From Pseudomonadota bacterium (GTDB taxonomy: Bacteria; Pseudomonadota; Gammaproteobacteria; Competibacterales; Competibacteraceae): DNA of 44,061 bases. Positions within the stretch are counted from its first letter, which is position 1; every line of letters starts with the position of its first letter. The notes below the pieces were generated by a model. It made no database searches, was not told the origin of the DNA, and saw only the letters and a program-made list of their open reading frames with translations. Shown here one piece after another: positions 1 to 44,061 of this stretch. A program made the translations under genes and the position numbers. The DNA lies in contig JAUPTV010000195.1 in the NCBI GenBank assembly GCA_030917925.1, positions 1 through 44,061 of the forward strand, in the 5' to 3' direction.

Positions 1-1888
1 TGATCGGCGGTAACGTGGCCGGCCTGGGTTGTGGACGGGATTCGAGTTGAATCGGCGGCAGATCAGGCACTGCCGGCTTTGGGCGTGATTCCAGCCGAAT
101 CGGCGGCAGATCAGGCGTTACCGGTTTGGTGCGGGGTTCAGCGCGGGCGACTGGATGGGGGTGAGCCGACACTGGGACGACCGGTCGGCTGGTTGGCGTC
201 ACGGGTTTGTTTGGCACCGGTGTAGGTGTGGTTTTAACCGTGCGCAGTGGCGTCTTCCGGGAGATCTCCGGTTTCCGTGCAGCAGGTGGTTTGGGTTCAG
301 GTTTCGCTACTGAAGGAGTAGCTGATAATGGCGCAGTGAGTGGTCTGGCGACCGGCTTCGCGACCGGGCGATGCATCGGCGGCGTCAGTCGTTTAGGTTC
401 AGGCTTGGCCACGGGGAGCGAGGGCGGTAATGCGGTAGGCGGTTTCTCGGCTTCAACCGTGACGGGTTCAATAGTTGCCGGTTCAGGGTCGGTAGCGACG
501 ACCTCCGGCGCAGGTTCGGTAGCTGCCGGTTCGGAAGGGGTAGCGGCGGTTTCCGGTGCGGGTTCGATAGCTACCGGTTCGGAAGGGGTAGCGGCGGTTT
601 CCGGTGCGGGTTCGATAGCTGCCGGTTCGGAAGGGGTAGCGGCGGTTTCCGGCGCAGTGGTCATCACGGCATCCGGTGGATCGAGGCGCTCTGGCGGGAG
701 GTTGCTGCCGGGCGGGATAACGATGGCCCAGGCCAGTGCACCAGTCAGCGCCATTACGCCGACTAATGCTGCGGCGCGGCGCGGCCACCGGGAACGGCTG
801 GCCTTGCTCGATTGGCGGCGCTGCCGATTGGGCGGTTGCGTCGGCGGCGACGGTAGATCCCAGTCCGGTTCTATGGGCGGTGTCCCCGGCGCGCGAGTAG
901 GCGCGTCAATCTGACTGGAACGTACACTCTTTAAAACGGCGTGGATTTCCGCACTGTTTTGTGGGCGCTCATCTGGAGCGCGGGCCAGCATCCGGTTGAT
1001 GAACCCGGTCAGCCGCGCCGCTGGACTACCGCCCGGCAGAGTCAGGACGGGGATGGTCCAGAATTCGATGGAGCGCCGCAGGAGATCGCGTTCCTCGTCA
1101 TTTAATCCCCCCAGTTCCTCGCCATGTCGCGCTGCGCCTTCCTGGCCGTGTTGTGCTAACAGTTGACCGAGCCGACGTTGGGCGGCCGTGGCGGATTGGC
1201 GGGTGAACAGGCTGAACAGCAGCAATCCCAGCGCGTAATAGTCGGCGCGATAATCAACGACGTACTCATTACCTTCCGGGCCAAAACGCACGGGCAGAGC
1301 CTGTTCCGGGGCCATGGTCGCGGGGGTGCCGATGAAGGAGCGGGTGCTGTCGCCATTTTCGCGCTTGAGCGAGCCAAAATCGGCCAGTTTGAGATGTGCG
1401 CCGCGTTCGTCGACCAGGATGTTGCTGAATTTCAGGTCACGGTACACGAAACCGGCATTGTGAATAATGTCCAGTCCCGCCAGGATTTGCCCGGCCCAGT
1501 CGAGAATCCGTTCCAGGTCTGGCGGCGGCGCATTGTTCCGTTGCTGCTGCGCCAGCCAGTGACCGAGATTGGCCGCCATCCGCTCCATCACCAGCACCGG
1601 TTGTCCCTCCACCTGGCCATGATCGATCAGGGCGACGACGTGGCGGGCTTGATCCGGGTCCAGACCGGCTAGAAAGGCGATTTCCCGTTCCAGATGCGCC
1701 CGCCAGTGGCCACGCAGGCTGGGATCGGCCTGCGCCATCATTTCAGCGTTAATGAATTTGAGGGCGACCTCGTGACCGGCGTTATCCATCGCCGCCCAGA
1801 CCTGCCCATAACTGCCGACGCCGGTGGACAGGATGATATCCAGTTGGTATTTCCGGCCGTCAATGACGATCCATTCGCCGCTTTGCAT
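1..1888 (-). CDS. membrane-anchored Ser/Thr protein kinase (C-terminus cut by window edge)
   Basis: This is a Hanks-type kinase that should phosphorylate Ser/Thr on cytoplasmic substrates. Visible motifs are the glycine loop GVGSYGQV near residue 24, the VALK lysine, YRDLKFSN (catalytic Asp near 148, with Tyr replacing the usual His of HRD), LADFG and GTPATMAPEQ. The kinase domain covers about residues 8-275. One membrane helix (VGVMALTGALAWAIVI) lies near 370-390, followed by a long Pro/Glu/Ala-rich tail with a 16-residue tandem repeat. The tail is still open at base 1, so at least 629 residues are present and the C-terminal domain is unseen. The ATG at 1888 is preceded by GGAG. The gene is divergent from the small membrane gene at 1985. 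The kinase call is firm; the substrate is unknown, with the nearby VWA protein a guess only. Confidence 0.9.
   Translation of the reverse strand, partial: MQSGEWIVIDGRKYQLDIILSTGVGSYGQVWAAMDNAGHEVALKFINAEMMAQADPSLRGHWRAHLEREIAFLAGLDPDQARHVVALIDHGQVEGQPVLVMERMAANLGHWLAQQQRNNAPPPDLERILDWAGQILAGLDIIHNAGFVYRDLKFSNILVDERGAHLKLADFGSLKRENGDSTRSFIGTPATMAPEQALPVRFGPEGNEYVVDYRADYYALGLLLFSLFTRQSATAAQRRLGQLLAQHGQEGAARHGEELGGLNDEERDLLRRSIEFWTIPVLTLPGGSPAARLTGFINRMLARAPDERPQNSAEIHAVLKSVRSSQIDAPTRAPGTPPIEPDWDLPSPPTQPPNRQRRQSSKASRSRWPRRAAALVGVMALTGALAWAIVIPPGSNLPPERLDPPDAVMTTAPETAATPSEPAAIEPAPETAATPSEPVAIEPAPETAATPSEPAATEPAPEVVATDPEPATIEPVTVEAEKPPTALPPSLPVAKPEPKRLTPPMHRPVAKPVARPLTAPLSATPSVAKPEPKPPAARKPEISRKTPLRTVKTTPTPVPNKPVTPTSRPVVPVSAHPHPVARAEPRTKPVTPDLPPIRLESRPKPAVPDLPPIQLESRPQPRPATLPPI
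481..660 (-). repeat. 48-bp tandem repeat inside the kinase tail
   Basis: A 48-bp unit recurs in register at 529-576 and 577-624, with a partial copy from 625 and a more diverged copy before 529. It keeps the kinase frame and encodes a 16-residue Ala/Pro/Glu/Thr unit (core PETAATPSEPA). This is an extended linker of the kind that spans the cell wall or periplasm. Near-identity of the copies suggests recent slippage, so copy number may vary between strains. Confidence 0.85.
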
Positions 1889-1984
1889 AAAATTCTCCGG
1901 ATTCCTGGACTCAGGGCGAGTCAAATATTCAGTAAACTGACAAGCTCTTGGCCGATTAAGATACTCCACTTTTCAGTATTCCGC

Positions 1985-2461
1985 ATGGAACCCGAATCCA
2001 GACTGAATATCGCTGTGGTCTTATTGATCGTTGTCAGCATCGGGCTACTGTACGTCCGGCTGGCGATGCTCTACGCGCCGTTGCCGTCTGTATTTCTGTC
2101 GTCGCCGGAAAAGATTCAATCATCCAGAGGACGCGAGGATGCGACCTTATTTGATCAGGCGCTGACGATAGGGTTGTTGCGTTTCGAGCGGGGTGGACGA
2201 ATCGTAGTTGCGCCAGCGGATTTGCCTTTGCGGCGACGCTGGGCGCGGGAGCATCCAGGGTTGTTAACGCCGCGCGGGGCTGAACCGGACTGGCTGGAAG
2301 GCCCCTGGAATGACGAGGTGAGTCGGTTGCATCGGGCGTTGCATTTTAGCCCCTCGGGCCGCTATGTGCGCCAGCATATCGACTTATTTAACGCCCAGCA
2401 GCCTGAGTTTCCGCATATTCAGCAACGGGATGGGCAACTGATATGGCGCGACCGGCCCTGA
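1985..2461 (+). CDS. small membrane-anchored protein of unknown function
   Basis: This encodes 158 residues. After MEPESRLN comes one hydrophobic helix (IAVVLLIVVSIGLLYV), then a hydrophilic domain rich in Arg and Trp (RRRWAREHPG, WLEGPWNDE, FPHIQQRDGQLIW). It is probably an inner-membrane anchor with a periplasmic domain. The frame is open upstream to 1694, but that part is antisense to the kinase. The ATG at 1985 directly before the helix is the sensible start, although no good ribosome site is visible. I do not recognise the family. It lies between a kinase gene on the other strand and a VIT-VWA gene on the same strand. Confidence 0.55.
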   Translation: MEPESRLNIAVVLLIVVSIGLLYVRLAMLYAPLPSVFLSSPEKIQSSRGREDATLFDQALTIGLLRFERGGRIVVAPADLPLRRRWAREHPGLLTPRGAEPDWLEGPWNDEVSRLHRALHFSPSGRYVRQHIDLFNAQQPEFPHIQQRDGQLIWRDRP

Positions 2462-2489
2462 ATTTGAATACCGTCTTTTATAGACACTC

Positions 2490-2517
2490 TTGATGTTTTA
2501 AATAACTGTACTAAAAT
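2490..2517 (+). promoter_or_regulatory. candidate sigma-70 promoter for the VIT-VWA gene
   Basis: TTGATG (2490-2495) and TAAAAT (2512-2517) are separated by 16 bases in an AT-rich gap, about 57 bases before the start codon at 2574. Both hexamers are close to consensus, but this is a prediction from sequence only. Confidence 0.45.
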
Positions 2518-2573
2518 CCCCCTCGGAATCCGGCCCACTGCTGGCCGGTCATTGTGATATGGAGCGAGAACTG

Positions 2574-4874
2574 ATGAGTCGGACGAAACAACAAAGCTGT
2601 GTGTTACAGGCCGTTCAGGTCAAGGGCCGTTTGCAGGGGTTGCTGGGCGAAATGACCATCGCCCAGACCTACCAGAATGCTGAATCGGTCAACATCGAAG
2701 CCGTCTTTACCTTTCCCGTACCGGTCGAAGCGGTGTTGCTGGGCGTGGAAATTTGCATTAATGACCGGCAGTTACAGGGCCGGGTGTTGCCCAAGCGCCA
2801 GGCGGAAGAAACCTACGAAGATGCGGTGAGCGGCGGGGATAGCGCTGTACTGGTGCAGGAGGCCGGGCGCGGACTGTACACGGTCAATATCGGCAATCTG
2901 CTGTCCGGCGAGACGGCCCGGCTGACCTATCGCTATGCGCTGCTGCACGTCTGGAATGGCCACACCTTGCGCTTTCATCTGCCCCAAACCATCGCGCCCC
3001 GCTATGGCAATCCCTTGGCGGACGGTCTGCAACCCCATCAAATTCCCCAAGTCGCGCTGGATGCCGAGAACCGGTTTAGCTTGGAACTGGATCTGGGCGG
3101 GTCGTTGCGCCAGGCCGTGGTGGATTCGCCTTCGCACCGAATCAGCGTAGCGGCAGAGATGGAGGCGCTACACATCTCGCTGGCTGACCAACAGGCGCTC
3201 ATGGACCGGGATTTCATTCTCAACATCCGGGGTTCCGCCGAGGCGCGGGCGGCGTTTGGCCTGTATGCCCCGGATGGCGATGGCGGGGTCGCTTTGGCCA
3301 GCTTCCAGCCGGACCTGGCCGGACAAACCGATCAGGGCGGGCGCACCTGTGTCCTGATGGCCGACTGCTCCGGGTCAATGGCTGGCGACTCCATCGCCCA
3401 GACCCGCGAGGCGCTGCTGGCGATTCTGGATCGACTGCAACCGGCGGATCGCTTCAATGTGATCGCTTTCGGGAGTCAACCTCAGGCTTTTTTTAAGACA
3501 CTGCGTTCTGCCGATATCGAGGGACTGGCGCAGGCGTGTGCGCGGGCAGGTGGACTGGAGGCTGATCTGGGTGGTACCGAAATTGGCGCGGCGTTGCAGT
3601 TGGCCTATCGCCAACGTCCCCAGGGTGAGCCGCTGGACATCCTGCTGATTACCGATGGCGAAGTCTGGAATGTCGAGAAATTGGTGACGGAAGCGAAAGC
3701 TTCCGGCTGCCGGATTTTCACCGTCGGCGTCGGCGCATCGGTCGCCGAGGGACTGGTGCGCGGACTGGCCGAGGCGACGGGTGGCGCTGCTGAACTGGTG
3801 CATCCCAACGAAGATATGGCCGGGCGCATCGTTCGCCATTTCCAGCGCATTCGTGCCCCCCGCGCCGAGGCGTCGGTGAATTGGCCGGTGGAACCGAAGC
3901 GACAGTTGCCGAAAATGATCCGGCAGGTCTTCAGCGGCGACACGCTGCATCTATTGGCCTGGTTGCCCGCGCTGCCCACGGCTCCAGCGACGCTGGAACT
4001 GACGCTCAGTGACGGTCAACGATTGCGGCAAACCGTGACCCTGGAACCGTGGCCAGTGGCGGAAACGGCGGATACGCTGCCCCGGCTGGCAGCGTTTCGG
4101 CGACTGGCGGGACTGCCTGCCGAGGAAGCCACTGCCCTAGCGGTTCAGTATCAACTGGTCACGCCGCATACGCATTTTCTGATGGTCGATATCCGCGCCG
4201 AGAAGGCAGAGGATTTGCCGGAACTGCGCACCGTGCCCCATATACTGGCAGCGGGGTGGGGCGGAACGGGTCGCATGGCGGCGAGAAGTACAGCAAGGCC
4301 AATCGCCTGCGATGCGAGTGTTGAACTTGATTATCTGGATATACCCGCGTTTTTCCGCCGTCAGGCTAGCAGTGATGATTCCCCGAGGTACTCAGCGCCC
4401 TCAGCGCCCTCAAGTCCTCGACCGCAACGCCCGGAGGATGCTGCTGTGGAAAGTCCCCCACCGCAACGCCGGGCTTCCATTGTCCAGCGGGTGCAATCCT
4501 TCTTCTTTTCCAGGCCGGACGTTTTGGAAGAACCCCCGTTGCCGAGTACGCCGGTGCCCCGCTTCGCGTACTGGCTGGAGAAGAATGCGCTCCGCCTGGC
4601 TGATCAACCGCAGCCCGTCCCGACGCTGGATGAACTGGCTCAGGCGGGCTTGCCGGATGAGATATTGATCCCGTTACGCGAACTGGTTGCTCAGGGTGAA
4701 GCTGAGGCGGCGGTCGTAGCGGCGCTGCTCCATGCGTTCCTCCAGCATGGGCCGAAGTGTGCCTTGCCCCGCAAATTCACTCGCCCTATTCGTTCCCATT
4801 TCCAGCGGCAGGTTTCGACGATGCTGGCGGCAGCGGTGGAGCCACTGGTCAAAACCTGGTGCACCACTGGGTGA
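2574..4874 (+). CDS. VIT and VWA domain protein
   Basis: This encodes 766 residues. The N-terminal ~130 residues form a VIT (inter-alpha-trypsin inhibitor type) domain, with VFTFPVPVEAVLLGVEI and KRQAEETYEDAV. A von Willebrand A domain follows, with an intact metal-ion site: DCSGSM (DxSxS), GGTEIG and ITDGE. A C-terminal region holds a Ser/Pro-rich linker (APSAPSSPRPQRP, near 605-640) and a helical end. VIT-VWA proteins usually bind protein partners through the metal site, but the bacterial role is poorly defined. There is no signal peptide, so it is probably cytoplasmic. I chose ATG 2574 over ATG 2559 because GGAG sits 9 bases before it. The MerR gene starts six bases after its stop, so the two are probably cotranscribed. 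Confidence 0.85.
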   Translation: MSRTKQQSCVLQAVQVKGRLQGLLGEMTIAQTYQNAESVNIEAVFTFPVPVEAVLLGVEICINDRQLQGRVLPKRQAEETYEDAVSGGDSAVLVQEAGRGLYTVNIGNLLSGETARLTYRYALLHVWNGHTLRFHLPQTIAPRYGNPLADGLQPHQIPQVALDAENRFSLELDLGGSLRQAVVDSPSHRISVAAEMEALHISLADQQALMDRDFILNIRGSAEARAAFGLYAPDGDGGVALASFQPDLAGQTDQGGRTCVLMADCSGSMAGDSIAQTREALLAILDRLQPADRFNVIAFGSQPQAFFKTLRSADIEGLAQACARAGGLEADLGGTEIGAALQLAYRQRPQGEPLDILLITDGEVWNVEKLVTEAKASGCRIFTVGVGASVAEGLVRGLAEATGGAAELVHPNEDMAGRIVRHFQRIRAPRAEASVNWPVEPKRQLPKMIRQVFSGDTLHLLAWLPALPTAPATLELTLSDGQRLRQTVTLEPWPVAETADTLPRLAAFRRLAGLPAEEATALAVQYQLVTPHTHFLMVDIRAEKAEDLPELRTVPHILAAGWGGTGRMAARSTARPIACDASVELDYLDIPAFFRRQASSDDSPRYSAPSAPSSPRPQRPEDAAVESPPPQRRASIVQRVQSFFFSRPDVLEEPPLPSTPVPRFAYWLEKNALRLADQPQPVPTLDELAQAGLPDEILIPLRELVAQGEAEAAVVAALLHAFLQHGPKCALPRKFTRPIRSHFQRQVSTMLAAAVEPLVKTWCTTG

Positions 4875-4880
4875 ACGGCC

Positions 4881-5294
4881 ATGAACGAGTTGCAGGAACC
4901 CACGTTTGGGATTGACGAACTCTGTACGCTAAGCGGCGTGGCCCGGCGCACCGTGCGGTTCTACACCCAGAAGGGGTTGCTGGACCCACCGGAGGGCGAA
5001 CGGCGCGGTGCGTACTACACCCGCCACCATTTGGAACAACTGTTGTTCATCCGCAAGTGGCAGGCGGCAGGCGTGTCTCTGGAACGTATCCGCCGCTTGT
5101 TGCAGGGCGAGGAAGCGGGATTGCCGCCGTCCATGCCGGAACCGGGAACGATTGAAGTGTGGAGTCGGGTGACGCTGCGCCCGGGGTTGGAAATCCATTT
5201 GGAGCCGGGCCGACTGGGTTTAACGCCGGAGGAGGTGCGGGAGTTGCTGAATCGGCTGACCCGCGCCGCCTTTGATGCTGGAAGCAGTAGTTAA
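4881..5294 (+). CDS. MerR-family transcriptional regulator
   Basis: This encodes 137 residues. The N-terminal winged helix-turn-helix is typical of MerR (FGIDELCTLSGVARRTVRFY, YTQKGLLDPP, then the wing with YYTRHHLEQLLFIRKWQAAG). A short C-terminal part replaces the usual long dimer coiled coil and has no Cys cluster, so a metal effector is unlikely. The gene follows the VIT-VWA stop by six bases. This tight pairing suggests it controls the VWA gene or shares its function. Convergent with yoaA, with nine bases between stops. Confidence 0.88.
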   Translation: MNELQEPTFGIDELCTLSGVARRTVRFYTQKGLLDPPEGERRGAYYTRHHLEQLLFIRKWQAAGVSLERIRRLLQGEEAGLPPSMPEPGTIEVWSRVTLRPGLEIHLEPGRLGLTPEEVRELLNRLTRAAFDAGSSS

Positions 5295-5303
5295 ACCGCC
5301 GAG

Positions 5304-7208
5304 TTATTGCGCAAAAAACGCCTGCACCCGTTCCAGAATCCGCGTTCTCGGCATCGGCGGCAAGCTGTCCAGAAAGGCCTGACCGTAGGATTTACTCAGC
5401 AACCGGGGATCGCCCAGCACCAGGACGCCCCGGTCGCTGATATCGCGGATCAGCCGACCCACACCCTGCTTGAGCGTAATCACCGCCTGGGGAACCTGAT
5501 AGCTGTTGAACGGGTTCTCGCCACGCTGACGCAAGGCTTCGATACGCGCCTGCAACACCGGATCATTGGGCGCGGCGAAGGGCAGCTTGTCGATGACCAC
5601 ACAGGACAGCGCTTCACCCCGTACATCCACGCCTTCCCAGAAGCTGGCTGTGCCCAGCAACACCGCATTGCCCAACTCCCGAAACTGTTTCAGCAACGCC
5701 GCTTTCGGCAACTCGCCTTGCGCCAGTAGTGGATACGGCAACCGCCCATTCAGCCAGGCTTCCGCTTCCCGCAGCGCCCGGTAACTGGTGAACAGTAGAA
5801 ACGCCCGGCCCCCGCTGGCGGTCAACACCGGCAAGATCGCCTCCAGCAACGCCTTCGTATAGTGCGGCGCAGACGGTTCCGGCAGTCCTGGCGGGTGATA
5901 GAGCAGGGCGTTGTGGGCGAAATCAAAGGGGCTGTCCAGCCGCAGCGCCGCGTAATCGGTCAATCCCAGTCGCGCCGCGAAATGCTCAAAGTTCGATCCG
6001 ACCGCCAGCGTGGCTGAGGTGAAAATCCATGCGCCCGGCTGCGCGGTCATGCGTCCTTGAAAAGTCGGCGCAACATCCAGCGGCGTTGAAGTGAGGATAA
6101 ACCCGCGTCCCCGGGTCTCAAACCAGCGCACCTGTTCCGGGACGCTGGCCGGTCCTGCCAGTAGAAGCCAGCGTTGCAAAAAATCTTCGCAGCGTTGGTA
6201 GCAACTTTCCAAACCCTTGCCACGCTGCGCCGCCTCGCGTAACGGTTGTTGCAAGGCGTCCAGCGTTACGGCCAGGTTCTCAACCGCATTGACGACGGGC
6301 GGCTGTTCCGCGACTTCCCGCCACTGGGCGCGACGCTCGGCGGGACCCAGCGCCTCCCGCAAGATGGCCGTCGCGGTATCCAGCGCCTCCGCCCGTTCCC
6401 GCAAAACCGGGAAATCCGCCGCATCCTTGGCCTGTTCCACAATCGTGTCCCGCCCCAGTTCCAGTAGTTGCCAGTGACTCAGCGACTTGCCGAAAAACAG
6501 ACTGGCGATTTCCGGCAACTGATGCGCCTCATCGAGAATGATCGCGTCAGCACCGGGCAGCAGTTCGGCAAAGCCGGTTTCCCGGATCGCCATGTCGGCG
6601 AAGAACAGATGATGGTTGATGACCAGTAATTGCGCAGATTGCGCTTCGCGACGCGCTTTGGCGAAAAAGCAGTCCTCGAAATCCGGGCAGTCCGTGCCCA
6701 GACAGTTATCAATGGTGGACGTGACCCGTGGCCAGATCGTCGAGTTTTCTGGCACATCAACGACTTCGGCAATATCGCCATAGCGGGTCTGTCGCGCCCA
6801 GGAGCGGATTCGCCGTAGTTCAGCGACCTGATCGAGCGAAGGTAATCGCCCGTCTTGAATAGTCAGGCGCAGCCGGTACGGGCAAAGGTAGTTGCTGCGG
6901 CCTTTCAGCAGGGCGATTTTAATCTCGCTTTTCAACGCCCGGCGCACCACCGGCAAATCCCGGTGGTAGAGCTGATCCTGCAAATGCCGGGTGCCGGTGG
7001 AAATGATCACCCGCTTTTTGGAACGCAGCACGGGAATCAGGTAGGCATAAGTTTTGCCGGTGCCGGTACCCGCTTCCACGATCAGCGTCCCACCATCCTG
7101 GAGAATGGCGTCAACCGCCGCCGCCATTTGTTGCTGTTGCAGGCGCGGCGCAAAGCCCGGTTGCTTGGCCAGCGGGCCTTTGGGTCCGAGCAGATCAGCA
7201 ATGTCCAT
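5304..7208 (-). CDS. yoaA: YoaA/DinG-type ATP-dependent DNA helicase (XPD-like, Fe-S)
   Basis: This encodes 634 residues, essentially the length of E. coli YoaA. It is a superfamily 2 helicase, 5'-3' in this family, used in DNA damage tolerance. Walker A is AGTGTGKT (46-53) and the Walker B box is ILDEAHQLPE. Four cysteines between them (NYLCPYR, NCLGTDC, EDCFF) match the Fe-S cluster of XPD/DinG proteins. The C-terminal motif VI region reads QGVGRLIRDISDRG. The start ATG has GGGAG upstream. It begins 18 bases after the stop of the TPR lipoprotein gene, so the two probably share a transcript. I prefer YoaA to DinG because of the length and the four-Cys spacing. Confidence 0.9.
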   Translation of the reverse strand: MDIADLLGPKGPLAKQPGFAPRLQQQQMAAAVDAILQDGGTLIVEAGTGTGKTYAYLIPVLRSKKRVIISTGTRHLQDQLYHRDLPVVRRALKSEIKIALLKGRSNYLCPYRLRLTIQDGRLPSLDQVAELRRIRSWARQTRYGDIAEVVDVPENSTIWPRVTSTIDNCLGTDCPDFEDCFFAKARREAQSAQLLVINHHLFFADMAIRETGFAELLPGADAIILDEAHQLPEIASLFFGKSLSHWQLLELGRDTIVEQAKDAADFPVLRERAEALDTATAILREALGPAERRAQWREVAEQPPVVNAVENLAVTLDALQQPLREAAQRGKGLESCYQRCEDFLQRWLLLAGPASVPEQVRWFETRGRGFILTSTPLDVAPTFQGRMTAQPGAWIFTSATLAVGSNFEHFAARLGLTDYAALRLDSPFDFAHNALLYHPPGLPEPSAPHYTKALLEAILPVLTASGGRAFLLFTSYRALREAEAWLNGRLPYPLLAQGELPKAALLKQFRELGNAVLLGTASFWEGVDVRGEALSCVVIDKLPFAAPNDPVLQARIEALRQRGENPFNSYQVPQAVITLKQGVGRLIRDISDRGVLVLGDPRLLSKSYGQAFLDSLPPMPRTRILERVQAFFAQ

Positions 7209-7226
7209 GACGGCATTCTCCCTGGA

Positions 7227-8174
7227 TTACCGCGACTGCGCGGCTTGTGCCTCGGCGTCCTGGGCGCCAGCGGCATTCCCACCGGCCTTGCGCGCTGCTG
7301 CGATCAGTTTCCAGTTGCGGGACTGCAAAGCCTTATTGCCACTGGCCAGATTGTTGGACTTGCTGGCCAGCGATTCCGCCTGTTGATACTGGCCCTGATG
7401 CAGGCGGATTTGCGCCAGATCGTGCCAGATGCCGGCATTGCGTGGTTCGATACGCAACGCCCGTTCCAGAGCCGCGCCCGCTTTGTCCAATTGCCCGCCC
7501 TTGACATATTTATCGGCGCTGTCCAGTAAGGCAACGACGGCCTGATTGCCTTCACGGGTGATTTCCGCCGGTGGCAGTTCGGCAGGTCGGGCGGGCGGGG
7601 GAGTAGCGGGACGCGGCGCAGCAGGCGGCGTCTCCGGCACAACCGGCTGAACTGGCGTCAAATCGGTTTCAATCGGTGGTGCCAGGGCGATAGTTTCCTC
7701 TTCGGGTTCCGGCTGAGGGGCTGGAGCTGCCGGGCGCGGTGGGCGCGGCGCGACCGGCGGCAATGCGGATGGCGAGGAGTCGGGTTGCTGCGGATACGCT
7801 GCGCCCGGGGGATACGCTGGCGGTTGCTGATAAGCGCCCTCCGGGGGATACGCCCGCGCCGGGGGTGCAGTCGGGTAGCGCTCAGCAGGGTAGGGTGCCA
7901 CCGGATAGGTCGGTGACGCATATTCACGCGGGGTCAATGGATCTTCACGCGGCAACTGCCCGACCTCGATCTGCGGAGATGGGTAAGACTGATCGGGTTG
8001 CCCAGGATAGGCGGGTTGCCCAGGATAGGCAGACGACGGTGGCCGACTGCTGCGGTCGACCACCGGTGCTTTGGTAATCGCTTTGACAGGCTTACTGGGC
8101 GGCGGTGTTGCGCAGCCGGCAAGCCCCAGCGTTAATATCAACAAACCCATACCGGGTTTCAAAAGTCGGTTCAT
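7227..8174 (-). CDS. proline-rich lipoprotein with C-terminal TPR repeats
   Basis: This encodes 315 residues. The signal peptide ends in the lipobox LAGC (lipidated Cys21), so it should be anchored to the outer or inner membrane. A low-complexity stretch (~30-190) is rich in Pro, Tyr and Gln, with repeats such as YPGQPAYPGQP. The last ~100 residues hold about two tetratricopeptide repeats (GGQLDKAGAALERALRIEP, IWHDLAQIRLHQGQYQQAE). This layout suits a periplasmic scaffold. The neighbour mrcB hints at a cell-wall role, but this is inference. ATG 8174 is chosen because GGAG lies 7 bases upstream and the lipobox distance is right. The frame is open to 8216. Confidence 0.8.
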   Translation of the reverse strand: MNRLLKPGMGLLILTLGLAGCATPPPSKPVKAITKAPVVDRSSRPPSSAYPGQPAYPGQPDQSYPSPQIEVGQLPREDPLTPREYASPTYPVAPYPAERYPTAPPARAYPPEGAYQQPPAYPPGAAYPQQPDSSPSALPPVAPRPPRPAAPAPQPEPEEETIALAPPIETDLTPVQPVVPETPPAAPRPATPPPARPAELPPAEITREGNQAVVALLDSADKYVKGGQLDKAGAALERALRIEPRNAGIWHDLAQIRLHQGQYQQAESLASKSNNLASGNKALQSRNWKLIAAARKAGGNAAGAQDAEAQAAQSR

Positions 8175-8278
8175 CAGTTTTCTCCGGGGTTGGACGAAAG
8201 AACAGGAGTTCGCCAAACCCTCAAGTCATCGGTTATAGATTGAACTTTAACCCAATTACTCAGTGATTGCATGACCGC

Positions 8279-10792
8279 TTAGTCCATCAACCGCTGGAAA
8301 AAATTGCTCATCTCATCCGATTCTCCAGTATCGTCAGGCGCTGGATCGGGAGTATCAGGAGTATCGGAGGGTTCTTCAGCCGTGCGCACCGGGGAGGAAC
8401 TACCGCCGCAAGACGCTGATCTTTGTGGTCCCGAGCCGATCAGGAACGGGGTCGGCTGGCCACGTCCGCAACCCGCGCCGAGCCGCAATCCGCTATAGGG
8501 ATCGACGCGGATTTCCTCGACATCTGCTGGCGGCGGCGTATCGAGCGGCTCCAGGGACAAACCCGCCATCAAATCAATCCAGACCCGCAACGCGCCGTTG
8601 GAACCGCTAAAACCGGTCGGTTTATTGTCGTCGCGGCCCAGCCACACTACCGCCAGTCGATTGCCACTGAAACCGGCGAACCAACTGTCGCGATAGTCAT
8701 CCGTAGTGCCGGTTTTGCCCGCGATATTCAAATCAGGCGACAGCTTGCTCTTTACGGCGGTGGCTGTTCCGGCTTTGATGACCTGCTGCATGGCGTGGGT
8801 AATTAAATAGGCTGGCCCCGGTTCAACCGCTTTTTCCACGTCCATGCTGTAGTGCTGCAAGGATTGGCCGCTCGTGCTAGTGACTTCCCGAATCGCCCGC
8901 AGCGGGATGCGGAAGCCGCCACTGGCGATACTGGCGTAGACCTGGGCGATCTCGAAAGGCGAGGCTTCAAACGCGCCGAGCAGCAAGGAGGGATAGGGTT
9001 TCAAATCGCGTTGAAAACCCAGTCGCCGCAGCATTTCCACGACGTTAATCACATCCATATCCAGACCGACCCGCACGGCCGGAATGTTGTAGGAACGGGC
9101 CAGCGCAACCTGCAACGGCACCCGGCCGTGATAACGCTTGTCGTAATTGGCGGGCGTCCAGCGCTGACCGCCCGAGGTGTAGATCAACGGGCTGTCGTTG
9201 AGCCGGGTCACCAGCGTATAGCGTTCCGGCTGTTCCAGGGCGGTCAGATACACAATCGGTTTGACCAGCGAACCGGCCAGTCGCTTGGCGTCCAGCGCCC
9301 GGTTGAAGCCAAGCGCCTTGGGTTCACGGTCGCCGACCATGGCCAGCACTTCGCCGGTCTGGGTATTGGTGATCACGGTCGCCCCCTGCAAGGGTCGCGC
9401 CCGACGCTGGGTTTTTTCCAGCGCGGGCAATTGGCTGGCGATAGTTTTTTCTGCCACAGCCTGGATACGCGGATCAAGCGTCGTGAACACGCGCAGACCT
9501 TCCGACAGCAGATCTTCCGCTTTGTAGTATTGCCGTAATTGCCGCTGCACCAGTTCCAGGAACGCCGGATAGGCGGTGATGCCGCTGGCGGTCTTGGGGG
9601 TCACGTCCAAAGCCATGTTCTTGGCCACCGTCGCGTCTTCGGCGCTGATCAGGTTCTGTTCGGCCATCACGTCCAGCACCAGGGCGCGCCGCTCTTTCGC
9701 CCGATCCGGACTCTTGCGGGGGTCATACAGCGAGGGACCCTTGATTATGCCCACCAGCAGGGCGATCTGGTGCAGATCCAGTTCTTCCAGCGGGTTGCCG
9801 AAGTAGAACTGGCTGGCCAGGCCGAAGCCATGAATCGCCCGGCTGCCGTCCTGACCGAGATAGATCGCGTTGCTATACGCCTCCAGAATCTCGTTTTTGC
9901 CATAGCGCGAGTCGATCAGAATCGCCATCAGCACTTCGTTGATCTTGCGCTTGAAGGTGCGTTCGTTGCTGAGGAACAGGTTTTTCACCAATTGCTGGGT
10001 CAGCGTACTGCCGCCCTGCACGGTTCGTCCGGCGCGCAGATTCGCCAGCAGCGCCCGGAAAATGCCTTTGGGATTGATCCCGGCATGTTCAAAGAAGGAG
10101 CGGTCTTCAACCGCCAGCAGGGTATCCACCAGGGCTGGCGGTAAATTTTCGCCCTTGAGCAGGATGCGGTCTTCATAGTGCGAGGGGTAGATGCCGGCGA
10201 TTTCCGGCGGGTCCAGCCGCAACAATCCCGGCGTTTCCTGCCCGTCCAGACTGGCGATTTCGACCAGAATGTTGCCGGCAAAGGTCAGCCGTACCTTACG
10301 GATCGGTTCAATACCGTCCCAGAAGGTGAAATCACGGGTGGCGACTTCGAAAACTTCGCCCTGGCGGGCGTAGCTGCCGGGTTTAGTCGGCGATTCGCCT
10401 TTGCCGGGTGGTGGGGTGCAGACTTGCGGCGTCGGCGGGGCCTTGCGCTTGATGCGCCGCTTGTTGTTATCAGGCGGGGGCGGAGGCGGCGTATCGGGAC
10501 AATTCACATCGCGATAACGCAGCAGCTTGAGTTCCTCCGCAAAGGCATCGGCGTTCAGCGCCATACTTTCAAACAATTCCAGCGGCCGGGCATAGACCTT
10601 GGCCGGCATAGCCCAGCGCTTTTGGTCAAATTCGGCGCGAATCACCGAATCCAGGTACAGCATATAAATGCCGAGGCCGATGGCGCCCAGCAGTACGCCG
10701 CCCAGCACCAGGGAAAATATTAGAGACAATACCGACCGCACCAGACTCAGCGGCCACGGTACGGATTTGCGCACCCATCGACTTTTTGCCAT
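8279..10792 (-). CDS. mrcB: penicillin-binding protein 1B (bifunctional transglycosylase/transpeptidase)
   Basis: This encodes 837 residues. It polymerises and cross-links peptidoglycan from lipid II at the periplasmic face. A short cytoplasmic arm precedes one helix (~16-45), then a UB2H-like region. The GT51 transglycosylase has the catalytic Glu in EDRSFFEHAG (near 227) and GGSTLTQQLVKN. The transpeptidase has SLVK (Ser near 506), SYN and KTGT (near 691). The Pro-rich stretch in the UB2H-side loop (PPPPPDNNKRRIKRK) and the Asp/Pro-rich C-terminus are low complexity. In E. coli PBP1b is activated by the lipoprotein LpoB, which binds UB2H. The adjacent lipoprotein gene is therefore a suggestive neighbour, though it is TPR-based and not recognisably LpoB. 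Confidence 0.95.
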   Translation of the reverse strand: MAKSRWVRKSVPWPLSLVRSVLSLIFSLVLGGVLLGAIGLGIYMLYLDSVIRAEFDQKRWAMPAKVYARPLELFESMALNADAFAEELKLLRYRDVNCPDTPPPPPPDNNKRRIKRKAPPTPQVCTPPPGKGESPTKPGSYARQGEVFEVATRDFTFWDGIEPIRKVRLTFAGNILVEIASLDGQETPGLLRLDPPEIAGIYPSHYEDRILLKGENLPPALVDTLLAVEDRSFFEHAGINPKGIFRALLANLRAGRTVQGGSTLTQQLVKNLFLSNERTFKRKINEVLMAILIDSRYGKNEILEAYSNAIYLGQDGSRAIHGFGLASQFYFGNPLEELDLHQIALLVGIIKGPSLYDPRKSPDRAKERRALVLDVMAEQNLISAEDATVAKNMALDVTPKTASGITAYPAFLELVQRQLRQYYKAEDLLSEGLRVFTTLDPRIQAVAEKTIASQLPALEKTQRRARPLQGATVITNTQTGEVLAMVGDREPKALGFNRALDAKRLAGSLVKPIVYLTALEQPERYTLVTRLNDSPLIYTSGGQRWTPANYDKRYHGRVPLQVALARSYNIPAVRVGLDMDVINVVEMLRRLGFQRDLKPYPSLLLGAFEASPFEIAQVYASIASGGFRIPLRAIREVTSTSGQSLQHYSMDVEKAVEPGPAYLITHAMQQVIKAGTATAVKSKLSPDLNIAGKTGTTDDYRDSWFAGFSGNRLAVVWLGRDDNKPTGFSGSNGALRVWIDLMAGLSLEPLDTPPPADVEEIRVDPYSGLRLGAGCGRGQPTPFLIGSGPQRSASCGGSSSPVRTAEEPSDTPDTPDPAPDDTGESDEMSNFFQRLMD

Positions 10793-10897
10793 ATCAGTTC
10801 CCGTCCGGCCTTACTGGAGGCGTTAATCCGCCAGGCAGACGCCGGCCATTCTGTCTTATCCTGTGGTGTGAATACTCATAAACTTTGGAGGCGATCC

Positions 10898-12463
10898 ATG
10901 CCATCCCCCGATGAATCCCTTGTTCAGTCCGTGCTGATTGCGGCCTTGCTGCAACCGGACCGCTATCCGCATCCGGTGACGGCGGTTGACCATTTGCAAA
11001 CGCATATTTCGCACATCCTGTTGGCTGGCGATTATGCCTATAAAATCAAAAAGCCGGTGAATCTGGGGTTTCTGAATTTTACCAGTCTGGAGCGCCGTCA
11101 CGACTATTGTGAGCAGGAATTGCGCCTGAATCGCCGGTTGGCACCCGATCTTTACCTTGACTGCATCCCCATCGGCGGCGAACCAGCGACGCCGGTGCTG
11201 GGCGTTGAACCCGCGATTGAGTATGCCGTGCGGATGCACCGCTTTCCCCAAGCGGCGTTGCTGGACCGGGCGCTGGCCGATGGCCGGTTGCAGTCCCGCC
11301 ATATTGAAGCGCTGGCCCGCCAGTTGGCGGCTTTCCATCGCCATCTGCCCACCGCCGATCCCGCGACGCCCTTCGGTGAACCCGAGCAGGTTCGCCAACC
11401 GATGCTGGATGATTTTACCCAGGCCCGCCCTCGCCTGAGCGATCCCGCTGATCTGGCGATTCTGGCGGAAGTGGAACGCTGGACGCTGGACACTTCCGAA
11501 CGCTTGCGGCCCCGGTTGCTGGAGCGCAAGGCGGGCGGCTGGATTCGTGAAGGCCATGGCGATTTGCATCTGGGCAATATAATTCTGACGGATGAAGGCC
11601 AGGTGATCCCCTTCGATGGTCTTGAGTTTAATGAGGCGCTGCGCTGGATTGACATCGTGAATGATCTGGCGTTTCTGACCATGGATTTGCAGGCCCGGGG
11701 CGCGGGGCCTTTCGCCCAGCGGTTGCTCAATACCTGGCTGGAATACAGCGGTGATTTTGCCGGAATGGCGCTGCTGAACTATTACCAGGTCTATCGGGCG
11801 ATGGTGCGGGTCAAGGTCAACGCGATTCAGGCCAGCGCGGCGGACATTCCCGAGGCAGATCGAGTCGCCGCGCTGGCGCGTTGTCGGGATTATTTGCGTC
11901 TGGCGCTGACGCTGACTCGGGAACCTGCGTCGTTCCTGTTGATTACTCACGGGGTGTCCGGTTCCGGCAAATCGCGCCAGACCGGGCAATTGCTGGAAGT
12001 GTTGCCGGGCGCGATTCGCATTCGTTCCGATGTCGAGCGCAAGCGATTGTTTGGGCTGGAGCCGCTGGACGATAGCCGCTCCGGCCCGGGTCAGGGACTC
12101 TACACCGCCGAGGCCAGCGCCCGGACTTATCAGCGTTTATATGAATTGGCGGAAGGGTTGCTGGCGGCGGGGCATTCGGTGCTGGTGGACGCGACGTTTC
12201 TGAAGCGGGTTCATCGGGAACCGTTCCGGGAACTGGCGGCCCGGTGTGGCGTACCGTTTATCCTGCTGGAATGCGTGGCTGATCCCACGACTTTGCGCGA
12301 GCGGGTCGCCGCCCGGCAGGAACGCGGCGATGATCCGACCGAGGCGGATGTGGCGGTGATGGAACGGCAATTGCGATTTGTGGAACCGCCAGCGCCTGAT
12401 GAGCAACCGTTGAAAATCGGTGGCGATGAGGATCTGGCAGCGTTGCGGAAAGTGATTTATTGA
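10898..12463 (+). CDS. aminoglycoside phosphotransferase-like / P-loop kinase fusion protein
   Basis: This encodes 521 residues in two parts. The N-terminal ~340 residues are like APH/choline kinases, with the catalytic loop GHGDLHLGNI and FDGLEFN. The C-terminal ~170 residues are a zeta-toxin/gluconate-kinase-like P-loop domain with Walker A GVSGSGKS and DATFLKR. This fused architecture recurs in proteobacteria (COG2187 plus COG0645), with no settled substrate. ATG 10898 is preceded by GGAGG at 10887; an in-frame ATG at 10868 has no such site. Divergent from mrcB. Its stop is 24 bases before the palindromic element at 12,488. Confidence 0.85.
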   Translation: MPSPDESLVQSVLIAALLQPDRYPHPVTAVDHLQTHISHILLAGDYAYKIKKPVNLGFLNFTSLERRHDYCEQELRLNRRLAPDLYLDCIPIGGEPATPVLGVEPAIEYAVRMHRFPQAALLDRALADGRLQSRHIEALARQLAAFHRHLPTADPATPFGEPEQVRQPMLDDFTQARPRLSDPADLAILAEVERWTLDTSERLRPRLLERKAGGWIREGHGDLHLGNIILTDEGQVIPFDGLEFNEALRWIDIVNDLAFLTMDLQARGAGPFAQRLLNTWLEYSGDFAGMALLNYYQVYRAMVRVKVNAIQASAADIPEADRVAALARCRDYLRLALTLTREPASFLLITHGVSGSGKSRQTGQLLEVLPGAIRIRSDVERKRLFGLEPLDDSRSGPGQGLYTAEASARTYQRLYELAEGLLAAGHSVLVDATFLKRVHREPFRELAARCGVPFILLECVADPTTLRERVAARQERGDDPTEADVAVMERQLRFVEPPAPDEQPLKIGGDEDLAALRKVIY

Positions 12464-12487
12464 CCCATACCGGCAAAGCGCCTCTTA

Positions 12488-12598
12488 TTGCCTTTCCGGC
12501 TGATCAGCGGACTTCCCGAACCACCCCGGCGCTAACGCGCCACCCCTCCTTTGCCAAGGAGGGGAATCCGGAAATCCGGCTTTCACCGGGAAAAGCGA
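12488..12598. mobile_element. MITE-like palindromic element, copy 1
   Basis: This 111-bp element is flanked by TA (12486-12487 and 12599-12600). Its ends are imperfect inverted repeats (TTGCCTTTCCGG against TCGCTTTTCCCGG). Inside are a perfect 9-bp stem (CCCCTCCTT with its complement, loop TGCC, 12543-12564) and a GGCGC/GCGCC stem. It is almost identical to the copy at 23550-23660. It encodes no protein. The left TA plus the downstream base shows that it landed in the TAA stop of the sensor kinase gene read on the minus strand. It also lies between two convergent genes, so the strong stem may end transcription from both sides. Confidence 0.85.
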
Positions 12599-14145
12599 TA
12601 GTCCGCTGGCAGGATCAGAATGAACCGGGTTTCGTGGTCAGGTGCGGCTTGCAGCAGCAGGTCGCCGCCATGGGCGCGGGCAATTTCACGCGAGACGCTC
12701 AGTCCCAGGCCGAAGCCTTCAATTTCCCGACTCCGGGCTGGGTCCGCCCGATAGAAGCGCTCGAAAATCCGGTCGCGATCCGCTGCGGGAATCCCGGGCG
12801 AGGCATTCGCCACCATCATTTCAATCCGGTCGGCGCTTTTCGTAGCAGACATCCGTATCCAGCCATTTTCCAGGTTGTATTTAAGCGCATTGCTGATCAG
12901 GTTATACAGCACCTGGCGGAGCAGATTGGCGTCGGCCTGAACGATTAAATCAGGCGCAATCTCGCCGGTCATGTCCAGCGTTGGCCCCAACATGCGGGCA
13001 TCCTCCAGCAGTTCATCCAGCGCCGCCGAGAGGTTGAACGGTGCCCGTTGCAGGCGCAGGCGTCCCGCGTCGGCTTGCGATAGCAGCAGGAGCTTGCGGG
13101 AAACGATGGCGAGCCGCCGAACTTCATCGAGAATACTGGCTAATTGGGCTTGCTGCGTTGATCCGGATTCAGCGTCCTGAATCGCCCGCTCAATCTGGCC
13201 CTGGAGAATCGCCAGCGGGGTTTTCAGTTCGTGGGCGGCGTCGGCGGAAAAACGCGAAGCTTGCATGAAACTGCGCTCCAGTCGCTCCAGCATCGCATTG
13301 AAGACGTCAATCAATTCGGCAAACTCCTGATCTTCCTCCATTAAGGCAATGCGCTGATCCAGACCTTGCGCGGTGACTTTCCGCACGGTCGCGGTCAAGC
13401 GCTGAATCGGCCGCAGGGCACGGTGGGAAAGGAATCCTGCCCCCAGGCCGATCAAGACCAGCGCCAGGGGAATGGCAATCAGGAAAGCCGTCCTGACTGC
13501 GGCCATGTTCTGGTGAATTACCGTGAAGTGGACACCGAGTGCCAGATGGGCATGAGGCGAGGAGGCCAGGGCGATCCGATAGGCACCGACGGACGTGTTC
13601 AGGGTGGTTAAGATCACGCTGGACGGTGGTGGGCGGGGGAGGGGATGGTCGCCGGGATGTTGGCCCGGCGGTGGCCTTCGTCCGTACTCATCCGGGCGGG
13701 GCGGCGGTCGTCTGAAATCGTGGTCTCTGGGAGGCGGTGGCCAGGGCCGATCATGAGAAAAGGGCGGCGGATTATCGTTCGCATCGGTTGGCCTGGGAGG
13801 AACGGGCGGCCAGGAGAGTTGCGCGGGGTCGGCTTCGGCAGGCCATGCCGGGGAACGATAATCAATATGGCCTTCCTGATCGGTGACCAGGAGTAGCAGA
13901 TCAGCAGATTCGTGAGCGTTCAGCAAAGACTGCATCGTGCGCTCATAAACTTCCCAGCCCTCCCGAGGCGGTGGGCGGATGACAGCCCGTTGCGCCTGGG
14001 CGCGGAGTTCACCGTCTAACCGGCCCCGATTGGCATCCCGAATCCACCACGCGGCGGTCGCGGCGAAACCCGCCAGCGCCAGACCGGCCAGCAGCGCCGA
14101 TAGCACCGCCAGTCGCCAGCGGAAGGAGCGAAACAGCGGTTTCAA
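12583..14145 (-). CDS. sensor histidine kinase (OmpR-partner type)
   Basis: This encodes 520 residues, an inner-membrane kinase paired with the regulator directly upstream. Two helices (WRLAVLSALLAGLALAGFAA near 10 and FLIAIPLALVLIGLGAGFL near 210) enclose a periplasmic loop that is unusually rich in Pro, His, Arg and Asp (about 110-170). Then come HAMP (HRALRPIQRLTATVRK), HisKA (AAHELKTPLAIL, His near 303) and HATPase (RQVLYNLISNALKYN, GFGLGLSVSREIARAHGG). I chose the TTG at 14145 because it overlaps the regulator's stop as TTGA and has AAGG upstream. An ATG at 14187 would add 14 residues without a visible ribosome site. The last five residues (YRFSR) come from the palindromic element; without it the protein ends at ...LPAD. 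Confidence 0.9.
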   Translation of the reverse strand: MKPLFRSFRWRLAVLSALLAGLALAGFAATAAWWIRDANRGRLDGELRAQAQRAVIRPPPREGWEVYERTMQSLLNAHESADLLLLVTDQEGHIDYRSPAWPAEADPAQLSWPPVPPRPTDANDNPPPFSHDRPWPPPPRDHDFRRPPPRPDEYGRRPPPGQHPGDHPLPRPPPSSVILTTLNTSVGAYRIALASSPHAHLALGVHFTVIHQNMAAVRTAFLIAIPLALVLIGLGAGFLSHRALRPIQRLTATVRKVTAQGLDQRIALMEEDQEFAELIDVFNAMLERLERSFMQASRFSADAAHELKTPLAILQGQIERAIQDAESGSTQQAQLASILDEVRRLAIVSRKLLLLSQADAGRLRLQRAPFNLSAALDELLEDARMLGPTLDMTGEIAPDLIVQADANLLRQVLYNLISNALKYNLENGWIRMSATKSADRIEMMVANASPGIPAADRDRIFERFYRADPARSREIEGFGLGLSVSREIARAHGGDLLLQAAPDHETRFILILPADYRFSR

Positions 14146-14822
14146 GGGGCCGCCTTGCGGAACCGGTAACCGACGCCGCGCACGCATTCAATCGGTGATT
14201 CGTTGTCGGCAGTGACCCCGATTTTCTTGCGAATCCGCTGGATACAGACATCGACCACGTTGGTGTTGGGATCGAAATCGTAGCCCCAGACATGTTCCAG
14301 AATCTGGGTGCGCGTCAGCACCCGTCCCGGCGAACGCATTAGATATTCCAGCAGGTTGAATTCGCGGCCGGTCAGTTCCACGGATTGCTCGCGCCAGGTG
14401 AATTCGCGGGTAATGCGATCCAGTCGCCAGTCCCCGACTGCGAGAATGTTCTGCCGCTCGCCGGACCCGCGCCGCGCCAGCGCATGGCAACGGGCCACCA
14501 GTTCTTCCACGAAAAACGGCTTGGCCAGATAGTCGTCAGCGCCCAGGTTTAATCCTTCAATCCGGTCGTCCAACTCATTCCGGGCGGTCAGCAGCAGCAC
14601 CGGCGTGATATTCCCGGCCTTGCGCAGACCCTTGAGGATGGACAGGCCATCGCGGCCCGGCAGCATGATATCGAGGACGATGACGTCGTAATGGCCCTGA
14701 CTGGCTTTAGCGAAGCCGTCGTTACCGTTGCCGGAATGTTCGACGACGAAGCCCTGTTCCCGGAATCCGGCGCAGATGAAATCGGCAATTTTCTTCTCAT
14801 CTTCAACCAGCAGAATGTTCAT
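14142..14822 (-). CDS. OmpR-family response regulator
   Basis: This encodes 226 residues. The receiver domain (1-~118) has acidic residues in VEDE, phospho-acceptor Asp51 in VLDIMLPGRDG, a Thr in LLLTARN and Lys in AKPF. The C-terminal winged helix has ELTGREFNLLEYLMRSPGRVLTR and the RGVGYRFR end. It is closest in feel to CusR/CopR-type regulators, but the signal is unknown. The start MNILLVEDE has GAGGA 7 bases upstream; the frame is open 19 codons further. It is translationally coupled to the histidine kinase. A direct repeat at 14890-14921, just upstream, is a candidate autoregulatory operator. Confidence 0.93.
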   Translation of the reverse strand: MNILLVEDEKKIADFICAGFREQGFVVEHSGNGNDGFAKASQGHYDVIVLDIMLPGRDGLSILKGLRKAGNITPVLLLTARNELDDRIEGLNLGADDYLAKPFFVEELVARCHALARRGSGERQNILAVGDWRLDRITREFTWREQSVELTGREFNLLEYLMRSPGRVLTRTQILEHVWGYDFDPNTNVVDVCIQRIRKKIGVTADNESPIECVRGVGYRFRKAAP

Positions 14823-14889
14823 GGCGGAATCCTCGTCGCTGAAAATTTCAGACAGCATACCCCGTCTGCTTTGTGGCAATCATTACAAA

Positions 14890-14921
14890 AATGTCATGCA
14901 AAACCCTGTAGAAATGCCATG
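14890..14921. promoter_or_regulatory. candidate response-regulator operator (direct repeat)
   Basis: AATGTCATG (14890-14898) and AATGCCATG (14913-14921) are direct repeats 23 bases apart, about two helical turns. They lie in the 160-base gap between the divergent OmpR-type regulator gene and the DUF1566/DUF11 gene. OmpR-family dimers often bind tandem sites with near-helical spacing. Binding by the adjacent regulator is inference. Confidence 0.4.
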
Positions 14922-14982
14922 ATAGCCGCTTATCATTCATCTTGAACAATATCACAAAATGATGACTATCGGAGAGCTGCTC

Positions 14983-16608
14983 ATGAACCGTCAATTCCCG
15001 GCATTTGCTCGGCAAGCCAGTTTAAAGCCTTTATTATCAGCGCTGTGTCTGATGAATCCAGTATTAGCCATTGCAGACTTTGCCATCGTGGATACTGGGC
15101 AGACCCTGTGTTATGACCATTCAGCCGTCATCGCCTGCCCCACTGAGGGCCAAGCCTTTTATGGCCAGGACGCCCAGCAGGCCGGGAATCAACCGCACTA
15201 CACGCTCAACGCCGATGGCCTCACCGTTCAGGACCACGTTACTGGACTGATCTGGCAGCATAGCTCGGACGCGAATGGCGACGGCCGCATCGATGCCGAT
15301 GACAAGTTCACCCTTGCGGAAGCCGAACAGTACGCCGAGATGTTGAATGTGCAGGGGTTCGGGGGCTATAGCGACTGGCGGTTGCCGACGCTCAAGGAAC
15401 TCTATTCGCTGATTGACTTTCGCGGCACGGACCCGAGCGGCGATATGAGCAGTGACGGGTCAGACCTGACGCCGTTTCTGAATACCGCCTATTTCGCGTT
15501 TGGCTATGGCGATGTCAGCGCCGGGGAACGCATTATCGACGCCCAGTACGCCACGCAAACCCGCTATGTCAGCACAACCATGAACGGCAGCGCGACGATG
15601 TTCGGGGTCAATTTCGCGGATGGGCGGATTAAAGGCTATCCGGTGACCGGCAAAACCTATTACGCGCTCTACGTCCGGGGCGCCGCGTATGGCGACAACC
15701 AGTTTATCGCGCATGGCGATGGGACGGTCAGCGATCAGGCGACCGGGCTAATGTGGACTCAGGCGGATAGCGGCGTGGGGATGAACTGGGAAGCCGCGCT
15801 GGCCTGGGCGAATGCGCAAAACGCGGCTAACTATCTGGGCTATAGCGACTGGCGGTTGCCGAACGCCAAGGAATTGCAGGGACTGGTGGACTATACCCGT
15901 TCGCCGGCGACTACCAGTTCAGCCGCCCTTGATCCGGCGTTTGACGCCACAGCGATCACTAATGAGGCAGGCCAGGCGGATTATCCGTTCTATTGGACCG
16001 GAACGACATTTACGGATACCACGGGTCAGGGTCAGGCGGCGGTCTATGTAGCGTTTGGGCGGGCGCTGGGCTATATGAATGGCGCATGGATCGATGTTCA
16101 TGGGGCGGGTGCGCAACGCAGCGATCCCAAGAGCGGCGATCCGGCGGATTATCCCTACGGTCGCGGCCCCCAGGGCGATGCGATTCGCATCAACAACTAT
16201 GTCCGTTTGGTGCGGGGAACAGCAGGCGGGGTAGATAGCGCTGTTACCGCTGATTTGGCCATCACTCAGGCCAGCAGCGCCAGTTCGGTCCGGGTGGGCA
16301 GTCGCGTAACCTATACGCTGACCGTTAAAAATAACGGGCCAGATTCAGCGGATCGGGTGGCGATGACCGCAACCTGGCCGTCCGGCATAGCCTTCATCGC
16401 CGCCAGTCCGGGGTGCGTTCGCAGTGGAGCCAGCCTGACTTGTTCAGTCAGCCCACTGGCCAGTGGCGCTACGGCAGTCGCTCGATTCACCGTCAGGCCG
16501 ATCCAGGCCGGGGTATTCACCACCACCGCGCAGGTGAGTTCGGCGACCTTTGACACTAATTCCGCCAACAATACCGCGACGTTGGCGATCACGGTTCAAT
16601 CACGCTAA
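14983..16608 (+). CDS. secreted protein with two DUF1566 (Lcl-like) domains and a DUF11 domain
   Basis: This encodes 541 residues. An N-terminal hydrophobic segment (LKPLLSALCLMNPVLAIA) looks like a signal peptide. Two related DUF1566 modules follow: GLIWQHSSD with YSDWRLPTLKELYSLID near 155, and GLMWTQADSG with YSDWRLPNAKELQGLVDY near 300. The last ~115 residues form one DUF11 repeat (ADLAITQASSASSVRVGSRV, LTVKNNGPDSADRV), common in surface proteins. DUF1566 is related to C-type-lectin-like folds, so a surface binding role is likely. ATG 14983 has GGAG 8 bases upstream. It is divergent from the two-component pair, which may control it. The last 31 bases are duplicated at 27,916. Confidence 0.85.
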   Translation: MNRQFPAFARQASLKPLLSALCLMNPVLAIADFAIVDTGQTLCYDHSAVIACPTEGQAFYGQDAQQAGNQPHYTLNADGLTVQDHVTGLIWQHSSDANGDGRIDADDKFTLAEAEQYAEMLNVQGFGGYSDWRLPTLKELYSLIDFRGTDPSGDMSSDGSDLTPFLNTAYFAFGYGDVSAGERIIDAQYATQTRYVSTTMNGSATMFGVNFADGRIKGYPVTGKTYYALYVRGAAYGDNQFIAHGDGTVSDQATGLMWTQADSGVGMNWEAALAWANAQNAANYLGYSDWRLPNAKELQGLVDYTRSPATTSSAALDPAFDATAITNEAGQADYPFYWTGTTFTDTTGQGQAAVYVAFGRALGYMNGAWIDVHGAGAQRSDPKSGDPADYPYGRGPQGDAIRINNYVRLVRGTAGGVDSAVTADLAITQASSASSVRVGSRVTYTLTVKNNGPDSADRVAMTATWPSGIAFIAASPGCVRSGASLTCSVSPLASGATAVARFTVRPIQAGVFTTTAQVSSATFDTNSANNTATLAITVQSR

Positions 16609-16688
16609 TGCGTCGGCGTGGAATGCTCCGGCGCAGTTCGCACGGTCGCCGGATGTGCAAGGGAATGGGCATAGACGGCAACCGCTTC
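16578..16688. repeat. left 111-bp direct repeat bounding the accessory segment
   Basis: These bases match 27916-28026 with four mismatches in the same orientation. They contain the last 31 bases of the DUF1566/DUF11 gene and what would be the end of a transglutaminase gene on the other strand. The distance between copies is 11.3 kb. Confidence 0.9.
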
Positions 16689-16769
16689 AATCCCGCGCCC
16701 GGTAGATAGATGGGTTGGGTAGTGACGCTGGCGGCCAGCAGACCGGCGACGAAATAAGCGACGTCCACC
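16609..16769 (-). pseudogene. rearranged remnant of a transglutaminase (tgpA-like) gene
   Basis: Read on the minus strand, 16609-16688 matches the last codons of the transglutaminase gene at 27943. 16689-16769 then matches an internal part of the same gene (29498-29578), including the helix DVAYFVAGLLAASVTTQ. About 1.47 kb between the two parts is missing. This is therefore a deleted copy of the gene, not a functional one. The direct join of distant parts gives a hybrid reading with no likely function. Confidence 0.75.
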
Positions 16770-17000
16770 CCGCAAGAAAACCTCGGCTTAAATCTGCCAA
16801 GAGTTGCGGATCCCTGTGCGTGAGCGGCTTCCGTCCCTCGCCTCCCCATCGGGTTCCACTCGCGCTCATTCCAAGAGAACCCTCGGGATCTTGCGCAATT
16901 CCTAAGCGTATTGAGCGCCGCCGACACACCCGGAAACCGGACGGTCAGCGGCGCTCATCGGTCAACATTGAAGAGAGCGTCAACCATCACTCTCCCGGCC
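16770..17000. other. non-coding gap without recognisable content
   Basis: These bases between the transglutaminase remnant and the end of the giant surface protein gene show no convincing coding frame. I found no clear hairpin terminator. They may be decayed sequence from the rearrangement that formed the left border of the accessory segment. Confidence 0.4.
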
Positions 17001-20000
17001 TCAGAGGAGGAAAGCGTCAGCGCCTTGGGGATTCACTCCTAACACGGTCAGCGCTTCCATGGTCCCGGTGCTGGTGGGCAAAACCCGATCATGGAATTCG
17101 GGGCTGGCCAGGAAGCTGTCAATCACCTGATCTTCAGTCAAACGTCCGCTCTCCAGTGCGTTGAGCCAGTAAGCATAGCCACTGGCGTCGCCGGCACGGC
17201 CTAACAGGCCAAGATAAAGCATATCCAGGGTGACTTCCTGGTCCAGAGCTACGCGGTTCTCCGCCGATTCAGTGAAGCCGAGCAGCACCGAGGCCCGACT
17301 GGCGCCATTGGCCAGTTGCGTTTCCCAGTACGTTTGACCCTCGGCATCAGCGGGACGGTTAAGTACACTCTGGTAGAGGTGAGCCACAAAGGCAGCATCA
17401 TCAACGATGGCCAAATTTGCCCACTCCGGGGAAGCCAGGAAGCTCGCGGCGACATTTTCCAGGCTCATACCGTGCTGTGCCTGTTGCACCCAGTAAGCAA
17501 AGCCACAGGCATCGGGCGTGCGATCAAAGGTCGCCTGGTAGAGTCGGGCAATGGCCCCTGGCTGGCCCTGGAACTCGGCGCTGTCTAAAAACCCGCTCAC
17601 GATATCCGATTGGTCCAATACGCTGTTTTGCAGTTGGCTGGTCCAGTCAGCGAATCCCTCTGGGTCTGCTTCACGGCTCAACAAGTCGCGGTAAATCTGC
17701 GCAACGTACAAGGGTTGGGAACCAAACACATCGTTGTCTTTGATTTGTGGATTATGGCCCTTGACAGTCTCTATGGCGTCAGGCATCCCGTCACCATTGG
17801 TGTCCTGGGGCTTGTAAGGACAGCCGGGATCGGTGGGGGTGGTCACAAGATACCCCGGCCCGCCAGGATCACTGATACTGCCGTTTGCCACCCCGTCGGC
17901 ATCGAAGGGACCGCCGTCTTTAATGGCGAAGGTGACCTTGGTTTTGTTGCCCACGGTGGTGATGCTGCTGGCCAGGTTCGTCCAGACCCCGGTTTCCGGA
18001 TGCGGTTTCCAGTAGCCATTCACTTGCAGGTTGCCAGGGAGGAAGACCTGGAAGGTTTCGGTGCTGCCGGGGGCCAGGTCTTCAGCGTCAAATTTCAGCA
18101 TCTCCAAGGGCAGGGCCGGGATGCCGCCTTGGCCCGCGCCTTGGGGGCCGGGCAGGTTTTCCACCGTCACCAAGCGTACCAAATTAGTACCGCTTGGGGC
18201 GTTGCCGGTGGCCGCGAGGGTGAGGTAGGTATCGACCTCACCATCACCGTCGCTGTCGGCGGGTAGGCTGACCACATTGGCCTGGCGGGTATCGGGGATG
18301 CCGTCGCCGTTGCCATCGCCGGTGCCACTACCGCCGGAACTCGGTACCTGGGCCTCGGTTTCGGAATCGACACCGTCGTTGTCATCGTTAGTGTCAAGAT
18401 TGTCGTTGATGCCGTCGCCGTCGGTATCCAGGCCCACTTCGTCGGCGTCGTCCTGGCCGTCGTTGTCGCTGTCGGGGTCAAGGTTGTCCGGCGTGCCGTC
18501 ACCATCTGTATCGCCGGTACCTTCGTCAGTGTCGGAAATGCCGTCACCGTCGCTGTCGGTACCGGTGGGGGGTGTGGAGCCGCCACCACCCGTTGAACCA
18601 CCGCCGCCCGTTGAACCACCGCCGCCCCCCGTTCCGGGCGTCAGGTTAGTAACGCTGGTGGCGGTGAGACTGGCAGCGTCGTTGCCGACGGTATCCTGAA
18701 TCGCGTTGGCGTCGTTACCTGCAGTCGGGTCAGTATAGGCCACGGTAACCGCCGCGCCTGCCGCTACCGCTGTACCCAAGGTGAGCGTGACCGTTTTGGC
18801 GGCACCATTGACGGCCACGCCAGTCACGGTGTTGCCACTGACGGTAAAGGCTCCAGCAGCAGGGGCATGAGCAGCATCCAGATTGCTGGCGTCGGTGTAC
18901 GTCATCGTCAGGGTGGTACCGTTCACTGTCGCATAGCCAAACACCGGGCCGGTGGTATCGCCTAGGGTAGCGCTCTCATCGACGACATTAATCACATTGA
19001 CCGCTAACGCCGATTCGGCAAAAGCGCCCTGGTCGTTGGTGGCGCGCACCGTGACCTGATAGACGTTATTGATGCCTGTGTCCCCGGGATTCTCATAATC
19101 CGGGGCCGCGGCAAAGCTCAAAATGCCGGTGGTTGGATTGACGGTGAACAGGGTGCGATCTTCGTTATTGGCATCCGTATTCGGGCTGACGCTGAAGGTC
19201 ACCGGACGGTTGTTGGGGTCAGTCGCGGTCAGGGCGGTCACCAGCGTGGTGTTTTCGGCGATGTAGAAGCCGGAACCGTTGAGGATCACCGGCTGGGTGT
19301 TGGTCGGGATGTTGACATTGACCGTCACGGGTTGGGCCAGACCGCCATCACCGTCGTTCAAGGTGAAGCTGATGCCGCGCGAGGTCAGCGCGGGTGTGGT
19401 TTCGCTGTTCTGGAACTGGATAGCTTTGATCAGAGCGCTGGCGGCGGCCGGGGTGGCGTTGCTGTTGAAACTGATCACCAGGTCGCTGGTGCTGCTGCCG
19501 CCGGTGAACGTGCCAATGGTCGTTCCGCCATAGGTGACGTTGCTACCGGAGAGGCCGATTTCACCCGCTCCAGCGCCAATATTCTTGATGCTCAGAATAT
19601 CCTTCGCCGCATTGCGATTGAAGGAGACCGAGACCCGCAGGCTGCCCCCGGTGAAATCCATGGAATCCGGGTCGGCCACCAACGCATCGCTGCCCACATC
19701 CACTAACCTTGCGCCAGAATTCGCCGGATAGCTCAGAACGTCACTGCCCAGATTGGCGATGCTGGGCGCGTCGTTGACCGGGGTGCGCGTGACGTTGATC
19801 GTTGCTGGAGTCGTCGCGCTCAACACACCGTCGCTGACATTGACGGCGAAACTGTCGTTGGTCTCGCTGCCGTCATGCTGGTAGCGCACTTTGCCACTGG
19901 TCAGTTGAACGTGAGTAAAGGTGTCATTGGCGTTCACGATCTCACCGGCGTCAATTTGAGCGTTGCCGTTGGCGTCGATATAGACCGCGCTGTTGGTGAG

Positions 20001-21590
20001 AGTCGGGGCACTGGTCAGGGTGTAGACCAGGTAGGAGAGCGGTGTGTCGGTATCCGCTGCGGTGATTTGGGTTGCGGTCAGCGTGAACGAGCCGCCTTCA
20101 AGCACGGTAAAGCCCATACCGGCGATCGTGGGCGCATCGTTGGCGGTGCCGACATCGACCTTGCTGACCATGGCCAGCAAGGTGGTGTCCTGCCCACCGT
20201 TAGCGACGCCGCCCTCATCTTTGATCTCGGTCAAAGTAACTGTGCGGTTGCCCGTCGTGGGGTTAGTGCTGGTGTTCTGGTAGGCCAAGCCGTTGATGAA
20301 ACCTTGCCAACTGGCGCTGTCTGCTGTCTTGGTGAGAGTGACCGTGGCGGTCGTGCCAGTAACGCTAACCACATACCCCACAGAATTTCCGCCTGTTGTT
20401 GTTCCGCTAGTAGCGTGGGTCAGGGCAAATGCAGTCCCATCCACTACCAACTTTTCGGCGCTGCCATCTTTGAGACCAGACACCGTGAGTTTGAGTTGGG
20501 CCAGGTTTTGCCCAGCTTCCACGGGATCGGCGGCGGCTAAGGTGAACAAAGCAGAAGCCGTTCCCCCTTCGGTGAAGGTCGGATTACTGCGGGTAGCGGT
20601 CAGCGTTGGCGCATCATTTACGCCGGTGATGGTGAAGTTGAATGTGGTGGCTGGATCAGTGGTCAGCAAACCATCACCGACAGTGTAGGTAAAGCTGTCA
20701 GTAGTGGTTTCGGTGCCGTCGTGCTGGTATTTGATGCGCCCGGCGTTGACATCGGCCAGGGTGAAACTGGCGTTTGCGTCGAGCGTCTCGCCCGTATCAG
20801 CCAAGCCATTGTTATTGAGGTCGCGGAACAGGACGCCGTTTGTCGGCGCGGCAGTGACCGTAACCATGAGGCCATCGGCAGGCTGTTGGGTATCGGTTGC
20901 GGCCAAGTCTGTAGAGGTCAGCGTGGCTAGACCTGCTTCCAACAGCGTGGCGGCGTTATCGCCAGTGACCGTGGGGACGGTGTTGTTGTTCGGGTCAGTA
21001 CCGATGGTATTGCCGACATCCACTGTGGAATTGACGCCGAGCGTAGCGGTGTCCTGCCCGCTATTCAGAACGCCGCCATCGTCCTGGAGGCTGGTGAGCG
21101 TGACGACGCGCAGCCAATCCCCACCCTTGGCCGCTGCACCGGTTAAGTCCGTTGATGCCGCCACATCCGCCCCGGTAGCCTGTGCCAGCGCATTGACAAA
21201 GGCCAGGCCATCCGCACCGGCGGCCACGTCGCAACCGTAGAGCAGGATGTCGCCGCTGGTGCTGAGCGCACCGCCCAGCGTCGCCAGGTCTTGCGCGCGT
21301 TCGGTCAGGGTTTGCGTGGTGACGCTGGTGCTGCCCAGGTCGATCAAGCCCGATGACCCGTGGCCGATGATGTGAATCGCGTCCAGCCCAGTGCGCCCTT
21401 GCAGCGCGGTCATCATCTGGTTCAAGCCGTCTTGCGCCGGGTCCAGCAGCACCACCTGCGCGCCTTGCGGCACCCCGGCCAGCAGCGTGGCCAGGTCCGC
21501 CAGATCGCTGTTGACAAAATAGACCGCGTTGAGCGGGTGGATAGCCAATGGGTCACTGGCAAGCTGGTTGGTGGGGACGTTGGCTGTCAT
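17001..21590 (-). CDS. giant multidomain surface protein (DUF4347, cadherin/SwmB-like, TSP3, DUF4214)
   Basis: This encodes 1,529 residues. An N-terminal DUF4347 domain (~15-175) contains HIIGHGSSG (His77) and LLYGCDVAAG (Cys120), a His/Cys arrangement like caspase-fold peptidases. Then come several cadherin-like repeats with the recurring phrase RYQHDGSET, a SwmB-like repeat (TVNGTTLTMTYTDASNLD), a Gly/Ser linker of GGGGST units, calcium-type thrombospondin-3 repeats (DSDGDGISDTDEGTGD), and about four DUF4214 units (LYQSVLNRPADAEGQTYW). It has no Sec signal, and this layout is usual for type I-secreted adhesins, but no transporter lies in the window. The start MTANVPTN has GGAG about 7 bases upstream; the frame is open 36 codons earlier. 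Linker repeats may be strain-variable. Confidence 0.85.
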   Translation of the reverse strand: MTANVPTNQLASDPLAIHPLNAVYFVNSDLADLATLLAGVPQGAQVVLLDPAQDGLNQMMTALQGRTGLDAIHIIGHGSSGLIDLGSTSVTTQTLTERAQDLATLGGALSTSGDILLYGCDVAAGADGLAFVNALAQATGADVAASTDLTGAAAKGGDWLRVVTLTSLQDDGGVLNSGQDTATLGVNSTVDVGNTIGTDPNNNTVPTVTGDNAATLLEAGLATLTSTDLAATDTQQPADGLMVTVTAAPTNGVLFRDLNNNGLADTGETLDANASFTLADVNAGRIKYQHDGTETTTDSFTYTVGDGLLTTDPATTFNFTITGVNDAPTLTATRSNPTFTEGGTASALFTLAAADPVEAGQNLAQLKLTVSGLKDGSAEKLVVDGTAFALTHATSGTTTGGNSVGYVVSVTGTTATVTLTKTADSASWQGFINGLAYQNTSTNPTTGNRTVTLTEIKDEGGVANGGQDTTLLAMVSKVDVGTANDAPTIAGMGFTVLEGGSFTLTATQITAADTDTPLSYLVYTLTSAPTLTNSAVYIDANGNAQIDAGEIVNANDTFTHVQLTSGKVRYQHDGSETNDSFAVNVSDGVLSATTPATINVTRTPVNDAPSIANLGSDVLSYPANSGARLVDVGSDALVADPDSMDFTGGSLRVSVSFNRNAAKDILSIKNIGAGAGEIGLSGSNVTYGGTTIGTFTGGSSTSDLVISFNSNATPAAASALIKAIQFQNSETTPALTSRGISFTLNDGDGGLAQPVTVNVNIPTNTQPVILNGSGFYIAENTTLVTALTATDPNNRPVTFSVSPNTDANNEDRTLFTVNPTTGILSFAAAPDYENPGDTGINNVYQVTVRATNDQGAFAESALAVNVINVVDESATLGDTTGPVFGYATVNGTTLTMTYTDASNLDAAHAPAAGAFTVSGNTVTGVAVNGAAKTVTLTLGTAVAAGAAVTVAYTDPTAGNDANAIQDTVGNDAASLTATSVTNLTPGTGGGGGSTGGGGSTGGGGSTPPTGTDSDGDGISDTDEGTGDTDGDGTPDNLDPDSDNDGQDDADEVGLDTDGDGINDNLDTNDDNDGVDSETEAQVPSSGGSGTGDGNGDGIPDTRQANVVSLPADSDGDGEVDTYLTLAATGNAPSGTNLVRLVTVENLPGPQGAGQGGIPALPLEMLKFDAEDLAPGSTETFQVFLPGNLQVNGYWKPHPETGVWTNLASSITTVGNKTKVTFAIKDGGPFDADGVANGSISDPGGPGYLVTTPTDPGCPYKPQDTNGDGMPDAIETVKGHNPQIKDNDVFGSQPLYVAQIYRDLLSREADPEGFADWTSQLQNSVLDQSDIVSGFLDSAEFQGQPGAIARLYQATFDRTPDACGFAYWVQQAQHGMSLENVAASFLASPEWANLAIVDDAAFVAHLYQSVLNRPADAEGQTYWETQLANGASRASVLLGFTESAENRVALDQEVTLDMLYLGLLGRAGDASGYAYWLNALESGRLTEDQVIDSFLASPEFHDRVLPTSTGTMEALTVLGVNPQGADAFLL

Positions 21591-21827
21591 GCGAGTACTC
21601 CGGGCGCGGGAACGTTTGAAGTCAACATTATTTCCCTGGGGTACGGCCGAACCAACCTGCAAAATGTGACTACAGCAAACCGGTTCTGATGCGTTCAAAC
21701 ATTATGTGACGGGTTCTGACGCATTCCGATATTTGTAGCGAAGCGACCAAGGCAGGCGTGCGCCCAAGGATTGGCTCGCTAGCACCGCCTTTTATGCGGA
21801 GCACCGGGCGATGGGTGAAAACAGTAT

Positions 21828-22547
21828 TTAGTCTTCGACGACGTGGATGTTGGCGACAAAGGTGTAGCCAACACCGTGTTCGGTCAGAATCGGCGCGGTG
21901 ATGCTGGTCGCTACTTCGATCTTGCGACGGGTGCGCCGCACCAGGGTATCGAGGGCGCGCTCGGTGTTCTTATCTTTCAGGCCATAAATGGCTTCGAGCA
22001 ACATGGCGCGCTTTGCGGTACGGCCGGGTTCGCCGACCAGAGCCGTCAACAACTGGCATTCCTTGACGGCCAGTTCGACCCGTTGCGATGCCGGGCTGAC
22101 CAGGGCGCGTTGGCGCGTGACCAGGGTCCAGGTCGGCGAATGGGCAACTCTCCTCGGTAGGGGCGGTTCCACCACGGTGGCGCGGCGGCCCGCCAAACTG
22201 GCGATGGCGGCGGCCAGTTCGCACCCGTCCACCGGCTTGCCGAGAAACAGGTCAGCACCGACCCGGTAGCACTCGATGCGGGTGTCAAGCGTATCGTGCG
22301 CGGTGATGACGATGATGAGGCAGTCAGTATTGCGCCGCAGGTAGCTGACCAGGATCGTGCCATCTTCGTCCGGCAGACCGAGATTGATGATGGCAACGGC
22401 AAACTTGTGTTCGCCCAGTAGGCGGTACAGCGACAAGCCATCGCCTACCGCGACGACTAAGAAACCGACGAGTGTAAGATAGCTGGCAAGGCTGTCTCGC
22501 AATAGCGTGTCGTCTTCGACAAGTACGATTTGGATGGGGAGGCTCAT
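21828..22547 (-). CDS. OmpR-like response regulator lacking the phospho-acceptor Asp
   Basis: This encodes 239 residues, close to the protein at 22674 (both have LRRNTDCLIIVITA, RIECYRVGADLF and a final HVVED/VVVED). The receiver has VEDD and GKPV, but position 55 is Asn (IINLGLPDEDG, codon AAT) where the paralogue has Asp. The C-terminal winged helix (ALDTLVRRTRRKIEVAT, LTEHGVGYTFVA) looks complete. It may act without phosphorylation or be tuned by its paralogue, which is inference. The start MSLPIQIVLVEDD aligns with the paralogue; the frame is open 28 codons further by TTG. No strong ribosome site is visible. Confidence 0.85.
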   Translation of the reverse strand: MSLPIQIVLVEDDTLLRDSLASYLTLVGFLVVAVGDGLSLYRLLGEHKFAVAIINLGLPDEDGTILVSYLRRNTDCLIIVITAHDTLDTRIECYRVGADLFLGKPVDGCELAAAIASLAGRRATVVEPPLPRRVAHSPTWTLVTRQRALVSPASQRVELAVKECQLLTALVGEPGRTAKRAMLLEAIYGLKDKNTERALDTLVRRTRRKIEVATSITAPILTEHGVGYTFVANIHVVED

Positions 22548-22673
22548 GGGCGGGGCGATGTGTAAATTGTGCCGGTGCGGTTCAGCGAAGGACACATTGT
22601 TGGTTTTCCGCCCGGCCGGGGCAACCTGCAAAATCAGACAGAATCAAACGTGATCTGACATTGTGTTGCCCGC

Positions 22674-23435
22674 TCAGTCTTCAACAACGACGCACGCCGT
22701 AAACAGGTAACCGACGCTGTGTTCGGTGAGAATGGGCGCAGGGCTGCCGGTTGCGGCTTCGATAGTGTGTCGGGTGCGACGCACCAGCGAGTCGAGGGCG
22801 CGATTGGCACTTTCGTCCTGCCGCTGGTAGAGTGCTTCGAGTAGCTTGTGGCGCGCCACGGTGCCCGCCGGTGAGGCGGTCAGTAGGGCCAACAGGTGCG
22901 CCTCTTTGGCGGTGAGTGCTATGCGCTTGGCTGTAGGGCTGGTCAGGATGCGTTGCCGCAGCGCGAACGTCCAGGCGGCTGGGATGACTGCTTTAGGCGC
23001 TGGCGCTTCGGTTGGCAGGCCTGCGGCGGCGGGTTGTGGCAGTGCTACTGGTGTGGCATGCGGTGTGGCGTGGCGTGCAACCAGGCTGGTAATAGCGGCG
23101 ACCAGTTCCCGCCCCTCAACGGGCTTGCCAAAAAACAGGTCGGCACCGACGCGGTAGCACTCGATGCGGCTGTCCAGCGTGTCGCGCGCGGTGATGACGA
23201 TGATGAGGCAGTCGGTATTGCGCCGCAGGTAGTCGACGAGGACTTCGCCCGCCTGGTCGGGCAGCCCCAGATCGACCACAGCCACGTCGAAGCGGTGTAC
23301 GGCGAGTTCGCTGTAGAACGAGAGGCAATCGCCGACAGCCGTGGTGGGAAAACCGACAAGCTTCAGATAGCAGGCAAGACTGTCGCGCAATAACGGGTCG
23401 TCTTCGACGATCACGACGTGGATGGAGGCGATCAT
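22674..23435 (-). CDS. OmpR-like response regulator, partner of the broken 7TM kinase
   Basis: This encodes 253 residues. The receiver domain has VEDD, phospho-acceptor Asp55 (VVDLGLPDQAG), ITAR and GKPV. An Ala/Pro-rich linker (~125-150) leads to a winged helix (ALDSLVRRTRHTIEAAT, ILTEHSVGYLF). The start ATG overlaps the ancestral stop of the sensor kinase as ATGA, so kinase and regulator were translated as a coupled pair. With the kinase broken, this regulator has lost its likely cognate input unless another kinase in the cell serves it. Confidence 0.9.
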   Translation of the reverse strand: MIASIHVVIVEDDPLLRDSLACYLKLVGFPTTAVGDCLSFYSELAVHRFDVAVVDLGLPDQAGEVLVDYLRRNTDCLIIVITARDTLDSRIECYRVGADLFFGKPVEGRELVAAITSLVARHATPHATPVALPQPAAAGLPTEAPAPKAVIPAAWTFALRQRILTSPTAKRIALTAKEAHLLALLTASPAGTVARHKLLEALYQRQDESANRALDSLVRRTRHTIEAATGSPAPILTEHSVGYLFTACVVVED

Positions 23436-24843
23436 CCCCGCTTCTCCGCCAAGTAACGCGACAGGTGCAGGGTGATTTCGAAGCGGTCGAGCGCGTCAAG
23501 CCGGATGGTCGTCGTGCCGCCCATGTCTTCGACAAGCTTTTTGACGATATCGCTTTTCCCGGTGAAAGCCGGATTTCCGGATTCCCCTCCTTGGCAAAGG
23601 AGGGGTGGCGCGTTAGCGCCGGGGTGGTTCGGGAAGTCCGCTGATCAGCCGGAAAGGCAATATACAGGCCCATGCCAATGCCGTCCGCACCGTGGCTGTT
23701 GGCCCCACGCACATTCTTTTCCAGCAGGCGTTGTGGACTCTGACCCGGCGAAGCAGCACAGTGGTTAGCGATGGCAATGGCCACCCCCTCGGCAAGTGCT
23801 GCGATGCGCACATCAATAACGCTGTCAGGCCGCGCGTATTTTTTGACGTTGTCGAGCAGGTTGCGCAAGACGGTTTTCAGGAATTCGGGGTCAGCCGTGA
23901 CGCACACAGAATCATCTTCACAGTCGAAAGCATAGCGGTGGTAGCCAGCATTCATGATGAAGTTCGCCTCGGCAACCAATGTGCGCAGCAACAAGGCGGG
24001 CGCCAGCCGTTCGACGCGGACACTACGATGCCCACCCCAGTCATCAACATTCTGAGAACGATTGAAAATATGACCAAGGCGCTTGACAGCGATGACCATG
24101 CTGGCCAGGCTTTTCTGGCGTTGAGCTTCGTCATTGCTAAGGCCAAGGATGTCGAGGTTGGTACTCAGGATGGTGAGTGGCGTGCGATATTCGTGGGCGA
24201 TGAGGTCGATGAACCGGCCCTTGCGTTCGTGCAATTGCTTTTCACGCTGAACGTCTTGGGCAGCGCGCTGGGTGTTTTCCAGTGCCTGGCGATGGGACTC
24301 GCGCAGTGCGCGGTGGCGCTCGCTCAGCACCAGATGCAGTGCAATGACGAAGCCCAGGGTGGTGACCTGCAGGTTGTACTGCAAGGCGTAAAAGGTCGAA
24401 TAAATGCCCAAGACGTTCAATATGGCGATCAAAAAACCGATCATGCTAAACAAGTTGGCGATGAACAACAGGCCGCTGCCAGCGTCCTTGACGCGCCAGA
24501 GGAGGAACGTGCGCCAAAAGCCGACACCCATCATCAGTAAGATAAAGTTGAAAATCAACGGTGCAACCACGGTGAAATGACCCGTGAACCAACTGATGCA
24601 GCATCCGAGGGCCACCACGATGCCAAACCGATAGGTGTTGAGTAACAAACGCTCAGCCGGTGTGACCTGAAACAGACGAGGATAGAAGGCAAACGAGGCA
24701 GCGATGACCAGAAACGACATCAGTCTGCCCAGGGCATCGGTGAAGGCCGGGCGGTCTGGAATCAGGTATTGCGCAGCGAAACCCCCGTTGCAGATCAAGG
24801 ACACCCAAATGCTGGCGACAAAGACCAAAAACCACCGCAGCAA
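23432..24843 (-). pseudogene. kinase portion of a 7TM sensor histidine kinase, disrupted by a palindromic element
   Basis: Continues in the same frame from the fragment at 24856 after an in-frame TGA. It holds the remaining helices of a 7TMR-DISM sensor (IWVSLICNGGFAAQYL, FGIVVALGCCISWF, LIFNFILLMMGVGF), then HisKA (DLIAHEYRTPLTIL) and HATPase (LKTVLRNLLDNVKKYA, GIGMGLYI). There the 111-bp element plus a duplicated TA (113 bp) shifts the frame. The open frame then runs on to 23116 as nonsense over the regulator gene. The true tail, VKKLVEDMGG to the stop at 23432-23434, follows in another frame. The hybrid lacks the end of the ATP-binding domain and is probably inactive. Confidence 0.85.
23550..23660. 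mobile_element. MITE-like palindromic element, copy 2, inside the kinase gene
   Basis: 111 bp, inverted relative to copy 1 and nearly identical to it. It is flanked by TA at 23548-23549 and 23661-23662. Taking out the element and one TA joins CTGTA to TATCGTC, which reads GLYIVKKLVEDMGG, the expected G-box of a histidine kinase. This is strong evidence for insertion into a TA target with TA duplication. TA duplication is typical of elements moved by IS630/Tc1-mariner transposases; no such transposase is in the window. Confidence 0.9.
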
Positions 24844-24855
24844 GGGGTCGTGCAG

Positions 24856-25452
24856 TCAGAGACCGGAAATTAAGTTCAGCGCCATGATGGCCAGCAGCAC
24901 GCCGAGAATGCCAATCAGCAAGCCGTAATCCAGCGCCATGGCCGCATGAAAGTGGTCTGGTGCCCATAGGCGCGGCACAAGAATTGAGGTGCTTCTGGTC
25001 TGTAGGCGCAGGTAGTAGATGCGTGGTGTCTCGTCTGGCGTATGTAGCTTGAAAATGAAACCCCGGTAGTCCACCTCGCGTGTGCTGAAGGGCAATTGGT
25101 CGCCGGCGCGGCGCTCCAGAAAAGTGCCGGGGTGCAGCGGGTCAGGCTCATACAAGCGCAGGTCGTCCACATACGGAGGCAGGAGGTCGAGCCACCATTC
25201 GCCCGCTGGTGCCACGACGGTGAAGCGCAGCCAATGCACATTGCGCGTGTAACCGGCTGCCAAGCCACTAGGGATAGGCTTGAAGCGCTGATCAGCGGCA
25301 CTGGCAACGGCAGAGATATCCATGTCGCCTTGCGGATCAACCAGCACGGCCAGATCGCGCAAGACGGGGACATCTGTAGCCATGGCCTGACCGCCAATCA
25401 GGATGGCGGTGAAAAGCAGCAGTAGGCGCGAGAAAGAGACGAAGCCGGACAT
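24856..25452 (-). pseudogene. sensor (7TMR-DISMED2) fragment of the split 7TM histidine kinase
   Basis: 198 residues before a TGA at 24856-24858. A signal peptide (LLLLFTAILIGGQAMA) precedes a DISMED2-like extracellular carbohydrate/ligand-binding domain (WLRFTVVAPAGEWWLDLLPP, YYLRLQTRSTSILVPRLW) and the first membrane helix (YGLLIGILGVLLAIMALNLI). The same frame resumes at once after the TGA with LHDPLLRWFLVF. A single base change (for example TGG or CGA to TGA) is therefore enough to explain the split. The upstream part alone could still make a one-helix periplasmic protein. Confidence 0.8.
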
Positions 25453-25519
25453 GGGTGAAGTCTATCTGTGTGGATTGGGCGTGGTTCAAAACCGGGTGAT
25501 CAACCGCATGCGAATAGTC

Positions 25520-25717
25520 CTTTGACATCCTACCGACCCTAAAGAACAGGGGATTCCCCTGTAGAGGGTATGATGCCCCATACCGAGAACACTGAATGTT
25601 CTCTGCTCTCCCCCATAGGACAAGCCCTATGGGTGGCACAACCCACCGGCAACAGGTGGGCCGAAACTGAATGCTTTTGAACACGATCAAGGTTTTACCT
25701 GCTCATCTTTTGAGCAG
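25520..25717 (-). ncRNA. six-hairpin structured RNA-like element, possible TnpB guide-RNA (omega RNA) remnant
   Basis: Six hairpins stand in a row: 25546-25562 (ACAGGGG stem), 25567-25584 (GGTATG), 25585-25603 (GAGAACA), 25612-25633 (CCCATAGG), 25642-25660 (CCCACC) and 25699-25717 (CTGCTCA). All stems are perfect, with loops of 3-7 bases. On the minus strand the array ends in GGTAGGATGTCAAA, which resembles the right ends of IS200/IS605-type elements, where the TnpB guide RNA scaffold stops just before the guide. No tnpB gene is present. The family assignment is a memory-based inference; the hairpins themselves are plain in the sequence. The frame across it (to 25690) is not convincing as protein. 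Confidence 0.5.
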
Positions 25718-25930
25718 AACCACAGACCTTAAATTGCCAAAGAGCGAACTATGGTCGGTGGCGTAATCGCGATGGCCGACATAACCACTATGGCAGAACA
25801 GTAGGCGAACTTCGTTCGCCGCGCTGTCGGCAACCACTTCAATCGGGCGTTTCGGCGCAAATTCGGTCATCCGCCGGGGCAGTTGCGCAAGGAGCAGCGG
25901 ACCGGGTTGGGTTAGGTGAGGGCGGACCAT
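25703..25930 (-). CDS. small hypothetical protein or gene remnant
   Basis: 75 residues with ATG after a GGGGG stretch. The middle (APKRPIEVVADSAANEVRLL, HSGYVGHRDYATDHSSLFG) has coding-like codon use, but I recognise no family. Its end runs into the hairpin array, and it contains a further perfect hairpin (GGCGAAC/GTTCGCC, 25803-25819). It could be the truncated end of a gene cut by the structured element. It is divergent from the AAA gene at 26014. Confidence 0.3.
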   Translation of the reverse strand: MVRPHLTQPGPLLLAQLPRRMTEFAPKRPIEVVADSAANEVRLLFCHSGYVGHRDYATDHSSLFGNLRSVVLLKR

Positions 25931-26013
25931 TTTCCCCCCGCCGGGCGGCGGCTGGCAAGTCGATCCCGTGCTATCTTCGTCAACAAATCCACGTCATCAG
26001 GAGCGGCGATCCC

Positions 26014-27786
26014 ATGAAATTCCCCTACGCCATTAACGATTTCGGCACACTAATCCAGGAAGGCTACTTCTATCAGGACCGCACTGACCGAATTCCCCAA
26101 CTCGAAGATGCCGGACGCCAACTGATCTTCATCCGCCCCCGCCGGTTTGGGAAAAGCCTGCTCCTGTCCATGCTGGAGCATTACTACGATGTGAACCGCG
26201 CCGATCAATTTGACGCGCTGTTCGGAAACCTGGCGATGGGCCGGAATCCCACGCCGCTGCATAACCAGTACTGCATCATGAAATGGGACTTTTCGCTGGT
26301 GAACGCCCAGGGCAGCTTGCCGGAAATCAAGGCCGCCCTGTATCAGCACGTCAATGACCGGGTAACCCAGTTCGCCGCCCGGTACGCCGCCCGACTGACC
26401 CAGCCCATCGCCATCCACCCGACCAATGCGGTCTCCTCCCTGGAGTCAGCCCGATTTGCCGCCCAGGAATCCGGTCAGGCCATTTACTTATTAATCGATG
26501 AATACGATAACTTCGCCAATGACGTGCTGATGACTGGACGGAAACCGGAGTATTACGAAGGCTTGCTCTATGGCGAAGGGGCGTTAAAGACAATCTTCAA
26601 GACGGTGAAAGCCGGTGTCGGGCAGGGCATCGACCGAGTGTTTATCACCGGGGTATCCCCTATCGTCCTCAGCGACATGACCAGCGGCTACAACGTCGGC
26701 GAAGACATTTATCTGAAAGCCACCTTCAACAACTTGTGTGGGTTCACGGAAACCGAAATCGCCGCCCTGCTGGATCGGCTGGCAGCGGAAGGCGGTTCCT
26801 GGTCGCCGGCGGAGGCTCTGGACCTGATGCGCACGTTTTATAACGGCTATTGCTTCAGCCAGGACAGTCACGAGCGGGTCTATAACCCGACCCTGAGCCT
26901 GTATTTTCTCAAAGCCCTTCAAACCGATGGTCGCTATCCGCACGAAATGCTGGACGAGAATCTGGCGATGGACCGCAGCAAATTGCGCTACATCGCGGAG
27001 TTGCCCCATGGCGAGGAGGTGCTGGCTCAGGCGCTGAATGGCGAAGAAGGCGTATTGATTCCCCGCCTGGCCAAACGCTTCGGCGTGGCCGATGTGCTGA
27101 TCGCGGTTAAGGATCAGCCGTTTATGGCGTCCCTGCTCTACTACTTCGGCATCCTCACCCTCACCGGGGTGGGGATTCTCGGTAAGTCCATTCTCAACAT
27201 CCCCAATCTGGTCGCCCGCTCGCTGTATGTCGAACGCCTGCGGGAGATGTGGCTGCCCACCTACGAGGATCGTCAAACCATTCCCCGGCTGGCGGAAAAC
27301 TTCTATCTTCGGGGCGATTTAGCCCCCCTGGTCGAATTTATCGAACAGCGCTACTTCCCGATCCTGTCCAATCGGGACTATCGCTGGAGCAATGAACTGA
27401 TGATCAAGATCGCTTTCCTGACTCTGCTGTTCGATGACCGGCTGTATATGATGGTGTCCGAAACCGAGATGGATCATGGCTATATCGACCTGAGCCTGAT
27501 TGTCCGCTCGGATATGCGGCGCTTTCAGGCGCTGGATCTGCTGCTGGAATTCAAATATGTCAGCCTCAAGGATCTGAAACTGAGCGGGGAACAGGTGCGG
27601 GAGAAGTCCATGACCGAGTTGGCGGCGCTGGCGGTGGTGAAAGCGGAACTGGACGCCGCCGCCGAGCAGGCGCGACGGTATGGCGCAGCGCTGTCAGAAC
27701 GCTATGGCCTGACTGATCTGCGCCTGTATGCGGTGGCGGGGATTGGCTTGGAACGGGTGGTCTGGCAAGCGGTGACACGAGCGTGA
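26014..27786 (+). CDS. AAA-ATPase-like / PD-(D/E)XK nuclease family protein
   Basis: This encodes 590 residues. The N-terminal AAA-ATPase-like domain has Walker A-like RPRRFGKSLLLSML (near 45) and Walker B-like LLIDEYDNF. The C-terminal part carries a PD-(D/E)XK-type core (DLLLEFKYV near 515, with DLSLIV before it), as in the DUF1703/PDDEXK_9 family. These proteins are common, often multi-copy, in environmental bacteria and anaerobes. A DNA-processing or defence role is often suggested but not shown. GGAG lies about 10 bases before the ATG. It sits inside the accessory segment and is the only gene there on the plus strand, which supports independent arrival. Confidence 0.85.
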   Translation: MKFPYAINDFGTLIQEGYFYQDRTDRIPQLEDAGRQLIFIRPRRFGKSLLLSMLEHYYDVNRADQFDALFGNLAMGRNPTPLHNQYCIMKWDFSLVNAQGSLPEIKAALYQHVNDRVTQFAARYAARLTQPIAIHPTNAVSSLESARFAAQESGQAIYLLIDEYDNFANDVLMTGRKPEYYEGLLYGEGALKTIFKTVKAGVGQGIDRVFITGVSPIVLSDMTSGYNVGEDIYLKATFNNLCGFTETEIAALLDRLAAEGGSWSPAEALDLMRTFYNGYCFSQDSHERVYNPTLSLYFLKALQTDGRYPHEMLDENLAMDRSKLRYIAELPHGEEVLAQALNGEEGVLIPRLAKRFGVADVLIAVKDQPFMASLLYYFGILTLTGVGILGKSILNIPNLVARSLYVERLREMWLPTYEDRQTIPRLAENFYLRGDLAPLVEFIEQRYFPILSNRDYRWSNELMIKIAFLTLLFDDRLYMMVSETEMDHGYIDLSLIVRSDMRRFQALDLLLEFKYVSLKDLKLSGEQVREKSMTELAALAVVKAELDAAAEQARRYGAALSERYGLTDLRLYAVAGIGLERVVWQAVTRA

Positions 27787-27915
27787 CCTGAACTGCGGAT
27801 CACGCCAGTAGACGACGGGCTTGATCGTCGCGCCGGTGTCCAGATTCAGCCGGCATGAGCGTTTCAACGCCCCCGAATCGCCGACACAGCTCAGGATGAC
27901 TTGTGAACCCACGGG
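27787..27915 (-). pseudogene. possible gene fragment at the right border of the accessory segment
   Basis: Read on the minus strand, this gives a coding-like stretch (VPVGSQVILSCVGDSGALKR, then LNLDTGATIKPVVYWRDP) that runs out of the 111-bp repeat without its own start. I recognise no family. It looks like the end of a gene whose front was lost at the repeat boundary. Support is only codon use and a clean frame. Confidence 0.3.
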
Positions 27916-28026
27916 GACGTTGGCGATCACGGTTCAATCGCGTTAATGCGTCGGCGTGGAATGCTCCGGCGCAGCTCGCACGGTCGCCGGATGTGCAAGG
28001 GAATTGGCATAGACGGCAACCGCTTC
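27916..28026. repeat. right 111-bp direct repeat bounding the accessory segment
   Basis: Matches 16578-16688 with four mismatches. Its first ~31 bases are the 3' end of the DUF1566/DUF11 gene, stranded here without the rest of that gene. The remainder is the end of the intact transglutaminase gene. Confidence 0.9.
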
Positions 28027-29970
28027 CGCAAGCTGTTGCTGTTCTTGCGTTGATAAGCCGACGGGATCAAACCGCCAGCGTTGATGCCAGTTCGCCATAT
28101 CCGCCATGCCGGGCATTTCCCAGACCCCGATCCGGCGTAACCAGCTTTCCAGCGTTTCACCGAGCGGGCGAGAACCCCGGTGGACGGCAAGCTGCTCCAG
28201 CACTTGGTAGAAAGGTGAGGCCGCGCCGGGGTGAATGACGGCCAGCATCGCTGGTTGGGCTGGTGGCCGACGGACACGCTGACGCCGGAGCAGTCGCCAG
28301 AATAGAAGGACCGTCAACAGTCCCGCCGATCCCCATAGCCAGCGATTGTCGCCCTCGTCATCACTTGCTTCCCGCCAGCGCCAACGGTTGAACTGATGGC
28401 TTAACCAGTCCCGGAGATCGCCCAGTTGCTGCCACCAGGGCGTTTGGGCTTCTTCAAAACTGGTCCAGTCGGGCGGGGTGGCGTCGAAATCCTGCCAGCG
28501 GCCGTCCAGCCAGATCAGCGCCCAGGCGTGGGCATGGCGGCGGCGGGCGATGTAGGTTCCTTCCAGCTCACTGTATTCGGAGACCGAGAAGCCGGTGGCG
28601 TAACGGGCCGGAACGCCAGCGGCGCGCAGAAGTAACACGGCGGCAGTGGCGAAATATTCGCAATGCCCGGCTTTGGCCTGAAGCAGGAAGGTTTCCAACG
28701 CGGTCAGGCCGGCCGCCGGTGCGGGCAGATCGAGGCTGTAGCGGAATTGGCCGAGCAGGAAGGCGTGGATTTTGGCAGCGGCGATGGCGGGCGGTTGGCC
28801 CGTTAAACCCAGTTCGCTGACCAGACGTTGCAGGGTAGCCTGTTCGCGGCGGGGCAGGGCCAGGTCGAGTTCCCCGCCACCCCAACCCTCCCCGCTGGTG
28901 GGGGAAGGCGTCTTATATTCGACCCCATAATGGACCAGTCCCGGACCGTCACTCGCCTTGAGCGCGCCTAGACTGCTGCGTTGCAATTCGCCCACCGGCA
29001 ACTGCTCCAGCCGCCAGGCGTCGAGGGGCAGCGGCAGCATCCCGGTTCCCTGGCGCAGTTCCTGGGTGATGTTTATGCGTCGGGATTCACCCTCTGGCGC
29101 TGGATTCAGCAACCATTCGCGCCCATCGCCCTGGGGATCGAGCTGGGTGAAATGGACGCCCTTCGCTAACCAAACCCGGTCGAAATAGCTGTTGTAGGTC
29201 GCGGCGCGCAGCAACCACGGTCCCCGGTCGCCAGGCATGGGTTTCAGCCGCAGCGCCACCCGGTCGGACAATTTCAGTTCGCCAATATCGCCCAGTGACG
29301 TGGAACTGCGGTAGGGATCGAAATCCGTGAACCAGTCCTGGAACCACTCGGTAAACGTATCTTCCAGATTCAGTTGCAGGCGATGCAGGCCCAGGCTTGC
29401 CGGCCAGGCGGCGAGGCCAGCGATAAGGGCCAGCGTTAGAACCAGGGGCCAGCGATAGCGGCGGGAGCGCCGGGCGAACAGCGCCCAGAGCAGCAATAAT
29501 CCCGCGCCGGGTAGATAGAGAGCTTGGGTAGTGACGCTGGCGGCCAGCAGGCACGCGACGAAATACGCCACGTCCAGCCGTAAGCGTTGTTGAGCCAGTT
29601 CGCCCCCGGAACGGCGCAGCGAGTAGAACAAATGCCCCATCCGGAAAGTTCCTGCCGTGGAGTAGCGCTGAATCGCCAGCGGCGGGAACAATAACAATGG
29701 GACCCAACTGGCCAGCGTATAAAGGTGCGTCGCCAGCGGCGGTTGGTTGAGATAGCGGGTGAAGAGCAGGATCAGGGCACCGACCCAGAGCAGGGCGGTC
29801 AGGTCGATGACCCGCATCAATTCCTTGTCGCCCAACGCCCAACGCCAATGGACATAGGGCGCAGCTTCCAGAATCAGCGCTATGGGCAGGGCCAACGGCC
29901 ACAGTTCGGTGCGCCAGCCCCAGAACAGTAGTGCGGCAGCCAGTAGACCGGGCGGCAGGGTCAGCCTCAT
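27943..29970 (-). CDS. TgpA-like membrane transglutaminase (DUF3488 plus transglutaminase core)
   Basis: This encodes 675 residues. The N-terminal half has several membrane helices (LALPIALILEAAPYVHW, VAYFVACLLAASVTTQALYL). A periplasmic transglutaminase-like domain follows with Cys (AGHCEYFATA), His (RRRHAHAW) and Asp (WQDFDATPPDW) of the catalytic triad. One more helix near 560 precedes a cytoplasmic C-terminal domain. Such proteins sit in the inner membrane and usually work with a MoxR ATPase and a DUF58 protein. The ATG overlaps the DUF58 stop as ATGA. A palindromic Gly/Pro-coding insert (TPSPTSGEGWGGGE) interrupts the periplasmic domain without breaking the frame. Confidence 0.92.
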   Translation of the reverse strand: MRLTLPPGLLAAALLFWGWRTELWPLALPIALILEAAPYVHWRWALGDKELMRVIDLTALLWVGALILLFTRYLNQPPLATHLYTLASWVPLLLFPPLAIQRYSTAGTFRMGHLFYSLRRSGGELAQQRLRLDVAYFVACLLAASVTTQALYLPGAGLLLLWALFARRSRRYRWPLVLTLALIAGLAAWPASLGLHRLQLNLEDTFTEWFQDWFTDFDPYRSSTSLGDIGELKLSDRVALRLKPMPGDRGPWLLRAATYNSYFDRVWLAKGVHFTQLDPQGDGREWLLNPAPEGESRRINITQELRQGTGMLPLPLDAWRLEQLPVGELQRSSLGALKASDGPGLVHYGVEYKTPSPTSGEGWGGGELDLALPRREQATLQRLVSELGLTGQPPAIAAAKIHAFLLGQFRYSLDLPAPAAGLTALETFLLQAKAGHCEYFATAAVLLLRAAGVPARYATGFSVSEYSELEGTYIARRRHAHAWALIWLDGRWQDFDATPPDWTSFEEAQTPWWQQLGDLRDWLSHQFNRWRWREASDDEGDNRWLWGSAGLLTVLLFWRLLRRQRVRRPPAQPAMLAVIHPGAASPFYQVLEQLAVHRGSRPLGETLESWLRRIGVWEMPGMADMANWHQRWRFDPVGLSTQEQQQLAEAVAVYANSLAHPATVRAAPEHSTPTH
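28871..28913. repeat. in-frame GC-rich palindrome within the transglutaminase gene
   Basis: CCCTCCCC and GGGGGAAGG arms around GCTGGT form an imperfect hairpin that encodes TPSPTSGEGWGGGE. Its composition resembles dispersed intergenic palindromes and is unlike the surrounding protein, which suggests a small repeat that entered the gene in frame. Confidence 0.5.
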
Positions 29971-31241
29971 AGCTTCAGCCTCGCCAGTTCCACGGCCAAC
30001 GTCTCGACCGTCGCCACGCGAATCCCTGGTTCTGGCGGCATCCGTGGCGGCCCGATCACCAGCGCCACAATGTCCACGCCCTGACTTCGCAACAGGTTCA
30101 GTAACTGCCGGCGTTCCTCATCCCAGTCCAGTAGAATGCAGACGCAGGCACTCAATTCGGCGGCATGTCCGGCAACCATCGATAACAGGTGCGAGAAGGG
30201 CTGATCCCTGCGCGGTGTGACGCAGGCCAGAATTTCCAGCAACTGCTCGGTTTGTCCCAGCCCGCGCCCGGCAGTGAAGCAATAGGCGCGGTCGCCGACG
30301 AACAGCAAATCCAGCAGCGCCTCCGGGCCACGTTCAACTGCTGCAATGGAAGCCGCAGCGGACACGGCGGCTTCAAACCGCGCTTCGTCAATATCCGCCG
30401 CAAAACTGTCCAGCAGCAGGCCGTAGCGGACAAAGAATTCATCCTGATATTCCTTGACGACCGGTTCGCCGCGTTTGGCGAAACTGCGCCAGTGAATGCG
30501 CCGGGGCGGATCGCCAGGCCGGTACTCACGCAAACCCACAAACTCATCTTCTTCACCGACGGACTGCGCCAGACTGACGCCGCCCCGCTGATAACGTCGC
30601 CCATCGTGGAAATGCAGCGAAGGAACCGGATAGCGGCGTGGTAGCGCTAACAATCGGTCAGGCAGAGGTTGGCGGAACAGGCGTTGCCACAGACCCAGTG
30701 GCTCCGGGCGGGCCATCTGCAAGGCGGCAAATTCCAGCCAGCCCCGACGCAATGGGATGAGCGTCAGTTCCGCCTCGGTCGTTGCATTGGGCGGCAGCGG
30801 CGGCAGGGATTGCATCCGGGTTTGCGCGCCCCGTGCTAAAGCGGTGAGTCGGCTCCATTGGCGATAGGTCGGCAAGCGTTCCAGCGGGGCCGAGGACATT
30901 TCGCGTAATTCCTCAATGGCCAGTAGATCGGACTGGATGCGCGGACTCTGGTTATGCAGGCGCAGACGGTAACGCACGGGTTCACCAACCGTGGCGAAAC
31001 GCGGCAACTGGCGAGTGGCGGCAACCGGTAGTTTACCGAAGCGACTGGCCAGCAGGGCGGTGGCAAACAGCAGGGTCAGCAGCACAAACAGTTGATAGGT
31101 CATGCCGACGCGGGTGTTAAAGCCGAACGCGCCTGCCGCAACCCACGCGCCCAGCAGCCAGCCGCCCAGAGGCATGAGGCGTTGGCGCAGGCCGTAGCTG
31201 AGGTGGTTGACCCGGCGATAGAGGCGCTTTAGAAAATGCAT
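29967..31241 (-). CDS. DUF58 family protein
   Basis: This encodes 424 residues. Two adjacent N-terminal helices (GGWLLGAWVAAGAFGF, YQLFVLLTLLFATALLA) anchor it to the inner membrane. The DUF58 signature EYRPGDPPRRIHWRSFAKRG lies near 255, in a VWA-like fold. It is coupled to the transglutaminase by an ATGA overlap. In many bacteria moxR, DUF58 and tgpA form one operon; here moxR is 8 kb away. I chose ATG 31241 (MHFLKRLYRRV); the frame is open by TTG to 31322. No clear ribosome site is visible at either. Confidence 0.88.
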   Translation of the reverse strand: MHFLKRLYRRVNHLSYGLRQRLMPLGGWLLGAWVAAGAFGFNTRVGMTYQLFVLLTLLFATALLASRFGKLPVAATRQLPRFATVGEPVRYRLRLHNQSPRIQSDLLAIEELREMSSAPLERLPTYRQWSRLTALARGAQTRMQSLPPLPPNATTEAELTLIPLRRGWLEFAALQMARPEPLGLWQRLFRQPLPDRLLALPRRYPVPSLHFHDGRRYQRGGVSLAQSVGEEDEFVGLREYRPGDPPRRIHWRSFAKRGEPVVKEYQDEFFVRYGLLLDSFAADIDEARFEAAVSAAASIAAVERGPEALLDLLFVGDRAYCFTAGRGLGQTEQLLEILACVTPRRDQPFSHLLSMVAGHAAELSACVCILLDWDEERRQLLNLLRSQGVDIVALVIGPPRMPPEPGIRVATVETLAVELARLKL

Positions 31242-31457
31242 AATGTAGAGATTCTGCCAAATTTCGTTCAAGCAGGTAAGCCCCTGATTGACTGACCGGG
31301 CGCTATAGACCCGGTAAATCAAGTTCAGAATGACCGCTGAGAGGCCAGATTTTTGTGGTCTATCGTTCCTGCATCAGCGGGAATCCAGTAAACTGCTAAA
31401 AAAATAGATACTCGCTTTTGCGGGTATGCTGAATTCAGATCAACAAAAGTCCTGCCC

Positions 31458-33792
<2,335 letters not shown>

Positions 33793-33815
<23 letters not shown>

Positions 33816-34704
33816 GCCCACAATTCTGATTGTGGACGACGTTCCCAGCAATATCCAGGTGCTGGCTGAGGCGTTGAGGGCCGAGTATCGGGTCATGGTC
33901 GCCGGCAGCGGCAAAATGGCCTTTGAGATCATCGCCAGGAAGGGGCTACCCGATCTCATCCTGCTGGATGTGATGATGCCCGGCATGGATGGTTATGCGG
34001 TGTGCCGTCGCCTCAAGGAAAATCCGCTGACCCAGGGCGTTCCAGTGATCTTTGTCACGGCGAAGACGGACCCTGAGGATGAAGAGCAGGGGCTGCGACT
34101 GGGGGCGGTGGATTACATCGGCAAGCCGTTTCACTTGCCCATCGTGTTGGTGCGAGTACGCAATCATATTAACCTCAAGCTGAAGAGCGATTTGCTGGAG
34201 ACGTATGCCTGGCTGGACGCGCTGACCAATATTCCGAACCGTCGCCGGTTTGACGAGAGCTTCGTCATCGAATGGAAACGCGCCCAGCGCACCGGTTTGC
34301 CGTTGTCGCTTATCGTGCTGGATATTGATTATTTCAAGCCTTTCAATGACCATCATGGCCACGGTGCCGGCGATATCTGTCTATGCCATGTAGCGACAAC
34401 GCTGGCTGCATCGGTGACGCGCTCTGGTGATCTGGTGGCGCGTTACGGGGGTGAGGAATTCGTCGCATTGTTACCCAATACCGGCGAAGCGGGCGCTTTG
34501 CAGATTGCTGAGCGGTTGCGGGGTCAGATCGAGGCGCTGCGGATGCCCCACGGTTATTCCCCGGCATCGGCCTGGGTCACGGTCAGCGCGGGCCTTGCCA
34601 GTACCGTACCGCAAGCCGATGAATCCCCTGACCGTCTGTTCGAGAAAGCCGATCAGCAGTTGTACGGTGCCAAACAGGCTGGTCGCAATCGCGTCTGCCG
34701 CTAG
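33793..34704 (+). CDS. response regulator with diguanylate cyclase (GGDEF) output
   Basis: This encodes 303 residues. The receiver (8-~125) has VDD, Asp59 ([11 protein letters not shown]), VTAK and GKPF. The GGDEF domain has [13 protein letters not shown], the active site YGGEEF, and an RSGD inhibitory I-site five residues before it. It should make c-di-GMP from two GTP when phosphorylated, with product feedback. The start MKTAPGDK has AGGGG upstream and lies inside the end of the kinase gene, which implies coupled translation. The convergent GGDEF-EAL gene ends in the same CTAG. Confidence 0.92.
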
Positions 34705-37439
34705 TCGCAGGATGGCTGAATGCTGGAAACCAGGAGTGAATCCTGCACAAACTGCTCAAACTGATCCAGTGGGAGTGGTCGGCTGAAAAAATAACCCTGG
34801 TACGCATGGCAGCCAAAACGCGCCAGCATGTCGCGTTGCGCTGCGGTTTCAACGCCCTCGGCGATGACGCTAATATCAAGACTTTGGGCCAGCGCCACAA
34901 TCGTCTGCGCAATCACGGCATCGTTCGGGTCGGTCAATAAATCGCGAATAAACGACTGATCGATTTTCAACTGGTCCAGTGGCAGGCGTTTCAGATACAT
35001 CAGCGAAGAATAGCCGGTGCCAAAGTCATCGAGAGAGAAACTGACTCCCCGGGCCTTCAACATAAGCATCTTTTCAATCAGTTCTTCAACGTGGTCAGCC
35101 AGCAGGCTTTCAGTCAGTTCCAATTTCAGTCGCCACGGGTTGGCACCGGTGCTCTTGAGTATCGCCAACACCTGATCAACGAAGTCCGGTTGGCGGAATT
35201 GCTGGATACTGACATTGACCGCTACCGTAAGATGCGCCCGATCAGATTGCGCCCATTGGGCTAACTGGATACAGGCTGTCTCCAGCACCCAATGCCCGAG
35301 CGGCAAAATCAGCCCGGTTTCTTCAGACAGGGGAATAAACTGGGCCGGCGACACCATGCCGCGCCGGGGATGTAACCAGCGTACCAGGACTTCGGCCCCC
35401 GTCAGACGGCCATCACCCATGATCTGAGCCTGATAATGGAGTAAAAACTGCTTGTCGTTGAGGGCCTGCCGTAGATCCTTCTCCAGTTCCGTCCGTTCTC
35501 TGATGACCGATTCCATGGCTGGATCAAAGAAACTGCACCGGTTGCCCCCAGCTTCTTTGGACTGGCGCATGGCCAGATCAGCCTGCTTGATCAACTCATT
35601 GAGGGTTGCGGTATGACCACTGAACAAGGCGACACCAATGCTGGACGCGCTATAGAGCGCCATATCATTCAGCAGGTAGGGTTGGCTGAGTGCGGCGAGA
35701 ATCTTTTCGCTCATCCCTTCAGCCTGGGCCGCCGCATCTTTATCGTGCCGACTCAAGCTGGCCGGCACCACCACAAATTCATCCCCGCTCCATCGAGCCA
35801 CGGTGCCGTCTTCATAGACACAGGCGTTCAACCGCTGGGCGACCTGCTTTAACAATTGATCACCCAAGTCATGGCCGTAGGTATCATTGAGCGTTTTGAA
35901 ATGATCCAGATCAATCAACAAGAGCGACCCATAGCCGCCGCTACGCGAACTGGCGGCCAGGGCCTGATGGAAGCGATCCAGCAGCAGCGTTCGGTTGGGC
36001 AGGCCCGTCAATGCGTCAAAGAAAGCTAACTGATGGATGCGTTTTTCCGCCTGCTTACGCGCAGTGATGTCAAGATGGGCACCGATGTAGTGGGTAATGA
36101 CCCCATGAGTATCCGTCACCGCAGAGATGGTCAGCCATTTGGGACAGATTTCGCCGTCCTTATGCCGATCCCAGATTTCTCCCTGCCATCGTCCATAGCG
36201 GTTGATGCTGTCCCACATGGCCCGATAAAAGCTGGCGTCATGTCGGCCTGATTTGAGAATACGGGGAGTTTGGCCAATCACCTGCTCGGCAGTGTAGCCG
36301 GTGGTTTCAGTAAAAGCTTGGTTGACCTTTAAAATCACCGTGTGGGCATCAGTGATGATCATGCTTTCCTGCGATTCGAAGGCGACGGCAGCAATGCGAA
36401 GCTGCTCGTCAGTGTGCTTGAGTTGTGTCACATCGGTGTGTGCGATGACCACGCCGCCTGGGTCCACATTTTCCAGTGGGTTGACCATCATGGTGAACCA
36501 GCGCGACCCTTTCGACGAGTGGCAGGGGTATTCCATACTGAAGTACGGCAACTGGCCATCCATTACCGCCTTAATGCCATGATAGGCGCTCCACCCATCT
36601 TGCGCTCCGGCTCCGGCACTGTTCTGACAGACGTCCAGATAACTGGCACCGATGCCGGTATTGGGTGCGGGCTTATGCGGTTCTATGCCATTTTCCAATG
36701 CAAACTGCCACCAAGCTCTGTTAACGGCGATAATAATCCCTTGGTGATCCAGTACCGCAATGTGGGACGGTAAAGCATTCAGGATTGCGACTTTGAAGGC
36801 TTCGTTGTCCTCCAATACCGATAGAAACTGGTCTAACTTGCGGGTTTGCTTGAGGAGTTTCGCTTCGTTAGTCCGCGCTGCCGCTAATGCATCAATGAGT
36901 GATCGTGTATATACATCCAGTGAGAATAGCAAGGCACCTGTCACCATGATGGTCGTAAAAACGACATTACCCCAAGCTTGTGGAGCAGTCATATAGATCG
37001 ACAAATCGAACGATGGTGGCGCACCCACTGAAATGACATACCCGCCAATTCCAGACAAGATGGCAATGCTGAAGATAAGTACCCTAATGGCGCTCCGCTT
37101 CCCAAACAGCATCGCAGCGATACAAGGCGTGGCGATCCAAAAAACAATGGCGGGAGATAACAGGCCAAACTGGATAACGCCACTGATGGCGATTGCCAGC
37201 ATCATCCCTATGATCCCACCGGCTTTGAAGGCAAGATTCAATCGATGCCGAAGGAACGCCATTAGGAAGATGGCAAGAAGCAATGCCATCTGCAAAAACA
37301 TAACCGGCTGCCATCCAATCAACGTCGCTCGATAGATGCTGGCCAGAAAGGCCAGGGGACCGAAGAGGGTTAAGGCGGTCAAAAGGCTGTCCGCGATCTT
37401 CAAGCGAACGCTTTTCAAATCTTCATCGGTAGTGATCAT
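34701..37439 (-). CDS. membrane PAS-PAS-GGDEF-EAL c-di-GMP enzyme
   Basis: This encodes 912 residues. Five or six N-terminal helices (LTLFGPLAFLASIY, FLQMALLLAIFLMAF, VFTTIMVTGALLFSL) form a sensor. Two PAS domains follow (near 215-340 and 345-470), then GGDEF with SGDEF at the active site (ARWSGDEF), and EAL with EVLVRW in place of EAL. The EAL metal and catalytic motifs DDFGTGYSS, KIDQSFI and AEGVET are intact. It is therefore likely an active phosphodiesterase with a GTP-binding or weakly active GGDEF, which is inference. I use ATG 37439; a TTG lies one codon before it. It may oppose the neighbouring cyclase. Confidence 0.9.
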   Translation of the reverse strand: MITTDEDLKSVRLKIADSLLTALTLFGPLAFLASIYRATLIGWQPVMFLQMALLLAIFLMAFLRHRLNLAFKAGGIIGMMLAIAISGVIQFGLLSPAIVFWIATPCIAAMLFGKRSAIRVLIFSIAILSGIGGYVISVGAPPSFDLSIYMTAPQAWGNVVFTTIMVTGALLFSLDVYTRSLIDALAAARTNEAKLLKQTRKLDQFLSVLEDNEAFKVAILNALPSHIAVLDHQGIIIAVNRAWWQFALENGIEPHKPAPNTGIGASYLDVCQNSAGAGAQDGWSAYHGIKAVMDGQLPYFSMEYPCHSSKGSRWFTMMVNPLENVDPGGVVIAHTDVTQLKHTDEQLRIAAVAFESQESMIITDAHTVILKVNQAFTETTGYTAEQVIGQTPRILKSGRHDASFYRAMWDSINRYGRWQGEIWDRHKDGEICPKWLTISAVTDTHGVITHYIGAHLDITARKQAEKRIHQLAFFDALTGLPNRTLLLDRFHQALAASSRSGGYGSLLLIDLDHFKTLNDTYGHDLGDQLLKQVAQRLNACVYEDGTVARWSGDEFVVVPASLSRHDKDAAAQAEGMSEKILAALSQPYLLNDMALYSASSIGVALFSGHTATLNELIKQADLAMRQSKEAGGNRCSFFDPAMESVIRERTELEKDLRQALNDKQFLLHYQAQIMGDGRLTGAEVLVRWLHPRRGMVSPAQFIPLSEETGLILPLGHWVLETACIQLAQWAQSDRAHLTVAVNVSIQQFRQPDFVDQVLAILKSTGANPWRLKLELTESLLADHVEELIEKMLMLKARGVSFSLDDFGTGYSSLMYLKRLPLDQLKIDQSFIRDLLTDPNDAVIAQTIVALAQSLDISVIAEGVETAAQRDMLARFGCHAYQGYFFSRPLPLDQFEQFVQDSLLVSSIQPSCD

Positions 37440-37475
37440 CAAACGTTAATATCCCGTAAGCGCTTCGCTTGCCGA

Positions 37476-39068
37476 TCATTGACGCGCAGAATCTACCTTA
37501 AAGACATTGATCGCGCCTGAAAGCATATTAGCCTGAGTGGTTAGCAGTCCAGCAGCAGCGGTGATTTTTTCAACGAAAGCGGCGTTTTCCTGGGTGACTC
37601 GATCCAGTTGCATCGCGGCTTCGTTGACCTGGCTGATACCGGCAGCCTGTTCGGTTGCGGCATGGCTGATTTCACCCATGATCGCTGACACGCGCCCGAT
37701 TGCCGCAACAACCTCTTCCATCGCCTTGCTCGCGTCCTGGGAAAGCTGGGAGCCAGCTTTCACCTTGGCCAACGAGTCGTAAATCAGCGTTTTGATTTCC
37801 TTGGCGGCCATAGCGGTTTTCTGCGCCAGGTTGCGCACTTCTCCGGCGACGACGGCAAATCCCCGGCCCTGTTCTCCGGCGCGAGCGGCCTCGACAGCGG
37901 CATTCAACGCCAGAATATTAGTTTGAAAGGCAATATCATCGATCACACTAATAATGTCGGCGATTTTATTCGAACTGGTGTAAATGTCCGCCATATTTGT
38001 CACCGTCTGACTGACGACTTCGCCGCTCTGCACGGCAATGGTCGAAGCCGATTGCGATAACTGGTTGGCCTGGCGGGCTGAATCCGCGGTTTGTTGCACG
38101 GTTGCGTGGATTTGCTCCATGCTGGCTGCGGTTTCTTCAAGGCTGGCGGCCTGGGATTCGGTTCGTGCAGACAGGTCGCCGATGCCATGGGCGATCTCGT
38201 CGATCTCGATATGCATACCATCGACTTGAGCGCGCACGTCCGAAACAACCCCCATCAAATTAACATTGGTTTGGTTAAGCCCCCGAATAATCTGCCCGAT
38301 TTCATCAGTGCGCACGGTGCTAATACGACTGCCGAGATCAGCGCTGGCAATTCGTCTGGCGAAACTCAGGATATTCTTTAATGGTTGGGCAATCGAGCCG
38401 GACAACCAGGCACCTAACGCGCCTCCTACCCCAAAACTGGTTGCCGCCAATATCAGGAATTGTGACCAATCAAAATTAGCCGACGTGGTACTGGTTCCGA
38501 ACCAGAATAAACCTGTGGTTTGAACCCCAATAGTTGTCGAGGCCATCACCAGCATTGCTACCCAGATCCGGGCGTTTACGCTGAGTTGGCCCCAGGAAAG
38601 CAGAGTACCCAGCCAACCCGTGCGGGTGACCAGACCATTGCAGACACGATAACGACTTTGGCCTTCTCGCATCTGCTGGTAGAGTGCGCTGGCGGCAGCA
38701 ATTTCCTCACGACTGGGCTTGACGCGAACCGACATGTAACCTATCGGTCGGTTGTTTTCAATGAGGGGGGTGACGTTGGCTTTGACCCAGTAGTAATCGC
38801 CATTTTTACAACGATTTTTAACCAGTGCCGTCCAGGATTGCCCGGATTGAATGGTTTCCCATAAATCAGCAAAAGCTTCAGCGGGCATGTCAGGATGCCG
38901 CACAATATTATGCGGCGCGCCGATCAATTCTTCCTCGGTAAACCCACTGATATCGATAAACGAGGGATTGGCATAAGTGATTCGGCTTTTGAGATCGGTA
39001 GTGGATACTAATGTATCAGCATTTTTAAGTATATGCTCTACATTAGTCACTGGTAGATTGCTGCGCAT
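37476..39068 (-). CDS. Aer-like PAS methyl-accepting chemoreceptor
   Basis: This encodes 530 residues. An N-terminal cytoplasmic PAS domain ([33 protein letters not shown]) resembles the FAD-binding PAS of Aer. A membrane hairpin of two helices (~170-225) with almost no periplasmic loop comes next, then HAMP and the signalling domain with the conserved tip [20 protein letters not shown]. This suggests redox or energy taxis, but FAD binding cannot be proven from sequence. AGGAG lies 8 bases before the ATG. No CheW-binding C-terminal pentapeptide is present. It is 36 bases upstream of the GGDEF-EAL gene and probably cotranscribed with it. Confidence 0.92.
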
Positions 39069-39279
39069 GATCAGAACTCCTGATTATTATTTGATTTTCG
39101 ATTGGGGGTTTTAATACCGGTGTCTTGCGCAGCATTGAGTCATCTCTTCTCAACTCAACTTTTATCGCCAACTGTCGAACGACCACCAGCCCATCGTGAT
39201 CGCCGTCAAACTTGCCTGATAGTCTAACTCGAAACGAATTAGGTATTAAAGCTATCGGTGTCGGCGACGATTTTAGCCA

Positions 39280-40215
39280 CTAAACCGGCGCAGCAATCTG
39301 TCGCACGATGTCACCGACAGCGGCTTCAGCCGTCAGACCGCTGAACCGGGCCTGGGGATCGAGTTTCAGGCGATGCGCCAACACCGGAACCGCCAGTTCC
39401 CGCACCAGATCCGGCGTCACAAACTCCAGCCCGTCAAACAGCGCCAAGGCGCGGGCGATTTTAATGAGCGCCAGCGAGGCGCGAGGACTGGCACCCATCG
39501 CGATGCCCGGCGCTTTCCGGGTCGCCGCGACCAGTTCCACCAAATAGCGGCTGACTTCATCGCTGACCCGAATCGCGGTAGCGGCCTGCCGGAGGTTATT
39601 CAGCGCGGCATGATCGGCGCAGGGTTGCAGGGCGTCCAGGGGATGCCCTTCCCGCTGAGCCGTCAGTACCGCCATTTCGCCCTCAAGATCGGGATAACCC
39701 AGGGCGAACCGCAGGGCGAACCGGTCCATCTGCGCTTCCGGTAGCGGATAGGTGCCGTGGAATTCAATCGGATTTTGCGTCGCGATGACGAAGAACCACG
39801 CGCCCAATTCGTGCCGCTGACCATCCAGACTGATCTGTCGCTCGCCCATCGCCTCCAGCAATGCCGCCTGGGTGCGCGGCGAGGCGCGGTTGATCTCATC
39901 GGCCAGCAGCACTTCGGTAAACGCCGGGCCGCGATGCAGGCGGAATTCTTGCCGTTGCGGATCGAAGATAGACACGCCCAGCAGGTCGGAAGGCAACAAG
40001 TCCGGGGTGAATTGAATCCGCTGAAATTCGAGGGTCAGCGATTTGGCAAAGGTCTTGGCCAGCGTGGTCTTGCCCGTTCCTGGCAGATCTTCCAGCAGGA
40101 CGTGGCCGCCTGCGACAAAGGCGGCCAGTAACCAGCGGATCGTTTGCCGCTGACCGACCATGACTGTTTCCAGATGGTTAGCGAGGGTTTGATAGATCGT
40201 GCGGCTCATGAACAT
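39280..40215 (-). CDS. MoxR-family AAA ATPase
   Basis: This encodes 311 residues. Walker A is LPGTGKTTLAK (near 44), Walker B LLADEINRASPRTQAALLEAM, sensor 1 VIATQNPIE, and an arginine-bearing C-terminal lid (GASPRASLALIKIARALALF). MoxR ATPases act as chaperones for VWA/DUF58 partners. The DUF58 and TgpA genes are in this window but separated from it by four signalling genes. It starts 11 bases after the sodC stop, so it is probably read with sodC. ATG 40209 is an alternative start; neither has a strong ribosome site. Confidence 0.93.
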   Translation of the reverse strand: MFMSRTIYQTLANHLETVMVGQRQTIRWLLAAFVAGGHVLLEDLPGTGKTTLAKTFAKSLTLEFQRIQFTPDLLPSDLLGVSIFDPQRQEFRLHRGPAFTEVLLADEINRASPRTQAALLEAMGERQISLDGQRHELGAWFFVIATQNPIEFHGTYPLPEAQMDRFALRFALGYPDLEGEMAVLTAQREGHPLDALQPCADHAALNNLRQAATAIRVSDEVSRYLVELVAATRKAPGIAMGASPRASLALIKIARALALFDGLEFVTPDLVRELAVPVLAHRLKLDPQARFSGLTAEAAVGDIVRQIAAPV

Positions 40216-40226
40216 GAATCCAGAGG

Positions 40227-40748
40227 TTAGGGGATGATGCCGCAGACCAGGCGATCACCGCCGCCGCCCAGCGCTGCCGGGTGATCCGCATGGTTATCGC
40301 CGCCGACGTGAATCATTAGGGAACGGCCCACCAAATCGATGAGCTTGAGGCGGGGCGCCAGCACCGGCTGAACCGCGTTGCCTTCTGCATCCACATAAAG
40401 CGCGGGCAGATCGCCCAAGTGTCCCTCGCCCCAGGGGAATCCGTGCTGGCCGGTTTTATGGGGGTCATAGTGCCCGCCCGCTGCAAGTCCGGGAACCGGT
40501 TTTCCATCCTTTTCTGCGGGCAGACAACTGGGGTTCTCATGGACATGGAAGCCGTGCAGACCGGCAGGCAGACCGGCCAGGGCGGGCGTAAATACCAGAC
40601 CGTATTTCGTTTCGGTCACGACAATCGGCCCGACGCTCGTACCGGTCCCGGTTTCATTCACCAGGTTCATCGGGACGCTCACACGGCCTTCGGCCAGCGA
40701 TTCGAGGGCAACACCCGCAAGCAGTAGGGCAACCGCTAAACTTTTCAC
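40227..40748 (-). CDS. sodC: periplasmic Cu/Zn superoxide dismutase
   Basis: This encodes 173 residues and converts superoxide to hydrogen peroxide and oxygen in the periplasm. A signal peptide ([17 protein letters not shown]) is followed by the metal ligands in [27 protein letters not shown] and [13 protein letters not shown], and by the disulfide cysteines (PSC and RLVCGI). The start is the GTG at 40748, which has AGGAG at good distance; a GTG two codons earlier is too close to it. All copper and zinc ligands look intact. Confidence 0.93.
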
Positions 40749-40821
40749 AATCACTCCTTATCAAAATTCAACGCTTCAAGCATAGTTGATGGGCAATGCA
40801 GCGTGCAGAGGATTGATAGAT

Positions 40822-42105
40822 TCAGAGTCGGCTGAACACTCGCCGGGCCGCCGCCACCGTCGCCTCAATGTCCTTTGCGCTGTGCGCCGATGACAGGAAC
40901 CCGGCCTCAAATGCGGAAGGCGCGAAGTAGAAGCCTTCGGCCAGCATGGCGTGGAAAAACGCCTTGAACCGTTCCACGTCGCAGGCGGTGGCCTGGGCAT
41001 ACGTTGTTACGGTATCAACAGCGGTGAAGAACAGCCCGAACATGCCGCCTACGTTATTCGCTGTCAGGGCAACGCCGTACTCATGAGCCGTCGTCGTCAG
41101 TTCCTGGCAGAGCCGCCGGGTATTCGCCGCCAGTCGGTCATGGAAGCCGGGTGCGGAAATCAGATCCAGCGTGACCAGTCCGGCAGTCATGGCCACCGGA
41201 TTACCGGACAGCGTACCCGCCTGATAGATCGGTCCCAGTGGCGCGAGCTGTTCCATAATCGCCCGCTTGCCGCCAAACGCCCCGACCGGCATCCCGCCGC
41301 CAATGATCTTGCCCAGCGTCGTCAGATCGGGCTTCACGTTGTACAACGCCTGTGCGCCGCCACGCGCTACACGGAAACCGGTCATCACTTCGTCGAAAAT
41401 CAGTACGCTCTCATGACTGTCGCAGAGTTGGCGCAATTCGGCCAGGAAACCCGGCAAGGGCGGAATGCAATTCATGTTGCCGGCCACCGGTTCAACGATC
41501 ACAGCGGCCACTTCATCTCCGATATCTGCAAAGACGTGCCGAACCTGCAACAGATCATTATAGGTCAGCGTCACAGTATAGGCGGCCAGCGCGGTGGGTA
41601 CGCCGGGCGAAGTGGGTACGCCCAGGGTCAGCGCCCCGGAACCGGCTTTCACCAACAGCGAATCGGAATGACCGTGGTAGCAGCCCTCGAATTTGATGAT
41701 TTTGTTGCGGCCCGTGAAGCCCCGCGCCAGGCGGATGGCGCTCATGGTGGCCTCGGTGCCGGAGTTGCACATCCGCACCAGTTCCATTGAGGGCATCAGT
41801 TCGTTAATGCGGCGCGCCATGACCGTTTCCAACTCGGTCGGCGCGCCAAAACTCAAACCGCGTCCCGCCACTTCTCGCACAGCGTGAATCACCGCTGGAT
41901 GGGCATGGCCGACGATCATCGGTCCCCAGGAACCCACATAGTCGAGGTAACGGCGGTCGTCTTCATCATATAAATACGCACCTTCACCGCGTTTGAAGAA
42001 GATCGGGGTTCCGCCGACCCCGCGAAAGGCGCGCACCGGTGAATTGACGCCGCCGGGGATGTAGCGCTGAGCTTCGGTAAACAGTTGTTCGGAACGAGTG
42101 GACAT
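40822..42105 (-). CDS. hemL: glutamate-1-semialdehyde 2,1-aminomutase
   Basis: This encodes 427 residues, the normal length. A PLP enzyme that makes 5-aminolevulinate for haem and related tetrapyrroles in the C5 pathway. N-terminal [20 protein letters not shown] and the PLP-lysine region [17 protein letters not shown] (Lys near 265) are diagnostic; [16 protein letters not shown] binds the cofactor phosphate. AGGA precedes the ATG. It lies 60 bases after thiE in the same direction, a frequent arrangement in gammaproteobacteria. Confidence 0.97.
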
Positions 42106-42165
42106 GCTGAATTTCCTCGGAGCGTTTTCTTGAATGTTTTGGTTCCCGCGCCTTGGGGGAAAGCA

Positions 42166-42813
42166 TCAGGGAGCAGGCGGGGTAAACAGGTTGGCATAAC
42201 GGGCGGCGGCAGCGCGGATGTCCGGCTGGCCGAAGACGCCGCTGACGATGGCCAGCGCATCGGCGCCGGCTTCCAGCAAGAGCGGCGCGTTATCCGGGGT
42301 AATGCCGCCAATCGCGACAATCGGAATGCGCAAAGCAGCGCGGACTTCTCGCAATAGAGCGATAGAGGCGCGAATTTCCGTCGGTTTAGTGGGCGACGGG
42401 AAAAATGCGCCGAACGCGACATGATCGGCCCCGGCCTGTTCGGCTTGCAGTGCCAAATCCAGCCGGTTATAGCAGGAGACGCCAATCAGGGCGTTTTCAC
42501 CCAGTCGGGCGCGAGCGGTCGCGAACGCGGGGTCATCCTTGCCGATATGGACGCCTGCCGCGCCTACTTCAGCCGCCAGTTCCACATCGTCGTTGATGAT
42601 TAACGGGACGTGGTAGCGCTGACAGACTTCGTTCAGCCTCTGGGCCTGCGCCAATCGCCGGGCGGCGTCAGCGCTTTTATCGCGGTACTGGATCATTCGA
42701 GCGCCGCCCAGCAGCGCCTGTTCAACGGTGTCCAGCAAGCGATGGTCAGGAATCAGCAGCGCGTCAGTGATAGCGTATAAACCCTGACAGCGGGGTTTGA
42801 GCGTTGGGGTCAT
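42166..42813 (-). CDS. thiE: thiamine-phosphate synthase
   Basis: This encodes 215 residues and couples HMP-pyrophosphate and thiazole phosphate into thiamine phosphate. Motifs are IQYRDKSADAARR, INDDVELAAEVGAAGVHIG, GVSCYN, FGAFFPSPTKP and PIVAIGGI. The ATG at 42813 overlaps the thiD stop as ATGA, which fixes the start better than the ATGs further upstream and implies coupled translation with thiD. Confidence 0.95.
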   Translation of the reverse strand: MTPTLKPRCQGLYAITDALLIPDHRLLDTVEQALLGGARMIQYRDKSADAARRLAQAQRLNEVCQRYHVPLIINDDVELAAEVGAAGVHIGKDDPAFATARARLGENALIGVSCYNRLDLALQAEQAGADHVAFGAFFPSPTKPTEIRASIALLREVRAALRIPIVAIGGITPDNAPLLLEAGADALAIVSGVFGQPDIRAAAARYANLFTPPAP

Positions 42814-43718
42814 GATGAATCTCGGTGGGTAGCCGCCCAGTGCAGACGGTGAGGGAGCCATTGCCCGCCGCCGGCTGAATAGCCGGCTTGCAGGGAGCGC
42901 CAAGTGTAGTCCTGAGCGCGATAGACAATGGAGAGAATCGCGTCTTCCAGTAGAGATGCCGGGGATATTTGGGCGGTCAAAGCGGCGATGGCAGCGGCCA
43001 GGGTGCAGCCGGAGCCGTGATACTCATTCGGCAAACGCGGCCAGGGCCGGGTTTCCAGCAACCGGTTATTGCCATACAGTCGGTTGACAACTTCGGCGGA
43101 CGATTCCGCTTCATGGCCGCCGGTGATCAGCACATAGCGGCAACCTCGCGCCAGCAAGGCCATGGCGCAGGCTTCCAGGGTGTCGGCTTCGGGGGCCAGG
43201 CGCCGGGCTTCCAGACTGTTGGGCGTCAGCACCGTGGTCAGCGGCAGCAACCGGGTCTGAATGGCTTCGATCAGTTCCGCATTCGCCAACTCCGTCCCAC
43301 CGCCAGCGGCCAGCACCGGGTCCAGGATGACCGGAAGGCGCGGGTAAGCTTTGAGCAGGGTTTGCAGGGCGATCACGTTGTCCGCATCGCCCATCACGCC
43401 GATCTTGATCGCAGCGACCGGCATATCCGCCAGCACCGTCCGCGCTTGGGCCAGCACCAGATCCGGGTCAACCGGGAGCAGGGTGTGGACGTTGTGTGTA
43501 TCCTGGACGGTCAGCGCAGTGATGACCGGTGCCGGGTGGCAGCCCAGACTGATCAGCGTTTCAATATCGGCGGCGATGCCAGCCCCGCCAGTCGGGTCGT
43601 TGCCCGCCAGCGTCATGACCACGGGGGGAGAAATGCTCAAATCGTTGCTCCAGAATCCAGTTTCGAGGCGGGTGGGAATTCCAACAAAGCCAGTGGGTTT
43701 TTCGGGATGCGCTAACAT
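42810..43718 (-). CDS. thiD: hydroxymethylpyrimidine/phosphomethylpyrimidine kinase
   Basis: This encodes 302 residues and phosphorylates HMP twice to feed thiamine synthesis. Ribokinase-fold motifs are [18 protein letters not shown] near 40, [32 protein letters not shown] and [16 protein letters not shown] (catalytic GSGC region). The ATG at 43718 gives a ~30-residue extension before the conserved core and has no clear ribosome site. A later non-ATG start is possible. First gene of thiD-thiE-hemL, divergent from rubredoxin. Confidence 0.93.
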
Positions 43719-43765
43719 GGGACAATGATAATGATCTGATTGCAACCTGCGAAAAAGGTAAGCTG

Positions 43766-43930
43766 ATGAAAAAATATATGTGCACTATCTGTGGATGGAT
43801 TTATGACGAGGAGAAGGGCTGGCCGGAGGATGGCATTGCGCCCGGTACGCCCTGGGAAGAGGTGCCCGCGACCTGGGTGTGTCCGGAGTGTGGGGCTGCT
43901 CGGGAAGACTTTGAGATGGTGGAAATTTAG
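43766..43930 (+). CDS. rubA: rubredoxin
   Basis: This encodes 54 residues, a small iron protein carrying one electron. Two CxxC-type motifs bind the iron: CTIC near the start and CPEC near residue 40. The aromatic core residues [15 protein letters not shown] and TWVCPECGA are typical. AAGG lies upstream of the ATG. Partners are often oxygen- or peroxide-reducing enzymes or alkane hydroxylases; none is in the window. Position next to the hemL/thi genes is common in gammaproteobacteria. Confidence 0.96.
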
Positions 43931-43962
43931 CCGGGAGCTATCAGCACGATGAGCTAATCTTA

Positions 43963-44061
43963 TTGTCTTTCAATCTGGGTAGCTGACCTCTCGAACCACC
44001 CCGGCGCTACGCGCCACCCCTCCTTTGCCAAGGAGGGGAATTCGGAAATCCGGCTTTACCA
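43963..44061. mobile_element. MITE-like palindromic element, copy 3 (truncated by window edge)
   Basis: After TA at 43961-43962 the sequence begins TTGTCTTTC and goes on with the same CGAACCACCCC, GGCGC stem and CCCCTCCTT hairpin as copies 1 and 2. It is more diverged in its first 30 bases. The right end is beyond the window. It is intergenic, after the rubredoxin stop. Confidence 0.8.

What the first reader, a model, noticed from the sequence alone, without database searches (positions are those of the whole stretch)
25499..25819. Dense array of perfect hairpins without a protein: orphan guide-RNA-like element
Six perfect hairpins in ~170 bp plus one at 25803 cannot be chance. The minus-strand end GGATGTCAAA resembles the end of TnpB omega RNAs, and the next bases (from 25519 downward) would be a guide. 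No tnpB is present, so it may be a stranded RNA acting in trans, a palindrome-associated element or a different structured RNA.
Basis: partly seen in the sequence, partly recalled or inferred. Interest (0 to 1): 0.65.

Follow-up and report, generated by a model that had tools for sequence, protein, structure and literature searches.

The report
Protein-less transposon carrying an omega-like RNA
The hairpin cluster is one slightly worn copy of a ~346-bp mobile element that has no protein gene but keeps the ends of an IS200/IS605 transposon and a conserved RNA ending like the guide RNA of the TnpB nuclease, so it looks like a guide-RNA gene that borrows its enzymes from full-size relatives.

Summary
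The hairpins are real and far above chance. They are the minus-strand RNA of a 344-bp element (window 25865-25522) that is present four times in this genome and in at least five other Competibacteraceae genomes. Intact copies begin right after TTAC (or TTAT), end GGATGTCAA, lie at unrelated sites and contain no protein gene. Full-size tnpA/tnpB or tnpB elements in the same genomes share the left end, target motif and right end. One copy sits after a TTAC in the second-last codon of truA; removing it restores the ending seen in a relative. The last ~85 nt share with those tnpB elements the core found in the ISDra2 omega RNA: a stem whose loop pairs with the 3' end, then a tetraloop hairpin, then the flank as guide. 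Upstream lie four covarying hairpins and a -10-like box, not found in tnpB elements with the same right end. Overall 20 of 63 pairs show compensatory changes (0/500 shuffles). Best reading: a PATE-like non-autonomous IS200/IS605 element that is a stand-alone omega-RNA gene served in trans by TnpA and TnpB. Mobility and RNA structure are well supported; TnpB loading is inferred. The window copy has a ruined left end, so it probably no longer moves.

The parts
25522..25865 (-). whole element (344 bp in this copy, 346 bp in two intact copies); no protein gene
   Evidence: boundaries from alignment of copies at unrelated sites; intact copies start after TTAC and end GGATGTCAA
25866..25869 (-). target/TAM position: TGAC here, TTAC in intact copies (TTAT in the C94 and G001:C501 copies)
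25818..25865 (-). left end, decayed here (intact: CCGAATTGCGCGAAAAGCCTCGGCCTTCAGGCCGGGGATGGATAGCGC with hairpin)
   Evidence: 14 of 34 conserved sites changed, plus 3 gaps, versus 7 of 147 in the RNA core
25804..25820 (-). hairpin GGCGAACGAAGTTCGCC, shared with the left ends of full-size tnpA/tnpB elements
25787..25795 (-). extended -10-like box TGCCATAGT (family TGCTAtACT); predicted start near 25780
   Evidence: a similar box stands in nearly all copies; the sigma-70 two-hexamer scan finds no site; expression not tested
25522..25742 (-). conserved RNA (221 nt), model R1
   Evidence: covariance model built, searched; 20/63 pairs with double-sided changes
25687..25732 (-). 5' module: stem TTAAGG/CCTTGA around hairpin 25699-25717 (CTGCTCA/TGAGCAG), with TATGCGGTT (TCTGTGGTT here) and GTAAAA on the two sides
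   Evidence: hairpin switches to GTCTTCG/CGAAGAC in other copies; TATGCGGTT..GTAAAA recurs in a second protein-less family
25639..25663 (-). hairpin 3 CGGCCCACC/GGTGGGTTG
   Evidence: 95.9% of cells paired
25610..25636 (-). hairpin 4 CCACCCATAGGGC..GTCCTATGGGGG
   Evidence: 5 pairs with double-sided changes
25585..25603 (-). hairpin 5 GAGAACA/TGTTCTC
   Evidence: 96.6% of cells paired, one pair with a double-sided change
25567..25584 (-). omega-RNA stem 1 GGTATG-GGGCAT-CATACC; its loop (25573-25577) can pair with 25524-25528 (pseudoknot)
   Evidence: stem 100% paired over 19 sequences, 5 of 6 pairs covary, tnpB elements included; pseudoknot 100% paired, 3 of 5 pairs invariant
25531..25553 (-). 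right-end hairpin (omega-RNA stem 4, UUUA loop), preceded by GAAT; weakened in this copy
   Evidence: UUUA loop as in the ISDra2 omega RNA (PMC10097598)
25506..25521 (-). putative 16-nt guide AGGACTATTCGCATGC (flanking DNA)
   Evidence: position by analogy with ISDra2 (PMC8612924); no TTAC-flanked second match in the genome

Best explanation
The feature is one copy of a non-autonomous (PATE-like, MITE-like) member of the IS200/IS605 group that has kept both transposon ends and carries a stand-alone RNA gene where relatives carry proteins. Proposed working: (1) TnpA (Y1 transposase) from full-size elements recognises the end hairpins and moves the element to TTAC/TTAT sites (movement and sites supported by sequence; the enzyme step is inferred). 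(2) A conserved -10-like box just inside the left end drives an RNA of about 260 nt plus flanking sequence (inferred). (3) The 3' ~85 nt fold into the TnpB omega-RNA core, with stem 1, a pseudoknot to GATGTC and a UUUA hairpin, so that the right flank becomes the guide (structure supported, function inferred). (4) TnpB from full-size elements in the same genome uses this guide to cut the TTAC-flanked empty site left after excision, and repair restores the copy (inferred from the ISDra2 model). The four extra 5' hairpins probably stabilise the RNA or help it compete for TnpB, because here the scaffold need not double as coding sequence (inferred). The window copy has a ruined left end and a weak right-end hairpin, so it is probably immobile, though most of its RNA is intact.
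For: Four copies in this genome and copies in G010 (4), G019 (2), G013 (2), G001 (2), G032 and a fragment in G024, at unrelated sites with sharp shared ends. Intact left ends follow TTAC or TTAT; the right end is GGATGTCAA. Natural empty-site comparison: the G010:C36 copy lies after TTAC in the second-last codon of truA; joined flanks read ..SMPGFYA*, relative G029 reads ..PMPGFDA*, the occupied gene reads ..SMPGFYPNCAKSPVLQGGDG*. Full-size elements with the same left end, TTAC and right end: G019:C69 and C8 (tnpA+tnpB), G010:C3 (tnpB). In G010 the same insertion in the left-end loop occurs in tnpB elements and in two mini copies. Copy C94 has TTAT and the left end of the TTAT-type elements C180/C69 of its own genome. 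tnpA and tnpB are present in this genome. RNA: 20/63 pairs with double-sided changes, 95.5% of cells paired versus 42-50% for slid partners, 0/500 shuffles reach the covariation score; stem 1 and pseudoknot are shared with tnpB-linked right ends; invariant G-U pairs fit RNA rather than DNA. The stem-1-loop pseudoknot and UUUA-loop hairpin match the plan of the ISDra2 omega RNA (PMC10097598).
Against: No transcript, TnpB binding or cleavage data. The consensus promoter scan finds no two-hexamer site. The 5' end of the RNA is bounded only by conservation. The guide of the window copy has no second target, so use on other sites is not indicated. The window copy has a decayed left end and a weakened right-end hairpin. 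In the partner TnpBs the canonical RuvC-II glutamate is Gly; nuclease competence rests on a glutamate six residues before the first CxxC (PMC10711439).
Confidence: 0.72

Rival explanations
1. A purely DNA-level miniature transposon: the hairpins matter only as single-stranded DNA (for TnpA binding or as filler), and any RNA is incidental.
For: End hairpins are what Y1 transposases bind; protein-less IS605 derivatives (PATEs) are known (PMC7290912).
Against: Strong covariation lies in internal hairpins away from the ends; constant G-U pairs are kept; the pseudoknot and tetraloop core are kept; a -10-like box is conserved; the RNA core stays about 95% conserved at well-conserved sites in copies whose left end is lost.
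Confidence: 0.2
2. A dead relic: the window copy is a decaying insertion with no present function, whatever the family does.
For: Left end changed at 14 of 34 conserved sites, TTAC changed to TGAC, right-end stem weakened, no second target for the guide.
Against: The other hairpins are still fully paired, with copy-specific sequence in hairpin 4; only 7 of 147 conserved RNA sites changed. This concerns the copy, not the family, and is compatible with the best explanation.
Confidence: 0.5
3. The window copy has been taken up as a cis-acting leader: its RNA runs into the 5' region of the downstream minus-strand gene (7TMR-DISM receptor, start 25452, about 70 bp after the element) and shapes that gene's expression.
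For: Position and orientation in the window; 7TMR-DISMED2 domain found.
Against: Other copies lie beside unrelated sequence and truA; the flanking gene is not found in relatives by DNA search, so conservation of the arrangement cannot be tested.
Confidence: 0.07
4. Guide RNA for a nuclease-dead TnpB homologue (TldR-like), giving RNA-guided repression instead of homing.
For: The canonical RuvC-II glutamate is replaced (Gly in nearly all) in the partner TnpBs.
Against: The alternative glutamate (SERLSTQTC, six residues before CxxC) is present, as in E-alt TnpBs (PMC10711439); partner genes are still inside mobile elements.
Confidence: 0.06

Closest known systems
PATE (palindrome-associated transposable element) of IS605, e.g. 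in Halanaerobium hydrogeniformans (PMC7290912)
   Same: Protein-less element with the left-end hairpin, the tail of tnpB and the whole right end of an IS605 relative; thought to move in trans.
   Different: Here the middle is not a recognisable tnpB remnant: it is a ~200-nt sequence with a -10-like box and four extra covarying hairpins, conserved across genera of one family.
TnpB omega RNA / reRNA of IS200/IS605 (ISDra2: PMC8612924, PMC10097598)
   Same: 3' core with stem 1, loop-to-3'-end pseudoknot, UUUA-loop hairpin, end at the transposon boundary, flank as guide; target motif TTAC as in IS608.
   Different: Not overlapping a tnpB gene, own promoter-like box, longer 5' part; function not tested.
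Protein-less guide-RNA loci alongside TnpB or IscB
   Same: Stand-alone omega-RNA loci that may use a protein encoded elsewhere (from memory).
   Different: No sequence comparison was possible, so priority and overlap are uncertain.
TldR (nuclease-dead TnpB) guide RNAs
   Same: omega-RNA-like guide outside an active homing cycle (from general knowledge).
   Different: No neighbouring tldR; partner TnpBs carry the alternative catalytic glutamate.

Membership tests
IS200/IS605 non-autonomous element (PATE/MITE) | multiple copies at unrelated sites with sharp shared ends | tested here: met
IS200/IS605 non-autonomous element (PATE/MITE) | insertion 3' of TTAC/TTAT without target duplication | tested here: met
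   empty-site comparison in truA. The window copy itself has TGAC
IS200/IS605 non-autonomous element (PATE/MITE) | subterminal hairpins shared with full-size tnpA/tnpB elements | tested here: met
   G019:C69, C8; G010:C3; C180, C69. Left-end hairpin lost in the window copy
IS200/IS605 non-autonomous element (PATE/MITE) | no transposase or nuclease gene inside | tested here: met
   no significant TnpB similarity in the window; the overlapping 75-aa ORF has no Pfam match and its frame is broken in other copies (by eye)
IS200/IS605 non-autonomous element (PATE/MITE) | excision and insertion by TnpA in trans | not testable with these tools
   needs an experiment
TnpB omega RNA | 3' scaffold core homologous to tnpB-linked right ends, with pseudoknot to the 3' end | tested here: met
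TnpB omega RNA | scaffold ends at the transposon boundary, guide is flanking DNA | tested here: inconclusive
   boundary shown; use of the flank as guide is inferred
TnpB omega RNA | transcribed, bound by TnpB, directs cleavage | not testable with these tools
   no RNA or protein data available
Any RNA family of Rfam 15 (IscB/HEARO-type, CRISPR repeats and others) | covariance-model match | tested here: not met
   no match at gathering threshold; only two chance-level matches, E 3.1 and 5.3

The most novel reading that the evidence does not exclude
A recurrent class of stand-alone guide-RNA transposons: in Competibacteraceae several protein-less IS200/IS605 families have each turned the element into a promoter plus an enlarged omega RNA that parasitises TnpA for movement and TnpB for retention, with extra RNA domains evolved once the scaffold was freed from coding for TnpB.
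Probability: 0.4. Interest if true: 0.7.

Novelty: new variant of a known kind. Interest (0 to 1): 0.52.

Why it matters
If the RNA loads TnpB in trans, homing nucleases serve not only their own transposon but also protein-less parasites, and guide RNAs can evolve as independent mobile genes. The family also gives a natural series of enlarged, covarying omega scaffolds not constrained by a reading frame, useful for asking which parts of a TnpB guide matter, and a ready test of how such a parasite competes with the full-size element in one genome.

Tried and rejected
Rfam at two thresholds: nothing. Viral contigs, phages and plasmids: no match. Exact-pattern scan of 84,980 species genomes: only Competibacteraceae; a 369-genome sample of the class: no match outside the family. 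Empty site of the window copy: flanking gene not found in relatives; the comparison was done on G010:C36 instead. Second target of the window's guide: none with TTAC and the intact seed (fewer hits than the reversed control). Peptide reading of the 75-aa ORF over the element: rejected, frame broken in other copies and no Pfam match. Pairing of TTGGCA near the 5' end of the RNA with the 3' end (RNAalifold helix): five invariant pairs, so neither supported nor refuted; it competes with the pseudoknot. Pairing of the element with its right flank in the window fold: flank-specific, taken as chance. Selection on the RNA after loss of the left end: suggestive only, since truncation or recombination of the left end would look alike.

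Full report
OBSERVATION. The window holds 28 perfect hairpins with arms of at least 7 nt; five lie within 25499-25830, the densest spot, while shuffles of that stretch give 0.10 on average and 2 at most. Both strands fold better than all 200 shuffles. No Rfam family matches. The hairpin 25546-25562 is, however, private to this copy.

WHAT IT IS. A DNA search of the window's own genome (4.2 Mb, 299 contigs) found three more copies: C94 and C177 whole, C152 cut by a contig end. In 59 relatives, copies occur in G010, G019, G013, G001, G032 and as a fragment in G024. An RNA model (R1) recovers these and weaker relatives across 39 genomes of the family. The named records with the pattern are all Competibacteraceae, among them Candidatus Contendobacter odensis.

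ENDS AND MOVEMENT. Aligned with their flanks, intact copies start directly after TTAC with CCGAATTGCGCGAAAAGCC and a left-end hairpin, and end GGATGTCAA; the flanks are unrelated. TTAC is the target of IS608, and TTGAT plays the same role for ISDra2 (PMC8612924). From my own knowledge of IS608, the AAAG before the left hairpin, the GAAT before the right hairpin and the terminal TCAA correspond to its guide and cleavage tetranucleotides. Two copies (C94; G001:C501) have TTAT instead, and C94 then also has the left end of the TTAT-type elements C180 and C69 of the same genome. In G010 the same insertion in the left-end loop is shared by tnpB elements and two mini copies. The G010:C36 copy gives a natural comparison: it lies after the TTAC in the second-last codon of truA (gene named by me from its sequence). 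Joined flanks end SMPGFYA*, the relative G029 ends PMPGFDA*, and the occupied gene ends SMPGFYPNCAKSPVLQGGDG*.

PARTNERS. The genome has nine TnpB-domain and three TnpA-domain matches. G019:C69 and C8 are tnpA+tnpB elements with the same left end, TTAC and right end; G010:C3 is a tnpB-only one. The right end of C180 and C69 overlaps the last codons of tnpB and matches the last ~68 nt of the mini-element. The partner TnpB (342 aa) matches PF07282 and PF01385 and ISDra2 TnpB (8bf8, E 3e-23). Its canonical RuvC-II glutamate is Gly, but a glutamate stands six residues before the first CxxC, the alternative position described in PMC10711439, so it may well be an active nuclease; this was not tested.

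THE RNA. On 11 copies, 20 of 63 pairs have changes on both sides, 95.5% of cells are paired (42-50% with slid partners), and none of 500 shuffles reaches the covariation score. Hairpins 2 and 4 in particular occur in several different sequences that keep the pairing. On 19 right ends, nine of them from tnpB elements, stem 1 is 100% paired with five of six pairs covarying, and the pairing of its loop with GATGTC at the 3' end is kept in all, though three of those five pairs never vary. The ISDra2 omega RNA has the same plan: stem 1, a pseudoknot to the last nucleotides before the guide, and a final stem with a UUUA loop (PMC10097598). So the last ~85 nt are an omega-RNA core. The ~135 nt upstream (four hairpins and a closing stem) are not found by DNA search in tnpB elements with the same right end. 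The TATGCGGTT..GTAAAA module around hairpin 2 recurs in a second protein-less family (G016 with six near-identical copies read here, G010:C62, and in G007:C5). A third protein-less family is present twice in G026:C67. A TGCTAtACT box, an extended -10 promoter by eye, is conserved ahead of the RNA, though the two-hexamer scan finds nothing in the window copy.

THE WINDOW COPY. Its left end differs at 14 of 34 conserved sites and TTAC has become TGAC, against 7 of 147 sites in the RNA core. C177 shows the same contrast (24 of 37 against 3 of 147). This could mean selection on the RNA in immobile copies, but loss of the left end by truncation or recombination would look similar, so I do not press it. 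The right-end stem is weakened. No TTAC-flanked second match to its guide with an intact seed exists in the genome.

MECHANISM AND STATUS. Shown: mobile family, ends and target shared with full-size IS200/IS605 elements, conserved covarying RNA with an omega-RNA core. Inferred: transcription, TnpB loading, cutting of the empty site, role of the extra hairpins. Closest described objects are PATEs (PMC7290912); the papers on TnpB homing and on TnpB diversity that I wanted to compare were not held, so priority is uncertain. I rate it a new variant of a known kind.

Noticed in passing
G016 (L141, L142, L145, L154-L156), G010:C62 (L152), G000:C137 (L151): A second protein-less IS200/IS605 family, near-identical in G016, with a TCAT-like target, its own left end and an RNA related to the C47-type tnpB right end.
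   Followed up: partly
G026:C67 (L130, two copies); G007:C5 (L143): Two more kinds of protein-less element with omega-RNA-like right ends and no TnpB similarity in the ~1.5 kb upstream.
   Followed up: partly
G000:C180, C69; G019:C69, C8; G010:C3: Partner TnpBs lack the canonical RuvC-II glutamate but have one six residues before the first CxxC (E-alt type), in elements of the IS200/IS605 kind.
   Followed up: partly
G010:C3, G013:C113 (tnpB elements) and G013:C298 (mini-element): The same nested GAGCCTGCCCCCGCGTAGGCGG hairpin insertion in the right-end loop of full-size and mini elements.
   Followed up: no
window 23116-25452, minus strand: The 7TMR-DISM receptor / histidine kinase gene downstream of the element is split over two frames (24856-25452 and 23116-24843) and looks frame-shifted.
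   Followed up: no
window 26014-27786, plus strand: AAA-ATPase_like plus PDDEXK_9 protein (PF09820, PF08011) on the other side of the element.
   Followed up: no
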